Below, piece after piece: positions 1 to 64,000 of a DNA stretch of 64,000 bases. A model generated the notes under the pieces. It was not told the origin of the DNA and did no database searches. It saw only the letters and a list, made by a program, of their open reading frames with translations. A program made the position numbers and the translations under genes. The stretch is taken from the NCBI GenBank assembly GCA_943788755.1, contig CALSRM010000003.1, positions 1,240,001-1,304,000 of the forward strand, written 5' to 3'. Source of the DNA: an uncultured Flavobacteriales bacterium. GTDB lineage: Bacteria > Bacteroidota > Bacteroidia > Flavobacteriales_D > Parvicellaceae. Positions within the stretch are counted from its first letter, which is position 1, and each line of letters begins with the position of its first letter.

Positions 1-99
1 TATCGACCTGCCAACCACTTTAATAAGTCATTTTCAAAATTGCATCTTATCGCGGATGTTAATACCGCTGCTCATATTGAAATTGGGTACATACCATAA
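1..99 (+). CDS. C-terminal end of an unidentified protein (5' partial)
   Basis: Frame 1 is open from the window edge to a TAA at 97-99, giving 32 residues that end HIEIGYIP. The composition and the short final stretch with aromatic residues would fit the last strand of an outer-membrane beta-barrel, but this is a guess. It is followed by a strong bidirectional terminator hairpin at 157-203, which supports a real gene end here. Nothing more can be said about function. Confidence 0.4.
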   Translation, partial: YRPANHFNKSFSKLHLIADVNTAAHIEIGYIP

Positions 100-156
100 A
101 TATAATACCTAAATATTTTTAGGTAAGTGATAAAGAATATACCGAGACTTTATTGC

Positions 157-203
157 AAAAAAAAGCCTCTCTTTTCGATAGCTATCGGAAAGAGAGGCTT
201 TTT
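157..203. terminator. Bidirectional intrinsic terminator
   Basis: A-rich run, then GCCTCTCTTTTC, a GATAGCTATC core and the complementary arm GAAAGAGAGGC followed by T6. The near-perfect inverted repeat has A/T tracts on both sides, so it can end transcription of the plus-strand gene ending at 99 and of the minus-strand tRNA-Lys. Confidence 0.8.
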
Positions 204-204
204 G

Positions 205-277
205 TGATTCAGCTGGGGTTCGAACCCAGGACCCCATCCTTAAAAGGGATGTGCTCTACCAGCTGAGCTACTGAATC
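205..277 (-). tRNA. tRNA-Lys (anticodon TTT)
   Basis: On the minus strand the cloverleaf is complete. The acceptor arms GATTCAG and CTGAATC pair over seven bases, the D arm is GCTC/GAGC, the anticodon stem is CATCC/GGATG around the loop CTTTTAA, and the T arm is CTGGG-TTCGAAC-CCCAG with discriminator A. The anticodon TTT reads lysine AAA/AAG codons. The gene has no encoded CCA. A TTG-N19-TATATTTG promoter lies just upstream and a terminator hairpin just downstream, so it is a monocistronic tRNA. Confidence 0.97.
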
Positions 278-317
278 AAGATGTCAATTTTCGCTATCGA
301 TTTTCTATTAGCGGGTG

Positions 318-347
318 CAAATATACTAGCATTATTTAATTTCACAA
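318..347 (-). promoter_or_regulatory. Bacteroidota-type promoter of tRNA-Lys
   Basis: On the minus strand: TTG at 347-345, a 19-base spacer, then TATATTTG at 325-318. This fits the known Bacteroidota sigma-A consensus (-33 TTTG, -7 TAnnTTTG). The predicted start lies about 35 bases upstream of the mature tRNA end. Confidence 0.75.
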
Positions 348-441
348 GTTCGGAATAAAAAAAATAAAGGAATATTTCTAGCTTTGTTATCCGAAACCTT
401 TTTTAGCTTTATCTAAAGCGTAAGAAGAATAATTAAACAGT

Positions 442-1845
442 ATGAAATTCAGTATTATAACATTAGAAATTAAGCAGGAACTAATAAATGTTGTAGGAGA
501 TAATTATTGCTTTACTGAAAAAAACCGTTTAGAAGATTATTGCCACGATGAAACGGAGGATCTAAATTTCCCACCAGAAATTGTAGTTAAACCAGCAAAC
601 ACAAATGAAGTGAGTGCGATTATGAAACTAGCATCTAAGTACAACATTCCGGTCACTCCCTGTGGTGCCCGAACCGGTTTGAGCGGAGGTGCTTTGTGTG
701 TTCATGGTGGTATAGCGCTTTCAATGGAGCGTTTTAATAAGATTATACAAATAGATGAGGATAATCTTCAGGTAGTTACGCAAAGTGCTGTTATTACACA
801 AGAATTGCAAGAGGTTGTTCAAGAAAAAGGATTGTATTATGCTCCTGACCCTTCAAGTAGGGGTACTTGTTTTATTGGTGGAAATATTGCTGAAAACGCG
901 GGCGGCCCGAGAGCAGTAAAATATGGTGTAACAAAAGACTTTGTGTTAAATCTTGAAGTGGTTTTGCCAAATGGAGAAGTAATAGAAACAGGCGCTAATA
1001 CATTAAAAAACTCAACGGGATATAACCTTACTCAATTAATGGTTGGAAGTGAAGGAACCTTGGGAATTGTTACCCAAGCTACACTCAAATTAATTCCCTG
1101 TCCAAAGCACAATATGCTAATGTTGGTGCCTTTTACTTCAGCAGAGAAAGCTTGTGAAGCCGTAGCTTCAATATTTAAAGCTGGAATTACTCCTTCCGCA
1201 ATGGAATTTATGGAAAGAGATGCAATTCAGTGGACAATGGACTTTACAAAAGAAAGTCCTGTTAAATTAAAAGATAATGAACAAGCACATTTATTAATAG
1301 AAGTAGATGGAAACGATACGGAGGTCTTATTTAAAGAATGTGAGGTAATTGCCTCGGTGGTTGAAGAATTGGATTGTGGAGAAATAATGTTTGCTGAAAC
1401 AGAAGCACAAAAAGACGCCTTGTGGTTTTTACGAAGAAGGGTAGGAGAGGCTGTAAAAGCTACTTCTATTTACAAAGAAGAAGATACAGTAGTGCCGAGA
1501 TATAATTTACCTAAGTTGCTTAAAGAGGTTAAGTCTATTGGTGCTAAGTATGGATTTAAATCTATTTGTTATGGCCACGCAGGTGATGGTAATTTGCATA
1601 TTAATATTATTAAAGGCGATATGACAGATGATGCCTGGAATAATGAATTATCAAAAGGGATTAGAGAGTTATTTGAACTAACGGTTGAATTAGGAGGTAC
1701 GCTTTCGGGAGAACACGGAATTGGCTATGTTCAGAAACATTATATGGATATTGCTTTTTCGGATGTCGAACTTAATCTTATGAAAGGGATAAAAAATATA
1801 TTTGATCCGAAGGGGATTTTGAATCCAGGGAAAATATTCGCATAA
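442..1845 (+). CDS. FAD-linked oxidase, GlcD / D-2-hydroxyacid dehydrogenase family
   Basis: A 467-residue flavoprotein of the VAO/PCMH type, expected to oxidise a D-2-hydroxy acid (glycolate, D-lactate or D-2-hydroxyglutarate). The FAD-binding_4 half carries PCGARTGLSGGALCVHGG near residue 73 and FIGGNIAENAGGPRAVKYG near 143. The FAD-oxidase_C half carries YGHAGDGNLHINI near 378 and SGEHGIG near 421, the usual GlcD signatures. The length is normal for a single-subunit GlcD. It is monocistronic: a TAGCTTTG -7-like box lies at 379-386 without a clear -33, and a terminator follows. No GlcE/GlcF partners are adjacent, so the exact substrate cannot be told. Confidence 0.9.
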   Translation: MKFSIITLEIKQELINVVGDNYCFTEKNRLEDYCHDETEDLNFPPEIVVKPANTNEVSAIMKLASKYNIPVTPCGARTGLSGGALCVHGGIALSMERFNKIIQIDEDNLQVVTQSAVITQELQEVVQEKGLYYAPDPSSRGTCFIGGNIAENAGGPRAVKYGVTKDFVLNLEVVLPNGEVIETGANTLKNSTGYNLTQLMVGSEGTLGIVTQATLKLIPCPKHNMLMLVPFTSAEKACEAVASIFKAGITPSAMEFMERDAIQWTMDFTKESPVKLKDNEQAHLLIEVDGNDTEVLFKECEVIASVVEELDCGEIMFAETEAQKDALWFLRRRVGEAVKATSIYKEEDTVVPRYNLPKLLKEVKSIGAKYGFKSICYGHAGDGNLHINIIKGDMTDDAWNNELSKGIRELFELTVELGGTLSGEHGIGYVQKHYMDIAFSDVELNLMKGIKNIFDPKGILNPGKIFA

Positions 1846-1876
1846 AAAAACCTGCTTTGAAAAAAGCAGGTTTTTT
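1845..1876. terminator. Intrinsic terminator between convergent genes
   Basis: AAAAAACCTGCTTT, a short A loop, then AAAGCAGG and T6. It is symmetrical and lies between the converging FAD oxidase and POT transporter genes, so it probably serves both. Confidence 0.8.
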
Positions 1877-1894
1877 ATTATTGAAGTTCTAATG

Positions 1895-4141
1895 TTATTT
1901 AATACCCTGCATCCATTTTTTCATTAATGGAGAAACAATAAAAGCTAGAATTGCAAACATAAAAGAGATCAATGCTATTTGAGCAAATATCTTAGCGTAT
2001 GTTGCAAGACCTCTAATTGGGCCCACTTGTCTTTTGTGACTTTCTAGAGCTGAGTTAAAAGAAAAAGCTGCCTTCGCCCATTCCGCGTTGTCTGCTAGCA
2101 TATTCGTTTCCATATCTATAAGTAATCCCGCTTTGTCTTTCCATTTTTTGGTAACTTTCTTCAATTCATGTTCCCTTTTCTCTTCAGACATAGATGTGTC
2201 TTTTTTCGCCATTAAATCATAAGCTTCTTCAAAAGATCTCATATTTGATTTTTCTTGGAAAACTTGATTGTAACGATGATAGCCTAATATCAATTTTCTG
2301 TTTTCAAAACTATTCAGAGTTATTAATGTTGGCGTTAACTTATTAGAAGCTTCCACGATCGGTCCTTTCGCTGCGATCCATGATTCATTAACGCCATCCA
2401 TTAAGTCAAAGGTATTGTTGTATGAATCTAGCTGAGCAGTTTCTGGGTATTTCACTCTAGCCTCATTTAGGATAAACAAAGTATCTGATGTTTTAAAGTC
2501 TATTTTAGCAGAACTTAATGAGTCTGTATATTTTGAAATAGCACCAAATGTTTCTTTCCTTAAAACAGTGGTACTTTCGTTTGATTCAATAGAAACGCTT
2601 TTCCAATGTATGTTTGTATCAACAATTAATCCGTGTGCTTTATCATATTCATAACTAAATTGGCCTACTGCATTTTGATCACATCCTGAAGCCCAAGTAG
2701 CAAAATTAAAAAATAAGTTATTCTCTTGCACATATTCAGTTTCACTAACGGCAGGAATAGTCATTTTTGCAATAACCCCAGATATATGATGAGCAAAGGA
2801 TGAAGATAAAAACCAAACTCCCATCATAAAGGATACAAGAAAAGCAGGAGATAACTCCGTTACCTTAGATAAACCAATTGGAGAAGCAAAGAGCTCACCC
2901 GTAGTAATTAGTAAATAACCTATCATTAAGAACATCATTGGCACTAATCCAGTTGTTCCCATATAAGGAGCACTCATAGCGAATACCAAAAACCCTAGTC
3001 CTAATTGTAAAATACCTAAACCAAACTTAATAGTAGTATTCGGGTTTTTTCTCTTTTTATCCAACCATACCCACATCATTGAGAATGGCACAGCTAGTAA
3101 GATGATATAACCTGCATTTATGGAATTGGTTTGAGCTGCATTTAACAGGACAAGGTCGACATTTTTCTCAGCAAATAATGTTAATGATGAACCAGCTTGC
3201 TCAAAGAAAGACCAGAATATTGTAATAAAGAATGTCAATACTATAATAGCTCCTAATTTCTTAATATCTGATTTATTTAATTTTGTTGCAGAGAGGTATA
3301 CTAGATAAATTAATACCAGACTAAGCAAAGTCCATAATAGGAATTCCATCAACTTAAGATGTACGAAAGGAACTTCAATTTCACTTTTGTTTACTAAATA
3401 AGCAAATACAGGAACGGAAGCAAATGCCATAACATAAACCCATACAAGAATATTAAACCCGAAAAATTTCTTTTCTTTATATGGAGCAGGTTGATGCCCT
3501 TGATCTCCAAAAACGTTTTTTCTATCTCCTCTCCAAAAAACAATTATACCGGCAAGCATTCCGATACCAGCGGCAGCAAAACCATAATGCCATCCATAAG
3601 AATGACCTAACCATCCACAAACTAAAGGAGAAAGAAAAGCACCAAGGTTAATTCCCATATAGAAAATGGTGAAACCAGCATCTCTTCTTTTATCACCTTC
3701 CTGATATAAATTTCCTACTAGAGTCGAAATGTTTGGCTTGAAGAAACCATTACCAATAATTAATAATCCAAGAGAGAGAAAGAATATTGATTCACTTTCA
3801 AATGCCATGGTAAAGTGACCAATACACATCAGAATTCCACCAAGCATCACAGAGTTTTTCTTTCCAATTATTCTATCGGCAAGCATTCCTCCAATCGCTG
3901 GAGTAAAGTAAACTAAAGCTCCATAAGCAGCATAAATAGAGAATGCAACCTCCTCACCGTTCATCAAATCTTTAAAGAGTTGAGTTGCTAAATACAGAAC
4001 CAATAAGGCTCTCATTCCATAGAAACTAAAACGTTCCCACATTTCAGCGAAAAACAAATAAAATAGCCCTTTAGGGTGTCCGAACATTTCTCCTTGCTCA
4101 CTTATTTTTAAATTTTCGTTATTTACAGTTTCTTCACTCAT
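1895..4141 (-). CDS. POT/PTR2-family proton-coupled oligopeptide transporter with a large insert
   Basis: An inner-membrane major-facilitator importer of di- and tripeptides. The family signature EMWERFSFYGMRALLVLYL stands near residue 33, and GNGFFKPNISTLVGNLY near 130 matches the PTR2 motif. Many hydrophobic helices follow. At 748 residues it is far longer than the usual 450-500. The extra part, roughly residues 465-705, is hydrophilic and charged and sits just before the last membrane helix (ISFMFAILAFIVSPLM). Long POT proteins are known in Bacteroidota, but the role of the insert is unclear. Transcribed alone. Confidence 0.9.
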   Translation of the reverse strand: MSEETVNNENLKISEQGEMFGHPKGLFYLFFAEMWERFSFYGMRALLVLYLATQLFKDLMNGEEVAFSIYAAYGALVYFTPAIGGMLADRIIGKKNSVMLGGILMCIGHFTMAFESESIFFLSLGLLIIGNGFFKPNISTLVGNLYQEGDKRRDAGFTIFYMGINLGAFLSPLVCGWLGHSYGWHYGFAAAGIGMLAGIIVFWRGDRKNVFGDQGHQPAPYKEKKFFGFNILVWVYVMAFASVPVFAYLVNKSEIEVPFVHLKLMEFLLWTLLSLVLIYLVYLSATKLNKSDIKKLGAIIVLTFFITIFWSFFEQAGSSLTLFAEKNVDLVLLNAAQTNSINAGYIILLAVPFSMMWVWLDKKRKNPNTTIKFGLGILQLGLGFLVFAMSAPYMGTTGLVPMMFLMIGYLLITTGELFASPIGLSKVTELSPAFLVSFMMGVWFLSSSFAHHISGVIAKMTIPAVSETEYVQENNLFFNFATWASGCDQNAVGQFSYEYDKAHGLIVDTNIHWKSVSIESNESTTVLRKETFGAISKYTDSLSSAKIDFKTSDTLFILNEARVKYPETAQLDSYNNTFDLMDGVNESWIAAKGPIVEASNKLTPTLITLNSFENRKLILGYHRYNQVFQEKSNMRSFEEAYDLMAKKDTSMSEEKREHELKKVTKKWKDKAGLLIDMETNMLADNAEWAKAAFSFNSALESHKRQVGPIRGLATYAKIFAQIALISFMFAILAFIVSPLMKKWMQGIK

Positions 4142-4317
4142 AATTGATATGGATTTTTTACGAGTCCGAAAGTACAGTTTTTTTTTTAAATGGTAAGTTG
4201 AGAATCAGTTTTGAGCGATATCTTTTACCGTTCCATCTAAATTATTTGATTTATGTCTATAAAAAGATGTGGTTATTAGCTTGTTAATGATATTTTTGTG
4301 AGCCAAAATAAAAGACA

Positions 4318-6219
4318 ATGAAATTAATACAACTTTCTACTTTCGTATTTATTCTCATATTAACTTCTTGTGGAACACCTAATAAAGAAGAAGTAACGGA
4401 TGCGTCTAAAGTTGCTGAAGAATCCAATTCATTTGACAGAGTTTGGTCTGAAGATGAAATAGATTATCATACATTATCTAATTATATGGATGTATATGTT
4501 TCGCATATACATTTAGACGTTGAAATTTCATTTGATGAGAAAAAATTATTCGGTAGCGCTACGCACACTATTGAGAATCCTTGCAATAAAGACATAATTG
4601 TTTTTGATTCTCGATCTTTAGATATTACATCAATTACCCTAAATGATGGAGAGGAAGCTACTTATGAAATGGGAGAATATGACGAGTTATTAGGAGAGTC
4701 TATAACGGTACACATTAAAGAAGATACTAAAAAGGTTAAGATTAATTATTCTACTTCTGAAGGGACTCGTGCATTGGATTGGTTAGTTCCAGCTCAAACA
4801 GCGGGTAAAGAAAATCCGTTTATGTATACACAAGGACAAGCTGTACTAACAAGAACATGGATTCCATGTCAAGACACTCCCGGACGAAGAATAACATATT
4901 CTGCAAAAGTTAAAGTTCCTAATCACTTAATGGCAGTAATGAGTGCTTCAAATCCTACAGTTAAAAATGAATCTGGGGTTTATGATTTTGAAATGAATCA
5001 GTCTATTCCGACTTATTTAATGGCTATTGCAGTAGGTGATCTAGAGTTTATTGAAATTGATGAAAGAACGGGTGTCTATTCTGAACCATCTATGATTGAG
5101 GCCTGTAGATATGAGTTTGGTGATATGGGTAAAATGGTGGACGCAGCGGAAGGTCTTTATGGAAAATACCAGTGGGAAAGATACGATGTAATCGTATTGC
5201 CTCCAAGCTTTCCATTTGGAGGAATGGAGAATCCAAGATTAACTTTTGCGACACCAACTATCATAGCTGGCGATCGTTCTTTAACAACTTTAGTAGCGCA
5301 TGAGTTGGCGCATTCATGGAGTGGGAATTTGGTTACAAACTCTAACTGGAATGACTTCTGGTTGAATGAAGGTTTTACAATGTACTTCGAAAGAAGAATT
5401 ATGGAAGAGCTTTACGGTAAAGACTATGTAGACATGCTCGCCTTATTAGGATATCAAGATTTACAAGCCTCTATATCTTCTCTAGAACCTAAAATGCAAA
5501 TGCTGAAGCTAAAAATGAAAGGTATTGACCCCGATGAAGCAATGACGGATATCGCTTATGAAAAAGGATATTCTTTTTTACGTTTAATTGAAGAACTTGC
5601 TGGACGTGAAAAGTTTGACGTTTTCATAAAGGATTACTTTACTACACATAAATTCCAAACAATGACAACGGAGGTGTTCGTTACATATCTTCAAGAGAAT
5701 TTATTGGAGCCAAATAGTATAGAGTTTAATTTGAATGAATGGGTTTACGAATCGGGACTTCCTGAAAACTGTCTTGTTGTTGTTTCTGAAAGATTTAATT
5801 CGGTTGAAGCTCAATTAACTTCATTTTATGAAACAAATAATGCGAATTCTGTTACTCCTAAAGATTGGTCAACGCATGAGTGGTTGCACTTTATTCGTCA
5901 TTTTAAGCCGGAAACCACAGTAGATCAACTGGCTATATTGGATGATGCTTTTCATTTAACACAATCAGGTAATTCTGAAATAGCGGCTATCTGGTTTGAA
6001 AAAAGTGTTAACGCTGGTTATGATAAAATTGATGTTGAGTTAGAAGCATTTTTAATGAGAGTAGGTAGAAGGAAATTTTTACAACCGCTTTACAATGCGT
6101 TAGCAGCAACCCCCGAAGGAAAACAAAAAGGCTTGGACATCTACGTTAAAGCTAGAGATAACTATCACTTTGTATCTGTGAGTACAATCGACGCAATTCT
6201 CGGTTATTCACCGATTTAG
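4318..6219 (+). CDS. M1-family zinc aminopeptidase, leukotriene A4 hydrolase type, lipoprotein
   Basis: 633 residues. The N-terminus is a lipoprotein signal (LILTSCG, Cys near 18), so the enzyme is likely membrane anchored. The zinc motif HELAHSWSGN lies near residue 327 with the third ligand in WLNEGF near 350. The substrate-binding motif is FGGMENPRLTFATPT (near 300), which is characteristic of LTA4H/aminopeptidase B rather than the GAMEN of PepN. The C-terminal helical domain after about residue 500 matches Leuk-A4-hydro_C. Expected role: removal of N-terminal residues from peptides outside the inner membrane. This complements the peptide transporter encoded divergently upstream, although a functional link is only inferred. 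Confidence 0.92.
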   Translation: MKLIQLSTFVFILILTSCGTPNKEEVTDASKVAEESNSFDRVWSEDEIDYHTLSNYMDVYVSHIHLDVEISFDEKKLFGSATHTIENPCNKDIIVFDSRSLDITSITLNDGEEATYEMGEYDELLGESITVHIKEDTKKVKINYSTSEGTRALDWLVPAQTAGKENPFMYTQGQAVLTRTWIPCQDTPGRRITYSAKVKVPNHLMAVMSASNPTVKNESGVYDFEMNQSIPTYLMAIAVGDLEFIEIDERTGVYSEPSMIEACRYEFGDMGKMVDAAEGLYGKYQWERYDVIVLPPSFPFGGMENPRLTFATPTIIAGDRSLTTLVAHELAHSWSGNLVTNSNWNDFWLNEGFTMYFERRIMEELYGKDYVDMLALLGYQDLQASISSLEPKMQMLKLKMKGIDPDEAMTDIAYEKGYSFLRLIEELAGREKFDVFIKDYFTTHKFQTMTTEVFVTYLQENLLEPNSIEFNLNEWVYESGLPENCLVVVSERFNSVEAQLTSFYETNNANSVTPKDWSTHEWLHFIRHFKPETTVDQLAILDDAFHLTQSGNSEIAAIWFEKSVNAGYDKIDVELEAFLMRVGRRKFLQPLYNALAATPEGKQKGLDIYVKARDNYHFVSVSTIDAILGYSPI

Positions 6220-6281
6220 TATTACCATTCTTCCGGTAAAGTCTTTATTCAAAATTAGTGTCGGATTGGATTAAATCTTTA

Positions 6282-6303
6282 ACTTTGGGTAACAAAGTAC
6301 TTT
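6282..6303. promoter_or_regulatory. Operator/promoter-like motif, copy 1
   Basis: ACTTTG, four variable bases (GGTA), then ACAAAGTACTTT. It contains the palindrome AAAGTACTTT and, overlapping upstream, a TAACTTTG -7-like box. It starts 35 bases before the ATG of the membrane-protein gene. A second copy differing at three bases lies at 7299-7320, just beyond the winged-helix gene. It is a plausible self-regulatory site for that regulator. Confidence 0.5.
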
Positions 6304-6316
6304 TAATCGAATTTTT

Positions 6317-6976
6317 ATGACTAAAAAAGAAGAACAATTAGGGCATTTATCCGAGATAAAAAACATGATGGAAAAATCATCTCGGTTTTTATCATTAAGT
6401 GGGTTAACAGGTATATTTGCGGGGATATATGCTCTGGTAGGCGCATACTTAGTTTATAGTGACTTTAACATTATATCTTCTGATGCTGCTAGCGTTACTT
6501 ACTCTGAATTTATTAAAACCGCCAATTCTGGAACCGATTCGGTAATTCTGAAAATTCAATCACTATTTACCATAGGAGCAATTGTTTTGGTGTTATCGCT
6601 TGTTACAGGTTATATATTTACAAGTAGAAAGGCAAAGAAGCAAAATTTAAATGTTTGGGACAGTACCACCAAAAGAATGGTTGTTAGTCTTTCTATTCCC
6701 CTAATTGCTGGCGGCATATTTTGTTTAATTTTAATTAAGCACGAAGTGGTAGGTTTAATTGCTCCTGCAACCCTTATTTTTTACGGACTAGCATTGTTAA
6801 ATGCAAGTAAGTACACATTTAACGATATTAAATATTTAGGGGTTTTGGAAATTGTTTTAGGTTTAGTTTCTGCATATTATATAGGAAGAGGTCTTCTTTT
6901 TTGGGCAGTTGGATTTGGTATTCTTCATATCGTATATGGAACTGTAATGTATTATAGATACGATCAGAACAAATAG
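6317..6976 (+). CDS. Unknown integral membrane protein partnered with a winged-helix regulator
   Basis: 219 residues, not recognised as a named family. It starts with a short charged segment (KKEEQLGHLSEIKNMMEKSS). About six hydrophobic segments follow, near residues 27-47, 82-102, 125-143, 146-165, 175-190 and 194-212. The stop codon is only 8 bases before the winged-helix gene, so the two form an operon. The pair resembles the common arrangement of a small ArsR/HTH_34-type repressor with a membrane protein whose transcription it controls. What is sensed or moved cannot be told from the sequence. Confidence 0.8.
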   Translation: MTKKEEQLGHLSEIKNMMEKSSRFLSLSGLTGIFAGIYALVGAYLVYSDFNIISSDAASVTYSEFIKTANSGTDSVILKIQSLFTIGAIVLVLSLVTGYIFTSRKAKKQNLNVWDSTTKRMVVSLSIPLIAGGIFCLILIKHEVVGLIAPATLIFYGLALLNASKYTFNDIKYLGVLEIVLGLVSAYYIGRGLLFWAVGFGILHIVYGTVMYYRYDQNK

Positions 6977-6984
6977 TAATTTCG

Positions 6985-7278
6985 GTGCAAGGGTTTAATC
7001 AATTAAATAAAGCTTTTGATAGTCGTGTAAGATTAGGTCTTATGTCTATCCTGGTTGTGAATGATTGGGTTAGTTATAAAGAGATAAAAGAAAACCTCAG
7101 CCTAACAGACGGTAATTTGGCAAGTCATGTCTCATCATTAGAGAGAATTAAATACATAGAGATAAAAAAACAGTTTGTTGGAAAGAAACCGCAAACTTCC
7201 TATAAAGCTACTAAATCGGGGAGAAAAGCGTTTGCTGACCATATAGATGGATTAGAAAAGATACTGAAAAGACAATAA
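6985..7278 (+). CDS. Winged-helix DNA-binding transcriptional regulator (HTH_34-like)
   Basis: 97 residues with a GTG start 8 bases after the upstream stop. The sequence FDSRVRLGLMSILVV, then YKEIKENLSLTDGNLASHVSSLE and KKPQTSYKATKSGRKAF reads as a MarR/ArsR-like winged helix (helix 1, recognition helix, wing), the PF13601-type transcriptional regulator. No metal-binding cysteines or ligand domain are visible. It probably acts as a dimer on the palindromic motif that occurs before the operon and right after this gene. A membrane protein and a repressor in one transcript suggest autoregulation. Confidence 0.85.
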   Translation: MQGFNQLNKAFDSRVRLGLMSILVVNDWVSYKEIKENLSLTDGNLASHVSSLERIKYIEIKKQFVGKKPQTSYKATKSGRKAFADHIDGLEKILKRQ

Positions 7279-7298
7279 TTTTTTTTATTTATGTTTAA

Positions 7299-7320
7299 AC
7301 TTTGAAAAACAAAGTACTTT
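7299..7320. promoter_or_regulatory. Operator/promoter-like motif, copy 2
   Basis: ACTTTG, AAAA, then ACAAAGTACTTT; only three of 22 bases differ from the copy at 6282-6303. The core extends to the perfect 14-base palindrome ACAAAGTACTTTGT. It lies 20 bases after the winged-helix gene, and no open gene follows for more than 300 bases. Confidence 0.5.
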
Positions 7321-7637
7321 GTAAATTATTAATCTAGGGAAATATCACATGTATCTTAGATTTTTTAGTAGAATATTTCTCACCGAAGGTAATTAACATC
7401 TTTTGAAAAAATGATTAGTATATTGAACTCACGTTAGTTATTGGATACCGAATTGTTTCAAGAATTGTCAAAAAAAAAGCTGACAGATCAAAGCTGATTG
7501 ATATTCCCCTCAATTCATCCATAAATAAAGGTAATAATCTCATTTCGAACATATTTATTTAAGAGAATAGTAAAAAACCCTTACTATTATTAAAATATTT
7601 CTATTTTTGCTGAATAGGAACATTCAAAAATCAAGAA
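7321..7637. other. Non-coding stretch after the second operator-like motif
   Basis: No credible gene: the longest reading frames here are under 25 codons. It holds an inverted repeat AATAGTAA/TTACTATT at 7565-7588 and a TATTTTTG -7-like box at 7602-7609, placed about right to start transcription of the lipoprotein gene at 7638. The -33 element is not evident. It may be the remains of a lost target gene of the winged-helix regulator. Confidence 0.4.
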
Positions 7638-8546
7638 ATGAAAAAAAATATACTTAAATGGAATCTAATAGCCTTAATCGGCGTGTTAATTGGTTTTTCA
7701 AGTTGCGGGGAAGAGATTAGTGTAGAAAAGGAAATAGAAAAGGAAATAGAAAAGGAAATAGTTCTGGATATGCCAGAATTAGATCCAGATATGGCTTATT
7801 CAGTTCCAACTCCTAATGAGTTGTTTGCAGTAATAAAAGAAACAGGTGTGTCATATGATGGAACGATTTTAAATTTACCTGTTAATAGTGAGAAGTATTC
7901 CACTAAAAAAATCCAAGCTCTTAATTTTGGTGTTTATTTTGCTGATTTGGCTTTTGCTAGTAGCTTTGAAGAAAATGCTTCAATTCTGAGTTATTTTGCT
8001 ATAATTAAAGTTTTAAGTGATGAGCTAGGAATCTCCAATGCGTTGGATGCAGCGATTTACGAAAAAGTTGAAATCAATCTTGAAAATGATGATTCTGACT
8101 CTTTATTGTTTCTTTCAAATGACACTTATTTTCAAGCGTATTCTTATTTAGAAGACAATGAAAGAGGCTCGACTTTGGCATTAATTGTGCTAGGAGGGTG
8201 GATTGAAAGTTTATATATAATGACCAACCTAGGAGAGTATGAAGAAGGGAGTAATTTAGTAGCTCGAATCGGAGAACAAAAACTTACCATTGGAAATTTA
8301 ATGGGGTTTATGATGAAATACCAAGACGATTCAAATGTTGCTGAAGTAATGGAAGAATTAGCAGACATTGAAGAATTATTTTGGAGTTTTGAAGAGGAAG
8401 AAGGTGATGATGTTTCAACCTCACAAGAAGATGATGTATATGTTCTTTCAGGGGGGGCTACAATTATGGTTTCTGCAGAACAATATGAAAAATTAAAAGA
8501 ATTAGTTTCTAAATTAAGAAACGAGATAATTGAAGGAGAGCTTTAA
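7638..8546 (+). CDS. Unknown exported lipoprotein
   Basis: 302 residues with a lipoprotein signal ending IGFSSCGEE (Cys near 24). Directly after the cysteine a 12-base tandem repeat encodes EKEIEKEIEKEI, a charged spacer. The rest is mostly helical and acidic (for example SFEEEEGDDVSTSQEDD near residue 252) with no recognised motif or enzyme signature. The 17-base gap to the next gene suggests the two exported proteins are co-transcribed. Orthologues are likely restricted to related Flavobacteriales. Confidence 0.8.
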   Translation: MKKNILKWNLIALIGVLIGFSSCGEEISVEKEIEKEIEKEIVLDMPELDPDMAYSVPTPNELFAVIKETGVSYDGTILNLPVNSEKYSTKKIQALNFGVYFADLAFASSFEENASILSYFAIIKVLSDELGISNALDAAIYEKVEINLENDDSDSLLFLSNDTYFQAYSYLEDNERGSTLALIVLGGWIESLYIMTNLGEYEEGSNLVARIGEQKLTIGNLMGFMMKYQDDSNVAEVMEELADIEELFWSFEEEEGDDVSTSQEDDVYVLSGGATIMVSAEQYEKLKELVSKLRNEIIEGEL

Positions 8547-8563
8547 AATATAAAATTTAAGTT

Positions 8564-9172
8564 ATGAAAAGATTATTTACAAATCTGTTTTTAGTTGCTT
8601 TAGTAACAGCGCCTGGTGCTTTGTTTAGTCAAAACTGTCGCGATATTGTTAAGTACTGTTCACATGCTAAGCGAGATGGGTTTTTACGCAACGGGCAGTC
8701 TCTAAGTGGAGCATTTGTTGAAGGAGATACTGCAGAAGTTGCTATTATTGTTTATAAAGACATGGAGTACAGAATGTCTCTTTGTTCGCCAAATAAGGGT
8801 CAGTTAGATGGGAAATTTGAATTCCAAGTTGTTGAGAATATTACAAAACCAACTTGGAAAGAAGTAACTACTTTTGAAATTGAAGAGAAATACGATGAAT
8901 ATGGGGATTTTGTTGGAGAACAAAAAATTGAAAAAAAATCAAGAAGACGTGTTTATCAAAAAATAGATGTTGTTCGTTACGATAATAAAAAAGATGAAGA
9001 TGCTCAAGAATTTATCTTTGTTTCTGATAAAACAAGAAAATTAACTATTAAAGTTTATATCCCTTCAGCTGAAGGTGATGGAGAAAGTCAAGGACTTGGT
9101 GCAGAAACTTATGCTTGTGTTGGTTTGTTGATTGAGCACCAACCATCATTTAAAACGGGATTTAATAGATAA
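8564..9172 (+). CDS. Unknown secreted protein
   Basis: 202 residues with a clear Sec signal peptide (MKRLFTNLFLVALVTAPGALFSQ, cut near residue 23). The mature part is rich in beta-prone residues, carries Cys residues near 25, 32, 79 and 189, and has a Lys/Glu-rich segment (EIEEKYDEYGDFVGEQKIEKK). No family is recognised. It follows the lipoprotein by 17 bases, and a terminator hairpin stands after it, so the two form a small exported-protein operon. Confidence 0.8.
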   Translation: MKRLFTNLFLVALVTAPGALFSQNCRDIVKYCSHAKRDGFLRNGQSLSGAFVEGDTAEVAIIVYKDMEYRMSLCSPNKGQLDGKFEFQVVENITKPTWKEVTTFEIEEKYDEYGDFVGEQKIEKKSRRRVYQKIDVVRYDNKKDEDAQEFIFVSDKTRKLTIKVYIPSAEGDGESQGLGAETYACVGLLIEHQPSFKTGFNR

Positions 9173-9189
9173 TATTTGATAACTTTAAT

Positions 9190-9223
9190 AAAAGCCCTGC
9201 TCATAATGAGTAGGGCTTTTTTA
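9190..9223 (+). terminator. Intrinsic terminator
   Basis: AAAAGCCCTGCTCAT, then ATGAGTAGGGC and T6: a stem of about 11 pairs with one mismatch followed by a T tract, 17 bases after the secreted-protein stop and 10 bases before the next ATG. Confidence 0.8.
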
Positions 9224-9233
9224 TTTTTGAGAA

Positions 9234-10217
9234 ATGAGTATAGAGGAAATATTAGATAATAGCCAGAAAGTTGTTATAACAACACATCAGTCTCCAGATG
9301 GTGATGCATTAGGGTCTTCCTTAGCATTGTTTGGCTACTTAGTAAAAAAAGGCTTTGATGTATGTGTAGTTGTTCCAGATAGTTTTCCCAAGTTTTTAAA
9401 TTGGATGAAAGGCACAGAGAATGTTCTCGTTTACAACCATGACGAAGATGTTGTAAAAGAACTAATAGGTGAAGCGGATTTAATATTTAGCTTAGATTAC
9501 AATAGTTTAATGCGCGTAGGTGGTGTTGGAGATTTAATTGAAAAGTCAACTGCTTATAAAGTGATGATTGATCATCATCTGCATCCAGCAGACTTTGCAG
9601 ATTGGATGTGTAGCGATACATCATCTTGTTCTACAGCTCAACTCATCTATAACTTTATTGAAGACTTTAATGATCTGGATTTAATCGATGATCAAATAGC
9701 AGAAGGCATTTATTGTGGCATAATGACTGATAGCGGATCATTTAGGTTTCCTTCTGTTCAAGCTAAAACACACTTGATCGCAGCAGATTTAATAAACAGA
9801 GGGTTAAATCATTCTCGAATCCATGAATTAGTACACGATGTAAACACGTTACCTAAATTACATTTATTAGGTTTTGCACTAAATGAAAAACTAAGAGTGT
9901 TACCAAATGTGCCTGTTGCGGTTATAGCAATAAACTGTGAAGAATTAAGTCGGTTTAACTACAAGAAAGGTGATACGGAAGGTTTAGTTAATTACGCGTT
10001 ATCTCTAGAGGGAATTGAAATGGCAGCTTTTATCAAGGAAGATGATAATAAAGTAAAAATGTCATTTCGATCAAAAGGAGAGATCGCTGTGAATGAGTTT
10101 TCAAGCCAGAACTTTAATGGAGGAGGGCATAAAAATGCAGCTGGTGGAATTAGTTTTACATCTTTTGAAGAGACGGTGGAATTATTCGAATCTAAGATTG
10201 TTGAGTTTTTAATATGA
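9234..10217 (+). CDS. DHH/DHHA1 phosphoesterase, NrnA-like (nanoRNase / pAp phosphatase)
   Basis: 327 residues. Metal-binding motifs of the DHH superfamily are THQSPDGDALGSSLAL (near 17), FSLDYN (near 84), the name-giving MIDHHLHPADF (near 113) and MTDSGSFRFPS (near 163). The DHHA1 substrate motif GGGHKNAAGG is near 295. Family knowledge: NrnA-type enzymes degrade 2-5 nt RNA and 3'-phosphoadenosine 5'-phosphate, or c-di-nucleotide products, in the cytoplasm. The length is typical. The stop overlaps the start of the FKBP lipoprotein by four bases (ATGA), so these genes are translationally coupled, the usual Flavobacteriia order. Confidence 0.9.
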   Translation: MSIEEILDNSQKVVITTHQSPDGDALGSSLALFGYLVKKGFDVCVVVPDSFPKFLNWMKGTENVLVYNHDEDVVKELIGEADLIFSLDYNSLMRVGGVGDLIEKSTAYKVMIDHHLHPADFADWMCSDTSSCSTAQLIYNFIEDFNDLDLIDDQIAEGIYCGIMTDSGSFRFPSVQAKTHLIAADLINRGLNHSRIHELVHDVNTLPKLHLLGFALNEKLRVLPNVPVAVIAINCEELSRFNYKKGDTEGLVNYALSLEGIEMAAFIKEDDNKVKMSFRSKGEIAVNEFSSQNFNGGGHKNAAGGISFTSFEETVELFESKIVEFLI

Positions 10218-10750
10218 GAATACTTTTTATAATACCAATATTTTTTATGTTCGGATGCACGCCTAAACAGGAGGTAGTGATTTTTGACAAGCTTGATGAA
10301 GAATTATCAATAACTAAAGAGGAATCGATAGAAATGCATCGAATGTGGGTAAAAGATGAATCCTATAAAATTGATCGATATATCGAACGACACAATTGGA
10401 ATGCAATTTCCACAGAATCTGGAGTGAGGTATTATGTATATGAACAAGGTAGTGGTATTTCCGTAGAGAAAGATATGCTTATTACGGTTGAATTTGAAGT
10501 GAGATTGATTGATTCGGATACCACGCTTTGCTATACTTCTGATAAAAATGGTGAGCACACTTTTTTAGTTGGAATGGATAATGTAGAATCGGGATTACAT
10601 GAGGCTGTTAAATATCTACATGTTGGAGATAGAGCCTATATAATACTACCTCATTTTGCAGCTCACGGCCTGTTAGGGGATATGAATAAAATTCCACCAT
10701 TGTCCACAGTACTTTACGATATTTATGTTGTAGATGCGAAAAATAAATAA
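10214..10750 (+). CDS. FKBP-type peptidyl-prolyl isomerase lipoprotein, GldI-like
   Basis: 178 residues with a lipoprotein signal (FFMFGCTPK, Cys near 15). One FKBP fold follows, recognisable by GVRYYVYEQGSG, the central VESGLHEAVKYLHVGDRAYIILPHFAAHG and a C-terminal strand. Such periplasmic FKBP lipoproteins sit beside nrnA-like genes in Flavobacteriia, and one of them is GldI, needed for gliding. The gene overlaps its upstream neighbour by 4 bases and its downstream neighbour by 17. True GldI identity is not proved from sequence alone. Confidence 0.8.
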   Translation: MRILFIIPIFFMFGCTPKQEVVIFDKLDEELSITKEESIEMHRMWVKDESYKIDRYIERHNWNAISTESGVRYYVYEQGSGISVEKDMLITVEFEVRLIDSDTTLCYTSDKNGEHTFLVGMDNVESGLHEAVKYLHVGDRAYIILPHFAAHGLLGDMNKIPPLSTVLYDIYVVDAKNK

Positions 10751-11645
10751 AAAAATATCCATATTATTTGTGGCTACCATTATTTTAATTGGTTGTGAGA
10801 CAGGATCTCCCGAATATTTCCTTACCGAAGGAGGGTTGAAGTATAAATATCAAGATATAGTCGGAGAGGGTAAACAACCTCAAGTTGGAGACGTATTGTC
10901 TGTAGCAATGAAATGGAGTACTATTGAAGATTCCGTATTCTACACATCTGTTAATACAGGTTACAATGGTGCCGATATTATAAAGTTGCAAAAAGAAAAT
11001 CAACCTGGTGGTATAGAGGAAGGTTTTGCAAAGTTAATAGAAGGTGATAGTGTTACCTTCTATATTAATTCGGAAAGATTTTTCAGGGAGTACCTTCAGA
11101 CAGAAAGACCTGCTTTCCTAATTAGTGATGCTGAAATGAAAATTGACATTAGGCTTATTAAAGTTCAAACTAACAGAGAGTATGAGTTAGCTTTAATAGA
11201 ATGGCAGCGACAAAAGGATTTTGAAGAATTTAAAAAAATAGAAGAGACATTAGGTTATTGGAAAAGTAGTGGAGATTCCATAGTTGAAGTTGATGGATTA
11301 TATATAGTCTATGATGCTATTGAAAGAGGAGAGACTATAAATTACAATGAGATTTTTGAACTACATTATATAGCTACTTTTACCAATGGTCAGGAGTTTT
11401 ATAATACCTATAATAATGGTGCTCCAGATGAGTTTCAGTTTGGTCAAAGCGGACAGATGGTGGAGGGGCTTCAAAATGCAATTTCATTAATGAAATATGG
11501 TCAAAAAGCTAAGGTGTTAATACCTTCTGATATAGGTTTTAAAGAAAAAGGATCGGCAGGAAACATTGTGCCACCGTATACTCCTGTAGTTTGTTACCTA
11601 GAGGTTTTACCTAAGTTTGATGAAGATGTTTTTATTGAAAAGTAA
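10734..11645 (+). CDS. Lipoprotein with two FKBP-like domains
   Basis: 303 residues. The ATG lies inside the preceding gene and starts a lipoprotein signal (FVATIILIGCETG, Cys near 21). The first FKBP-like unit (GGLKYKYQDIVGEGKQPQVGD to about residue 140) is divergent. The second (VDGLYIVYDAIERG, then GQMVEGLQNAISLMKYGQKA and PPYTPVVCYLEV, residues about 185-295) is canonical. Expected role: folding helper for outer-membrane or secreted proteins in the periplasm. Its 3' end overlaps the convergent siaC gene by 14 bases. Confidence 0.82.
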   Translation: MRKINKKISILFVATIILIGCETGSPEYFLTEGGLKYKYQDIVGEGKQPQVGDVLSVAMKWSTIEDSVFYTSVNTGYNGADIIKLQKENQPGGIEEGFAKLIEGDSVTFYINSERFFREYLQTERPAFLISDAEMKIDIRLIKVQTNREYELALIEWQRQKDFEEFKKIEETLGYWKSSGDSIVEVDGLYIVYDAIERGETINYNEIFELHYIATFTNGQEFYNTYNNGAPDEFQFGQSGQMVEGLQNAISLMKYGQKAKVLIPSDIGFKEKGSAGNIVPPYTPVVCYLEVLPKFDEDVFIEK

Positions 11646-12027
11646 ATTCAAACTCTTTAACTGAAACCATCTCGACTTTTAAATCCACTAAGTCAGCGAA
11701 CATTTTACCTTCTTCCTCCAAATCAACATCATCACTTTCAAAGAACCATTTAACTTGAATATTATTACCTGCTTTTTTTATGTTTTCAAATCGCTTAAAT
11801 ATTTCATAAAGTAATTTTGACGAACTTGTATTAAAATATTCAAGTTTTACCTCAATATTAGTCTGATCCGCGGGGTTTTTAGCATAAGTATCTAACCATG
11901 CTAACACAGGAGTATATATATCAATTACATTCTCAGGAAGTGATCTACCCCAAATTTCAATATTTCCAATTGGATCTAAAATAATATGTGGTGATTTCCA
12001 ACTTCCTTTTATCTGTAACTTTTCCAT
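11632..12027 (-). CDS. SiaC-family regulatory phosphoprotein (DUF1987)
   Basis: 131 residues, full length for DUF1987. Typical features are an N-terminal beta part (SPHIILDPIGNIEIWGRSLPEN), then EYFNTSSSKLLYEIFKRFE. In Pseudomonas SiaC the corresponding threonine is phosphorylated by the kinase SiaB and dephosphorylated by the PPM phosphatase SiaA. The conserved TSSSK is kept here near residue 66, so the switch site looks functional. No SiaB or SiaD lies next to it; a TPR-SpoIIE phosphatase is encoded 19 kb away (31455-33581) and could be a partner, which is only inference. Confidence 0.85.
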   Translation of the reverse strand: MEKLQIKGSWKSPHIILDPIGNIEIWGRSLPENVIDIYTPVLAWLDTYAKNPADQTNIEVKLEYFNTSSSKLLYEIFKRFENIKKAGNNIQVKWFFESDDVDLEEEGKMFADLVDLKVEMVSVKEFEFTFQ

Positions 12028-12093
12028 ATGAAATTATTTTCATACTAAAATAGTCTTAATTTTTAAGATTTATTCATTTTAGTTGCTAATTAA

Positions 12094-12795
12094 TTAACCA
12101 ATAAGGAACATACAAGGTCTTTTATTTAAATCAGGAGCGTGTTTTTTCCAATCAATAATTTTTTTTGATTGGATAAACTCATTCTCCAAAGATATATCTG
12201 CAGCTAAGCAGAGTGTGGTGTTGGGACTACATTGCTTTAATAAATCTTCCATTAAATTATTATTCCTGAATGGAGTTTCCATAAAAATTTGGGTAATTCC
12301 AATTATTGCCTGTCTCTCCAGTTCTTTAATTTTTTTAATTCTCAAGTTTCTTTCCTTTGGAAGGTATCCATTAAAACAAAAATTTTGTCCATTCATTCCA
12401 CTTGCGATTAGAGCCAGTAAAATAGATGAAGGTCCTATCAATGGGACAACTTTAATGTTTTTGGAATGCGCGATACTTACAATGTCACTTCCTGGATCGG
12501 CAATTCCCGGACATCCAGCTTCACTAATTACACCCATATTGTTTCCTTCCAATGCTGGGTTTAAAAAAGATTCAAGCTCAACAGATGAGGTGTGTTTATT
12601 TAAAACAAAAAACTGTAATTCATCGATATCAATTCCCCTTTCCACTTTCTTTAAAAAACGCCGAGTGGTTTTGATATTTTCAACGATGAAGTACTTAGTG
12701 CCAATTATTATTTGTTGAACATCTTTAGGGATTACAGAGTCAATGATTGAGTCACCCAAGGTTGTTGGTATCATGTAAATTTTACCTTTCTCCAT
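12094..12795 (-). CDS. SAM-dependent methyltransferase, RsmI-like tetrapyrrole-methylase fold
   Basis: 233 residues from the ATG at 12795. An in-frame ATG ten codons upstream is less likely, because the chosen one overlaps the preceding stop as TAATG. Motifs of the RsmI group are GKIYMIPTTLGD at the start, VISEAGCPGIADPGSDIV near 95, VPLIGPSSILLALIASGMNGQNFCFNGYLP near 120 and FMETPFRNN near 170. It lacks the C-terminal part of RsmI proper (about 280 residues). It is the short Bacteroidota paralogue whose target is not established; 16S rRNA C1402 ribose methylation is the activity of RsmI itself. Coupled to the phosphatase gene upstream. Confidence 0.85.
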   Translation of the reverse strand: MEKGKIYMIPTTLGDSIIDSVIPKDVQQIIIGTKYFIVENIKTTRRFLKKVERGIDIDELQFFVLNKHTSSVELESFLNPALEGNNMGVISEAGCPGIADPGSDIVSIAHSKNIKVVPLIGPSSILLALIASGMNGQNFCFNGYLPKERNLRIKKIKELERQAIIGITQIFMETPFRNNNLMEDLLKQCSPNTTLCLAADISLENEFIQSKKIIDWKKHAPDLNKRPCMFLIG

Positions 12796-13250
12796 TATGA
12801 TATTTTCTTTATAATTATTTCGCATGCCGCATCCAGTAGTTGATATACTTTTTCAAATCCATCATCCCCACCGTAATAAGGATCTGGAACAGGGGTATTA
12901 TCTTCAGGGTTTATCTCGTTTAATATAAGCTGTACCTTTTCAAGGTCTTTATTTGAGTTTGCTAAAGAAACGATATCCGACAAGTTAGAATCATCCATTG
13001 CATAGATAATATCAAAATCTTCGAAATCAGTAGAGGAAAATTGTCTAGCTTGTTGCTGCGAAATATCGATACCATATTTATTAGCTATTGCTAAAGCCCG
13101 ATGGTCAGGTCCTTGTCCAACATGCCAGCCTCCCGTGCCAGCTGAGTCGACTTTTATGTCGAGTCCTCTGCTGTTTACTTTTGCAAGTAATATGCCTTCT
13201 GCAAGCGGAGAGCGACAGATATTACCTAAACAAACCATTAAAATTTTCAT
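12795..13250 (-). CDS. Low-molecular-weight protein-tyrosine phosphatase
   Basis: 151 residues from MKILMVCLGN, chosen over an in-frame start six codons upstream because the P-loop must lie near the N-terminus. The catalytic C-x5-R loop is CLGNICRSP (Cys near 7, Arg near 13). The general acid lies in VPDPYYGGDDGF near residue 119. This is cytosolic phosphotyrosine hydrolysis; in many bacteria such enzymes regulate capsule or exopolysaccharide kinases. No tyrosine kinase is in view. It shares a one-base stop/start overlap with the RsmI-like gene. Confidence 0.92.
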   Translation of the reverse strand: MKILMVCLGNICRSPLAEGILLAKVNSRGLDIKVDSAGTGGWHVGQGPDHRALAIANKYGIDISQQQARQFSSTDFEDFDIIYAMDDSNLSDIVSLANSNKDLEKVQLILNEINPEDNTPVPDPYYGGDDGFEKVYQLLDAACEIIIKKIS

Positions 13251-13285
13251 ATTCAATCTTTGTCGCAAAAATAGGTAAAGAACTT

Positions 13286-14296
13286 TTACAAACTAGCAGC
13301 TACTGATTTAGAAAGATTGATTCTGTACCTAAGTAGCATTTCCATTCCCCCTCTTCCATTAGTGGCAACTGACAAACCAGACATATTTAAGTCATAACTG
13401 ATGCCCAAAGAAAATTCTGCAAAATTTAAGAATAGGGTTGTATAAAATGCATCCCCAATTCTCACATAACTACCCAATGAAATAGTGGATTTATCATAAT
13501 ATCCAGTGTATTTAGAACTCTCTTTAAGCGAGTATATAAAGTCATTTCCGATTGATAATGATTGGTTTGGCCCTTGTATAAAGTAAATGAAATTTGGTGA
13601 AAAAGCTAATTTAGAACCAATTTTACTAAATTCCCCTCCTCCATGAATAGTATGTTTTCGATAAAGGTTTTCATTTCCATTAAGCAATGTGTTTTGTGGC
13701 GTTAATAAGTGTGCAACAGAAACGCCAAAATTTATGGAATTTTGATTATTAAGTTTTCCAAAGTAATACAGCCCTGAATTAATGTCAAATTGAAAAGATT
13801 TATCAGTAACCAACGTTTCGCCACTCTCTAAATTATTATCAAAAGTTGACCCTGTCCATTGTTGGTCCCAAGTCAAAGATTCCATACTTGCGAACCTTTG
13901 AAAAAATGAAGGTTGAATGCCTAGTGCTAGTTGATGATTCTCAGCTATTTCAATTGCGTAATTTATGCTGATATTGGCAACATTAGTCGTTAATTGACTA
14001 TCACCAGATTTATCGTTGTAAAAATTGACACCTAATCCTAAAAAACTATTATTTGATTTTCCTTTCATCAGTTTAGCATCTACACTTGCCGAGATTGTAT
14101 TGTATGGGTTTGAACTAATCGATTTCCACTGGTTTTTAAACCCAGTAAACACTTGGATATCACCAGGGAAAAACCCAGTTGACCCAGGATTTATTGCTAT
14201 TGGTGAGGCGTAAAACATACTGTAGTGTCTGTCTTGTTGTGCTTGTCCATTAATAAAGATAATCAAGGCCAATATGCTAAATGATAATTTTCTCAT
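13286..14296 (-). CDS. PorP/SprF-family T9SS outer-membrane protein
   Basis: 336 residues from MRKLSFSILALIIFINGQAQQ, a Sec signal; an upstream in-frame ATG six codons earlier is unlikely. The family opening DRHYSMFYASPIAINPGSTGFFPGD is clear, and a beta-barrel pattern runs to the end. PorP/SprF proteins are outer-membrane partners of T9SS substrates with type B C-terminal domains; SprF is needed for SprB delivery. It follows the 1,342-residue adhesin gene by about 20 bases, the standard adhesin-SprF pair. A second such pair is at 46802-55797. Confidence 0.9.
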   Translation of the reverse strand: MRKLSFSILALIIFINGQAQQDRHYSMFYASPIAINPGSTGFFPGDIQVFTGFKNQWKSISSNPYNTISASVDAKLMKGKSNNSFLGLGVNFYNDKSGDSQLTTNVANISINYAIEIAENHQLALGIQPSFFQRFASMESLTWDQQWTGSTFDNNLESGETLVTDKSFQFDINSGLYYFGKLNNQNSINFGVSVAHLLTPQNTLLNGNENLYRKHTIHGGGEFSKIGSKLAFSPNFIYFIQGPNQSLSIGNDFIYSLKESSKYTGYYDKSTISLGSYVRIGDAFYTTLFLNFAEFSLGISYDLNMSGLSVATNGRGGMEMLLRYRINLSKSVAASL

Positions 14297-14315
14297 GTCG
14301 TTTTGTTTGAACAAT

Positions 14316-17300
14316 TTATTTAACCAAAGTTATGTTTCCTTTTAACGAGCCTTTTTCTCCATTGGAGTATTTGTATTCCAAATAGTAAGCAAAGACGCCT
14401 GTGTTTTCCGGTTTTCCTTTGTAAGTCCCATTCCAACCCGTGGATAGGTCGTTAGATTCAAAAACCTTCTCTCCGTATCTATTGTAAATCATTAAAGTAA
14501 AAGATGCAATTCCAGAGCCTCTTACAAAAAGTATATCGTTATGCATGTCATTATTTGGAGAGAATGCGGTTGGTATTCCAATAACCGATTCTAATTCCTC
14601 AAAAACTTCTACCATTTGACAAGTGGTATCTGCACAGCTCGCTGCAGTATATGCAATTAAACAAATTGCGTATGATCCTTCAGAGGTATAAGTAACAGAT
14701 GGTTCGAAATCGGTAGACGTTGTTCCGTCTCCTAAATCCCATAAATATGTTACTGCATCATTAGATGAATTATTGGTAAGTACTAAAGTTTCGCCAAGAG
14801 AAAGCGGATTGCCAGATAAATCGAAACCCGCAATGGGAGCACCTGAATTACTGATTGAAATTGGCCCAAAAGAATCCATACAGCCATTATCATCAGTAAC
14901 TATCAAAGTGTACTCACTATTAGTTAAGTCAGTCGCATCCAAATTTCCTGCTATTCCATTCCACGTATATGAATAAGGAGTAGTTCCACCTGTAACAGAT
15001 ATTCCCGTAATTGAACCATTCCCTGAATAACAAACCTCATCTGTTATATTAATTGGTGTGGGGTCAATTGATGGTCCATCAATAAAACCAACTATAATTG
15101 GTCCCATATTCGAAGAACATCCATTTCCATCGGTAACAATAAGGGTGTAATTCCCTCCAGAAAGTCCTGTTAAATCCTCTGTAATGCTGTTATTTCCATT
15201 CCAAGTATATGAATAGGGAGGTAATCCTCCAGATGAAGTAATTCCAATTATGGATCCATTAACAGATGAACATGTTTCGTCAATAATATCGATTGCAGAG
15301 CTATCTATGGTTGGTCCTGAATTATCAATTATTGTATACGGATTTGTTGTAAATATGCACCCTACATTGTCCGTAATTGTAAGTGTGTAAACTCCTGCTA
15401 ACAGGCCTACCGTATCTGCGGTAAGGCTTATTGTTCCATTCCATTCAAAGGTGTAGTCTGGAGTTCCGCCAGAAACTGTTATGCCTGTTAATGAACCACT
15501 TCCTTGGGTGCAAGCATCGTTAACAATTGTTAATGTTGTTGTTTCGACATTTAAACCTAAATTTTGAATTGTAATAAAATTGGAGTTAACAACACAACCA
15601 AATGCATCTGTAACAGTAAGAGTATAACTTCCACTTCCTAATAAAGAAGTATCCGAAGTCAAAGTCGAGTTTCCATTCCAACTATAACTAAGTGGAGCGT
15701 TTCCTCCAATTGCTTCGATACCAGTTATTACACCATTTGTTGAACCACAAGTCTCATTTGTTACCACTAAACTAGATGTGTCCAATAAAGGAGCTGTGTT
15801 GTCAATTACCGCATGTGGTCCTGTTTGGTTTGTGCATCCACCACCATCCGAAACAATTAGTGTGTAGCTACCTGCCGCAAGATCTGCGGTATCAGCAGAT
15901 AAAGTAGTATTACCGTTCCATGAATAAGTAAGCGGAGCTGTTCCTCCTGAGGCCGTTATGCCAGATATGTCACCATTGGAAAGTGTGCATGATTCATCCG
16001 TTATGCTAAGCCCACTTATGTCAATTGAAGGTCCTGAAACATTAGATATTACATGGGGTCCAGTAGAAGTCGAACATCCTAATGCATCAGTTGCTACTAA
16101 TGTATAACTACCAGCAGCAATATTTGCTAAATCCTCATCCGTTGAAGCTGAACCATTCCAACTATAAGTAATAGTGCCAAATCCGCCAGTTGTAGTAATT
16201 CCTGTAATGCCACCATTTATATTTCCACAATTTTCGTCCGATATTACGATGTTAGTTACATCTAAGGCAATACTTGAAGCACTCCCGACAACATAAGTTC
16301 CAACAGTCGTTATACATCCCTTTGCATCGATTACCTCTAGTGTATAATTACCGGCTGAGGCACCTGTTAAATCTAATGCCGTTGTTGTTCCATTCCATTC
16401 ATAAGTCAATGGAGCAGTTCCTCCTGATATGGTAATTCCAGAAATTGTTCCGTCACCAAGGCCACAATTTTCATCACCGATAACGACAGATGCATCGTTA
16501 AATGCAACTGGTGGGGACATAATAACCGAAACAGGTATTAAATAATTACCAGGACAAGTTCCAACCCAATAGGTAGTGTTGGCAGTTAACACTCCTGTTG
16601 TTAATGCGTTGGTTCCAATAATATTCCCACCTACTTCGGCATCGTACCATGTTATAGTTCCTACCAAGGTTCCAGTAACAGAAGCAGTTAAAGTAGATGT
16701 ATTACCACTACAAATTGTATCATTTGTAGTGGTTAAAAAGAAATTAGATATTGTTTCATTTGGTAAACCAATGCCACCAGATGTTGCTCCATTTGGAGGA
16801 AATTCTGTTAGTCCGTCGGAATTGGTTACACCATTCATTCCTCCGTTTGAAGTTCGTATAATAGCACCATTTGAAATAGCGATATAGCCGCCTCCGCCAC
16901 CTCCTCCTGGCCCTTCTGCTTCGTTCATATCTCCAAGACCACCGTCAACTAGTGTCTGATCCCCTCCATTTCCTCCGTCAGTGCTTATGGAAATTCCGGA
17001 AACGGTCCCATTTGATTTAATAATAACGGTTCCACCCGCACCTGCACCACCTGCACCATCATTTCCAGAAATATTGAAAATTCCTGGATTAGTACCCGTT
17101 GTTATTTCTCCATTTTCTCCATTAGAAGTAATGTTTCCCGTTCCGGAAACATTTCCATAGTTCAAGACATAGATAATGCCTCCGCCGCTTCCACCACCAC
17201 CACCGGTACTAGAAGCTTCGTTTAAATCCCCAGCACCACCACCGCCTCCAAGATAAATTTTGCCAGATGAATAATCTAAAGGTCTACCACCCAATCCACC

Positions 17301-18326
17301 ATGGTTTCTTCTATCGTCACCATTCCACACAGTATTACCTGGCCCACTATTATTTGCATTTTGATTAGCGCCTGAAAATGTATATCCACCTCTTCCACCT
17401 CCAGATGAATTAAAATTCGAAATATTTATTGCTTCTTCATCCCAGGCGTTATTATAAGCTGGGTTTGGTACACCTACACCTTCATTCCAATTCAAAAAGT
17501 CTCCTGCGTTTCCGCCACCGCCACCGCCACCGTTGTGGGCATTTCCACCACCACCTCCATTGGCGGGTGCTCCTCTTCCAAATCTACCGCCGTTAAGATC
17601 GTACTCAGCGCCAAAACCTCTTATGCCTTCACCTTTTAATCCACCAGCATCCGAATTCATAATTGCATATTGAGCTATTCCTAAGGCAGATGTTGTTGTT
17701 GAAGAAGTTGCTCCTCTAAACCCAAGTTCCGAGGCTTCCATTGTTCCATTAATAATTAAATCATTGTTAACTTCTACGGCTAGAACTCCACCAATGCTTC
17801 CGTTCCAAGCTTGAGTGGTCATTGTCCCGCTTATAGTAAGGTTTTCGAAACGAGGAATTCTGATTACCTGAACATTTCCAGAAACAGTATAATCATTTGA
17901 AAGTCCACATCTCAGCTCTAATGAAGTAGAAGATGGAACACTTTTTACTTCTGCATATTCATAGAGACCGCAGTTATTGTAGTTTGCAATTTGCCCCCAA
18001 GAAGGGTCTAAAGGAAGGCCATACCATCCTGTACCTGACCATGGTTCTGGACTGCCGTTTATTATAGCCCCTTGTATCTGAATGATAAGGATTAAATCCC
18101 CTGGTTCCAAATCCCCTCCGAACCAACTATATGAATTTCCATTCATAGTAGAGCCAGCAACACTAATTGATGTGTTTCCAATTGAAGCATCGACTGTTAA
18201 TGTTGTAAACTCATTTACGATGGTTGTTCCAGTTTGTGTGTAAGAACCATGTTTTCCTTTTTGCCCGGTAGCTATACTAAAAGATAGTATAAGGAAAGCA
18301 GTTATAAATAAATTTGTTGTTTTCAT
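14316..18326 (-). CDS. Secreted T9SS adhesin with Gly-rich domain, seven SprB repeats and PKD domain
   Basis: About 1,336 residues from MKTTNLFITAFLILSFSIATGQ (Sec signal). A start nine codons earlier is possible but unlikely. Order: a Gly/Asn-rich beta-helix-like domain (residues about 170-500, many GGGGGG runs); an Ig-like piece with DTICSGNTSTLTASVTG; then seven SprB-type repeats of about 70 residues, each with D/N-E-x-C, x-G-x-I-x-G-I, GG...YSWNG and L-x-x-G-x-Y-T-L. Next come a PKD unit (YLWDLGDGTTSTDFEPSVTY) and a type B gliding-motility C-terminal domain (IPTAFSPNNDMHNDILFVRG). It is a cell-surface adhesin exported by T9SS, co-transcribed with the PorP/SprF gene. Confidence 0.9.
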   Translation of the reverse strand: MKTTNLFITAFLILSFSIATGQKGKHGSYTQTGTTIVNEFTTLTVDASIGNTSISVAGSTMNGNSYSWFGGDLEPGDLILIIQIQGAIINGSPEPWSGTGWYGLPLDPSWGQIANYNNCGLYEYAEVKSVPSSTSLELRCGLSNDYTVSGNVQVIRIPRFENLTISGTMTTQAWNGSIGGVLAVEVNNDLIINGTMEASELGFRGATSSTTTSALGIAQYAIMNSDAGGLKGEGIRGFGAEYDLNGGRFGRGAPANGGGGGNAHNGGGGGGGNAGDFLNWNEGVGVPNPAYNNAWDEEAINISNFNSSGGGRGGYTFSGANQNANNSGPGNTVWNGDDRRNHGGLGGRPLDYSSGKIYLGGGGGAGDLNEASSTGGGGGSGGGIIYVLNYGNVSGTGNITSNGENGEITTGTNPGIFNISGNDGAGGAGAGGTVIIKSNGTVSGISISTDGGNGGDQTLVDGGLGDMNEAEGPGGGGGGGYIAISNGAIIRTSNGGMNGVTNSDGLTEFPPNGATSGGIGLPNETISNFFLTTTNDTICSGNTSTLTASVTGTLVGTITWYDAEVGGNIIGTNALTTGVLTANTTYWVGTCPGNYLIPVSVIMSPPVAFNDASVVIGDENCGLGDGTISGITISGGTAPLTYEWNGTTTALDLTGASAGNYTLEVIDAKGCITTVGTYVVGSASSIALDVTNIVISDENCGNINGGITGITTTGGFGTITYSWNGSASTDEDLANIAAGSYTLVATDALGCSTSTGPHVISNVSGPSIDISGLSITDESCTLSNGDISGITASGGTAPLTYSWNGNTTLSADTADLAAGSYTLIVSDGGGCTNQTGPHAVIDNTAPLLDTSSLVVTNETCGSTNGVITGIEAIGGNAPLSYSWNGNSTLTSDTSLLGSGSYTLTVTDAFGCVVNSNFITIQNLGLNVETTTLTIVNDACTQGSGSLTGITVSGGTPDYTFEWNGTISLTADTVGLLAGVYTLTITDNVGCIFTTNPYTIIDNSGPTIDSSAIDIIDETCSSVNGSIIGITSSGGLPPYSYTWNGNNSITEDLTGLSGGNYTLIVTDGNGCSSNMGPIIVGFIDGPSIDPTPINITDEVCYSGNGSITGISVTGGTTPYSYTWNGIAGNLDATDLTNSEYTLIVTDDNGCMDSFGPISISNSGAPIAGFDLSGNPLSLGETLVLTNNSSNDAVTYLWDLGDGTTSTDFEPSVTYTSEGSYAICLIAYTAASCADTTCQMVEVFEELESVIGIPTAFSPNNDMHNDILFVRGSGIASFTLMIYNRYGEKVFESNDLSTGWNGTYKGKPENTGVFAYYLEYKYSNGEKGSLKGNITLVK

Positions 18327-18474
18327 AGTTTGCGGTAAAGACGCCATGAGCATATCAATTGTTGTTTAAAGATGGGTTAAATTACAAATATTTCATACAC
18401 TAACAATGTTGTAGACTTCAAAAACCCTGCGTTTGAGTAAAAAGACTACATTTGTTTGCCTTAGCAATAAGAGA

Positions 18475-19188
18475 ATGAAGATAGCAATTTTAGGATACGG
18501 CAAAATGGGTAAAGTAATTGAAGGAATTGCTATAAAACGAGGGCATTTAATTGCATTGAAAGTTAATCAAACGAACCTGGATTTTGATCTAGAGTTGCTT
18601 AGGGACTGTGATGTAGCAATTGAATTTTCTTCCCCTGAGTCAGCGATAGAAAATATCCATAAATGTTTTGATGCTAATGTTCCTGTAGTTGTTGGAACAA
18701 CTGGATGGTATGCTGAATTTAATGCTGTTCAGGAAAGATGTATTTCTGAAAATAAAGGATTATTATATGCAACAAACTTTAGCGTAGGCGTTAACATATT
18801 TTATGAAATAAATAAAAAGTTAGCTACGTTAATGGATGCAAATAGTCAATATGATGTGGAAGTAGAAGAAACGCATCATACACAAAAATTGGATGCGCCT
18901 AGCGGAACAGCAATAAGTATTGCAGAAGGAATAATAGCTAATTTGGATAGAAAGGATTCTTGGAAAAATGACATGATTGTTTCTGAAAATGAATTAGCTA
19001 TAGAATCAATAAGAACTGAAGATGTGCCAGGAACACATGTTGTTAAATATGAGTCTGATATTGATGTAGTTGAGATAAAGCATGAAGCGAAAAACAGAAA
19101 TGGATTTGCATATGGAGCTGTTTTAGCTGCTGAATATATTCATGATAAAAATGGAGTGTTTACAATGAAAGATGTATTGTCTGTGTAG
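18475..19188 (+). CDS. dapB: 4-hydroxy-tetrahydrodipicolinate reductase
   Basis: 237 residues from MKIAILGYGKMGKVI, the NAD(P)-binding GxGxMG loop. An open frame continues 14 codons upstream but the glycine loop fixes this start. Further signatures: VVVGTTGWY near 77, NFSVGVNIFYEINKK near 101, the substrate motif VEETHHTQKLDAPSGTA near 129 (catalytic His, Lys) and the C-terminal FAYGAVLAAEYI. It makes tetrahydrodipicolinate for lysine and meso-diaminopimelate in the cytoplasm. A TACATTTG -7 box is at 18447-18454 with only a weak -33. lepB follows by about 20 bases, the usual Bacteroidota order. Confidence 0.96.
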   Translation: MKIAILGYGKMGKVIEGIAIKRGHLIALKVNQTNLDFDLELLRDCDVAIEFSSPESAIENIHKCFDANVPVVVGTTGWYAEFNAVQERCISENKGLLYATNFSVGVNIFYEINKKLATLMDANSQYDVEVEETHHTQKLDAPSGTAISIAEGIIANLDRKDSWKNDMIVSENELAIESIRTEDVPGTHVVKYESDIDVVEIKHEAKNRNGFAYGAVLAAEYIHDKNGVFTMKDVLSV

Positions 19189-19211
19189 ATAAAAATCAAT
19201 AGAAAAGTAAA

Positions 19212-21008
19212 ATGGGAATACCACAAATATTATTGTATTTAATGATTGTAATTTATTTTGCTTCATTATGGAAAATTTTTGAAAAAGCAGGGCGGGAAAA
19301 ATGGGAAGGTTTCGTTCCAGGTTATAATATATGGGTATGGCTAAAAGTGCTAAACAAGCCTTGGTGGTGGATTTTCTTTTTTCCAATACCTTTCGTAAAC
19401 TTCGTAATAACCGTTGCTTGTAATGTAGAAACTGCCAGAATGTTTGGTAAATATAACCCCAAGGATACAATACTTACTGTCTTGGTTCCATGGTATATGA
19501 TTCCAGCTATAGCATACAAAGAAGAAAATGTGATTGTTGAGCCTACCGATTGGACAAAGAAAGGTGATAGAGAAAAAAGAAGTATACACGATCATCTTAC
19601 TTTATTTTTTATGGCCCCATTTATTGGACATGCATTATTAGTTGTTTTTAGGCTTACAGGTTCTAAAGACAAGGCGAATAAAAAAACAATGCCCAAGGAA
19701 TGGACAGATGCTCTGGGGTTTGCAATAGTTGCCGCTACTATTATTAGAGTCTTCTTTTTTGAAGCATTTACGATTCCTACCGGTTCGATGGAAAAAACTA
19801 TGTTAATTGGGGATTACCTTTTTGTAAATAAATTAAAGTATGGTGCTAAAATTCCTCAAACACCATTGTCAGTTCCGTTTGTACATAATAGAATTCCAGG
19901 AAGTTACACTAAATCTTATGTAGAATGGTTTAAAAACGATTATATGCGACTACCTGGTTATGGTGCAATAGAGCGAAACGATATCATGGTATTTAACTGG
20001 CCTGCTGGAGATACCGTTATCGTCCATGATGATGCAATTGCGCATGATTATTATTCTATTTTAAGAAATCATGCATTTACCATGAGCGGGGTATCAAGTT
20101 ATGAAGGATTTGATGGAATTAAGGATGTTATGATGACCAAAGCCAGAGAACATATTGCAAGTGGTGGTGCATTATATGCTAATCCTTCTGGAGGTTCGCC
20201 AATTACAAAAACTGGAGGTGTGATGTCGCATCCTGTAGATAAAAAAGAAAATTACATTAAAAGATGTGTTGCTGTTGGAGGGGATACAATAGAGATTATC
20301 AATGGCACTATCCATATAAATGGTGTTGCAGAGGAGATACCTGAATATGCTCAGTTTACTTATTGGTTTTATTTTAAAAATTATGAAGCTGCAATTCCAT
20401 TTTCTGATCAGTATCTCTATGAACATTACGAAATTTATCCATCTGGAATTCAAAGGGGTGAAATTGAAGTCGGAGATTCGCTGACAGGAGTAAAGAAGGT
20501 CAATGTTATGATTATGCCTTGTAGTAAACGAATTGCTGCTGAATTGACGAGTTTGACTGGTGTGGATAGCGCATCTGTAATTTGGGAAAAAAAGGGAGCC
20601 GATGTGGGGTATTCTTCAATATTCCCTAATGATATAAGTATAGATTGGACAAAAGATAATTTCGGACCGTTGTATATTCCTAAAGAAGGGGGAACAATCC
20701 AATTGAATGATGAAAACTATATTGCTTATAAAAGAGCTATAACAGCTTATGAAGGTAATACCTTGGAGAAGGTTGGGAAGGATTATTTGATAAATGGAGA
20801 AGCTGCAAAAACCTATACATTTAAGCAAAATTATTATTGGTTGATGGGTGATAATCGTCATGGTTCAGCAGATTCTAGATATTGGGGTTATGTTCCAGAA
20901 GATCATGTTGTAGGAACTGCTTCGTTTGTATGGTTTTCGAAAACTACAGAAAAAGGCTGGTTCGATGGCGGGGTTCGTTGGAGCCGAATATTTTCGTTTA
21001 TTAAGTAA
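19212..21008 (+). CDS. lepB: Signal peptidase I
   Basis: 598 residues, long for the family (E. coli 324) but common in Bacteroidota. The N-terminal part, with about three membrane helices, matches the DUF5684-like region. The catalytic Ser lies in IPTGSMEKTMLIGDYLF near residue 192 and the general-base Lys in YIKRCVAVGGDTIEI near 349. GDNRHGSADSRYWGYVPEDHVVG near 550 is box E. The long stretch 355-535 between boxes D and E is a beta-rich periplasmic insertion. It cleaves Sec signal peptides at the outer face of the inner membrane. Co-transcribed with dapB, and 8 bases before wbqC. Confidence 0.95.
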   Translation: MGIPQILLYLMIVIYFASLWKIFEKAGREKWEGFVPGYNIWVWLKVLNKPWWWIFFFPIPFVNFVITVACNVETARMFGKYNPKDTILTVLVPWYMIPAIAYKEENVIVEPTDWTKKGDREKRSIHDHLTLFFMAPFIGHALLVVFRLTGSKDKANKKTMPKEWTDALGFAIVAATIIRVFFFEAFTIPTGSMEKTMLIGDYLFVNKLKYGAKIPQTPLSVPFVHNRIPGSYTKSYVEWFKNDYMRLPGYGAIERNDIMVFNWPAGDTVIVHDDAIAHDYYSILRNHAFTMSGVSSYEGFDGIKDVMMTKAREHIASGGALYANPSGGSPITKTGGVMSHPVDKKENYIKRCVAVGGDTIEIINGTIHINGVAEEIPEYAQFTYWFYFKNYEAAIPFSDQYLYEHYEIYPSGIQRGEIEVGDSLTGVKKVNVMIMPCSKRIAAELTSLTGVDSASVIWEKKGADVGYSSIFPNDISIDWTKDNFGPLYIPKEGGTIQLNDENYIAYKRAITAYEGNTLEKVGKDYLINGEAAKTYTFKQNYYWLMGDNRHGSADSRYWGYVPEDHVVGTASFVWFSKTTEKGWFDGGVRWSRIFSFIK

Positions 21009-21016
21009 CTATTGCC

Positions 21017-21619
21017 ATGAAAGCAATATTAAGCTCGGTATATTTTGGCAGTATTGAATATTATACTGTTTTAAAAAATGCAGAAGAGGTATTGATAGAT
21101 TCTCACGAGCACTACACTAAACAAACTTATCGAAACCGTTGTGAGATTTATGGTGCAAATGGAAAATTGAATTTAACTATTCCCCTAATAAGAAGGGGAC
21201 AGCGAGTTCCTGTTAATGATGCTCAAATTGAAAATAGTCACGAATGGAAGAAGCTACATTGGAGGTCTATTGAGTCTGCATACCGTTCGTCTCCTTATTT
21301 TGAGTTTTATGAACATCATTTTAGTCCATTTTTTGAGAAAGACCACACGCATCTATTTCAGTTAAATCAGGAGCTTCAGAATAAAATAATTCAAATCCTG
21401 AACTTGGATGTAATTATAGAAGAGACAGATTCCTATGAAAAAGAGCATTCAGGTTATACTGATTATAGGGATATAATTCATCCTAAAATAGCACCAAAAA
21501 ATAAATTAGCGGATAAAAGGTATATCCAAGTATTTGAGAGTAAATATGGTTTTATACCAAATTTATCTATCTTAGATTTGTTGTTTAACGAGGGTCCAAA
21601 TACGATTTGCTTTTTATGA
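21017..21619 (+). CDS. WbqC-family protein
   Basis: 200 residues, full length for the WbqC (PF08889) family, with the opening AILSSVYFGSIEYYTVL and the motifs HYTKQTYRNRCEIYGANG and LTIPLIRR. WbqC-like proteins occur in O-antigen clusters and in the Bacteroidota dapB-lepB-wbqC locus; the biochemical role is not established. Its last 190 bases or so are present again as a diverged fragment after the next gene (22938-23152). Confidence 0.85.
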   Translation: MKAILSSVYFGSIEYYTVLKNAEEVLIDSHEHYTKQTYRNRCEIYGANGKLNLTIPLIRRGQRVPVNDAQIENSHEWKKLHWRSIESAYRSSPYFEFYEHHFSPFFEKDHTHLFQLNQELQNKIIQILNLDVIIEETDSYEKEHSGYTDYRDIIHPKIAPKNKLADKRYIQVFESKYGFIPNLSILDLLFNEGPNTICFL

Positions 21620-21633
21620 TTAAATATTTTTAA

Positions 21634-22902
21634 ATGAAATTAAAACCAACTTTAATATGGGTGTTTCTACTGGGGTTTTTGGTTTTTTTAAGTTTTAATA
21701 AGCACAGTAAGTCACCTTTGTTTTCATACCAAAGCGTTATTCATGCAGATAAAGCAGGGTACTACATTTATTTGCCAGCTTTTTTTATTGCTGGCATGAA
21801 TGTGGAAAAACTCCCCAATTCGATTGACAAGAAAACGGGGCAAGGTTTTCAAATTGATTTTGAGCAAAAAATAGTTAAAACAAAATATACTACTGGAGTT
21901 GCCATAATGGAATTACCTTTTTTTTTGGTAGCCCACGGAGCTTCGTATGCGCTCGGTAAAGAAACAAGCGGTTTTACAGCGTTTTATTACGGTGTAATAA
22001 ATATAGCATCGGTAAGTTACTTGATTATTGGCTTGCTATTGTTGTATCATTCGCTTCAGACAATGTTCTCCAAAAAGATTACAATCTATTCTCTTGCTTT
22101 TATTCTGTTAGGCTCAAACCTATATTATTATGCCGTGGACGAGACAGGAATGTCGCATGTTTATTCCTTTGCTTTGTTTTCTGCGCTCTTCTATTTGTTA
22201 GTTTTTCATGAGAAGTATGTGGGGAGGTCAATAAAATATGGCGTGATGATTGGTTTTGTTATGGGAATGATTGTCCTGGTTCGACCAACAAATATACTTT
22301 TCGTATTCATATTGGGTTTAACCTATTTTAGACAATTAAAGGAAATTGGCTTTATTAGGAATTGGAGGTTCTTATGTTCTGCAACCATTATAGGGGTATT
22401 TGTGTTTATTCCGCAATTGCTATACTGGAAGTGGGCTTATGGAAATTATTTTTCTTATTCATATGGAAATGAATCTTTTTCAAATTGGGATTCGCCAAAG
22501 ATTTTAGAAACGCTATTTGCACCAAATAATGGTTTGTTTACGCATAGTTTGGTTATGATTTTTGTTATAATTGGTTTGGGAATTATGTTGTATAAAAATC
22601 AGTTTCTAAGTAAAACGATTTTTATTCTGTTTGTATTAGTGACTTACTTGACCGCCTCTTGGTGGGTTTATACTTTTGGATGTGGTTTTGGAGCTCGAAC
22701 TTTTGTAGAGTATTTTGCCATTCTTGTCATTCCATTGGGGGTTTTAATTACTAAAATTGATTCGTCAAGACTTAAATACTTTCTGTATCCTTTATTCTTA
22801 CTGCTTATTATCGTGAATGTTAACATGTCTTATCATTATGATGAATGTTGGTTTGGTAACGGAAATTGGGATTGGGAAACCTATTGTGCTAACTTTTTCT
22901 AG
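21634..22902 (+). CDS. Polytopic membrane protein, GT-C glycosyltransferase-like
   Basis: 422 residues with about ten hydrophobic helices. The first helix is followed by a periplasmic loop HADKAGYYIYLPAFF with an acidic residue, as in GT-C (ArnT/PMT-type) lipid-linked sugar transferases. LVRPTNILFVFILGL near residue 214 and a late WWVYTFGCGFGARTFVEY motif also fit that fold. No family was identified with certainty and the substrate is unknown. It begins 14 bases after wbqC and is followed directly by a truncated wbqC copy, so it looks like an inserted cassette. Confidence 0.72.
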   Translation: MKLKPTLIWVFLLGFLVFLSFNKHSKSPLFSYQSVIHADKAGYYIYLPAFFIAGMNVEKLPNSIDKKTGQGFQIDFEQKIVKTKYTTGVAIMELPFFLVAHGASYALGKETSGFTAFYYGVINIASVSYLIIGLLLLYHSLQTMFSKKITIYSLAFILLGSNLYYYAVDETGMSHVYSFALFSALFYLLVFHEKYVGRSIKYGVMIGFVMGMIVLVRPTNILFVFILGLTYFRQLKEIGFIRNWRFLCSATIIGVFVFIPQLLYWKWAYGNYFSYSYGNESFSNWDSPKILETLFAPNNGLFTHSLVMIFVIIGLGIMLYKNQFLSKTIFILFVLVTYLTASWWVYTFGCGFGARTFVEYFAILVIPLGVLITKIDSSRLKYFLYPLFLLLIIVNVNMSYHYDECWFGNGNWDWETYCANFF

Positions 22903-22937
22903 TTGGATGGATTGTATTTAGCATCGCACGAAATTGA

Positions 22938-23152
22938 AATAATCTGTTTTAAAAGAAACAGAATTCTACCAAAAAGAGCATTCCAGTTATACTGATTATA
23001 GGGATACAATTCATCCTAAACTTGCACCGAAAAATAAATTAGCAGGTAAAAGATATATTCAAGTCTTTGAAAGTAAATACAGTTTTATACCAAATTTGAC
23101 CATCTTGGATTTGTTGTTTAATGAGAGACCAAATGCAATTAGTTATTTATGA
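22938..23152 (+). pseudogene. Diverged remnant of the 3' end of wbqC
   Basis: From about 22964 the sequence reads through to TGA at 23150-23152 and encodes YRDTIHPKLAPKNKLAGK and so on, matching the last 63 residues of the WbqC protein upstream (YRDIIHPKIAPKNKLADK). By eye about five in six bases agree. Weaker, frameshifted similarity continues back to about 22938. There is no start codon or N-terminal part, so it cannot be a gene. Its stop overlaps the end of the convergent lipoprotein gene. Confidence 0.85.
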
Positions 23153-23706
23153 TCTTGGTTATTCTCTTTTTGTGTTCTACGTGTATTGTTTATTTCACGG
23201 AGATATTTATCTGTTGACCTTTTGAATTGAACTAGTTCACTTGAACAACTTATAAATTTTTGTATTGGATCATCTGATTCTGTGTACGCTGCATTTAGTA
23301 TGGTTTCCGCATTCGTTTTCTTTTTGTTTGCATCTTCAAGTAAATAAGTTGTTTTATGTGTATACTCATTAGATTCTATATCTACTAACTTTTTAATATC
23401 GCGATTAAGTATTTGTAAATTATTTTCTAGCCCTACAATAGCATTAATATAGCCAGTAGTAGCTATATCATTTGCTTTTTGCATTTCTTTCATTTTTTCT
23501 TCCTCATCAGCAATAGTTATTGCTTTTTTCATTGCAGCATCAGCTTTTTCAAATTGTGCATCTATTTTTTTTGAGAAATACGGGTACTTATTTTTATAAT
23601 TTGTTATTGTAGTTTTATTCTGTTTCCAAGCAGCTTCTTCATTTTCAACACTTGTGCCGCATGAGAATAGTATTAATGTTACCAGGATAGTGAATATCTT
23701 ATACAT
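23143..23706 (-). CDS. Unknown lipoprotein
   Basis: 187 residues with a lipoprotein signal (LVTLILFSCGTSVE, Cys near 16). The mature part is strongly helical and rich in Lys, Glu and Ala (ADAAMKKAITIADEEEKMKEMQKAND), suggesting a coiled coil or helical bundle in the periplasm. It is not recognised as a known family. It follows sucD by 40 bases on the same strand, so it may be read from the sucD transcript; its 3' end overlaps the wbqC remnant by ten bases. Confidence 0.75.
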   Translation of the reverse strand: MYKIFTILVTLILFSCGTSVENEEAAWKQNKTTITNYKNKYPYFSKKIDAQFEKADAAMKKAITIADEEEKMKEMQKANDIATTGYINAIVGLENNLQILNRDIKKLVDIESNEYTHKTTYLLEDANKKKTNAETILNAAYTESDDPIQKFISCSSELVQFKRSTDKYLREINNTRRTQKENNQDHK

Positions 23707-23746
23707 GGTTTTGAATATTAAATTTTATTTACCTAAAACTGTTTTA

Positions 23747-24625
23747 TTAAGCTGTAACGCCCAGAATTTCAACCATTTTTTTTCCAAGGTCAGCAGGCGA
23801 ATCAACAACGTGAACACCGCACTCTCTAAGGATGGCTTTTTTGGCAGCAGCTGTATCTTCTTCTCCACCAACTATTGCACCTGCATGTCCCATTGTTCTT
23901 CCAGCAGGAGCAGTTTCCCCAGCAATAAAAGCTACAACTGGTTTTGTACCGTTAGCTTTAATCCACTTTCCAGCTTCAGCTTCTAAGTTCCCACCTATTT
24001 CACCAATCATAATAATTCCTTCAGTAGAAGAATCCTCCATCAATAATTGAACAGCATCTTTAGTTGTTGTTCCAATGATTGGATCACCACCAATTCCAAT
24101 AGCTGTAGTTTGTCCTAAACCAGCTTTTGTAATTTGATCTACTGCCTCATATGTAAGTGTTCCTGATTTAGAAACAATTCCAATCGTACCTTTTTTAAAA
24201 ATAAACCCTGGCATAATTCCAACTTTAGCCTCTCCAGCAGTCATTATACCTGGACAGTTAGGGCCAATCAATCTACAATCTTTGTCTGTAAGGTATTCTT
24301 TAACAGGAATCATATCTGCTACAGGAATTCCTTCTGTAATACATACGATAACTTTAATTCCTCCCTCTGCTGCTTCCATAATAGCATCAGCTGCAAACGC
24401 AGGTGGTACAAATAAAATAGATACATCTGCTCCCGTTTCTTTTACAGCATCTACCACAGTGTTAAAAACAGGTTTCTCTAAGTGAGTTTGGCCTCCCTTA
24501 CCTGGAGTAACTCCGCCAACTACATTAGTTCCATACTCAATCATCTGGCCAGCATGGAAAGTTCCTTCTCCTCCTGTAAACCCTTGAACAATTACTTTTG
24601 AATCTTTATTTACTAATACACTCAT
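23747..24625 (-). CDS. sucD: Succinate-CoA ligase (ADP/GDP-forming) subunit alpha
   Basis: 292 residues. The CoA-binding Rossmann part starts [45 protein letters not shown] is near 117, [14 protein letters not shown] near 148, and the phosphohistidine motif is [13 protein letters not shown] near 241 (His near 246). TCA-cycle interconversion of succinyl-CoA and succinate with nucleotide phosphorylation in the cytoplasm. The beta subunit is not in this window, which is usual for Bacteroidota. A TAACTTTG -7-like box lies at 24667-24660 on the minus strand; no good -33 is seen. Confidence 0.96.
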
Positions 24626-24713
24626 TTTTGTGTTTTTAATTTCTAAAATTTTAGATATCCAAAGTTAATAATAGAAATGAATATACTTCGGAATGCAATG
24701 TATTTTTTTAAAC

Positions 24714-24750
24714 AAAAAACCCGTCCCAATAATTATCGGGACGGGTTTTA
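24714..24750 (-). terminator. Intrinsic terminator of rpsA
   Basis: AAAACCCGTCCC, a short ATAATTAT loop region, then GGGACGGGTTTT: a 12-base perfect stem flanked by A and T tracts, 27 bases after the rpsA stop. Confidence 0.85.
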
Positions 24751-24776
24751 ACTATTTTGAAATAGAAATTATAGGA

Positions 24777-26813
24777 TTATTTTCCTCCTTCCATTTTCTT
24801 TTTTAAGTCAGCTAACACGTCTAAATCTCCAAGCGTAGATTTTTCTTGGTTACTATTGAGGTTTTGAACCGCTTTACGAGAGGCAGTAGATTTAGCTTTG
24901 TTTGCAGCTTCAGCAACTTCTCCCCAGATACCTGTATGAGAAACGATAAGCTTTTTACCTTCTTTGTTGAATTCAATCACTTTAAATTGTGCTTGTTCTT
25001 CAGTAGCTAGGTTAGCACCATCTTCTTTCTTCATGTGTTTTACTGGACAATATCCTTCAACACCATGCGTAAGAGAAACGATTCCCGCTTTATCTTTAAT
25101 CTTAATAACTGTTCCTTCGTGAATAGAATCAATTGAGAATACAGTTTCATATCCATCCCAAGGATTCTCCTCAGTTTGTTTATGTCCTAAACTCAATCTT
25201 CTGTTTTCTTTATCTAATTCAAGAACAACGATGTCTAATTCGTCACCTACAGCACAAAATTCAGATGGATGTTTGATTTTCTTTTCCCAAGATAAATCCG
25301 AGATATGAATTAAACCATCAATTCCTTCTTCTAATTCTACGAATACTCCAAAGTTAGTGAAGTTCTTAACTGCAGCTTTATGCTTAGATTGGATAGGGTA
25401 TTTAGCTTCAATACCTTCCCAAGGATCCGGCATTAATTGCTTCATTCCTAATGACATCTTTCTGAATTCTCTATCTAAAGTTAAAACTTGTGCTTCCACT
25501 TCGTCGCCAACTTTTAAGAAATCATTTGCTGTACGTAAGTGTTGACTCCAGCTCATTTCAGAAACGTGAATCAATCCTTCAATTCCAGCAGCAATTTCAA
25601 CAAATGCACCGTAATCTGCCAAAACAACAACTTTACCTTTGACAGTATCTCCAACTTTCACTTCGTCAGCAAGTGCTTCCCAAGGGTGAGAGTTTAATTG
25701 TTTAAGACCCAATGCAATTCTTTTCTTGTCATCATCGAAGTCAAGAATAACAACATTGATTTTTTCGTCCAATGTAACAACCTCTTCTGGATGATTAACA
25801 CGTCCCCAAGAAAGGTCAGTGATATGGATAAGTCCATCAACACCACCAAGATCGATAAATACACCGTAAGAAGTAATGTTCTTAACTGTACCTTCCAATA
25901 CTTGTCCTTTTTCCAGGCCAGACATAATTTGTTTCTTTTGTTCTTCTAACTCAGCTTCAATAAGTGCTTTGTGAGAAACAACAACGTTTTTAAATTCATT
26001 GTTAATTTTAACAACTTTGAATTCCATGTTTTTACCAACATACTGATCGTAATCTCTAATCGGTTTAACATCAATTTGTGAACCAGGTAAGAATGCTTCA
26101 ATTCCAAATACATCTGCAATTAAACCACCTTTCGTTCTACATTTAACAAATCCAGTAATGATTTCCCCAGTCTCTAACACTTCGTTGACTTTTTGCCAAG
26201 CTCTGTGCATACGAGCTGTTTTGTGAGAAACAACCAATTGACCCGTCTTATCTTCCATTGTTTCAATGTAAAGATCAACAGGGTCACCAATTTTAAGGTC
26301 TGGGTTGTATCTAAATTCATTTTTAGGTACAACACCTTCACTTTTATATCCTATATTAATAACAATTTCTTTTGTAGTAATTGCTATTACAATACCATTT
26401 ACAACTTCTTTTTCAGCAATTTGAGAAAGAGTTCCTTCGTATACATCACTTAACTTGGCTTTTTCTTCAGCTGTGTAAGTTTCAATTCCAGCTTCAAAAC
26501 CGTCCCAATCAAAGTCAAGATCAGCAACTATTTTTGCAGCTTTAGCAGGAGCTTTCTTTTTTACTTCAGTTTGTGTTTCCGCTTTTGGAGCTTCTTCAAC
26601 AACTGTTTCAACTTCAACTTTTTTCGCTTTAACTGTTTCCTTTTTAGGAGCAGCTTTTTTCGCTGGAGCTTTTTTCACTGGAGTAGCTTTTACAGCTTCT
26701 TCCTTCTTAGCTTTGGGAGTTGATTTTTTTGCTGGAGCCTTTTTAGTCTCAGCTTTTACAGTTTTTTTAGCAGCAGGTTTTTTTGCTGCTTTTTCTTTTT
26801 TATCTTCAGCCAT
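24777..26813 (-). CDS. rpsA: 30S ribosomal protein S1 with an H1-like Lys/Ala tail
   Basis: 678 residues from MAEDKKEKAAKK; the in-frame ATG eight codons upstream lacks support. Six S1/OB domains follow, recognised by NGIVIAITTKEIVINIGYKSEG, GEIITGFVKCRTKGGLIADVFG, GQVLEGTVKNITSYGVFIDLGG, GDTVKGKVVVLADYGAFVEIAA, a fifth KNFTNFGVFVELEEGIDGLIH, and a degenerate sixth. S1 recruits mRNA to the 30S subunit. Unusual is the first stretch of about 105 residues: Lys-, Ala- and Pro-rich repeats (KKAPAKK, KKTVKAETKK) like histone H1 tails, absent from most S1 proteins. A promoter and a palindromic leader lie upstream. Confidence 0.95.
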   Translation of the reverse strand: MAEDKKEKAAKKPAAKKTVKAETKKAPAKKSTPKAKKEEAVKATPVKKAPAKKAAPKKETVKAKKVEVETVVEEAPKAETQTEVKKKAPAKAAKIVADLDFDWDGFEAGIETYTAEEKAKLSDVYEGTLSQIAEKEVVNGIVIAITTKEIVINIGYKSEGVVPKNEFRYNPDLKIGDPVDLYIETMEDKTGQLVVSHKTARMHRAWQKVNEVLETGEIITGFVKCRTKGGLIADVFGIEAFLPGSQIDVKPIRDYDQYVGKNMEFKVVKINNEFKNVVVSHKALIEAELEEQKKQIMSGLEKGQVLEGTVKNITSYGVFIDLGGVDGLIHITDLSWGRVNHPEEVVTLDEKINVVILDFDDDKKRIALGLKQLNSHPWEALADEVKVGDTVKGKVVVLADYGAFVEIAAGIEGLIHVSEMSWSQHLRTANDFLKVGDEVEAQVLTLDREFRKMSLGMKQLMPDPWEGIEAKYPIQSKHKAAVKNFTNFGVFVELEEGIDGLIHISDLSWEKKIKHPSEFCAVGDELDIVVLELDKENRRLSLGHKQTEENPWDGYETVFSIDSIHEGTVIKIKDKAGIVSLTHGVEGYCPVKHMKKEDGANLATEEQAQFKVIEFNKEGKKLIVSHTGIWGEVAEAANKAKSTASRKAVQNLNSNQEKSTLGDLDVLADLKKKMEGGK

Positions 26814-26866
26814 ATGGCATAAATTATTGTATCTCACTTTTCGGTTTTGTGAGAGTTGTTAAACTT

Positions 26867-26883
26867 AACCTGTCCGACAGGTT
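26867..26883. promoter_or_regulatory. Palindrome in the rpsA leader
   Basis: AACCTGTCCGACAGGTT, eight pairs around one central base, placed about 54 bases before the rpsA ATG and about 15 bases after the predicted -7 box. In the mRNA it would form a tight hairpin. It could be an autoregulatory site for S1, or a DNA operator. Confidence 0.45.
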
Positions 26884-26897
26884 TCCTTTTCGGGGTG

Positions 26898-26927
26898 CAA
26901 ATGTAGTGCTTTTGATTGTAAAAACAA
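26898..26927 (-). promoter_or_regulatory. Bacteroidota-type promoter of rpsA
   Basis: On the minus strand: TTG at 26927-26925, exactly 19 bases of spacer, then TACATTTG at 26905-26898. The same architecture stands before tRNA-Lys and rnpB in this window. Confidence 0.75.
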
Positions 26928-27329
26928 TAAAGGAATTTGATTTATTTTCTTTGAACAAAGGGCTTAATTTTATTGTAAGTTTTAGTTAGAGAAATTTTTG
27001 GCATAAATAAATATCATCTCAGTTTTTTCTGTATGTATCAGCTTTGATTTTTTCGACAGACGAAAAAGTAATATAATACTTAAAAACCCACTGAACAGTA
27101 AATTGGGTTAGCGAATACTTTATACTTATTTACGTATAATAGAGTTCCAAAGATTTTCTAGTTGCATACACTTATATTCGTACTACACATCTGGTCGTTG
27201 AAAAATCCGTATTATAAATTAAAAAAGGTTGCTTAGTGAATGTAACTTTATCAATTCAATATAGGTGGAACGGTTTGTGTAAAAATGACTATTTCGAATA
27301 CTTAAATTTTAAGAGAGTTTTTATATACA
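26928..27329. other. Intergenic stretch between rpsA and the GH3/beta-lactamase gene
   Basis: About 400 bases between divergent genes. No credible coding frame, RNA gene or strong hairpin was seen. It should hold the promoter of the plus-strand gene beginning at 27330, but no TTG-N19-TAnnTTTG match is evident on that strand. Confidence 0.35.
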
Positions 27330-29346
27330 ATGCGCAATTTATTTTTCATACTAATCGCTGGAGCTGTTATCATTTTGTCAAGCTTTCTTTTTGACGAGAG
27401 TATAGGAGATAATGTGATATCAGTAGAAGTTGCACCGAAAATATCTGCCTGCATTTTTAACGCAGAATAATAAATGGGTTGATAGTGTTTTCAATACGCT
27501 TTCCGAAGATGAAAGGATTGCACAACTATTCATGGTAGCTGCTTATTCCAATAGAGATAGCTCCCATCAACAAGAAATAGAGAAGTTAATAACGGATCAA
27601 AAAATAGGAGGATTAATCTTTTTTCAAGGTGGCCCAATCAGACAAGCTAACTTAACGAATGCCTACCAAGCTAAAGCAAAAGTTCCATTATTAGTGTCAA
27701 TTGACGCAGAATGGGGGTTGGCGATGCGCTTGGATAGCACCATGAAGTTCCCTAAGCAAATGACTTTAGGTGCTGTATCCGACAATAATCTGATTTATCA
27801 AATGGGGGAGCAGATAGCTATACAGTGCAAGCGTATGGGTATTCATATAAATCTTGCTCCAGTTGCGGATGTTAATAATAACTCGGAAAACCCAGTAATT
27901 AATTACCGCTCTTTTGGAGAAGACAAATATAAGGTAGCTAATAAAGCAATTGCATATATGAAAGGTATGCAGAATAAGGGTATTATGGCAAATGCAAAGC
28001 ATTTTCCCGGTCATGGAGATACCGACAGTGATTCCCATAAAACACTTCCGATTATTAAACACAACCAAGAAAGACTCGATTCTTTGGAGTTGTATCCTTT
28101 TCAACAACTGATTGATAGTGGATTGGGAAGTATGATGATTGCGCATTTGTATATTCCTAGTTTAGACGATAGGCCAAATAGGGCATCTACATTATCGGAA
28201 AATATAGTTACTGATTTACTTCAAAAAGAAATGGGTTTTGATGGACTTATTTTTACAGATGCTTTAAATATGAGAGGGGTGAGTGCATTTTACGATCCAG
28301 GTAAATTGGATGTAGAAGCTTTGTTAGCAGGAAACGATGTATTGTTATTTTCAGAAGATGTTCCTAAAGCAATAGAAGAGATTAAAACAGCTATCGATCA
28401 AAAATTAATCTCTCAAAAAGAAATAGACAGAAGGTGCCGTAAAATATTATCTGCAAAAGCATGGTGCGGATTGAATAAATACCAGCCAATAGAAACAGCT
28501 TCTCTTTCGGAAGACCTTCATAAAACCGAAGCGCAATTTGTAAATATGAAATTGTATGAAAGTGCATTGACACTTTTAAAAAATGAAGAAGATATAGTTC
28601 CAGTTATGAAGCTTTCAGAAAAGAAAATAGCATCTATTACAATTGGTGCTACTAACAAAAATGAGTTTAATACCTCGATTGATCGATATTGCGATTTTGA
28701 TCCTTTTTCCTATTCTTTAAAACCATCGAATGAAGAAATTACAAAGGCTTTAGATGAGCTAAAGGAATACAATTTGTTGTTGATTACAATTCATGATATG
28801 AATCAACGGCCGTATCAAAATTTTGGGATAACGAAACAACTGAACAGCTTGGTAGATAGCTTAGCATCGAACCATAATGTGATTGTAAATGTTCTCGGGA
28901 ATCCTTATTGCCTGAATAAGTTCGACGGTGCGCATAAGGCAAAAGCTATTTTAGTAAGTTACGAAGAAGAAGCATTAGCCAAGGATATAAGTGGGCAAAT
29001 GATTTTTGGAGGTTTGCCAATAAAAGGGATGTTGCCAGTTTCGATTAAGAACCATAAGAGTGGTGTAGGAATTATTATTGAGAATTCAATTCGACTGAAT
29101 TATACAATGCCGCAAGCCTTAAATATAAGTCCAAAAGACTTAAGTGGCGTTGATTTAATTGTATCTGAAGCCCTAAGGGAAAAGGTTTTTCCGGGTTGTC
29201 AGGTTTTTGCAGCGAAAGACGGAAGGGTGTTTTATTATAAATCTTTTGGTAATCATACTTATGATAAGGAGCTCTACCCGTTAAAACAACAGATATTTAT
29301 GACTTGGCTTCAATTACAAAAATTGCAAGTTCAACGGCGTCCTTAA
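27330..29346 (+). pseudogene. GH3 N-terminal half of a NagZ-like/beta-lactamase fusion gene (frameshifted, part 1)
   Basis: ATG at 27330 opens a signal peptide (MRNLFFILIAGAVIILSSFL) that leaves frame near the A-run 27438-27441. From there the frame with YLPAFLTQNNKWVDSVFNTL runs on to 29346, one base too many separating the two. The GH3 domain carries NAKHFPGHGDTDSDSH and the catalytic Asp in FTDALNMRGVS. It resembles NagZ beta-N-acetylhexosaminidases that cleave muropeptides. A second shift near 29277-29279 (CCC where a fourth C would restore frame) ends it before the beta-lactamase half. Either a pseudogene or two consensus indels in a gene of about 990 residues. Confidence 0.8.
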
Positions 29347-30323
29347 TTAAGCTGCAAAGCGAAGGAGTTGTGGATGTAGACAGTTCGTTAAGTGCTTATT
29401 TACCCGATATGGTAGATACATCTGCTTATAAAAATATTCTTTTGAAGGAGATGTTAACCCATCAAGCAGGATTTACTCCATGGATACCGTTTTATATTAG
29501 AACACTGCACAAGGGAAAGCCTAAATTTGAATTGTACAGCGTCAAGCAAACCGACTATTTCTCGGAGCGTGTAGCTGATAACCTTTTTGCACACAAAAGC
29601 CTACGAGATTCTATATTCAAAAAGATTTTATCTACGAAAGTTTCACCGGTCAAGAAATATAAATACAGCGATATAGGGTATTATTTTATCAATGAAATAA
29701 TCCGAAATAAAACGAATATGACTCAAGACGATTATGTGATGAACGCATTTTATAAACCACTTGGGTTAGGTAATATTGGCTATAATCCTAGACAGAAATG
29801 GAATTTGAACCGAATTCCTCCAACCGAAAATGATAAAGCTTTTAGAGGGCAATTGATTCAAGGAGATGTTCATGATCAAGGTGCGGCCATGTTGGGAGGG
29901 GTTTGTGGACATGCGGGGCTTTTTTCTAATGCAAATGATTTAGGTGTAATGATGCAGTTGTTTATGCAATATGGAGAATATGGAGGCGAGCGTTTTTTTA
30001 AAGAAGATGTGGTAAAATATTTTACTTCGGCTCCTTATTTTGCAACAAATAAAAACCGAAGAGGAATAGGTTTTGACAAAGCGGTAAGAGCTGGAGGAAG
30101 TGGCCCAACTTGCAGTCAATGCACATCGAACGAAAGCTTTGGGCATTCGGGTTTTACGGGAACAATTACTTGGGCAGATCCAAAAACAGGTTTTGTTTAT
30201 GTGTTCTTGTCTAATCGAGTAAATCCAGATGCTGAGAATCGAAAAATCATATCTCTGAGTATCCGTACGCGTATTCAAAAAATATTTACAGATGCCATAG
30301 CGAAAGCTGAAAAGTCTATTTGA
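29280..30323 (+). pseudogene. Beta-lactamase-like C-terminal half of the same gene (frameshifted, part 2)
   Basis: Frame 3 continues the protein from VKTTDIYDLASITK, where SITK is the Ser-x-x-Lys active site of class C beta-lactamase/PBP4-like serine hydrolases. Further motifs: YKYSDIGYYFINE (tyrosine motif), GHAGLFSNANDLG and FGHSGFTG (KTG-like box). There is no start codon or signal in this frame, so it cannot be an independent exported enzyme. Fusion of a GH3 domain to a serine hydrolase is a standard Bacteroidota arrangement for peptidoglycan turnover. Its last 33 bases recur after the SPFH gene (31316-31348). Confidence 0.82.
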
Positions 30324-30402
30324 GGAATATGTCCGTTATTATTGGGTGAGCATCTTGCTACTATTGTATTAATTTTACTATATTACAAAAAAAGAAAAAC
30401 TT

Positions 30403-31305
30403 ATGCTTATTGGAATTGCTATTGTTGTTGTATTTGGAATTATTACGATTTGTTTGTCGATTGTTATTACCAGTCAGAAGGAAGTCGCAGTAATTCAGCG
30501 ATTTGGAAAATTTGTTGGACTAAGGAGATCTGGATTGACCTTTAAAACGCCTTTTATTGATTGGGTTGCATACAAGCAAAGTTTAAGAATAGATGAGATA
30601 AGTGTTGATGTAGAAACTATAACAAAGGATAAGGTGTCGGTTCATATTACAGTTGCTGTGCAGTATTATGTGGAGGATAAAGATCAATCCATTATCAATT
30701 CTGTTTATGAATTATCAGATTTTAAAAGCCAAATTAAATCGTATGTATTTGATTCTCTTAGGGCTGAAGTTCCAAGAAAAAAATTGGATGAAGTTTATGA
30801 AAATAAGGAAGATTTGGAAAAAGCGGTTAAGGGCCAATTGTCAGAAGCGATAGAATCTTACGGGTATATTATACAAAACGCCTTGGTTGTAGATATTGAT
30901 CCGGATGCTAGCGTGAAAGAGGCAATGAATAGGATAAATGCCGCTACAAGAGATAAGCGAGCCGCTGAAGAAGAGGGAGAAGCAGCGAAAATTAGAAAAG
31001 TAAAGGCGGCAGAGGCTGAAGCAGAATCAAAAAGATTACAAGGTAAGGGTATCGCAGATCAAAGAGACGCAATAATAAATGGGTTTAAAGATTCGATTGG
31101 GGCATTTTCAAAAGATACCGGAATTAAACAGGAAGATGTTATGCGTTTTGTTGAAATCACTCAATATTTTGACACGATGAGAGAGATGGCAAAGGACAAT
31201 AACAATGTTATATTTATGCCGCATTCCTCTACAGGTGAAGGTATAATCGAAAAGTTTACAGCCGCAAATGTGGTGTCAGATAAATTGAAAAATAACAATG
31301 TTTAA
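30403..31305 (+). CDS. SPFH/band 7 protein resembling HIR-type slipins
   Basis: 300 residues. One N-terminal membrane helix (MLIGIAIVVVFGIITICLSIVI) is followed by the SPFH domain (QKEVAVIQRFGKFVGLRRSG, SVHITVAVQYYVED). A helical EAEA-rich stretch (KAAEAEAESKRLQGKGIADQR) and a C-terminal EITQYFDTMREM-x-VIFMPH motif follow; the latter is like plant hypersensitive-induced-reaction proteins (VTQYFDTMKEI, VFIPHGPG). Such proteins form membrane-associated oligomeric rings and microdomains. No NfeD partner is present. The gene lies between the intact and the duplicated 3' end of the serine hydrolase gene, suggesting insertion as a unit. Confidence 0.88.
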   Translation: MLIGIAIVVVFGIITICLSIVITSQKEVAVIQRFGKFVGLRRSGLTFKTPFIDWVAYKQSLRIDEISVDVETITKDKVSVHITVAVQYYVEDKDQSIINSVYELSDFKSQIKSYVFDSLRAEVPRKKLDEVYENKEDLEKAVKGQLSEAIESYGYIIQNALVVDIDPDASVKEAMNRINAATRDKRAAEEEGEAAKIRKVKAAEAEAESKRLQGKGIADQRDAIINGFKDSIGAFSKDTGIKQEDVMRFVEITQYFDTMREMAKDNNNVIFMPHSSTGEGIIEKFTAANVVSDKLKNNNV

Positions 31306-31315
31306 TAACTTGGCC

Positions 31316-31348
31316 GATGCAATAGCGAAAGCCGAAAAAGCTATTTAA
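31316..31348 (+). pseudogene. Duplicate of the 3' end of the serine-hydrolase gene
   Basis: Reads DAIAKAEKAI-stop, against DAIAKAEKSI-stop at the true gene end (30291-30323). 28 of 33 bases agree, including the stop position. It lies 10 bases after the SPFH gene and has no other part of the gene. Together with the true end it brackets the SPFH gene as a direct repeat. Confidence 0.7.
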
Positions 31349-31454
31349 AGGGCATTCGGAAGTGTTCATACATTTCAACACCAAACACAAATAAAATAGT
31401 TGTGTTATCATCCACTTTTTTGTGGTTTGTAGTTATTGTTTCTTACATTTAATT

Positions 31455-33581
31455 ATGTCAAAAATCAATTTTAGAATTATATACATACTATTACTGCTAA
31501 TTTCATTCAACAGCAAAGCTCAAGTTAATCTAGATTCTTTATGGGGCGTTTGGAATGACAAAACCCAACCAGATACTAATCGGCTTAAAGCCATTAACGA
31601 TATAGCTTGGGACGGTTATTTGTTTTCTCAGCCAGATAGTGCTTTTTATTTTGCACAAATGGGATATGATTTTGCTGAAGCTAGAAACAATAAAAAATGG
31701 ATGTCAACTTCGTTAAATACTCAGGGAATTTCATTTGCCATAAGGGCCGATTATGAAAAAGCACTGGAATACTATTCAAAAAGCTTAGCGATAAGAAAGA
31801 GCTTAGGTGATAAAAAGGAAGTTGCAGGTTCTTACCATAACATTGGACGCGTTTATGAAAAACAAGGTAATTACCAACGAGCTCTGGAGTATTATTTTAA
31901 GAGCTTGTCTATAGCAGAGCAATTAGGAAAGAAAAGAGGAATGATAAATAATTACAATACCATTGGACTTATTTATCAAGAACAAGGCAATTATGAAAAA
32001 GCACTGGACTATTATTTGAAGAGCTTGAAGATAGCTAAAGAGTTTCGGGATAACAGAGGAATAGGGGATTCTTACCATAACATTGGACTTGTTTATCAAG
32101 ATCAAGGTAATAATGAGAAATCACTAGAGTGTCATTCAAAAAGCTTGGCGGTATTTGAGCAATTAGGAGATAAAAAAGGAATGTCATATTCCTACAATAA
32201 CATTGGAAATATTTATTTGAACCATGGCAATTACGAAAAAGCATTGGAATATTATTCAAAAAGCTTGGCGTTAGGAGAGCAAATAGGTGATAAAAAAGGA
32301 ATGGGGTCTTCTTATTATAACATTGGAATTATTTATAAAAAACAAGGGAATTACAAAAAGACATTGGATTATTTGATAGAAGCAAAAAACATACTGCAAG
32401 AAATAAATACAATTGCTAACTTAGATGAGACTTCAAAATCTCTAAGTGAAGTTTACAAAAAGTTAGGGAAATACAAACAAGCCCTAGAAATGCACGAGCT
32501 GTATATGGAAACTAAAGATTCCATAGCCAAAATGGATGCAGAAGAAGAGTTGTACAAGTTTGAAGTAGACAAAGAATACCAATTAAAAAAACAAGCGGAT
32601 AGCATTAAACATGCAGATGAAATTATCATCCAACAAGCAGAAAACCTCGCCAAAGAAGAACAACTTAAAAGCGAAAAACAACGAAGAACAGGACTGCTTG
32701 TAATAGTAGGATTGGTTTTAGTGTCTTTAGGATTTGTATTTGTACAATTAAGAAAAACCCGAGCGCAAAAAGTAGTAATAGAAGGGCAACACGAAAAGCT
32801 CAACCAATCGCATCGAGAAATTACCGATAGTATCAACTATGCCAAACGCATACAAGATGCCTTAATGACATCGGCAGTGTATATCAAAGATGTACTTCCC
32901 GAGAGTTTTATTTTGTTTAACCCAAAAGATGTAGTTTCGGGAGACTTCTATTGGGTGCATCATTCACCAAAAGGACAAATCTACTTTACGGTAGCCGACT
33001 GCACCGGCCATGGCGTACCGGGAGCCTTTATGAGTATGATAGGAACTTCACTTCTTAACGAATTTATTATTGAAAACAATATAGAAGATACTGCCGAGGT
33101 ACTCACAAAGATGCGCGCGCAGATTATTAAATCATTAGATCAAAAAGGCTTGCAAGGCGAGAATAAAGACGGAATGGATATGGCACTTTGCAAGTACGAT
33201 CCAAAAAAGGGAACAGTTCAATATTCGGGAGCATATAATCCACTAATCCACATCAGTAAAAACGAGATAAACCAGCTAAAAGGCGATAGTCAACCGGTTG
33301 GATTGCATACAGGCAACAAACTTCCTTTTACCAGCAAAGAAATACAAGTAGCCAAAGGCGATATGTTGTATATCTATTCGGATGGTTTCCCAGACCAATT
33401 TGGAGGAGAAACGGGTAAGAAATACCTGTCTGGAAAGTTTAAGAAGTTTTTACTATCGATAAGCGATAAGCCAATAGATGAGCAGGATACGCTTATTAAA
33501 GCAGAGTTTACCAACTGGATAGGAGACCACGAACAAATAGACGATGTGTGTGTAATGGGCGTAAGAATTACCCAGCTTTAA
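31455..33581 (+). CDS. TPR sensor protein with SpoIIE/PPM serine phosphatase domain
   Basis: 708 residues from MSKINFRIIYILLLLISFNSKAQ (Sec signal). Six or seven TPR units of 40 residues follow (for example GNYEKALEYYSKSLAIGEQLG), nearly identical also at DNA level (120-base period). Then a helical linker, a membrane helix (LLVIVGLVLVSLGFVFVQL near 420) and a coiled segment lead to a cytoplasmic SpoIIE domain. Its metal ligands are in VVSGDFYW, DCTGHGVPGAFMSM, DGMDMALC and YSDGFPDQFGG. Periplasmic TPRs probably sense a ligand and control dephosphorylation of a Ser/Thr-phosphoprotein such as an anti-sigma antagonist or SiaC (11632-12027). Confidence 0.9.
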   Translation: MSKINFRIIYILLLLISFNSKAQVNLDSLWGVWNDKTQPDTNRLKAINDIAWDGYLFSQPDSAFYFAQMGYDFAEARNNKKWMSTSLNTQGISFAIRADYEKALEYYSKSLAIRKSLGDKKEVAGSYHNIGRVYEKQGNYQRALEYYFKSLSIAEQLGKKRGMINNYNTIGLIYQEQGNYEKALDYYLKSLKIAKEFRDNRGIGDSYHNIGLVYQDQGNNEKSLECHSKSLAVFEQLGDKKGMSYSYNNIGNIYLNHGNYEKALEYYSKSLALGEQIGDKKGMGSSYYNIGIIYKKQGNYKKTLDYLIEAKNILQEINTIANLDETSKSLSEVYKKLGKYKQALEMHELYMETKDSIAKMDAEEELYKFEVDKEYQLKKQADSIKHADEIIIQQAENLAKEEQLKSEKQRRTGLLVIVGLVLVSLGFVFVQLRKTRAQKVVIEGQHEKLNQSHREITDSINYAKRIQDALMTSAVYIKDVLPESFILFNPKDVVSGDFYWVHHSPKGQIYFTVADCTGHGVPGAFMSMIGTSLLNEFIIENNIEDTAEVLTKMRAQIIKSLDQKGLQGENKDGMDMALCKYDPKKGTVQYSGAYNPLIHISKNEINQLKGDSQPVGLHTGNKLPFTSKEIQVAKGDMLYIYSDGFPDQFGGETGKKYLSGKFKKFLLSISDKPIDEQDTLIKAEFTNWIGDHEQIDDVCVMGVRITQL

Positions 33582-33709
33582 TGGATGTAAATAATAATGA
33601 CTTATGTTTTTTATGAAAACTGTTAAACCCAGAATTCAGAATTGATTTTGGGTAATTATAGCTAAATGTTTCTTTTAAGCCGAATGTATTCGTTACCTTA
33701 CCAAGGATT

Positions 33710-35554
33710 ATGAAGACCATATTTATTTTAGCCATTGCCTTATCATCTACAAATTTATTTGGACAAACAATTCTTGTGGATGAAAATTTCGATGTTGGTC
33801 CTTTTCCGGCAGGTTGGACACAAACCTCTTATGCGACGGATGGAGGTTGGCTAATGGGCAATAATAATTCATTGCAGAGTCAATGGTGGAGCATCGCTGC
33901 ACATGGCAGTTTTATAGCTACCAACGATGATGCATGCGATTGCGATAAAACGATGGATTATCTTATTATGCCACCTCTTGATTTATCTACAATAACATCT
34001 GCGGTACTTCAATTTGAAAGCTATTTTGATGCGGGTAGTTTATCTGGAGGGACCGAAGTTGCGACAATTGAATATTCACTAGATAATGGTGTTACTTGGA
34101 CTTTGCTTCAAACAATTATTGGCACAGATGACGGTGCATGGGATGCCCAAACAGTAAGCTTAAACACAATTTCGGGCAACGCAAACGTGTTGGTGGCATT
34201 TCATTATTTTGACGACAATAATTGGCTATTTGGCTGGGGTATTGATGATGTCTTGGTTTTTGAATTAGAGGGCACGGATTTAGAGCTTGGCGCAATTACA
34301 ACTAATTCTACTGTGGATGTTCAGACTCCCAATACAGTTGCAGGTTTAGTTACTAACACGGGTTTAAATACCATACAGTCATTTGATGCTTCTTGGACCA
34401 TTGGCGCAACAGTTTATACCAACAGTTTTAATTCCTTGTCTATTCCTTCTTTGGGGTCCTATAATTTTTCACACCCTGATTTGCTTACCTTCAATACATC
34501 CGGTTTGCAGACGCTTGAAGTTTCCATTAGCAATGTAAATGGTATGACAAACGATTTTAATTCTGGCAACGACAGCTTGTCTATGCAAATTGAAGCTGTT
34601 GATTACGCCACACTTGGTAATCGGGAATACATTTATTATCATGCCAGTTCAGCCCCTCCCAATTGCCCTTTGGTATTGGTTTGTCATGGTTATAGCGGAA
34701 CTGCTCAAGGGATTATGGATTATTCGCAATTTAATGCGTTGGCAGAAGAATTTGGGTTTGCTGTTTGTTATCCACAAGGAACGTTGGATGGTTCTAATAC
34801 TACTTTTTTCAATGTTGGGTATGATTTTCAGAATAATCAAACGGTAGATGATGTTGCTTTCGTTGAGGAATTGATAGATTCTTTGCAGGCTATGCATTCG
34901 TTAAGTGAACAGGATGTTTTCTGCACGGGAATGTCCAACGGAGGAGACTTTAGTTATATGTTGGCTTGTCAGGCTTCCGAAACATTTAAAGCAATAGCGC
35001 CGGTAGCTGGAATGATTATGCAAGATATAATGGACGATTGTAATCCGATTAATGAGGTTTCTATTCTAGAGATACATGGTACGCAAGATAACGTAACCTA
35101 CTGGCAAGGAGATCCGAATAATAATGATGGCTGGGGTGCTTATCCAAGCATTCCAAATACCATTGATTTTTTTACAAATATGTTTGGATTAACGGCATTA
35201 AGTTCAGCTGTATTTCCAGATATTGATCCCACAGATGGCAGTACGGTAAGTTCTGATAAATATACCCAATTAGGTTCATGCACAGAAGTGTGGTTGTATA
35301 CCGTAAATGGTGGAGGTCACGATTGGCCGGGATCAGACGGTAACATGGATATTTCAGCCAGTCGAGAAGCTTGGCTTTTTTTCGAGCAGCTTTGTGTCGC
35401 TCCAGTTGATATAGAAGAATATAATTCTAGTAACGATCGCAAGTTGATTCGAATTGTTGATCTCTTGGGGAGAGCAACTGAATTTAAAAAAGGTGCTGTT
35501 TTATTTTATCAGTATTCGGATGGAAGTGTAGAGAAGAAGTTGGTGATGGATTAA
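33710..35554 (+). CDS. Secreted PHB-depolymerase-like esterase with adhesin domain and T9SS sorting end
   Basis: 614 residues: Sec signal (MKTIFILAIALSSTNLFGQ); a choice-of-anchor J/cleaved-adhesin domain (VDENFDVGPFPAGWTQTSY, then FGWGIDDVLVF); an Ig-like segment to about residue 300; then an alpha/beta hydrolase of the LpqC/PHB-depolymerase/feruloyl-esterase type. The nucleophile elbow is FCTGMSNGGDFSYML (G-x-S-x-G near 403-407), with HGTQDNVTYW and a late GGGHDWPGSDG carrying the probable Asp and His. The C-terminus ends VDLLGRATEFKKGAVLFYQYSDG, as in type A T9SS sorting domains. Likely degrades an external ester polymer. Confidence 0.87.
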   Translation: MKTIFILAIALSSTNLFGQTILVDENFDVGPFPAGWTQTSYATDGGWLMGNNNSLQSQWWSIAAHGSFIATNDDACDCDKTMDYLIMPPLDLSTITSAVLQFESYFDAGSLSGGTEVATIEYSLDNGVTWTLLQTIIGTDDGAWDAQTVSLNTISGNANVLVAFHYFDDNNWLFGWGIDDVLVFELEGTDLELGAITTNSTVDVQTPNTVAGLVTNTGLNTIQSFDASWTIGATVYTNSFNSLSIPSLGSYNFSHPDLLTFNTSGLQTLEVSISNVNGMTNDFNSGNDSLSMQIEAVDYATLGNREYIYYHASSAPPNCPLVLVCHGYSGTAQGIMDYSQFNALAEEFGFAVCYPQGTLDGSNTTFFNVGYDFQNNQTVDDVAFVEELIDSLQAMHSLSEQDVFCTGMSNGGDFSYMLACQASETFKAIAPVAGMIMQDIMDDCNPINEVSILEIHGTQDNVTYWQGDPNNNDGWGAYPSIPNTIDFFTNMFGLTALSSAVFPDIDPTDGSTVSSDKYTQLGSCTEVWLYTVNGGGHDWPGSDGNMDISASREAWLFFEQLCVAPVDIEEYNSSNDRKLIRIVDLLGRATEFKKGAVLFYQYSDGSVEKKLVMD

Positions 35555-35619
35555 TTGCTACTTTAAACAATCTAGATTAGGTAATTCAGTAAAAAAAAAG
35601 TTCGTTTTGTGCCTATTAA

Positions 35620-37005
35620 TTAAGCCAAAGCTCTAATCTTGTCCATGATAGAATGAGCTAGTTTATTGGCTTTTTCTTCAGATTCACTTTCAGAGTAAAT
35701 TCGGATAATTGGTTCAGTGTTACTTTTACGTAAGTGAACCCATTCTTTTTCAAAATAGATTTTAACACCATCCGTTGTGTCAATTTCATTATTAGAAAAT
35801 TCTCCTTGGATGTCTCTTAGAATTCCATCGACATCCATTCCTTCTTCCAATTGAATTTTATTTTTAGAAATAGTGTAGTTCGGGTAACTTGCTTTTAATA
35901 AAGAAGTTTTAGTTCCACTTTGAGCTAAGTGTGTTAAGAATAGCGCTATTCCAACTAGAGCATCTCTTCCATAGTGTAATTCAGGGTAAATGATACCACC
36001 GTTTCCTTCACCTCCAATAACAGCATTGGTTTCTTTCATTAAGTTAACAACGTTTACTTCACCAACAGCTGACGCAGCGTAAGTACAACCATGTTTTTCA
36101 GTGACGTCTCTCAGAGCTCTAGTAGACGATAAGTTGGATACAGTACTTCCTGGCGTATTTTGTAAAATATAATCGGCTATAGCTACAAGCGTATATTCTT
36201 CTCCAAACATATCTCCATTCTCATCAACGAAAGCAAGTCTGTCTACATCTGGATCCACTACAATCCCTAAGTCAGCCCCAGTTTCTTTTATCTTTTCAGC
36301 AATGGCTGTCAAGTTTTCGGGTAAAGGCTCAGGATTGTGCGGAAAGTGACCTGTTGGTTCTCCGTATAACGATATGATATCTTTTACTCCAAGTGCTCGT
36401 AGCATTCCAGGAACAAATATTCCCCCAGTACTATTTACAGAATCACAAACTATTTTGAAATTTGACATTTCAATTAGTTTTGGAATAACCAATTCTAATT
36501 TTAGTATGGCATTAATATGTTTTTCCAGATAGCTATTGTCCAATGTGCAATTCCCCAAGCTGTCCACATCAACAAATGAAAATCTTTCGTTTTCTGCAAT
36601 ATCTAGAACATCTGCCCCATCCTGACCAGAAATAAATTCTCCCTTTTCATTTAATAATTTAAGCGCATTCCATTCTTTTGGGTTATGACTTGCCGTAAGA
36701 ATAATGCCGCCTTGCGCATTTTCCATTGGAACTGCTATTTCAACAGTTGGAGTTGTTGATAAATCTAAATTTATTACATCAATTCCAAGTCCTTGTAAAG
36801 TTCCAATACAAACATTGCTAACCATTTCACCCGAGATACGGGCATCTCGACCAACGACTATTTTTACCTTTTCTGCAGAAGAGTTGTTTTTAATCCAAGA
36901 GCCATAAGCTGCTGTAAATTTCACAATATCTAAAGGAGTTAGGCCATCACCTGGTTTTCCTCCTATAGTTCCTCTTATTCCTGAAATTGATTTGATTAGT
37001 GTCAT
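35620..37005 (-). CDS. glmM: Phosphoglucosamine mutase
   Basis: 461 residues. The alpha-D-phosphohexomutase signatures are the phosphoserine loop GGIILTASHNPKEWNALKL near 99, the metal loop VVDPDVDRLAFVDENG near 246, the sugar loop GGEGNGGIIYPELHYGRDA near 328 and the phosphate loop RKSNTEPIIRIYSES near 437. It turns glucosamine-6-phosphate into glucosamine-1-phosphate for UDP-GlcNAc. Other phosphohexomutases (PGM/PMM) share the fold, but the length and opening ISGIRGTIGGKPGDGLTP are those of the Bacteroidota GlmM. Single gene, convergent with the esterase. Confidence 0.9.
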   Translation of the reverse strand: MTLIKSISGIRGTIGGKPGDGLTPLDIVKFTAAYGSWIKNNSSAEKVKIVVGRDARISGEMVSNVCIGTLQGLGIDVINLDLSTTPTVEIAVPMENAQGGIILTASHNPKEWNALKLLNEKGEFISGQDGADVLDIAENERFSFVDVDSLGNCTLDNSYLEKHINAILKLELVIPKLIEMSNFKIVCDSVNSTGGIFVPGMLRALGVKDIISLYGEPTGHFPHNPEPLPENLTAIAEKIKETGADLGIVVDPDVDRLAFVDENGDMFGEEYTLVAIADYILQNTPGSTVSNLSSTRALRDVTEKHGCTYAASAVGEVNVVNLMKETNAVIGGEGNGGIIYPELHYGRDALVGIALFLTHLAQSGTKTSLLKASYPNYTISKNKIQLEEGMDVDGILRDIQGEFSNNEIDTTDGVKIYFEKEWVHLRKSNTEPIIRIYSESESEEKANKLAHSIMDKIRALA

Positions 37006-37353
37006 ACTTTGTTAATTTACGTTTGCAAAGAAACGAAATAAATGTGTTGTAAATATGCAATTCACCATAATTAGAATTCTTTTTTTACTGTCTTAATAAT
37101 TCCAACAAAAGATTAAAAGAAAAAAATATTGGGAGATGATTTTTTTATTTAGCGGAAAGTATGTCTTTAATTCTTATACTTTTATTTACAGCACTTTATG
37201 GAGTAACATGTCTTATTCACTTATGCAGTCTGTATAAATTTGTTTTTGCGCTATCAACAATCAAAAATACAATGTTAATAATGTTTGAACGTTTTATGTT
37301 GTAGGTGTTATTTAAAAAGCAATATTGTATTAGAATTTAAAATTTGATTTTAA
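37006..37353. other. Intergenic stretch between divergent glmM and TPR genes
   Basis: About 350 bases. The only coding candidate is a 47-codon hydrophobic frame on the plus strand (37161-37304, ATG after AGCGGAAAGT) that would give one membrane helix. Nothing supports its expression. No terminator, RNA or good TTG-N19-TAnnTTTG promoter is seen. Confidence 0.35.
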
Positions 37354-38754
37354 ATGGAGGAAGAAAGATTTGACAATGAGGCTAGAATGGAGTTGGTAGC
37401 AACGTTTGAAACGATGCTTTCAAATGAGCAGACTTTTTTCTTTGATGTGTCAGAGATAGAGACTATTGCAGGTTATTATTTTGAAGTAGAAGAGCCGAGA
37501 AAAGCACTTTCTATTATTGAAATAGGAGAACAGCAACATCCGACTTCAGAAAACATTATTTTATATAAAGGAGAAGCACTTATTCAATTGGGTAGAAAAA
37601 TAGAGGCGGTTGAAGTGTTGAAATATGCATTAGATCTAAACCCGCTCAACGGAAATGCAATCAGAATATTAGCAACAATTTACGCGGAGCTTTTGGAGCA
37701 TGAGAAGGCAATCGCGTATTTTGAAAAAGCAATCACATTTGAATTAGACTTTAAAGAGGAGTTGTTTTTAGATTTAGCTTACCAATATCAAGCATTAGGT
37801 AAGTTTAAAAAAGCGCTCTTTTTCTTAAAGGAAGCGCTTGAATTAAATAGGGAAAATGAAACGGCATTATTTGAAGTTGGACTTTGTTACAATGAGTTGG
37901 ATGTAGATAATGAGGCTGTTCAATATTTTGAAGCGTTTTTGGAACAACAACCTTATTCTTATATAGGTTGGTTTAACCTTGGTAATTCCTTTTATCGAAT
38001 AGAAGAATACGAAGACGCATTGTTTGCTTTCGATTATAGTATCCTGACAAACGATTCTTTTGCTGCAGCGTACTATGGAAAAGCAAATGCTTATATCCAA
38101 TTAGATGAATATAAAAAGGCAATAGAAGTATTGAACCTGACCTTTGGTTTAGAGCAACCGCATGCATTCGTTTATTGTCACATAGGTGAATGTTACGAGA
38201 AATTAGGGGAATATGAAAAGGCAATTACATTCTATGAGAAAAGTTTAGAGCTGGATAATGATCAAACGGATGCTTGGTTGGGTATAGGTGTTGTAAAGGA
38301 CTTAAATAAGCAGCCTGAAGAGGCAGTTAAGTTTATAAAAAAAGCGCTAGAGAAAGACCCTGAAAATGTTGAGTATTTATACGTTTATGCAGAAATATTG
38401 GGTAAGCTTGGTGAAACTGAAAAGTCTAAAAAAATCTTTAGAAGAGTAGTTGACTTGGATCCTGATAATATAGACGCTTGGTTAGATTATTCCAATATAT
38501 TGTTTGAAAAGTCATCGCCTAAAGATGCTGCTAAATTATTGAAAGATGCAATAGCGTTAAATGGTGACCAGGAAGAATTACAATATAGACTAGTTGCTTA
38601 TCAAATATCTGTTGGAGACAGCGAAAATGCGAAAATTAACCTACGTAAAGCATTGTCGACAAATTACAAAGGTCATGAAAAACTTTTCGAATTTTATCCA
38701 CAAGCTAAAGATATCACCGAAATAGTTGATATTATTGCAGACTATAAGAAATAA
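37354..38754 (+). CDS. Cytoplasmic tetratricopeptide repeat protein
   Basis: 466 residues with no signal peptide, made of about eleven TPRs of 34 residues (for example EKAIAYFEKAITFELDFKE, YEKAITFYEKSLELDNDQ, SKKIFRRVVDLDPDNIDAW). A scaffold for protein partners; the partner is unknown. It opens a five-gene run with very short gaps (2, 2, 0 bases, then a 1-base overlap): TPR, ComA, rhodanese, DUF368, aroE, a conserved order in many Bacteroidota. Confidence 0.87.
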   Translation: MEEERFDNEARMELVATFETMLSNEQTFFFDVSEIETIAGYYFEVEEPRKALSIIEIGEQQHPTSENIILYKGEALIQLGRKIEAVEVLKYALDLNPLNGNAIRILATIYAELLEHEKAIAYFEKAITFELDFKEELFLDLAYQYQALGKFKKALFFLKEALELNRENETALFEVGLCYNELDVDNEAVQYFEAFLEQQPYSYIGWFNLGNSFYRIEEYEDALFAFDYSILTNDSFAAAYYGKANAYIQLDEYKKAIEVLNLTFGLEQPHAFVYCHIGECYEKLGEYEKAITFYEKSLELDNDQTDAWLGIGVVKDLNKQPEEAVKFIKKALEKDPENVEYLYVYAEILGKLGETEKSKKIFRRVVDLDPDNIDAWLDYSNILFEKSSPKDAAKLLKDAIALNGDQEELQYRLVAYQISVGDSENAKINLRKALSTNYKGHEKLFEFYPQAKDITEIVDIIADYKK

Positions 38755-38756
38755 TT

Positions 38757-39563
38757 ATGAATTTTGATTTACCATATATACCCTCTAGACCTGAAAAACC
38801 TAGAGAGAAAGGATTGACGATGATGATGGATAAAGGTTTGAGCTTTCGCCAAACAGAAGACTTTATCGAAAGTGCAGGGCATTTAACGGATGTTATTAAG
38901 TTCGGGTTCGGAACCTCTTTAGTTACCAATAGATTAGAAGATAAGATTAAATTATATCAAGAAGCTGGAGTTCGACCTTATTTTGGGGGTACACTTTTTG
39001 AAGCTTTTATCGCTAGAGGAAGATTTGATGATTATCAGAAGTTTGTGGATAAGATGGGGTTGGATCTGTGTGAAGTATCTGATGGTTCTATTATTATTCC
39101 GCAAGATGAGAAATGTGAATACATAAGTAAACTTGCTAAAAACTTCACTGTATTTAGTGAGGTAGGTTCCAAAGAAGAAGGGATGATAATTAGTCCTGGA
39201 AAATGGATTAGAATGATGACCAATGAACTACAAGCTGGTTCTTGGAAAGTTATTGCTGAGGGTAGAGAAAGCGGGTCTGTTGGTATTTTCAGAAGAAATG
39301 GTCAGCCACACACAGTGTTAATTAATAAAATTATTGCTAAGATAAAGCCAGAACAAATATTATGGGAAGCGCCGGTTAAAACACAGCAAGTTTGGTTTAT
39401 TAATTTATTTGGTGAAAATGTAAATCTTGGAAATATAGCGCCGCATGAAGTTATTCCATTAGAATGTCTGCGATTAGGATTACGTGGAGATACATTTTTT
39501 AATTACTTACCAGATAATGTGGTAATTGAGAAGAAACAAAAAATTGAAGCTGAATCAAAGTAA
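38757..39563 (+). CDS. Phosphosulfolactate synthase-like protein (ComA family)
   Basis: 268 residues, a complete ComA/PSL-synthase TIM barrel: PSRPEKPREKGLTMMMDKGLS at the start, IKFGFGTSLV near 43, VRPYFGGTLFEAFIARG near 62, LCEVSDGSIIIPQDEK near 96, VFSEVG-KEEG near 125 and ILWEAPVKTQQVWFI near 200. Family enzymes add sulfite to phosphoenolpyruvate, the first step to coenzyme M in methanogens. Here, in a bacterium without CoM, a role in a sulfonate such as sulfolactate or in sulfonolipid precursors is possible but unproved. Two bases after the TPR stop. Confidence 0.85.
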   Translation: MNFDLPYIPSRPEKPREKGLTMMMDKGLSFRQTEDFIESAGHLTDVIKFGFGTSLVTNRLEDKIKLYQEAGVRPYFGGTLFEAFIARGRFDDYQKFVDKMGLDLCEVSDGSIIIPQDEKCEYISKLAKNFTVFSEVGSKEEGMIISPGKWIRMMTNELQAGSWKVIAEGRESGSVGIFRRNGQPHTVLINKIIAKIKPEQILWEAPVKTQQVWFINLFGENVNLGNIAPHEVIPLECLRLGLRGDTFFNYLPDNVVIEKKQKIEAESK

Positions 39564-39565
39564 TT

Positions 39566-39880
39566 ATGAAAACTATTTCTGTAGAAGAACTTAAAGCTAA
39601 GTTTGATAATTCTGAAAACTTTCAATTAATTGACATTCGTGAAGAATACGAATTAGAATTAGCTAGCATTGGGGGCGACCACATCCCTATGGGGGAAGTT
39701 AGAAATAACCTGGCCAAAATCCGTAAAGATATTCCTGTAATTATTCATTGTAGAGGAGGTAAAAGAAGTGGTAATATGGTCGTTTTTTTATCAGATAATG
39801 GTTACGATAACTTGTATAGTCTAGAAGGCGGAATAAATGCTTGGGCAGAGCAAGTTGATACTACAATGAATGTTTATTAG
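39566..39880 (+). CDS. Rhodanese-like domain protein
   Basis: 104 residues, a single rhodanese domain: LIDIREEYELELASIGG near 21, and the active-site loop HCRGGKRSGN near 65 (Cys near 66). It is a probable sulfurtransferase or persulfide carrier in the cytoplasm. Its position between the ComA-like sulfonate-forming enzyme and DUF368 suggests sulfur supply, but this is only inference. Spacing: 2 bases after the previous stop and directly abutting the DUF368 start. Confidence 0.9.
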   Translation: MKTISVEELKAKFDNSENFQLIDIREEYELELASIGGDHIPMGEVRNNLAKIRKDIPVIIHCRGGKRSGNMVVFLSDNGYDNLYSLEGGINAWAEQVDTTMNVY

Positions 39881-40846
39881 ATGAGAAGTCTATTCGATTA
39901 CTTTGTGCTTTTATTAAAAGGAATGGCAATGGGTGCAGCAGATGTTGTTCCTGGCGTTTCAGGAGGCACTATAGCTTTTATATCAGGCATTTATGAAGAA
40001 TTACTAGAAACAATAAACTCTGTTAATCTAGGAGCCTTGAAAACGCTTAAAAAGGAAGGTGTAAAAGCTGCATGGAAGTCAATTAATGGAAATTTTATTG
40101 TAACGTTAATTTTAGGGATAGGAATCAGTATTTCCTCTCTCGCTAAATTAATAAGTTATTTACTGGAAGCACACCCTATATTAATTTGGAGCTTCTTTTT
40201 TGGATTGGTTCTAGCGAGTATTGTATATGTTGGAAAACAAGTAAAAAGCTGGAATATTGGCACCGTGGTTAGTTTAATAATTGGAACAGGATTGTCTTTT
40301 TGGGTCACCGTTCTGCCTCCGATGACAAATTCAAATGAGCTGTGGTTTATTTTTGTCTCAGGAATGATAGCCATTTGTGCTATGATTTTACCAGGTATTT
40401 CAGGCAGTTTTATCTTATTACTAATGGGTTCATATAAAACTGTTTTGGAAGCTTTAAAAGATAAGGAACTTTTGACAATAGGGATGTTTATGGCTGGAGC
40501 TGTAATCGGCCTTTTATCTTTTTCTAGAGTGTTAAAATGGATGTTTGCTAAGTACCATGATCTAACGATTGCTATTTTAACAGGTTTTTTAATCGGTTCT
40601 TTAAATAAATTATGGCCTTGGAAAGAAACAATTTCAATCCGGGTTAATTCTCATGATGAGGTTGTTCCATTTATGCAAGAAAATGTGTTGCCTATTGACT
40701 ACACAACCTTTGGGCTTGATGAAATTAATGAGATAGTATATTTCTCTGCAGAACCACAAACGATATTAGCTATTGGTTTTTGTATTTTAGGAGCTGCAAT
40801 TATTTTCGGAATGGAAATTGTTTCTAAAAAAATGAAAAAAGCGTAA
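39881..40846 (+). CDS. DUF368 membrane protein (PopT-type polyprenyl-phosphate translocase)
   Basis: 321 residues with about eight membrane helices. The DUF368 signature GMAMGAADVVPGVSGGTIAFISGIYEEL is near residue 13, and a second, inverted copy of the motif, MILPGISGSFILLLMGSY, is near 165, giving the internal symmetry of the family. Recent work on DUF368 (PopT) shows recycling of undecaprenyl phosphate across the inner membrane. It immediately follows the rhodanese gene and its TAATG stop overlaps the aroE start by one base. Confidence 0.88.
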   Translation: MRSLFDYFVLLLKGMAMGAADVVPGVSGGTIAFISGIYEELLETINSVNLGALKTLKKEGVKAAWKSINGNFIVTLILGIGISISSLAKLISYLLEAHPILIWSFFFGLVLASIVYVGKQVKSWNIGTVVSLIIGTGLSFWVTVLPPMTNSNELWFIFVSGMIAICAMILPGISGSFILLLMGSYKTVLEALKDKELLTIGMFMAGAVIGLLSFSRVLKWMFAKYHDLTIAILTGFLIGSLNKLWPWKETISIRVNSHDEVVPFMQENVLPIDYTTFGLDEINEIVYFSAEPQTILAIGFCILGAAIIFGMEIVSKKMKKA

Positions 40847-41577
40847 TGAAAACGTACGGACTAATAGGTAAATCGCTTTCACATTCTTTTTCTAAAAAAT
40901 ATTTTACTGAAAAATTTGATAATCAAGGATTGATTGATTCTGAGTATATCAATATTGAAATTGAAACTATTGAAGAGTTTGTTGAGAAAGTAAAAGAACT
41001 GAACCCGCAAGGACTAAACGTTACCATTCCGTATAAGAAAGCCATACTTCCATTTCTAGATGACCTAGATGAGGTTGCTAAAGAAATAGGAGCGGTTAAT
41101 ACCATTGTATTTAAGAATGGAAAATTAAAAGGATATAACACAGATACTTTTGGTTTTCACCAAAGTATCAAACCATTTTTTAAGTCTCAACATGAAAGAG
41201 CTTTAATCTTAGGAACAGGAGGAGCATCAAAGGCAGTTGAATATGTGTTAAAGCAATATGGAGTAAAAGTTATGTTTGCTTCAAGAAATGATTCTAAAAA
41301 CAATGTTTTAAATTGGAATGATATCAATGAACATGTAATCAAACACCATTTATTAATTATCAATTGTACTCCTTTAGGTATGTTTCCAAATATTGCTTCA
41401 AAACCGGCCATCCCTTATTCCGCATTGACAGAAAGACACTTATTAGTGGACTTGGTCTATAATCCGGATGAGACTCTTTTTCTTAAGCAAGGCAAAGAGA
41501 ATGGAGCGAAAGTCATCAATGGGGTAACAATGTTACAACAACAAGCTGAGAAGTCTTGGAGCCTTTGGAACGATTAA
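40846..41577 (+). CDS. aroE: Shikimate 5-dehydrogenase
   Basis: 243 residues. The shikimate site is KTYGLIGKSLSHSFSKKYFTEKF at the start, with GLNVTIPYKKAI near 57 (catalytic Lys) and AVNTIVFKNGKLKGYNTDTFGF near 83 (Asn/Asp). The NADP loop LGTGGASKAVEYVLKQYG is near 122. It reduces 3-dehydroshikimate in aromatic amino-acid synthesis. It is slightly short (usual 260-280) but all key motifs are kept. Last gene of the run, overlapping the convergent prenyltransferase gene by four bases. Confidence 0.95.
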   Translation: MKTYGLIGKSLSHSFSKKYFTEKFDNQGLIDSEYINIEIETIEEFVEKVKELNPQGLNVTIPYKKAILPFLDDLDEVAKEIGAVNTIVFKNGKLKGYNTDTFGFHQSIKPFFKSQHERALILGTGGASKAVEYVLKQYGVKVMFASRNDSKNNVLNWNDINEHVIKHHLLIINCTPLGMFPNIASKPAIPYSALTERHLLVDLVYNPDETLFLKQGKENGAKVINGVTMLQQQAEKSWSLWND

Positions 41578-42452
41578 ATAAGGGGTATACTAAAAATACC
41601 CATTAAAATTATCACTTTATATATCGTATTGATTCTATCAAAATGGGTTGGTGTTTTGGAAAATTTTAAAAGCAATATACTTCCACCAATTAAGGATGAG
41701 CTGATTATAAAGTAACATAATATATACCGGTTAACAATATCTGGAAATAAGACACCAACTGGAATTAATGATAAGAGCATCGAGCTAAGAATAATATATT
41801 TTGTTTTTCGGATCCCCATAATGATAGGTAGTGATTTTTCGCCAACTATTAAATCCCCTTTTAAATACACCATTTTTTTTATTACTTCTCTTGTAAGGGT
41901 CACGGCAAACAAGTAGCCTATGTATAATATAACGGTTAGGTTTGTTTCCAAATAGAAGATAGTAAGACTTACAAAAGGGGCTACAGTTAATAATGATGCA
42001 CCAAGCTCACCAGCAATTGGCTTTTTTCTTAATTTGTGAGAATAGAACCATAAAGAAAACGAAAATATTGTGTTAAAAACTAGGACTTTCCATCCAACCA
42101 TAAGGCTTAGTATAAATCCAATCAGTATAAATATACCATATGCCCGTAAACAAGATGTCTTACTGATAATCCGGTCGAAAATAGTTTCTTTAGGGCGGTT
42201 TATAATGTCCTTTTCAAAATCATAAAATGCATTTATTATGTAGCCTGCCATTATGAAAAATGCAAGGGAAGCTATTGTAAGATGCAGCTTATAAGATAGG
42301 GAAACTTCTAGCCAATTCTCTTTTGGGTTAATTAAGAATATTGCGGATAGGTATAGAGCAAAAGTAATGAGAAAGATGTTGTACCAGCGGACTAATGCAA
42401 ATAGAGCCAGAAACTTTACAAAAAGATATTTTTGTTTCCTGCTAAATGCCAT
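41574..42452 (-). CDS. UbiA-family prenyltransferase, geranylgeranylglycerol-phosphate synthase-like
   Basis: 292 residues, about eight membrane helices. The first prenyl-diphosphate/Mg motif is NAFYDFEKDIINRPKETI near 68, and the second region lies near TREVIKKMVYLKGDLIVGEKSLP around residue 190. Bacteroidota proteins of this sort are annotated as geranylgeranylglycerol-phosphate geranylgeranyltransferases, but the true acceptor is not settled. It follows the mevalonate kinase gene by 17 bases, which fits use of an isoprenoid substrate made by the same cluster. Confidence 0.85.
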   Translation of the reverse strand: MAFSRKQKYLFVKFLALFALVRWYNIFLITFALYLSAIFLINPKENWLEVSLSYKLHLTIASLAFFIMAGYIINAFYDFEKDIINRPKETIFDRIISKTSCLRAYGIFILIGFILSLMVGWKVLVFNTIFSFSLWFYSHKLRKKPIAGELGASLLTVAPFVSLTIFYLETNLTVILYIGYLFAVTLTREVIKKMVYLKGDLIVGEKSLPIIMGIRKTKYIILSSMLLSLIPVGVLFPDIVNRYILCYFIISSSLIGGSILLLKFSKTPTHFDRINTIYKVIILMGIFSIPLI

Positions 42453-42469
42453 TGTATAGAGTAGGGGGT

Positions 42470-43405
42470 CTAAAAATTATGGATTACGTCTAATTGGTAA
42501 TCGTTTAATTTAGTTCGAGCATTGTCTATATCTTTTGTAAAGCCTAAGATAAACCCTCCTCCTCCTGAACCACAAAGCTTCAAATAGTAAGCATTACTAT
42601 CCAATCCGTCTTGCCACAGTTTTTGATAAGCTTTCGGAATCATTGGTTTAAAGTTATCTAAGACAATTTTAGATAAGTTTTTGACATTGGACAACAAGCC
42701 TTTACCATCTTTATTTAAGAATGCTTCAATACTTGCATCGTTATATTTATTGAATTGACTTTTAATCATCTTCCTAAAGCCATCTTCTTTGCAACGCTCT
42801 AAAAAATGGTTAACTAACGGTTGTGTTTTCCCTGTAATTCCTGTATTTAAAAGAAAAATTGCTCCTTTGCTTTCCCCTTGTTCAGGAAGACCAACAGTTC
42901 CTAATTCTGTTTTAGATTTAATTAAAATAGGAAGATTTAGATAACAGATTAATGGATCGAGACCAGAGCTAGTACCGTGAAAATAGCTTTCTAATTCTCC
43001 GAAAATCCGCTTTAATTCAAGTATGTCAGAGTTATCGGTAGAACCTAATTTGTTAAAACAATATTTATTGTAAATAGCAGCAACTAAAGCTCCTGAACTG
43101 CCAACTCCATATCCTTGCGGGATACTAGAATGAAATAACATACCTTTAGAAATGTCAATTTTAAAAGACTCTAAATCCAAATCGCATGGTAATTTGTTTT
43201 CGGTTTTTAATGTGTCTAAATATGAAAGATATTTTTGTAATTCTTTGTTAGAATCTTTTGAGAATTTTTCGTCGTCTGAGTGAAATATAAAACTTCCTTT
43301 GTAGCTATTGTAGGGAATGGATAGTCCCATTGAATCTTCAATGATACCATACTCTCCAAATAGAAGAATTTTACCGTAAAAAAGTGAATCTTTAATTACA
43401 CTCAT
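42470..43405 (-). CDS. Mevalonate kinase (GHMP kinase)
   Basis: 311 residues. GHMP signatures: FYGKILLFGEYGIIEDSMGLSIPYN at the start, the ATP loop IPQGYGVGSSGALVAAIY near 93, and the C-terminal GSGGGGFILGF near 278. It phosphorylates mevalonate to 5-phosphomevalonate. It sits between mvaD (overlapping by four bases) and a prenyltransferase; that context decides mevalonate over other GHMP substrates. HMG-CoA synthase and reductase are outside the window. Confidence 0.88.
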   Translation of the reverse strand: MSVIKDSLFYGKILLFGEYGIIEDSMGLSIPYNSYKGSFIFHSDDEKFSKDSNKELQKYLSYLDTLKTENKLPCDLDLESFKIDISKGMLFHSSIPQGYGVGSSGALVAAIYNKYCFNKLGSTDNSDILELKRIFGELESYFHGTSSGLDPLICYLNLPILIKSKTELGTVGLPEQGESKGAIFLLNTGITGKTQPLVNHFLERCKEDGFRKMIKSQFNKYNDASIEAFLNKDGKGLLSNVKNLSKIVLDNFKPMIPKAYQKLWQDGLDSNAYYLKLCGSGGGGFILGFTKDIDNARTKLNDYQLDVIHNF

Positions 43406-44472
43406 AAACTTAATTGTTTTGGTCCTGAACCAACATTGTCACAAATATACGCTCCATTTTCGCAAAACACAACTAATTCAGACTTAATGAAGTCTAGTAC
43501 AGCATGCTTTTCTGCTTCTGGATACAGTAAATGAACATTTGCTCCTGCGTCTAAGGTTATAGTCAAATTAAGTTGATACTCCATTCTAAAAGCCCATACT
43601 TTTTCTATAATTGCTATTGTATTTGGTCTTACTAATAAAAAATAAGGATCCGAACTCATCATCATCGCATGCAGCGTAAGAGCTTCTGATTCTACAATTT
43701 TATTGAATTCTTTTAAGTCTCCTGATTTCAATACGTGTTTTAAGTTTCTTAAATTACTGTTTGCTTGTTCAAACCTAGCTTCAGCAAACGGATGATTATG
43801 CATTAAACCGTGTCCTACTGTACTGCTAACTTGCTTTTGACCTTTGTCTACAAGCAATATGGTATCTTGATAAGTACTGAAAATGGGGTGGATGTAACTG
43901 TATGGAGTTCCGATAAAATCAGAACTATTACTAAAATCTTTATGTTTTCCCCAAGATGCCATTTTCGGAAATAGCGAACGACAAGCACTTCCAGACCCTA
44001 ATCTAGCTAGAAAAGAGGCTTTGTTTAGAAAAAATTCACCTTCAAATTCTGAATCAATATTCTGTTCGATTGAACAAATGCACAATGCTAAAGCACTTAA
44101 TCCAGATGCAGAAGAAGCTATCCCACTGCTATGCGGGAATGAATTAGAAGTTTCAATTCTAAATTTATACGCATTGATAAAAGAAGCGTATTCACTTATT
44201 CGTTCAAAAAACGTTTTTATTTTTGGTTCAAAACCTTCTTCCCTTTTTCCATCCACATAGACTTCAAAAGACAATTTATCTGAATTTGAGTAGGTGAGGT
44301 TAGTGGTAGTTTTACAATTGTTTAATGTAAAGCTAATTGAAGGGTTTGCCGGAAGTTGTTCTCTTTTTTTCCCCCAATACTTAACCAAAGCTATATTAGA
44401 GGGACTTTCCCAAGAGACTGTACCTTCCGGTAAGTTTTCTGCACTTCCTGTATATATGTAATTATTTGTCAT
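43402..44472 (-). CDS. mvaD: Diphosphomevalonate decarboxylase
   Basis: 356 residues. The motifs are SPSNIALVKYWGKREQLPANPSISFTL near residue 22 (split here by a K), the phosphate loop SGIASSASGLSALALC near 114 and RLGSGSACRSLFPKMASWG near 153, which is diagnostic for the decarboxylase among GHMP enzymes. DAGANVHLLYP near 308 closes the site. It makes isopentenyl diphosphate. It is the first gene of the isoprenoid run mvaD - mevalonate kinase - prenyltransferase. Confidence 0.94.
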   Translation of the reverse strand: MTNNYIYTGSAENLPEGTVSWESPSNIALVKYWGKKREQLPANPSISFTLNNCKTTTNLTYSNSDKLSFEVYVDGKREEGFEPKIKTFFERISEYASFINAYKFRIETSNSFPHSSGIASSASGLSALALCICSIEQNIDSEFEGEFFLNKASFLARLGSGSACRSLFPKMASWGKHKDFSNSSDFIGTPYSYIHPIFSTYQDTILLVDKGQKQVSSTVGHGLMHNHPFAEARFEQANSNLRNLKHVLKSGDLKEFNKIVESEALTLHAMMMSSDPYFLLVRPNTIAIIEKVWAFRMEYQLNLTITLDAGANVHLLYPEAEKHAVLDFIKSELVVFCENGAYICDNVGSGPKQLSL

Positions 44473-44602
44473 GGTTTAATCAGCGGTACAAAGTTATTGG
44501 TATTGCAAAGGAAATGATGAAATAGGTTAAGCAATTATTAACAGGGATGTTAACAGAAGGAATAATTTCATTTTATAGATCTGTTACCAATGGATTACAA
44601 AA

Positions 44603-45436
44603 TTATCTATGCTTAGGTTGAATTTTAGTTACTTCTTCAAAGTCTTCACCTAAAATTCTAAAAGAGGTACGCCTATTCCTTTGGTCACCTTCTTCATTGG
44701 TTGAATTTTTTATGATTGGAATAGTCTTTCCATACCCTTTGGCAATTAATCTTTCCATCGGAATTTCTTTTGCTATCAAATAATCTACAACAGATTGTGC
44801 TCTTTCTTGCGAAAGTTTATTATTATATACATGACTTCCATTTTCATCGGTGTGAGAACTAATTTCAATAACAAGATTGTTGTTAATTTTTAAAAAGTCA
44901 ATTAAACTATCAAGTACGATCATCGACTCGGAACGCAGAGTAGCCTTATCATAATCATAAAAAATACCAGGAATTGCTATCTCTTCATAAGGGATTTTTG
45001 CTAAGAAAAAGTCAATTGTGTAATCTTCAGACTCTACTATCCCGATAGTTGACTGTGCATTTGCATCAGCAAAATATTCAATTTTTTGAGCTTTTATAAA
45101 GATGTGCATTTCAGGGTTTAGAGGAATCTCATAATAGCCAGTTTCATCCGTTTCAAAAGTGTAATCTTCAAATTCTCCTAGGACATCTTTAACTGTAATT
45201 TTTGCATTAGGAATTTCTTCATCTGTAAGAGCATCATAAACAAAACCACTCAATAAAAATTGGTTTTCCTCTTTAGTGATTGTATAAATTTGATTGCAAT
45301 ATGTGTCCGGGCACTCTGCGCATTCTCCTCTATTTGAGCTAAGGAACCCATTTGTTTGTAATTCATTTAAAACAAAATACTTATCGTTTTTTGCTGAGTT
45401 AATAGGGTGTCCCATATTCTCTGGGTAACCTAGCAT
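44603..45436 (-). pseudogene. OmpA-family domain portion of a frameshifted PD40-OmpA protein (part 2)
   Basis: Continues the reading frame broken near 45430-45438 with LGYPENMGHPINSAKNDKYF. A carboxypeptidase-regulatory-like beta domain follows (FVYDALTDEEIPNAKITVKD near residue 65), then an OmpA peptidoglycan-binding domain (YDYDKATLRSESMIVLDSL, ISSHTDENGSHVYNNKLSQERA, AKGYGKTIPI, RRTSFRI). There is no signal peptide in this frame. It anchors the outer-membrane complex to peptidoglycan. With part 1 it makes one protein of about 745 residues of the type regularly paired with PorP/SprF. Confidence 0.85.
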
Positions 45437-46817
45437 AGTTATTTTCTAAATTATATTTTGCTTTAAACACGTCATACCCTCCAATGTTTTTATGTCCTGT
45501 GGAGCTAAAATATAGTACGTTTGTAGCCTCATGGTAAAAAGGAGTAATCTCATCCTCTGCTGAATTTATATTTGGCCCAAGATTAATTGGTTCAGTGGTT
45601 TTACCTTTATAATCAATTGTGCAATACCAGATGTCCATACCACCTTGACCTCCTGGTCTGTCAGAAGCAAAGAATAAGGTTTTATTATCTTTTGTAATAT
45701 AAGGGTGTGATGTCGTATATCCTTTTGTGTTAACTGCTGGTCCAAGTTTTCTAGGTTTCATCCATTTATCCACAAAATATTTGGTAACCAATATTTCAGA
45801 TTCCGTTTCATTATCAATGTACCATCTTGTAAAGTACATTGTTTTTTTATCGTCACCAACCGATGCAGCACCTTCATGCTGACTAGAATTAGCATCCCCA
45901 TTTAGACTGTGCGCTCCACCCCAATTCTTTCCATTTTTTGTCATTAGGAAAATGTCGCTCAAAAGGTTTCCAGATATTTTATTCTCTTTATCTCCAGTAC
46001 TAGTATTTCGAGCGGAGGAAATAATAATGTGATTATGGTCTAAGAAACTAGCGGCATATGAACTAGAACCATTATTTAATAAGCTATCTCCTTTTTTAAC
46101 AGAAACCCCTTTCTTTTTGCTCTTCGAATTCTGGGCATAACTGCAATTGCTAATTAATTGTTCTGCTCTTTTATAAAAGTAAGCTGTTGTACTTGTTGTA
46201 TCCTCATTGTCAAGTCTAAAAGTTTTAAACTCGTCGGATGCTTCTTTATATCGGCTATTATTCATTAGAACCGTTCCATAATAATACCTGTCTAAAGGAT
46301 AAGTATCCACCTCAGCGCCCCAACTAAGTTGCAGAGATTGCACATACCAATATTCAGCAAGCGAATAATCATTCATTAATCGAGAGCATTCAGCTATCAT
46401 ATGGGTAGCATACAATTCATTTCCGTTTACTTTCTTCTCTCCATTTTCAGTAAAGCTTTCTTCAGAAAAAGCTTCATCCTTAATAATTACTTCGCTTGAG
46501 TCTAATTTTGGAAGAGATGACGAGTCACCAATACTTAAAGAATCCTTTATTGCAGTAGAGTCAGATTCTTCTATTTCCTTTTTATTACTTTTTCCAGTGT
46601 ATGCGCTATATGCGTATGGATGGGAGGAAATTCTTTCTACTTTCAAATCTTCATCAATTACCATTTTGTAAAAATGAATAGCAGAAGCATAGTTCTTTTG
46701 TTCATATGCTTCATCACCATAACGCAACATTTCAGCTAAAGACATTTGAGCCATAGAAGCAGCAGAAAGGGAGAAGAATCCTACCAATAGCACTATATGT
46801 TTTATAAATCTGGACAT
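45399..46817 (-). pseudogene. TPR/PD40 portion of the frameshifted OmpA-family protein (part 1)
   Basis: 472 codons: Sec signal (MSRFIKHIVLLVGFFSLSAASMAQ), a TPR-like segment (YGDEAYEQKNYASAIHFYKM), a Ser/Glu-rich linker, and a PD40 beta-propeller (TYMFASDRPGGQGGMDIWY-like blades: LFFASDRPGGQGGMDIWYC, LYFSSTGHKNIGGYDVFKA). It then leaves frame as YARLPREYGTPY-stop, while the next frame resumes LGYPENMG. One base must be removed near 45430-45438 to join both. It overlaps the PorP/SprF stop by 16 bases, so the genes are translationally coupled. Confidence 0.85.
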
Positions 46818-47812
46818 GATCGTATCGGTGTAGGATTTACTTTACTGCTTATAAATATTACTGACAATTCAAATCCACCTCTACTATTTGAAACAGATTG
46901 TAGGTTGGAGGTGTTCAAGTCGTAACTTAATCTATATTCAAGCTGTTTGTACTTTAATCCAATGTGGGCAATTACAGCATCATCATTTGTTCTACGCGTA
47001 ATTCCATAAGAAGCAAAAACATCTTTACTTTCCATATAGTAATAGCCCATCCAGCTAAACATTATTTCTGTAATATTTTCTTGTTTCATTAAAATGCCGT
47101 GCATTAAAAATTGAAACTTAGAATTGATATTCACTTTAACTCCTGGATGAATATTAAAGCGCATTGGAAGTTTACTTGTTGAATTTAGTAGCGTTTCATT
47201 TGGTTCAGTTACGTGCATTACTGATGCTCCTAAAAAAGGGTTTATTCTTTTATTGGTGTTGGTGTAATAATACATAAAACCAAGGTTTACTTCGGGAAGG
47301 AAAGTAGATGTGGCTCCAGCAATTTCACCTGTTGGGTTAGAGAATGTTCCTCCACCAGCAGGGTCGTATTGATCTTCGAAGGTTAATGAGTTAAAATTAA
47401 TGCTTTTCATTATTCCACCCAGTTGTAAACCTCCTGTAAAGTGGTTATGTGGGCTATTAGCTAATTGATAATCGTATGCTCCAGATAAAACAAAGTTAGT
47501 GGTGTTATATTTTCCAGATCCAGCAGACGTATTTAATAAATATACTCCCGCTTTAATATCTTTGAATTTTGTATCAAATGATAATGCTGTGCTTCTAAAA
47601 GGATTACTAATAATGCTAGCCCATTGACTTCTATAATGTAAAGTGGCTCTATAATCTCCTTTAAACATTCCTGTCATAGCAGGGTTAATCAACATTGGTG
47701 AAGCTTCATACTGAGATAAGTGAAAATCTTGGGCATTAGAAGACAATGTCATTAATAATACCAATGGTATTATTAATGATTTCTTAATTGATATGTAAGA
47801 TATACCCCTCAT
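46802..47812 (-). CDS. PorP/SprF-family T9SS outer-membrane protein, second copy
   Basis: 336 residues: signal peptide (KKSLIIPLVLLMTLSSNAQ), then the family opening DFHLSQYEASPMLINPAMTGMFKGDYR and beta strands to the end. Related to the protein at 13286-14296 but clearly different. Its ATG overlaps the stop of the giant adhesin by one base (TAATG) and its 3' end overlaps the OmpA-family gene. Adhesin - SprF - OmpA on one transcript is the classic organisation for delivering and anchoring a T9SS type B adhesin. Confidence 0.92.
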   Translation of the reverse strand: MRGISYISIKKSLIIPLVLLMTLSSNAQDFHLSQYEASPMLINPAMTGMFKGDYRATLHYRSQWASIISNPFRSTALSFDTKFKDIKAGVYLLNTSAGSGKYNTTNFVLSGAYDYQLANSPHNHFTGGLQLGGIMKSINFNSLTFEDQYDPAGGGTFSNPTGEIAGATSTFLPEVNLGFMYYYTNTNKRINPFLGASVMHVTEPNETLLNSTSKLPMRFNIHPGVKVNINSKFQFLMHGILMKQENITEIMFSWMGYYYMESKDVFASYGITRRTNDDAVIAHIGLKYKQLEYRLSYDLNTSNLQSVSNSRGGFELSVIFISSKVNPTPIRSCPDL

Positions 47813-49425
47813 TACCTAATGATTGTAACATCTCCGTGTCCCGTATATTCTTCACCATCTTCTGTTACTACATGGTAAATCCAAACGTAAACTCCTAAAG
47901 GTTGTTCAATATCCATATGTTTTCCATCCCATCCCACAAGAGCATCATTCGTTTCAAAAATCATTTTACCCCAGTTGTTATAAATCTCAAACCTAAAATC
48001 AGTAAAGGTTCCTCCTAAAACATAGAAGACGTCATTTAATCCATCTCCATTTGGAGAGAATGCTAATGGAAGCTGTGGTGGCTGTTTTACAGTTACTACA
48101 TGCGAAACAGTATCGGTACAACCAAAATCATTTGTAATAGTTAGGAATACTGTATATGTACTAAAATTGTTCCATGCATAATCAGGGTTTTGATCAGTAG
48201 AAGTTCCAATTGAATCACCAAAATCCCAATCCCATTGTGAAGCATCTATTGACTCGTCAGTAAAATAAATAGGGTCAAGCACTTGAGTAATATTTGAGCT
48301 CATACTAAATTCTGCAGATGGATTAGGACTGATAGTAATGTTTTGTTCAATTGTATCTGAACAACCATAGTCAGAAGTTGTAATAAGTGTTACATTATAA
48401 TCTCCCCATTCGCCAAACCCATATGAAGGGTTTTGTACATTACTGCTATCACCATTGCCATAATTCCAATTCCATGCAACTATTTGCCCTGAACTAATTG
48501 TCGATTCGTCTGTAAATAAAACATCGTCTTCTTCACAAAATCCTTCATAACTATAAATGTTATTTGGTAAAGGGTAAATCAATACCTCTTGTGTTACAGT
48601 ATCTATACATCCATAACTAGATGTTACGACCAACGTAATTGGTTGTAAACTGTCCGAGTTAAAAACGAAACTTGTATTCGAAAGTGTATCAATTGATACA
48701 CCATCTACAATCCAATCCCATGTAACAATGGTTCCAAACTCTACATTTGACACATCAACCATGGTTGAAAATTCATTAAGACATACAGAATCTGACACGA
48801 ATGATCCAATAGGGCTTGGCTGAACTTGTAATGAATCAGTAATAGTATCTGTGCATCCCATATCAGTACTAATAATTAATGTTGTTGCGTAAATACCAGC
48901 ACTATCAAATATTACAGAAATATCTTGCGTTGTTTCAGTGAATCCATTTTCAACTTCCCATTCCCATCCAATGATTGATCCAGCAGGAACCGTTGAAGCA
49001 TCAAACATTTCCACAGAGTCTTCATAACAATCAGCGTTACTTGTAAGTATCGCTGTTGGTAGTGGTGAAACAATAATGTCTAAAGTCAAAGAATCAATAC
49101 AACCATAACCAGAAGTAACAACCAATGTTGCGGTTTGCGTTCCGTATGAAGTGAAAATAACACTCGTGTCTTGCATTGACGAAAGAATAGTATCGTTAAA
49201 ATCCCAATCCCAATTTGTTAGACCACCAATAGCAAAACTAGAGTCCGTAAAGAAAGCGGTTTCGTTTAGGCAAACATCCGCAAATCCAAAATTAACTGTT
49301 GGAGCATCTATAAGTTCAATTACTAAGCTATCATTGATAGCTACACAAATACCATTGTTTTCTGTTATGAATGTTAGTATAACACTATTAGAAGCAGTAT
49401 CAATAGACCCTGGTAAATATTGTGC
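47812..49425 (-). pseudogene. C-terminal part of the giant T9SS adhesin (frameshifted, part 2)
   Basis: The frame is open from about 49425 (QYLPGSIDTASNSVILTF), although the first ATG is at 49176, inside a domain. It holds about five PKD-like units (for example WNWNYGNGDSSNVQNPSYGF, WDWDFGDSIGTSTDQNPDYAW) with repeated GCIDT/GCTDT motifs. It ends in a type B gliding-motility domain (LPLAFSPNGDGLNDVFYV, then GVYVWIYHVVTEDGEEYTG), which directs T9SS export and surface attachment. A short middle segment (about 49430-49545) lies in another frame, encoding DTACRHGGAINIASTSNTGQ, so two indels separate this part from part 1. Confidence 0.85.
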
Positions 49426-49512
49426 AATTTAACAACCGTAGAATCAGGAAGGAAAGATCCATCTCCATTTGTTATCCAATATCCTTGTCCAGTATTACTT
49501 GTGCTAGCTATA

Positions 49513-52500
49513 TTAATAGCTCCTCCATGTCGACAAGCTGTATCGCGATGACATTACAGCTAATTCTAACGGATCTTGAATGTCAACTTTGAACGAATCT
49601 ACTTGTGCCGAACAACCTCCATTTCCAGTGGTTGTTAAATATAAGTCAACTGTATTTGCTACAGTGTCGTTTGGACCAAAGAAGTAACTAGCATTTAAAT
49701 CCGTAGTATCAGAAAATAATCCATCTCCAAGAGTAGACCAAATTCCTCCAGTTGCGGTGGTTATTGAAGCATTTAAGACCAAACTGTCGTCTCCACAAAC
49801 AAGGGTGTCATTTCCAACAAATACTGTAATACTTGTTGGCGTTATAGTTAAGTTAATAGTGTCAGTAACGGCATTACATAACCCATTTCCAGTAGTCGTT
49901 AAATATATTTGAACCGTCCCAATAGTTTGATCACTAAGGCTAGTTTCATAAATAGCATTTAAATCAGTATCGTTTGGTGTAAATGTTCCAGATCCGTTTG
50001 TAGTCCATATTCCACCAGTAGCTGTTATTACGGAACCACCTAAGGGTACAACTGGGTTCGTAGAACAAACTGAAGTGTCGTTCCCAGCATAAGCAATAGG
50101 AGCAGGTATAATTGTTATATTCATTAAATCATTATAAGCATTACAAAGACCATTTCCAGTCGTTGTTAAAGCTAGTGTTACATTTCCAACCACTGTGTCA
50201 CCGGCACTTGGAACATATGTGGCGTTTAAATCAGAGTCACTTGGAGTAAATATTCCCGTTCCATTCGTTGACCAAATTCCACCTATAGCATTTAACACCC
50301 CTCCGTTTAGAGATACACCTGAAATATCTGCACAAACGGTTTGATCAGAACTAGCTAAAGAAACAGGAATATCAGTTAATGTAATAACAACATTATCAGA
50401 ATAAGCATTACATAATCCATTACCTGTTGTAGTTAATGTTAAGGTAACACCACCAGTAGCTGTATCTGCTGCAGACGGGATGTAAGACGCAGTTAATGTA
50501 GTTGCGTTAGGATTAAATGTGCCAGATCCAGAAGTAGTCCAAGCTCCTCCTGTCGCTATAGTAACGGATCCGTTTAAAGCAATAGAAGTAATGTCTTTAC
50601 AGGTAGTAATATCAGTTCCAGCGTTTACAGTAGGAGCAGTGGTAAATGTAATTAGCATATCATCTGTGTAGGCATTACAAGTTCCATTTCCAGTTGTTGT
50701 TAAAGTTAATGTTACACTTCCTGCGATGGTATCAGCAGTTGTCGGCACATAACTAGCATTAAGCGTAAGGTTGTCTGGTGAGAATGTTCCAGTACCAGAA
50801 GTTGTCCAGCTACCACCCGTTGCAGTAATTACAGAACCATTTAAAGGAACAGCGGCAATATCTCCACAAACTGTTTGATCAACATTTGCATTTGCAATGG
50901 GAGCAGGAGATATAGTTACCGTCATTTGATCCGAATATGCTTGACATAAACCGTTACCTGTAGTTGTCAATGTTAATGTTACAGTTCCAGCTGTTGTATC
51001 AGCATCAGAAGGGATGTAAGTTGCGCCAAGTGCAGTATTGCTAGGAGAGAAAGTACCTGTTCCAGAAGTTGCCCAAGTTCCACCTGTTGCAATTGTAACA
51101 CTTCCCGCAAGGAAGGCACCTGTAGCATCTGCACAAATAGTTTGATCAATACCAGCATCAACAGTTGGAATATTGGTTAATGTAATAACAACATTATCAG
51201 AGTATACATTACAAAGACCGTTACCAGTAGTTGTTAAAGTAAGTGTTATAGTTCCAGCAGCTGTATCAGCAGCAGACGGGATGTAAGACGCAGTTAATGT
51301 AGTTGCGTTAGGATTAAATGTGCCAGATCCAGAAGTAGTCCAAGTTCCTCCTGTCGCTATAGTAACGTATCCGTTTAAAGCAATAGAAGTAATGTCTTTA
51401 CAGGTAGTAATATCAGTTCCAGCGTTTACAGTAGGAGCAGTGGTAAATGTAATTAGCATATCATCTGTGTAGGCATTACAAGTTCCATTTCCAGTTGTTG
51501 TTAAAGTTAATGTTACACTTCCTGCGATGGTATCAGCAGTTGTCGGCACATAACTAGCATTAAGCGTAAGGTTGTCTGGTGAGAATGTTCCAGTACCAGA
51601 AGTTGTCCAAGTTCCCCCAGCAGCAGTAATTACCGAACCATTTAAAGAGATAGCAGCAATATCTCCACAAACTGTTTGGTCAACATTTGCACTTGCAACT
51701 GTAGCAGGAGATATAGTTACCGTCATTTGATCCGAATATGCTTGACATAAACCGTTAGCTGCAGTTGTCAATGTTAATGTTACAGTTCCAGCTGTTGTAT
51801 CAGCATCAGAAGGGATGTAAGTTGCGCCAAGTGCAGTATTGCTAGGAGAGAAAGTACCTGTTCCAGAAGTTGCCCAAGTTCCACCTGTTGCAATTGTAAC
51901 ACTTCCCGCAAGGAAAGCACCTGTAGCATCTGCACAAATAGTTTGATCAATACCAGCATCAACAGTTGGAATATTGGTTAATGTAATAACAACATTATCA
52001 GAGTATACATTACAAAGACCGTTACCATTAGTTGTTAAAGTAAGTGTTATAGTTCCAGCAGCTGTATCAGCAGCAGACGGGATGTAAGACGCAGTTAATG
52101 TATTTGCGTTAGGATTAAATGTACCAGATCCAGAAGTAGTCCAAGCTCCTCCTGTCGCTATAGTAACGGATCCGTTTAAAGCAATAGAAGCAATATCTTT
52201 ACAGGTATTAATATCAGTTCCAGCGTTTACAGTAGGAGCAGTGGTAAATGTAATTAGCATATCATCTGCGTAGGCATTACAAGTTCCATTACCAGTTGTG
52301 GTTAATGTTAGAGTAACACTTCCTGCGATGGTATCAGCAGTTGTCGGCACATAACTAGCATTAAGCGTAAGGTTGTCTGGTGAGAATGTTCCAGTACCAG
52401 AAGTAGTCCAGCTACCAACCGTTGCAGTAATTACAGAACCATTTAAAGGAACAGCAGCAATATCTCCACAAACTGTTTGATCAACATTTGCATTTGCAAT

Positions 52501-55500
52501 GGGAGCAGGAGATATAGTTACCGTCATTTGATCCGAATATGCTTGACATAAACCGTTACCTGTAGTTGTCAATGTTAATGTTACAGTTCCAGCTGTTGTA
52601 TCAGCATCAGAAGGGATGTAAGTTGCGCCAAGTGCAGTATTGCTAGGAGAGAAAGTACCTGTTCCAGAAGTTGCCCAAGTTCCACCTGTTGCAATTGTAA
52701 CACTTCCCGCAAGGAAAGCACCTGTAGCATCTGCACAAATAGTTTGATCAATACCAGCATCAACAGTTGGAATATTGGTTAATGTAATAACAACATTATC
52801 AGAGTATACATTACAAAGACCGTTACCATTAGTTGTTAAAGTAAGTGTTATAGTTCCAGCAGCTGTATCAGCAGCAGACGGGATGTAAGACGCAGTTAAT
52901 GTATTTGCGTTAGGATTAAATGTGCCAGATCCAGAAGTAGTCCAAGCTCCTCCTGTCGCTATAGTAACGGATCCGTTTAAAGCAATAGAAGCAATATCTT
53001 TACAGGTATTAATATCAGTTCCAGCGTTTACAGTAGGAGCAGTGGTAAATGTAATTAGCATATCATCTGCGTAGGCATTACAAGTTCCATTACCAGTTGT
53101 GGTTAATGTTAAAGTAACGCTTCCATTTAATGTATCGCTTGAAGTCGGTAAATAGCTAGCATTAAGCGTATTGTTGTTTGGAGAGAAAGTACCATTTCCA
53201 GAAGTTGTCCAACTACCACCAGCAGCATTTATTACAGTTCCATTTAAGCCTACAGTGCCCACATCACTACAAAGTGTTTGGTCAGTTCCAGCTGAAACAA
53301 TAGGAGAAGGTGATATTGTTATAATCATTTGGTCATTATAGGCATTACAGAAACCGTTTCCTGCAGTAGTTAATGTTAAAGTAACTGTACCAGCTGTTGT
53401 ATCACTATTTGATGGTATGTATGCACCACCAAGACTCGTGTTTCCTGGAGTAAAGGTTCCCGTTCCAGAAGTTGCCCAAGTTCCACCTGTTGCAATTGTA
53501 ATTGCTCCTCCCAATGGAACGTTTGCAATATCTGCGCAAATGGTTTGATCTATACCAGCATTAACAGTAGGGATATCTGTGAACGTTATAAACACATTAT
53601 CAGTATAAGCATTACATGATCCATTTCCTGTTGTTGTTAATGTAAGAGTTACACTTCCAGCAGCGGTATCAGCAGCTGACGGAATGTAGTTTCCTCCTAG
53701 GCTATTAGCAGAAGGTGAAAATGTTCCTGTACCAGAGCTTGTCCAAGTTCCTCCCGTAGCAACAGAAACAGCACCAGATAAAGTAACTGCAGAAATATCT
53801 TTACAAGTTGTAATGTCTGTACCTGCCGTTACAGTGGGAGCAGTTGTTATTGTAAGGTTTAAATCATCTGAATAGTTACTGCAACCCGCAGAAATAACAG
53901 TAAGTGTTAATGTAATATTTCCATTTGCTGTATCTGCATTACTAGGTATGTAATCCGCGGTCTCTGTAATATTATTAGGGGAGAAAGTTCCCGAGCCTGA
54001 TGATGACCATAAATAAGAAACAGCGTTTGCAGTTGTTGGAGATAATGTAACTGTCCCAATATCAGCACATACAGTTTGATCTGCGCCAACAGCAACCGTT
54101 GGTGCAGCATAAAATGTAATGATCATTTGATCGTTATATGCATTACAAGTTCCATTTCCAGTAGAAGTTAATGTAAGCGTTACATTTCCAGTAATTGCAT
54201 CCAAAGCACTTGGAATGTAACTAGCTGTTAATGTCGTAGCATTTGGTGAAAATGATCCAGTTCCATTTGTCGTCCAGTTTCCTCCATTAGCAACAGTAAC
54301 AGTTCCCCCTAAACTTACAGAACTAACATCAGAACAAACAGTTTGATCAATATTAGCATTTACAACAGGTATAGGAGTAAATGTTATGTTTACGATGTCT
54401 GATACAGAAGCACATGCTCCCGTTAAGGTTGTTGTTAAAGTAAGCGTGATTCCTCCAGCAGCTGTGTCAGCAGTACTTGGAGAATAAGTTGTAACAGGGT
54501 TATTTAAATTACCAAAAGTTCCTGTTCCAGAAGATGACCAGATAACACCACCCGCATTGCTAAATGTTCCAGATAATGAAACAGAACTAATGTCTCCACA
54601 TACAACTTGATTTACCCCAGCGTCAATTATTGGAGCGGGTTCAATCGTTATTGTCATTAAATCCGATTCGGCTGGACAGCCATCATTTCCAGTGGTAGTT
54701 AATGTTAGTGTAACACTTCCTGCAATAATTTCTGCTGGAGTGGGAGTATAATTAGTGCTTAGTGCGGTGTTGCTGGGACTATAGGATCCTGCTCCACCAG
54801 TCCAAATTCCTCCATCAGCAATGTTAACCGTTCCAGCAATTGCAGCTGTGGGCAGGTTAGTGCAACTTGATACGTCTAAACCTGCATTAACAGAAATTGG
54901 GCTTAAATGGGCTGTGACAATAACGGTGTCTAATACAGTGGGACAGTTTGTTGTATCAAAAACTTCGACCCAATATGTTCCTACACCAACATCAATGGAC
55001 TGAGCAGTTTCACCTGTATTCCATAAATAAGAGTAGGGCGGGGCTCCACCACTTGGATTAGCTGTTATTGTTGTATTTGTTCCTCCAAAACAGACAACAG
55101 GGTTTGCTGGTAATATTTCCACGAATTTATCCGTAACAAAATATACCCTTACTGTATCTCTTACGATAGCTGTATCGCATAAATTGAATGGTGGGTATCC
55201 ACTTACTTCAAAATCTATAAAAGAAGGGTAGCCAGGTTGGGTTACTGCAATTAATACTGTGTCGCACCCAGAGGTACAGCTCATATAATTAACATATTCA
55301 GCATTAAATGGCACAGGTGCCCAATTTACAGTAGTTTCATCATATCCATTAACATGAATGAGTCCTGAACACCCATCAGAAACAGTTATAGCAGGCGATA
55401 CTCCAGGAGCTTCTACCGATACTATTTCGTAAATGTTTTTATTGTTTCCTGGCTTACAAAAAGTAATCCTATGCGGACCTACTCCATCTAAACAAAGTGT

Positions 55501-55797
55501 GTCGCCAACTTGGGTAGGGTTTGCACATTCAATTTCATAAAACAATGCTCCAGGTGGAACTGCACCTGCCGCAATATTGAATTGAATTCCTAGAGCACCA
55601 GGGTCAAGCGTAACAATAAACTCTATACATCTGTCTGAACCAGAAGCTGAACAACAAAAACCATCTCTAGCTTCATTAGGACTTTCCCAAATACTATCAG
55701 AAACTCCGGTTAAGTTTAAATTATAGGTAGGTGTTGATAAATCACAAGGTTGTGCATATGTGTTTTTTTCGGGCAGCACGAAAAACATTACTATCAA
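49513..55797 (-). pseudogene. Giant T9SS adhesin, repeat region (frameshifted, part 1)
   Basis: 2,094 codons. The start is uncertain: TTG at 55797 or ATG at 55788, yet a signal-like KRFINGLALIVMFFVLPEKNTYAQ extends upstream of both without a canonical start. After about 300 residues of unique sequence come 20 repeats of about 89 residues, each with x-A/D-G-x-D-Q-T-x-C-D, a GGxWTTSGTGTFSP turn, Y-x-P-S-x-A-D-T, and TLTLTTTGNGxCNAYSD. A degenerate 21st unit spans the frameshift near 49543-49552. The core is a near-identical three-unit array. With part 2 the protein would have about 2,660 residues: a cell-surface adhesin. Confidence 0.88.
50390..53110 (-). repeat. Three-unit (801-bp) higher-order tandem repeat
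   Basis: Within the giant adhesin, units of 267 bp occur in order A-B-C and the whole triplet recurs every 801 bp. The phrase GACGCAGTTAATGTA starts near 50487, 51288, 52089 and 52889. Copies one triplet apart are nearly identical, whereas neighbouring units within a triplet differ much more. Diverged triplets continue on both sides. Confidence 0.9.
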
Positions 55798-55953
55798 TGC
55801 TAAACCGTTTATAAAACGTTTGCCTATATGCAGGTTATTATTCAGAGGTTGTTTTCAAAAATCGTGTAAAGATAGTCTATTTAAAAAAACAGCAACGATT
55901 TACCTTTTTTTTATTATCAATCAATACATTTAATAGGTGCCCAAATGATTAGA

Positions 55954-56505
55954 TTAATGATCCGTCTTTAAAAGCATTTCATTGAAAAAGGGTGCAGTTT
56001 TATATCCCTTTTCAAGAAAGTAGTTAGAGTCCTCTTTTGTTCCTGTAGCCATAATGAAATCACCTCCCCAAGCTCCAAGTGATTTAATGCTATTTGGATA
56101 CATTGGAAATAGTTTTTCTTTTATAGTTTCTTGTTCAAGAATAGCAGATATGAGGTGTTCATGTTCATTCATTGCAGCCTCCCACTGTTGTAAAGTATCT
56201 GCTTGAATAAATTTATTTGTTATTTGATTGAGTGATTCAATACAATCTTGTAATTCAATTTCTGTTTTTAATTCATTGTAAGACCTAACAGCGTCAAAAC
56301 TATTTTGTTTCTTATTTAAATGAACAAAAAAGACTTGATCAAAAAAGCTTTTTTCTAATTGAATCGGATTAGTTGTTTGTATTTGATGTTGTGTCGAATA
56401 GACTATTGGAGAATCTTCCTTCGCACAAGCAATATCATAGCCACTTCCATTGGATACTTTAAAGTGTAAATCGAAAGGATCTACTCTGTGCCCATTGCGC
56501 AACAT
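55954..56505 (-). pseudogene. C-terminal part of a GYDIA-family GHMP kinase (frameshifted, part 2)
   Basis: From the break near 56481-56492 the frame reads VDPFDLHFKVSNGSGYDIACA, where SGYDIACA is the name-giving motif of the GYDIA kinases, and it continues to LGAWGGDFIMATG, the C-terminal glycine motif. In Flavobacteriia this kinase accompanies mevalonate-pathway genes and is a candidate phosphomevalonate kinase; its activity is not proved. The ATG at 56505 is internal and out of frame with the domain start in part 1. Confidence 0.82.
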
Positions 56506-56887
56506 TATTTATTAATGTAGAGCTGGAGCCCAATCCCCAATCTCTTGGAAAATCTAAATGAGTATTCACTTCAATTGAATTGGTTTTAGCTAAAAAAGAA
56601 GGGTTTAGCTCTCGAACAGAAATTAATAATTTTTGCAACCACTTTGATTTATCCTCATCAGAGGTCTTTTCAATTGAAAAGTTTGGGAGAGAAAATTGAA
56701 CGTCAAGCCAGCATTGGCTTTCGTAAGTCCAGCTTTTCCAAATTAATTGAGAACCTCCTTCGGTTTCTTTTACAGATAATGATTGTCCCTTTTTAGTAGG
56801 TATCGCTAATGCTTTGGCGCCATCAATAACAAGATATTCTCCTGTTAGCAATAATTTTCCGTTACTATAGAAAGTTTGTGGTTGCAT
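56459..56887 (-). pseudogene. N-terminal part of the GYDIA-family GHMP kinase (frameshifted, part 1)
   Basis: Starts MQPQTFYSNGKLLLTGEYL, the GHMP substrate motif, and has the ATP loop WGLGSSSTLINNVAQWAQ near residue 115. It then falls out of frame as SRSFRFTL-stop. Removal of one base near CACAGAGTAG (56490-56481) restores QVDPFDLHF, giving a kinase of about 307 residues. It is separated from the DEAD helicase by a terminator. Confidence 0.82.
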
Positions 56888-56901
56888 TCTTCGGTAAAAA
56901 T

Positions 56902-56932
56902 AAAAAAGAGAGGTGATTAAACCTCTCTTTTT
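56902..56932 (-). terminator. Intrinsic terminator of the DEAD-box helicase gene
   Basis: AAAAAAGAGAGGT, loop GATTAA, ACCTCTCTTTTT. An eleven-pair stem with A/T tracts, 6 bases beyond the helicase stop and 15 bases before the GHMP kinase ATG. Confidence 0.8.
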
Positions 56933-56937
56933 ATTAA

Positions 56938-58755
56938 TTATCCTCTCCTTCTTCTTCGGCTTCTATCTCCGCCACCGCCAACACCTCCGCTATTTCCTTT
57001 TCTGTGAGAACTTCCACCACCGCTTCGGCTTCCACCACCGTTACCTTTGTATCCTCCGCCACCGCGACTTCCATTATTATTACTGCCTCTGCTGCCATTT
57101 CGGCTCCGGTTTCCACCTTTTTTATCTCCGGCAAATTCTACTTTTAAACCTTCTCCATTAAACTCAGCATTTCTCATGCCTTGTAAAACTTGGTCAGCGA
57201 ATTTTTTATCAACTTCAAAGAAAGAAAATTCTCTAAACAAATCTATTCTTCCAACTTCTCCTGAACTTATGTCAGAATGTTGGCAAACCAATCGAAGAAC
57301 AGCTCCTTTGTTTAAGCCACCTTCTTCACCTTGGTTAACGTGAAAACGTTGTTTGTTCTCATCGTTTCTACCTCTATTTCTACCTCTTTCCCGACCAGCA
57401 TCTCTATCACCTCTTTCTCTATCTCTTGAAGATACGGAAGCATTTAAATCATATGATTTTTGGTAGTATTCTAACATAGGGTTAAACTCAGAACTAACAA
57501 ACAACTTAATGATATCTTCTTTCTCTAGGTCTTCAAATTGCTCAAGGATGGTCGGTAAATATTTCCCCAATTCTTCTTTTACTTCTGTGGTTTTAACCGT
57601 TTCTATTAAGTGAAATAACTGTGCTTTTGAAACTTCATCACCTGAAGGGATTTCTCCTTTCTCAAATTCTTTTCCAATAATTCTTTCAATAGATTTAATC
57701 TTTCCAATTTCTCTCGGAGAAACCAAAGCTACCGAAATACCATGTTTACCAGCTCTTGCAGTTCTACCACTTCGGTGCGTGTAATTTTCAACTTCTTCAG
57801 GAAGGTTGTAATTTACAACATGTGTAATATCATTAACATCAATACCACGAGCAGCTACATCAGTAGCAACCAGCATTTGTATTGCTTTCTTTCTGAATTT
57901 TGCCATTACAGCATCCCTTTGACCTTGAGATAAGTCTCCATGCAAAGGTTCGGCGCTATAACCGTCTTGCATTAATTTATCGGCAACTTCCTGTGTAGCT
58001 CTTTTTGTTCTACAGAAGATTACGCCATATATGTTGGGGTGTAAATCTAAAATTCTCTTTAAAGCTGGGTATCTGTCACGCTCCTTAATTGTGTAATAAA
58101 CATGCTTAAGATTTGCTGCAGTTGTGTTTTTTGTTCCAACAGTAATTTCAAAAGGATTATCCATGTAGTTTTTTGCAATTTTAGCTACCTCTTTGGGCAT
58201 TGTTGCAGAAAATAACCACACATTTCTTTGCTCTGGAGTTTGCTCTAATATGGAGTCAATGTCTTCTTTGAAACCCATGTTAAGCATTTCGTCTGCCTCA
58301 TCTAAAACAACAACCTGAACTTCTGCTAGCTTAATGATATTTCGTTTCATCATGTCGATTAATCGACCTGGTGTTGCAACTACAATTTGTGCTCCACCTC
58401 TTATTTCTCTAGCTTGTGTATCTATGCTTGCACCACCATAAATGGTAGCAATTTTAGCACCTTTAACATGCTTCGTAAACGTTTTCATGTCAGAAGCAAT
58501 CTGCATTCCCAACTCTCTTGTTGGTGCAACAATTAATGCTTGAACATGTTTTTTTGTGAAATCGGTTAATTCAACAATCGGTAAACCAAATGCTGCCGTT
58601 TTTCCTGTTCCTGTTTGCGCTAAGCCTACTAAATCTCTTTGGCTACTCAATAACTCAGGAATCGCCTCTTTTTGAATGGGCGTCGGTTTTTCAAATCCTA
58701 AATCGTTTAACGCTTGTAATACCTCCGGACGGAGACCCAAGTCTTCAAATGTCAT
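56938..58755 (-). CDS. DEAD-box RNA helicase with DbpA-type RNA-binding domain and RGG tail
   Basis: 605 residues. Q motif FEKPTPIQKEAIPELL near 20, Walker A AQTGTGKT near 44, PTRELG near 80, DEAD box VLDEADEMLNMGF near 154, SAT near 188, and HRSGRTARAG near 333. A DbpA-like RRM (NKGAVLRLVCQHSDISSGEVGRIDLF) is at about 460-535. A Gly/Arg/Ser-rich tail of about 65 residues (RGGGGYKGNGGG) ends the protein. Unwinds RNA, probably in ribosome assembly or cold adaptation (DeaD/CsdA type). A TACTTTTG -7-like box lies at 58783-58776 on the minus strand. Confidence 0.93.
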   Translation of the reverse strand: MTFEDLGLRPEVLQALNDLGFEKPTPIQKEAIPELLSSQRDLVGLAQTGTGKTAAFGLPIVELTDFTKKHVQALIVAPTRELGMQIASDMKTFTKHVKGAKIATIYGGASIDTQAREIRGGAQIVVATPGRLIDMMKRNIIKLAEVQVVVLDEADEMLNMGFKEDIDSILEQTPEQRNVWLFSATMPKEVAKIAKNYMDNPFEITVGTKNTTAANLKHVYYTIKERDRYPALKRILDLHPNIYGVIFCRTKRATQEVADKLMQDGYSAEPLHGDLSQGQRDAVMAKFRKKAIQMLVATDVAARGIDVNDITHVVNYNLPEEVENYTHRSGRTARAGKHGISVALVSPREIGKIKSIERIIGKEFEKGEIPSGDEVSKAQLFHLIETVKTTEVKEELGKYLPTILEQFEDLEKEDIIKLFVSSEFNPMLEYYQKSYDLNASVSSRDRERGDRDAGRERGRNRGRNDENKQRFHVNQGEEGGLNKGAVLRLVCQHSDISSGEVGRIDLFREFSFFEVDKKFADQVLQGMRNAEFNGEGLKVEFAGDKKGGNRSRNGSRGSNNNGSRGGGGYKGNGGGSRSGGGSSHRKGNSGGVGGGGDRSRRRRRG

Positions 58756-58850
58756 ATATAGTGTTAAATTTTTTGCAAAAGTAGACTAATTAATTCGATA
58801 TAGCACTAAAAAGCATTGATAGAGGTAGTTTTTTCTACGAATGATGTTTT

Positions 58851-58973
58851 GGGCGTGTCCATTCACACTTCAAGGCCCTTTCGTTCTACTCAGGGTATAT
58901 TTCAGTATTTCAGGTCGGGCTATCCGCTGTATCTTTTATTGCATAAAAGTATGCCGCTTCTATCCCTCACGCA
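58851..58973. repeat. Structured palindromic element between deaD and rnpB
   Basis: Outer arms GCGTG (58853-58857) and CACGC (58968-58972), GGGCTATCCGC near 58917 facing GCCGCTTCTATCCC near 58953, and a perfect inner hairpin CTTTTAT-TGC-ATAAAAG at 58933-58949. The phrase CGGGCTATCCGC ... TATCCCTCACGC is one I recall from many Bacteroidota intergenic regions, but no search was possible. Non-coding. Confidence 0.55.
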
Positions 58974-58990
58974 GGAAAGTACAATAAATT

Positions 58991-59079
58991 CGTCATTGCG
59001 AGCGAAGTAATGAGTAAAGCAATCTCATCATGCTTCTCGTAAAACATGATGAGATTGCTTCGTTTTACTCGCAATGACG
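58991..59079. repeat. REP-like long inverted repeat
   Basis: Left arm from CGTCATTGCGAGCGAAG to CATCATG (58991-59032), a 12-base loop, right arm from CATGATGAGATTGCTTCG to CTCGCAATGACG (59045-59079). The arms match except for an internal difference near AGTAATGAGTA against TTTTA. The CATTGCGAGCGAAGxAATCTC theme is a widely seen dispersed bacterial palindrome of the REP/MITE kind. No transposase is nearby. Confidence 0.7.
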
Positions 59080-59083
59080 TAAT

Positions 59084-59106
59084 AAAAACCCCACCGAAGT
59101 GGGAGC
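59084..59106 (-). terminator. Intrinsic terminator of rnpB
   Basis: On the minus strand GCTCCCAC-TTCG-GTGGGG followed by T5. The stem overlaps the 3' end of the RNase P RNA. Confidence 0.75.
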
Positions 59107-59473
59107 TAAACCGATAAGCCGGGTTCTGTCGAGTCCTATCATTTATCTAGGCCCAATATCACTATGGGGCTCAATCAACCTACCCTCCAAGTTGAGCGAG
59201 CAGCTCTTCATTCCGACACGTCGGAAATCCCTGGTTTATTTGGTTTTTCAGCATATGAGGTTTACCAAGCTACCGATGTCACCATCAGTACTGGTGGGCT
59301 CTTACCCCACCTTTTCACCATCACCGTTTTGAACAAGTTCAAACTTAGGCTGTTTATTTTCTGCGGCACTATCTGTCTACTATAAATAGTAGCCTTCCCG
59401 TTAAGAAGCATATTGCTCTACGCTGCCCAGACTTTCCTCTCCGATTTCCATCGCAGCGATAAGATAGTTTAGC
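59107..59473 (-). ncRNA. rnpB: RNase P RNA, bacterial class A
   Basis: The catalytic RNA of ribonuclease P, which trims tRNA 5' ends. On the minus strand the near-5' universal region reads GGAGAGGAAAGTCTGGGCAGC, the classic P4 5' strand/J3-4 motif. The 3' region reads CGACAGAACCCGGCTTATCGG, the matching P4 3' strand. The GGTAAACCTC-like and CGGTGATGG-like internal motifs are present, as is the helix from TATAGTAGACAGA. A perfect promoter stands at 59507-59478 and a terminator at the other end. The 5' end is estimated from the promoter (about six bases beyond the -7 box). Confidence 0.95.
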
Positions 59474-59477
59474 CTTG

Positions 59478-59507
59478 CAAAGGTATTTACAATAATGAGA
59501 TTGACAA
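59478..59507 (-). promoter_or_regulatory. Bacteroidota-type promoter of rnpB
   Basis: On the minus strand: TTG at 59507-59505, a 19-base spacer, then TACCTTTG at 59485-59478. Third example in this window of the same spacing, again before a highly expressed stable-RNA or ribosomal gene. Confidence 0.78.
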
Positions 59508-59518
59508 TGAAAAAGTTT

Positions 59519-60667
59519 CTAAATTGAATTATATAGGGTACAACTAATCGCCTTGTGATCACTTAATATATTCTGGTGTGTTACAAAGTTGGTTGACTGA
59601 AAGTAATCATCATACCAGATATAATCTATTCGCAAGAAGGGATAGTTGCCGATATAAGTTCCACCAATTCCGTTTCCACTAACTGTAAAAGCATCGTTTA
59701 ATTCAGATGAAAATTGGTTGTATGAATAAGAGATAGGAGTATCATTCATGTCAGAGCAAACTATTACCGGGTAGGGAGAGTTTTCTACTTCTTTTAAAAC
59801 TGCATTACTCTGTGAAACCCTTTTCTCGAACCCAATTGCTAAGCGTCCTAAAATTTTTTGTTCCGCTGGTTTTTGCCCCTGTTTAATTGGGTTTCCTTTA
59901 CCTCCTATATAGTCATAGTCTTCTGATTGAAAACGTATAGAACCTAAGTGAGCATTGAATATCCGTAAAGTGTCTGTTTCTCTTTTAATATCTACGTAAA
60001 TACAATTGTTAGTTCCATCATTTTCAAAAGCAATAATCCCAGAATTAATTATTGGATATTTAGAATAAATAGCTGCTCCAAAGTTAGAATAGTTATTGTT
60101 TTTGTTTGACTCTTTTACTTTGGTTGTGAAGTGTTCGAAATAGTGTTTTGATTCAAGTAGTTGCAATAAAGTGTCTCTTGTATCAAGTTGGTTGCTGCTG
60201 GAGTAGTAATATTCTTGAAAACAGATTACATCAGCATCCTCATCTTTTAGAAAGGTAAGGATTTTGTCTCTAGTTTTTTCATTTTTTGTCCAATTGTATA
60301 AATCAAATAACCTGACATTGTAACTCATTATTTTTAGAGATACAGCGTTTTCAGGTACGTCTGAACTCCAAAATGTAAGTTGGACAAATCTACTTGTATG
60401 ATAAGACACTCCCAACAATACAAGTAAAGAAATAAGGAAATATTTATTTCTTTTAGATAACCAGTATATAAAGAAGATCACATTAGTAAATAATGCAAAA
60501 GGGAATCCAAGTCCCATAAAAGAAAAGAAAGTAGTGTATTCTGGATTTATATAAAATGTTAAACATGATAACACCAAGCTTAATGAGCAAAGGACATTGA
60601 GGATGAAAAGAAATTTTCCAAGATGACTTAAATTCTGATATGGTTTTGTTTTACCGATATTTGAATA
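59519..60667 (-). CDS. Endonuclease/exonuclease/phosphatase-family membrane protein
   Basis: An EEP-fold enzyme: SYNVRLFDLYNW near 85, VICFQEYYYSS near 117 (catalytic Glu), IFNAHLGSIRF, VCSDMNDTPISYSY and LSDHKAISCTL (the Asp-His pair) from a TTG start at 60577 (352 residues). Two membrane helices precede the domain. Coding-like sequence (KFLFILNVLCSLSLVL) continues upstream in frame to a TGA, with no ATG, GTG or TTG, only ATT at 60667 next to the rhomboid stop. The start is therefore uncertain: TTG at 60577, or a rare ATT codon. It likely cleaves nucleic acid or a phospho-substrate outside the membrane. Part of the mutL-rhomboid-rhomboid-EEP group. Confidence 0.82.
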   Translation of the reverse strand, partial: YSNIGKTKPYQNLSHLGKFLFILNVLCSLSLVLSCLTFYINPEYTTFFSFMGLGFPFALFTNVIFFIYWLSKRNKYFLISLLVLLGVSYHTSRFVQLTFWSSDVPENAVSLKIMSYNVRLFDLYNWTKNEKTRDKILTFLKDEDADVICFQEYYYSSSNQLDTRDTLLQLLESKHYFEHFTTKVKESNKNNNYSNFGAAIYSKYPIINSGIIAFENDGTNNCIYVDIKRETDTLRIFNAHLGSIRFQSEDYDYIGGKGNPIKQGQKPAEQKILGRLAIGFEKRVSQSNAVLKEVENSPYPVIVCSDMNDTPISYSYNQFSSELNDAFTVSGNGIGGTYIGNYPFLRIDYIWYDDYFQSTNFVTHQNILSDHKAISCTLYNSI

Positions 60668-60669
60668 GT

Positions 60670-61614
60670 TTAGAATTCAGATAAAAATCTCTTTTCTTCA
60701 ATGGATAAGCATTCATACCCTCCGACTTTTATTTTATCTAAAATAGCATCCAAGTGTGCTTGTTTATCTATTTTTTGACTATTGTATTCTTTGTCATCTC
60801 TTGGAGGTGTTTTTTTGAATGAAGCTTTTTTAGCTTTTTTCGGTTTTCTATATTTAGAATGAGCAACTTTTATTTTAGGAGCTTTTTTAAAAGTTCCAAC
60901 TACTCGACTCATTAGTTTATCAAACCAGGTGGCCATGTCCTTTCCTTTCTTCAATTGTGAAATATACAAAAATCCCCAGAATGCTCCACCAAGATGCGCG
61001 AAGTGAGCTGTTCCATCTCCTGACCCTAGACTCAATAAATCAATTAATCCATACAGTATTGCAATAATATATAGTTTCACTTTGATCGCGCCAAAAACAT
61101 ATACTTCTACATTGGGAGCGTAAGTAGCGATGGCTGCCAATATTGCCATTACAGAGGCCGATGCTCCTACCATAGGAACATGACCTTTCTCACTTAACAG
61201 CGGAAAGATGTTATGCGCTCCAAAATAGATTAATGCTCCAGCAATTCCTCCTAATATGTAAATGCTCAACATTTTTTTCGTTCCGAGATATTGCTCCAGC
61301 ATTTTTCCCATAAAGAAGAATATGATCATATTCATTAGCAAGTGCATGAAGCCTCCATGCATAAACATATAGGTAAAAATTGTCCAAGGTCTTGTAATAA
61401 GCAATTCAGGATCAGAGGAAAAAGAGAACCATTGTGTAGGGATAAAAATGCTTCCATTACTGAAAATAATAAATAAATCGTCCCACTTCATTAAAGCGGC
61501 GATAGTTGCTATTAAATTGAAAAACACAAAAACAGCAACATTGATGAATATCAATTTGATAAACATTTCGCCGGATTTGAATTGATATTTTAAATTATCT
61601 AAAATGTTAGCCAT
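60670..61614 (-). CDS. Rhomboid-family intramembrane serine protease
   Basis: 314 residues with six membrane helices. The rhomboid motifs are MHGGFMHLLMNMIIFFFMG near 85 (HxxxN), the catalytic Ser in MVGASASVMAILAAIA near 148, and the catalytic His in AHFAHLGGAFWGFLY near 205. A basic cytoplasmic tail of about 90 residues (KYRKPKKAKKASFKK) follows. Cleaves membrane-embedded substrates that are unknown. It starts on the stop of the neighbouring rhomboid gene, so the pair is translationally coupled. Confidence 0.92.
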   Translation of the reverse strand: MANILDNLKYQFKSGEMFIKLIFINVAVFVFFNLIATIAALMKWDDLFIIFSNGSIFIPTQWFSFSSDPELLITRPWTIFTYMFMHGGFMHLLMNMIIFFFMGKMLEQYLGTKKMLSIYILGGIAGALIYFGAHNIFPLLSEKGHVPMVGASASVMAILAAIATYAPNVEVYVFGAIKVKLYIIAILYGLIDLLSLGSGDGTAHFAHLGGAFWGFLYISQLKKGKDMATWFDKLMSRVVGTFKKAPKIKVAHSKYRKPKKAKKASFKKTPPRDDKEYNSQKIDKQAHLDAILDKIKVGGYECLSIEEKRFLSEF

Positions 61615-62357
61615 TAGTAGAATTCATTTTTTTGTCTTTGCCAAATAAGTACCATTACAATGCCAACAAGCGCTCCACCTAAGTGTGCAAAATGGGCTAC
61701 ATTATCTCCTGGGCTATTTGAAATACCTGAAAATAATTCGATAGCAGCATACCCCATTACAAAGTATTTAGCTTTTATTGGAACAGGTATAAACATTAAA
61801 TAGAGTTCTGTATTTGGGAATAAATAGCCATACGCTGCCAGCAGCCCAAATATGGCTCCAGATGCACCAAGCATTGGAGTGTTATACAAAAGAAATAAGT
61901 TTAAATTTATTTGTCCCATTAATGGATCGACATAGTTTTTAGAATTCCTCAAATATTCAAATCCTTCAGTCAATATCTGATTTAATTCAGCAGGAGATAA
62001 ACTACTCTCTAAGTTTTGTAATCTTAAATAGCCAACTAATAAGTGAAGGAAAGCTGCACCTAAAGCGGTTGCGAGATAGTAAATTAAAAACCTTTTGGGA
62101 CCCCAACTCTGTTCTAATTGACTACCAAACATTACCAGCGCGAACATGTTAAAGAAAATATGCATAAATCCTGATGTGCTGTGCATGAAAAAGTGTGTAG
62201 CCAATTGCCAAGGTTTGAATTCTTCTGAAACTACTGGATATAGTTCAAGTTTATTCATTATACCAGGAACAGCAAATTGGGCTACAAAGAACAATACATT
62301 AAGAATTAATAAATTCTTAACTACAGGTGACATATTTCTAAATAGGTTCTGTAACAT
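61614..62357 (-). CDS. Rhomboid-family intramembrane serine protease
   Basis: 247 residues with six helices and no long tail. FFMHSTSGFMHIFFNMFALVMFG near 51, catalytic Ser in MLGASGAIFGLLAAYGYLFPN near 160, His in AHFAHLGGALVGIV near 220. A paralogue of the protein downstream. Its ATG overlaps the mutL stop by one base and its own stop overlaps the next rhomboid start, so mutL, both rhomboids and the EEP gene form an operon, an order kept widely in Bacteroidota. Confidence 0.92.
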   Translation of the reverse strand: MLQNLFRNMSPVVKNLLILNVLFFVAQFAVPGIMNKLELYPVVSEEFKPWQLATHFFMHSTSGFMHIFFNMFALVMFGSQLEQSWGPKRFLIYYLATALGAAFLHLLVGYLRLQNLESSLSPAELNQILTEGFEYLRNSKNYVDPLMGQINLNLFLLYNTPMLGASGAIFGLLAAYGYLFPNTELYLMFIPVPIKAKYFVMGYAAIELFSGISNSPGDNVAHFAHLGGALVGIVMVLIWQRQKNEFY

Positions 62358-64000
62358 TATTTTCTATCAAATCGTTGGTCTAATTCTTCTTCGTTTACCT
62401 TTATTATAATTGGTTTCCCATTAGGAGAGAGGTAAGGTGTCTCACAAGCAAATAGTTGATCTACTAATGTGTTCATTTCCTCGGAGGATAATTTACGACC
62501 ATTTTTAATGGATGAACTTCTAGCAAGTGACATTGCTAGTGCGTTTTTATTGTTAGCAGAAATTTCGTTGGCATTATTTTTTATTTGCTGTATAAATTCT
62601 TCAATTATTTTTTCACAATTAGCTTCTTCCACGCCAATTGGAAGCCCATTAATAGCAAGCGTGTTTTTGCCAAATACTTCAATGTCAAATCCGATGTTTT
62701 TTATTTCGTTGAGCACCTCTCTAATTAATTCAAAATCACTGTTGTTTAATTCAATTGTTTTTGGGAACATCAGTTTTTGTGTTTCAGCAGTATTTCTATT
62801 TAATTCAAAAATAAATTGCTCAAACAATATTTGTTGATGCGCCCTTTGCTGATTGATGATTAATAAACCGGAACTCGTTTGCGTTAATATAAATTTTTGG
62901 TGTAATTGATAGGTTTTAATCTCCGTTTCAGCATCTACTAGTTCTGTCCAATTTTGTTCCAAACCTCGGTTGTCTGAAATATTGTCAGCACTTTTACTAT
63001 TTTGCGACTTGTTTTGGTTAAGAAAATCCAAATTAGCAGTTAATTGTTGCTGTGAAATGTTTTTTTTCTTAAAAGAATTAATGGAACTTTCTTTGTTCGT
63101 TTCAAATGGATTGAAACCTGGATTTACTTTTATTACAGGTTGCACTATTGTTTGCCCTTCTTTAAGTGGAGGAACATTAAAGGATGTTTCTTGTGTGAAA
63201 TCTAATGAAGGTGCAATGTTGTATTTTCCAAGCGAATTTTTAACAGCTGAATGGATAATTGCATAAATCGATTTTTCATCTTCAAATTTAATTTCGGTTT
63301 TTGTAGGATGAATGTTTATGTCAATTGTATTCGGTTCTACTTCAAGATAAATGAAGTAGGAGGGGAATTGGTCTTTTGCAATGAGCTCTCTAAAAGCAGA
63401 AGTAACAGAATGATTTAGATATGTGCTTTTAATAAATCGATTATTAACAAAGAAAAATTGTTCACCTCTTGTTCTTTTGGAGAATTCAGGTTTTACGATA
63501 TATCCTGTTACATTTAGAATGTTGGTGTATTCTTCTATTGGGACTAATCTATCGTTGTATTTTTTTCCTAAAACATTAACAACACGCTGGCGAAGACCAC
63601 TTGAAGCGAGATTAAAAACCTCATTTCCATTGTGATTCATCGTAAAGTGAATGTCTGGATGAGTTAAGGCTACACGCTCAAATTCATCAATAATATGGCG
63701 CGTCTCAACACCATTGGATTTTAAGAAGTTTCTTCTTGCTGGAACATTGTAGAATAGATTTTTAATAGAAAGACTTGTTCCATTATTACAGCTAACGGGT
63801 TCTTGAGAAATGATTTCACTTCCTTCAATAATAATTTGAGAGCCCAAATCAATATCGACTATTTTTGTCTTTAACTCTACGTGCGCAATGGCAGCCATTG
63901 ATGCAAGGGCTTCTCCTCTAAAACCTTTTGTCTTAATAGCAAAAAGATCATCGGCATTTTTAATTTTAGAAGTTGCATGTCTTTCGAAACTCATTCGAGC
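62357..64000 (-). CDS. mutL: DNA mismatch repair protein MutL (5' partial)
   Basis: 547 residues visible; the gene continues beyond the window and lacks about the first 70 residues, including the first GHKL motif. Present are SFERHATSKIKNADDLFAIKTKGFRGEALASM, LFYNVPARRNFLKSN and HPTKTEIKF of the ATPase/transducer half. The C-terminal dimerisation domain follows (LHQKFILTQTSSGLLIINQQRAHQ, and ACETPYLSPNGKP with the conserved cysteine). The endonuclease DQHAxxER site is altered to NQQRAHQQ, as in proteins without the metal-binding DQHA(X)2E(X)4E. Mediates between MutS and strand removal. Confidence 0.95.
   Translation of the reverse strand, partial: ARMSFERHATSKIKNADDLFAIKTKGFRGEALASMAAIAHVELKTKIVDIDLGSQIIIEGSEIISQEPVSCNNGTSLSIKNLFYNVPARRNFLKSNGVETRHIIDEFERVALTHPDIHFTMNHNGNEVFNLASSGLRQRVVNVLGKKYNDRLVPIEEYTNILNVTGYIVKPEFSKRTRGEQFFFVNNRFIKSTYLNHSVTSAFRELIAKDQFPSYFIYLEVEPNTIDINIHPTKTEIKFEDEKSIYAIIHSAVKNSLGKYNIAPSLDFTQETSFNVPPLKEGQTIVQPVIKVNPGFNPFETNKESSINSFKKKNISQQQLTANLDFLNQNKSQNSKSADNISDNRGLEQNWTELVDAETEIKTYQLHQKFILTQTSSGLLIINQQRAHQQILFEQFIFELNRNTAETQKLMFPKTIELNNSDFELIREVLNEIKNIGFDIEVFGKNTLAINGLPIGVEEANCEKIIEEFIQQIKNNANEISANNKNALAMSLARSSSIKNGRKLSSEEMNTLVDQLFACETPYLSPNGKPIIIKVNEEELDQRFDRK

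Follow-up and report, generated by a model that had tools for sequence, protein, structure and literature searches.

A putative operator at both ends of an HTH_34 regulator and membrane protein operon recurs across Bacteroidota

Passages of a report on Listeria (PMC6624303) describe LltR, a PadR-like repressor, as encoded together with the multi-pass membrane protein lmo0600 (DUF1700) in one autoregulated operon. A second kind of pairing, the HAAS-PadR-like wHTH dyads, has been linked to envelope stress, and part of the account in PMC11237479 proposes that the membrane-anchored partner relays a membrane signal to the stand-alone factor. We analysed a window of 64,000 nucleotides from an uncultured Flavobacteriales bacterium (family Parvicellaceae) in which genes for an integral membrane protein and a winged-helix regulator are flanked by two copies of a 22-bp motif. 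As far as those passages describe them, the Listeria pair resembles this locus in that a single operon encodes a small winged-helix regulator as well as an integral membrane protein, with autoregulation that is here predicted, and the HAAS-PadR dyads resemble it in that a stand-alone winged-helix factor adjoins a membrane protein gene, the relay role being one that we infer. Unlike LltR, the regulator belongs to HTH_34 and falls below the Pfam cut-off for the PadR family PF03551 (15.5 against 27 bits); unlike lmo0600, the membrane protein matches no DUF1700, and the phylum differs. In a comparison with Pfam, no HAAS-type domain (DUF1700/DUF1048/DUF1129 like, with the GxP motif) was matched in the membrane protein at E up to 0.1. 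The present system goes beyond the HAAS-PadR dyads in that operator and regulon can be read from it. The nearest solved relative of the regulator, by sequence (profile, E = 5.3e-11) and by fold, is PH1061 of Pyrococcus horikoshii (PDB 1ub9), an entry titled transcriptional regulator homologue; the likeness is one of sequence and fold. In outline the predicted system belongs to a known kind, that of small winged-helix autorepressors paired with membrane partners.

The membrane protein, the proposed partner or sensor, has 219 residues and is encoded at 6317-6976 on the forward strand. Its AlphaFold model (pLDDT 87.7) has an N-terminal helix followed by long, probably membrane-spanning helices, and the protein contains a conserved IKNMMEKSSRFLSLSGL segment. 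Seventeen columns are invariant in an alignment of 38 members, and the N-terminal segment is among the parts best conserved throughout the phylum, a pattern that would agree with its contacting the regulator. No Pfam family scored above cut-off, and Foldseek returned no match to the fold at E <= 0.001. Kinship with TMEM45A was considered and rejected: the VIA-align score (Z 8.8, rmsd 5.4 over 169 residues) falls in the range that the tool gives for helical bundles by common arrangement, and we therefore make no family claim for this protein. The regulator gene (6985-7278, forward strand) begins with GTG and encodes a proposed operator-binding repressor of 97 residues, which matches HTH_34 (PF13601) at 101.3 bits (cut-off 27) over domain positions 1-80 of 80 and is the only PF13601 match found in its genome. 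A structural model (pLDDT 93.2) has the helices and two-strand wing of the winged-helix fold; 1ub9 is its best Foldseek match in the PDB, and PadR structures are among the nearest folds. The segment TDGNLASH, the expected recognition helix, is invariant in an 11-member alignment (A1).

An orthologue of the regulator was found in 28 of the 39 genomes that form our sample of the window's family. A scan of the regulator alignment against one genome per species gave at least 80 loci, called the named loci below; those among the matches listed include loci from Chryseobacterium, Elizabethkingia, Flavobacterium, Hymenobacter, Rufibacter, Niabella, Dyadobacter and Saprospiraceae, and a few from the window's own family. 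The membrane gene lies at most 80 nt from the HTH gene in 28 family loci, and the gap in 78 named loci among the matches listed is mostly about 100 nt or less, with some of 450-700 nt.

Both copies of the motif are exact instances of ACTTTG-N5-CAAAGT-ACTTT on the forward strand, at 6282-6303 and 7299-7320, which bears out the duplication recorded in the initial annotation. Putative operator 1 comprises the half-sites ACTTTG (6282-6287) and CAAAGT (6293-6298) and the third element ACTTT (6299-6303); in putative operator 2 the same elements lie at 7299-7304, 7310-7315 and 7316-7320. The distances given earlier are also correct, with the membrane gene starting at 6317, 35 nt past copy 1, and the regulator gene ending at 7278, 20 nt before copy 2. 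With up to three mismatches allowed, the window contains two matches against 0.12 expected, a number that none of 100 shuffles attained. The pattern as first defined matched twice in the 3.17-Mb genome, at the two sites of the window. That definition, which placed an 'A' before CAAAGT, was too long: the 'A' lies outside the motif, whose conserved core is the 6+6 dyad ACTTTG-N5-CAAAGT; comparison of the named loci and of the wza sites described below indicates that a third element [A/T]CTTT comes next. The sequence AAAGTACTTT, previously taken as the core, is instead the right half-site together with the third element. The dyad has three exact sites in the genome, the third on the minus strand (G000:C3:1561384-1561405). 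At up to two mismatches there were 227 sites compared to 278 for the reversed control; since this is no excess, the signal is confined to exact and near-exact sites. A larger regulon in this genome was rejected, sites with up to two mismatches being at background level.

The position of the site relative to the promoter is conserved. Part of PMC7366714 gives TAnnTTTG as the -7 element of housekeeping promoters in Bacteroidota. A box of this form, TAACTTTG (6280-6287, forward strand), overlaps the left half of operator 1. Copy 2 has AAACTTTG in the equivalent position. In the family, all 28 loci with the regulator have the dyad 24-36 nt upstream of the orthologous membrane gene (25 exact, three with one mismatch), and in every one of them the left half-site lies within a T(A/T)ACTTTG box, six bases being common to both. 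A dyad search of all 39 family genomes gave 59 exact sites (forward columns summed), compared to 13 for the reversed pattern. Among the matches listed, a dyad with no more than one mismatch precedes the regulator gene by 450-1500 bp in 79 of 80 named loci (69 exact), the sole miss being a Dyadobacter locus (L167); three control half-site words gave one hit in 240 scans. Within this set, 78 of the 79 dyads stand 24-37 nt before the membrane gene, TA occupies -2,-1 in 60 and T occupies -2 in 76. The search for the motif before orthologous operons in other Flavobacteriia, which the initial annotation had recommended, was strongly positive in both samples, and such sites extend past the class to Hymenobacter, Rufibacter, Niabella and Saprospiraceae. 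Over 146 sites in the named loci among the matches listed, for which one mismatch was permitted anywhere, all changes hit the outermost base of the half-sites; the third element reads CTTT in 69 of the 79 upstream and 67 of the 67 downstream sites. In each of nine named genomes searched whole, between two and five exact dyads occurred, and two or more of these shared a contig, about 1-1.7 kb apart.

The overlap of site 1 with the -7 promoter box makes autorepression the most plausible reading. An HTH_34 dimer is predicted to bind the dyad, and at copy 1 it would cover the -7 box and turn off the membrane protein and regulator operon, forming a negative feedback loop. We consider it very probable that the HTH_34 regulator uses the 22-bp motif as its operator, acting in autorepression, that copy 2 controls a unit containing DUF4153, and that wza has been added in most of the family. 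Sequence comparison documents the conserved site, its position on the -7 box and its coupling to the regulator operon, DUF4153 and wza; repression with negative feedback is what the site position and the PadR/MarR/ArsR relatives suggest. It is unlikely, in our judgement, that the HTH_34 protein activates or switches between activation and repression. An activator could be accommodated at wza, where a number of genera have another TAnnTTTG-like box downstream of the site and near the start codon, but in the operon that encodes the regulator the -7 box includes the left half-site, a position that normally means exclusion of RNA polymerase, and characterised regulators of the related PadR, MarR and ArsR folds are mostly repressors. 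We give very little credence to a motif that works as an RNA hairpin (a terminator or riboswitch-like element) rather than as a DNA operator. Although ACUUUG-N5-CAAAGU could form a 6-bp hairpin, there is no covariation: the inner five pairs are fixed in 146 of 146 sites among the matches listed and the outer pair is never G-C, which disfavours RNA pairing. In addition, a search of Rfam found nothing at E up to 1, site 2 comes after a T-run and not before it, and the left half of site 1, since it overlaps the -7 box, precedes the expected transcript start. Autorepression through a DNA operator is the reading followed below.

A phylum-wide draw comprised 99 genomes of at least 90% completeness. 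A strong match to the membrane protein was present in 33 genomes (weak matches in G057, G060 and G081 were left uncounted), and the exact extended site ACTTTGN5CAAAGTNCTTT was present in 26, at 46 sites; the reversed pattern had none. Both occurred in 24 genomes, the membrane gene alone in nine, the site alone in two and neither in 64 (Fisher p = 1.6e-13), so that, where the membrane gene is present, 24 of 33 genomes had the exact extended site, compared to 2 of 66 where it is not. Inside the operon lie 33 of the 46 sites, all on the operon's strand, 16 before the membrane gene and 17 after it. One of the two site-only genomes (G140) carries a divergent membrane gene and an HTH_34 gene immediately behind the site. 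Counting against the operator reading are the nine of 33 genomes that have the membrane gene and lack the extended site in this search for exact matches, the 13 of 46 sites outside the operon window, whose targets are just partly recurrent, and the background level of sites with up to two mismatches in the genome that contains the locus.

Among the matches listed, a second dyad with at most one mismatch lies within 150 bp past the regulator stop in 67 of 80 named loci (58 exact), compared to 0 of 240 control scans; of the 13 loci without it, two (L170 and L172) end inside the scanned 150 bp and one (L125) has an exact dyad at +308. In the same set, where site 2 is present, a DUF4153-like gene follows at no more than 3.5 kb in 64 of 67 loci; where site 2 is absent, such a gene was found in 4 of 13. 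In the family, Pfam confirmed DUF4153 behind the site in G028, G031 and G036, and in G028 the unit continues with DUF1361 and DAGK-type genes. PF13687, searched in 16 family genomes, was matched in these three only and had no match in G000-G003. Behind the regulator of genera g3, g4 and g6, the site and the DUF4153 gene are both absent. Copy 2 would be the control site of a second unit, one that usually starts with or soon reaches the gene for the DUF4153 integral membrane protein, and in the window's genus this gene would be gone and copy 2 left alone. No DUF4153 match was found in the window, where a gene-free stretch (7321-7637, forward strand) occupies the place at which relatives have the DUF4153 gene. 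The conjecture that a target gene had been lost after copy 2 is supported by these results, DUF4153 being usual there and absent from the window's genome and from three congeners; loss is the simplest reading because most other genomes carry site and DUF4153 gene together.

Whether copy 2 in the window's genus is now a decaying relic with no present role, which would be compatible with the main explanation, we regard as evenly balanced. The absent DUF4153 gene and the one and two mismatches in the copies of two congeners speak for decay, but the window's own copy is intact, and in three genomes of the genus the half-sites, third element and T-run of copy 2 can be aligned while the spacer and the stretch beyond cannot. 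The T-run (7279-7286, forward strand) lies directly past the regulator stop codon, before operator 2, and is retained in the window's genus. In 67 named loci among the matches listed it covers -15..-9 of site 2 with 90-100% conservation, and about 8 bases separate it from the site there, compared to 12 in the window; folding of three examples gave no terminator hairpin. The gene at 7638 was considered as a new target of copy 2. A -7-like box, TATTTTTG (7602-7609, forward strand), stands 28 nt before it in a block conserved in three congeners, suggesting that the gene has its own promoter; because of this box and the distance of the block from copy 2, such a target is not favoured. Looping between the copies was not supported either, as genomes that have both sites place them anywhere between about 950 and 1600 bp apart, with no fixed spacing.

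The third exact site of the window's genome precedes a wza-like gene, which is followed by a wzc-like gene. The identity of the former is given by a match to Poly_export (PF02563) in an orthologue (L094). A site lies at most 150 nt upstream of the aligned wza start in 17 of 24 family orthologues, 15 of them exact; this set extends to E = 1.7e-39 and excludes second fragments and a weaker match (L208), and three weaker wza matches that were scanned had no site. In most of the family the operator would thus also have been placed before the wza-like/wzc polysaccharide-export operon. The wza site is absent in six genomes of genus g8 and in the single genome of g5. The g5 genome lacks the regulator as well; genus g8 has the regulator without the wza site, which counts against the operator reading, as does genus g2, where G006 and G007 have the wza site and HTH_34 was not found in four incomplete genomes. 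The g2 pattern would also suit a different transcription factor binding the dyad, with the HTH_34 protein as a passenger target. We think this improbable, given that the sites flank the regulator gene and cluster in the operon phylum-wide (33 of 46), that the expected recognition helix TDGNLASH is invariant where the operator is invariant, and that regulator and wza site are missing together in g5. We therefore retain the HTH_34 protein as the likely binder. The wza-like gene itself is frameshifted in G000, G002 and G003, at positions that are not all alike (L087, at G000:C3:1557000-1567000, L078 and L079); wzc is whole in G002 and fragmented in G000 and G003. These breaks may be either real decay or assembly errors.

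The co-encoded membrane protein would most likely report the state of the membrane to the regulator, for example by holding or releasing it. The pairing of the genes suggests this role, which resembles that proposed for HAAS-PadR dyads and is in line with the PadR operons of Listeria. More broadly, and tentatively, with the balance tipped slightly against it, the locus may represent an undescribed form of membrane-to-gene signalling through much of Bacteroidota, in which a multi-pass protein controls an HTH_34 repressor, the operator (dyad and third element, at both operon ends) is kept nearly unchanged, and new targets are added by operator placement. Within the open-licence literature the HTH_34 family, its operator and its regulon appear to be undescribed: no paper there names PF13601 or HTH_34, nothing pairs DUF4153 with a winged helix, and papers on DUF4153 alone or on PH1061 are unrelated by title (most subscription journals and regulon databases fall outside this scope). 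Of the motif strings, only TACTTTGTA occurs among the matches listed, in papers unrelated by title. Passages of a Zunongwangia exopolysaccharide paper (PMC4332637) discuss LacI and not an HTH_34 regulator.

To our knowledge, transcription factors with a known operator are few in Bacteroidota by comparison with Proteobacteria. For this regulator family, the likely operator, promoter position and recurrent targets (the own operon, the DUF4153 gene, a small membrane protein and polysaccharide export) are predictable in bacteria that are easy to grow, e.g. Flavobacterium johnsoniae, and the scheme would provide a first functional context for DUF4153, DUF1361 and the 219-residue partner.

The theme of the predicted regulon is integral membrane and envelope proteins. 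In the phylum draw, G049, G096 and G116 have an extra site before a membrane protein with the pattern MQFT.EV.W...DF. Small proteins resembling this type follow site 2 in Chryseobacterium-like loci and were found by tblastn at 11 of 67 site-2 loci among the matches listed. A family of membrane proteins of about 96 residues recurs behind the operator in several Bacteroidota genera (L284, L277, L173 and L119, with a longer version in L267); four were compared with Pfam and had no match above cut-off. Seven genomes of the family (G013, G021, G022, G025, G028, G033 and G038) have exact sites within open frames, which were taken as chance. At L061 (G016:C8:19620), an exact dyad extended by ACTTTG sits between a divergent pair of genes, of which one resembles a glycosyltransferase gene at its start, which hints at a further polysaccharide target, and at L273 (G072:C25) an extended site lies about 12 nt before a gene for a Peptidase_C92 (YiiX-like amidase) protein, possibly another envelope target. 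At the wza genes of L193, L196, L197, L199 and others, the third element reads TCTTTG and the same genera have a TAnnTTTG-like box only about 4-5 nt before the ATG, an arrangement in which the third element might also serve as a -33 box and the transcript would have almost no leader.

Follow-up and report, generated by a model that had tools for sequence, protein, structure and literature searches.

How did a complete wbqC gene come to be followed by an intact membrane-protein gene and then by a second copy of its own 3' end? The arrangement lies in a 64,000 nt window (the whole stretch of DNA analyzed) from an uncultured Flavobacteriales bacterium, where the gene order is dapB, lepB, wbqC, membrane gene, second wbqC 3' end (Table 1). 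A repeat search found the two ends to be a gapless direct repeat of 207 nt with 84% identity and a spacing of 1533; the runner-up direct repeat in this 5.5-kb search was 34 nt, so that the 207-nt repeat is far beyond chance. The initial annotation had described the same order of parts, with a distal copy of 190–215 bases that was about 15% diverged by eye, and both the gapless repeat and the intact ORF between its copies bear this description out. The distal copy has kept an open frame and, as had also been noticed, its stop in the same place (TGA, 23150-23152), and it matches WbqC residues 133-200 at 76%. The open frame begins at the junction itself, and no start codon lies nearby.

The membrane gene starts 14 nt past wbqC. 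On its other side, alignment to the sister genomes starts at about 22948, that is, the junction on the distal side is non-homologous, and the alignment places an illegitimate join at the right end of the spacer, at about 22946-22950. The sequence around this point (22870-22960) gave no significant match elsewhere in its own genome or in the sister genomes (best E 0.02), and promoter and terminator scans of the locus returned hits at the shuffle level. In a repeat survey that covered 864 kb of the same genome (27% of it), this was the only case of a gene end paired with a non-ORF remnant by a direct repeat. A 128-nt direct repeat with 82% identity was seen on the minus strand in two adjoining ORFs of 199 and 255 aa (G000:C3:995216-995343 / 996325-996452).

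Table 1. Features of the wbqC locus, with positions numbered from the first letter of the window.
Feature	Position	Strand	Evidence or remark
lepB-like signal peptidase (Peptidase_S26)	19212..21008	+	PF10502, E 3.2e-38
wbqC, complete, bears the proximal 3' end	21017..21619	+	WbqC PF08889, E 7.7e-35
Repeated wbqC 3' end, proximal copy	21414..21620	+	207-nt repeat, 84%
GT-C-fold (predicted) membrane protein gene, intact, 422 aa	21634..22902	+	AlphaFold2 model; absent from the sister loci
44-nt spacer, membrane gene stop to wbqC remnant	22903..22946	+	Unalignable to the sisters
Distal displaced wbqC 3' end, codons 133-200	22947..23153	+	207-nt repeat; collinear with G003 downstream DNA
Small lipoprotein-like gene, tail-to-tail overlap with the distal wbqC stop	23143..23706	-	Same overlap in G003

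The locus was compared with three other genomes of the genus (G001, G002 and G003), and is comparable only in G001 and G003; neither lepB nor sucD found a match in G002, whose assembly probably lacks the region. Both comparable genomes show the order dapB-lepB-wbqC-(lipoprotein)-sucD-rpsA, with a single wbqC end and without the membrane gene, and their WbqC proteins share 86-87% identity with that of the window; dapB identity in the same comparison is 85-90%. The initial annotation had raised the case of sisters that carry both copies as full wbqC genes, and this is not seen in G001 or G003. Directly downstream of its single wbqC end, G003 has the convergent lipoprotein gene followed by sucD and rpsA, which is the order found here beyond the distal copy, and the lipoprotein gene (L062, 8880-9443) has the same tail-to-tail overlap with the wbqC stop (9434). 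The last 201 nt of the G003 wbqC align to both copies in the window, that is, the matches of 18432-21619 and 22952-26913 overlap in G003, and no other junction of collinear blocks with G003 has an overlap this large over about 290 kb. A recurrent mechanism was considered and set aside, there being one scar in 864 kb and no other collinear junction with a 200-nt overlap of sister coordinates. Adjacency of lepB and wbqC is common in the rest of the family, and none of the wbqC flanks fetched from the family holds the membrane gene.

Two other differences were seen among these loci. The lipoprotein gene is present in the window and in G003 and absent from G001 (L061, 9976-10091), and is a second presence/absence gene in the same gap. 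In G003, lepB (L062, 10050-11844) and the 5' end of wbqC, near 10000, carry apparent frameshifts relative to the window and to G001, reflecting either assembly error or real damage.

The scar probably marks the gain of a gene when two congeners recombined, homologously on the left and illegitimately on the right, with lepB, wbqC and the membrane gene coming in together. The incoming DNA would derive from a diverged congener in which the GT-C membrane gene immediately followed the lepB-wbqC pair. A homologous crossover may have occurred near the dapB/lepB boundary, at an estimated 19.2-19.3 kb, while an illegitimate join about 45 nt past the membrane gene would have led into codon 133 of the resident wbqC. 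With a complete wbqC coming in, function would have been kept and the membrane gene added behind lepB-wbqC, while the last 68 codons of the resident gene would have been stranded without a start, drifting neutrally since. A single step, homologous on one side and illegitimate on the other, would thus account for the added gene, the complete wbqC and the displaced end. Homologous recombination with a related genome had been suggested in the initial annotation, and this part is retained for the left side; the one-sided combination with an illegitimate join fits better because homologous recombination alone leaves no partial duplication. Entry may have been by homology-facilitated illegitimate recombination (HFIR), for example after natural transformation. 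Homologues of ComEC and DprA are encoded in the genome and DNA uptake is possible, both proteins being widespread and no proof of competence.

Which side of the membrane gene is foreign was assessed from divergence along the region. The third-position ratio of window-to-sister over sister-to-sister divergence is 0.93 for dapB, 1.73 for lepB and 1.49 for wbqC, and on the right side it is 0.79 for the distal copy, 1.32 for sucD and 0.83 for rpsA. Third positions of lepB diverge from the sisters by 35%, against 18.6% in dapB just upstream, and there is a jump at the dapB/lepB boundary when lepB and the 5' part of wbqC are compared with dapB (p=1e-4); the lepB-wbqC side and the distal-rpsA side differ at p=1e-10. 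By this measure of sequence divergence, the two sides of the membrane gene differ in ancestry. When 182 collinear genes were ranked by their divergence from G003, wbqC fell at the 95th percentile and lepB at the 80th (the latter computed over 429 codons, because lepB of G003 is frameshifted), with dapB at the 14th, the lipoprotein gene at the 41st, sucD at the 34th and rpsA at the 7th. These percentiles favour an incoming tract of about 3.7 kb that would comprise lepB, wbqC and the membrane gene, and lepB is probably its left part. The proximal wbqC end would then be the incoming copy, the direction that the initial annotation had chosen and the one we favour.

The main competitor is the mirror image, in which lepB-wbqC-membrane gene is resident and a sister-like segment, running from the wbqC 3' end through the lipoprotein gene and sucD to rpsA, was brought in, its right end recombining homologously at about 26.9-27.4 kb and its left end being joined illegitimately behind the membrane gene. 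We consider it rather unlikely, although the choice of background matters: the ratio for the other genes of the window is 1.56, and by that measure the right side is anomalous and not the left. From the distal copy through rpsA, divergence from the sisters is below this local average (0.95 versus 1.56, p=4e-13), while lepB-wbqC is indistinguishable from it; genes at 12.8-18.4 kb diverge as much as lepB-wbqC, and divergence varies across the whole region. Among the 182 genes, however, it is wbqC and lepB that stand out, the distal-side genes lying between the 7th and 41st percentiles, and dapB, at the far left, is as near to the sisters as the right side is, leaving lepB-wbqC as the odd tract. 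The sister gene order is also the distal one. The genes at 13286-18353, which are PorP/SprF-like and large surface-protein-like, lie at the 91st-96th percentile of divergence from G003.

The two wbqC ends can also be compared directly as alleles. Over 206 nt the proximal and distal copies are 84.0% identical, and G001 and G003 are 87.4% identical. The distal copy shares 89.3% with G003 and 84.0% with G001, as against 86.9% and 81.6% for the proximal copy, which makes it the more sister-like of the two (bootstrap 0.84); the expectation that sisters lacking the membrane gene would carry a single wbqC end closer to the distal copy is thus borne out in both G001 and G003. The distal copy differs from G003 at 22/206 positions and from the proximal copy at 33/206, and its closer similarity to G003 has a bootstrap of 0.994. 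A four-taxon comparison of the 3' ends gives a star with no internal support (split sites 4, 4 and 3). Private changes, counted as nonsynonymous to synonymous, are 7:2 in the distal copy, 5:8 in the proximal copy, 3:9 in G001 and 0:2 in G003, these being small numbers from a short repeat (9 distal, 13 proximal) for which p values are approximate. The three other branches pool to 8:19, from which the distal copy differs at p=0.019, and the neutral expectation of 707:260 is fitted by the distal copy but not by the other three pooled (p=3e-6).

The distal copy has changed at 9/201 positions (4.5%), about 0.3 of the proximal synonymous change of 8/52 (about 15%; p=0.013), and its decay, as read from these counts, is limited and of a neutral type. 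This is too little change for a copy that has been free since the split, so that the two copies would have diverged before they were joined; most likely, the alleles drew apart in separate lineages while both were under constraint, and the distal allele was inactivated afterwards. Measured by distal neutral changes, the time since the event would be about 0.3 of the proximal branch.

These comparisons bear on an event in situ, in which the membrane gene was inserted with a long target duplication, or the wbqC end was duplicated in tandem, and the distal copy then decayed. The star would allow a duplication at about the time of the species split, and insertions with long target duplications are known for restriction-modification genes, according to the passage of PMC3031569 that cites Nobusato et al. 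2000. As in the insertions mentioned there, the cargo here lies between long direct repeats; the copies here, however, behave as different alleles (84%) with different histories and not as duplicates of a single target. An origin in situ is improbable, given that distal change is only about 0.3 of that expected at the proximal synonymous rate (p=0.013), that the distal copy resembles G003 more than it does its presumed twin (bootstrap 0.994), and that ancestry differs between the two sides.

In att-type integration at gene 3' ends, the gene end is restored, the native end is displaced and the cargo comes to lie between them. The anatomy here is similar, but it is very improbable that a small element integrated site-specifically into the 3' end of wbqC and restored the gene with its own end, since the insert spans 1.53 kb and holds a single gene that encodes no recombinase, the scanned neighbours (housekeeping or surface genes) gave no recombinase match, the distal edge has 9 mismatches in its first 37 nt and a longest exact run of 13 nt, the cargo has no match in phages or viral contigs and a single 32% match in plasmids, and no second such scar occurs in 864 kb. 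The analogy with integrative elements drawn in the initial annotation was dropped for the same reasons: nothing points to an integrase or a mobile element, and the distal edge shows no crossover core shared exactly by both ends, although later change could have blurred a short one.

Recombination between congeners, the preferred reading, makes the scar a known kind of event, of which it is a new example with unusually direct dating. HFIR has been described in Streptococcus pneumoniae, Acinetobacter baylyi and Pseudomonas stutzeri (PMC3240628), and the features in common are homology at one end, a non-homologous join at the other, and foreign DNA trapped beside the anchor. Unlike those cases, the event here is read from a genome, and part of the gene end is present twice, since the donor homology reaches further downstream than the join does. 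An HFIR-like process has also been proposed for displaced immunity genes of the Vibrio cholerae T6SS and hypothesized for orphan Rhs 3' regions (PMC5361080). As in the Vibrio cholerae displacement arrays, a shared upstream region would anchor the incoming cassette and the old downstream part is left behind, but the target here is an ordinary, conserved single gene, the cargo is unrelated, and the remnant is without sign of use. HFIR has been described from transformation and conjugation experiments, and a naturally occurring product, in which the anchor gene is intact and the cargo is followed by a displaced allele from which the event can be dated, would be a useful template for counting such events in genomes. 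There is perhaps an even chance that the displaced wbqC end is a natural, datable record of one-sided interspecies recombination, in which case scans for short, decaying gene ends next to full genes could measure the rate at which HFIR adds genes in the wild.

For the host, the outcome would be a GT-C glycosyltransferase-like gene added behind lepB-wbqC with wbqC unbroken. Pfam yields no match for the membrane protein itself, and PMT_2 is matched weakly by 3 of 15 homologues; the NCBIfam model for LA_3751/LA_3752 glycosyltransferase is matched at E 1e-10 with a score of 40.9, below its cut-off of 200. An AlphaFold2 model (pLDDT 84, pTM 0.88) matches ALG12 with a Z of 25.1 over 347 residues and ArnT with 21.6 over 343, and the protein is predicted from it to have the GT-C transmembrane fold, so that the GT-C label of the initial annotation was right at the level of fold. 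The predicted fold resembles those of the GT-C superfamily (ALG12, ArnT and OST catalytic subunits) over nearly its full length (Z 20-25), whereas sequence identity to the named enzymes is 9-10%. GT-C enzymes keep a catalytic acid in the N-terminal region or first extracytoplasmic loop. In the membrane protein, Asp39 of an N-terminal DKAGYYIYLP motif, a candidate for this acid, is invariant in an alignment of 15 homologues. A function in surface glycans is likely.

The nearest relatives of the membrane protein are at most 44% identical and occur in scattered Bacteroidota. A donor search across the family, the order (399 genomes), GTDB contigs, plasmids, phages and viral contigs found no relative above 44%, none of the relatives is next to wbqC in the flanks that were fetched, and no donor was found. 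Descent from an old paralogue was rejected: the paralogue in the same genome is only 32% identical and has 80% orthologues in both sisters, and the inserted gene is therefore without an orthologue in them.

Comparison with G003 revealed two further differences. In the window, a frameshift near 29.3 kb splits a glycoside hydrolase family 3 plus beta-lactamase-like gene into two overlapping ORFs (27430-29346 and 29304-30323), where G003 has a single 997-aa ORF. Outside the window, at about 1045 kb of the same contig (G000:C3), collinearity with G003:C1 breaks and the direction flips (235.6 kb versus 295.5 kb of G003), a large rearrangement.
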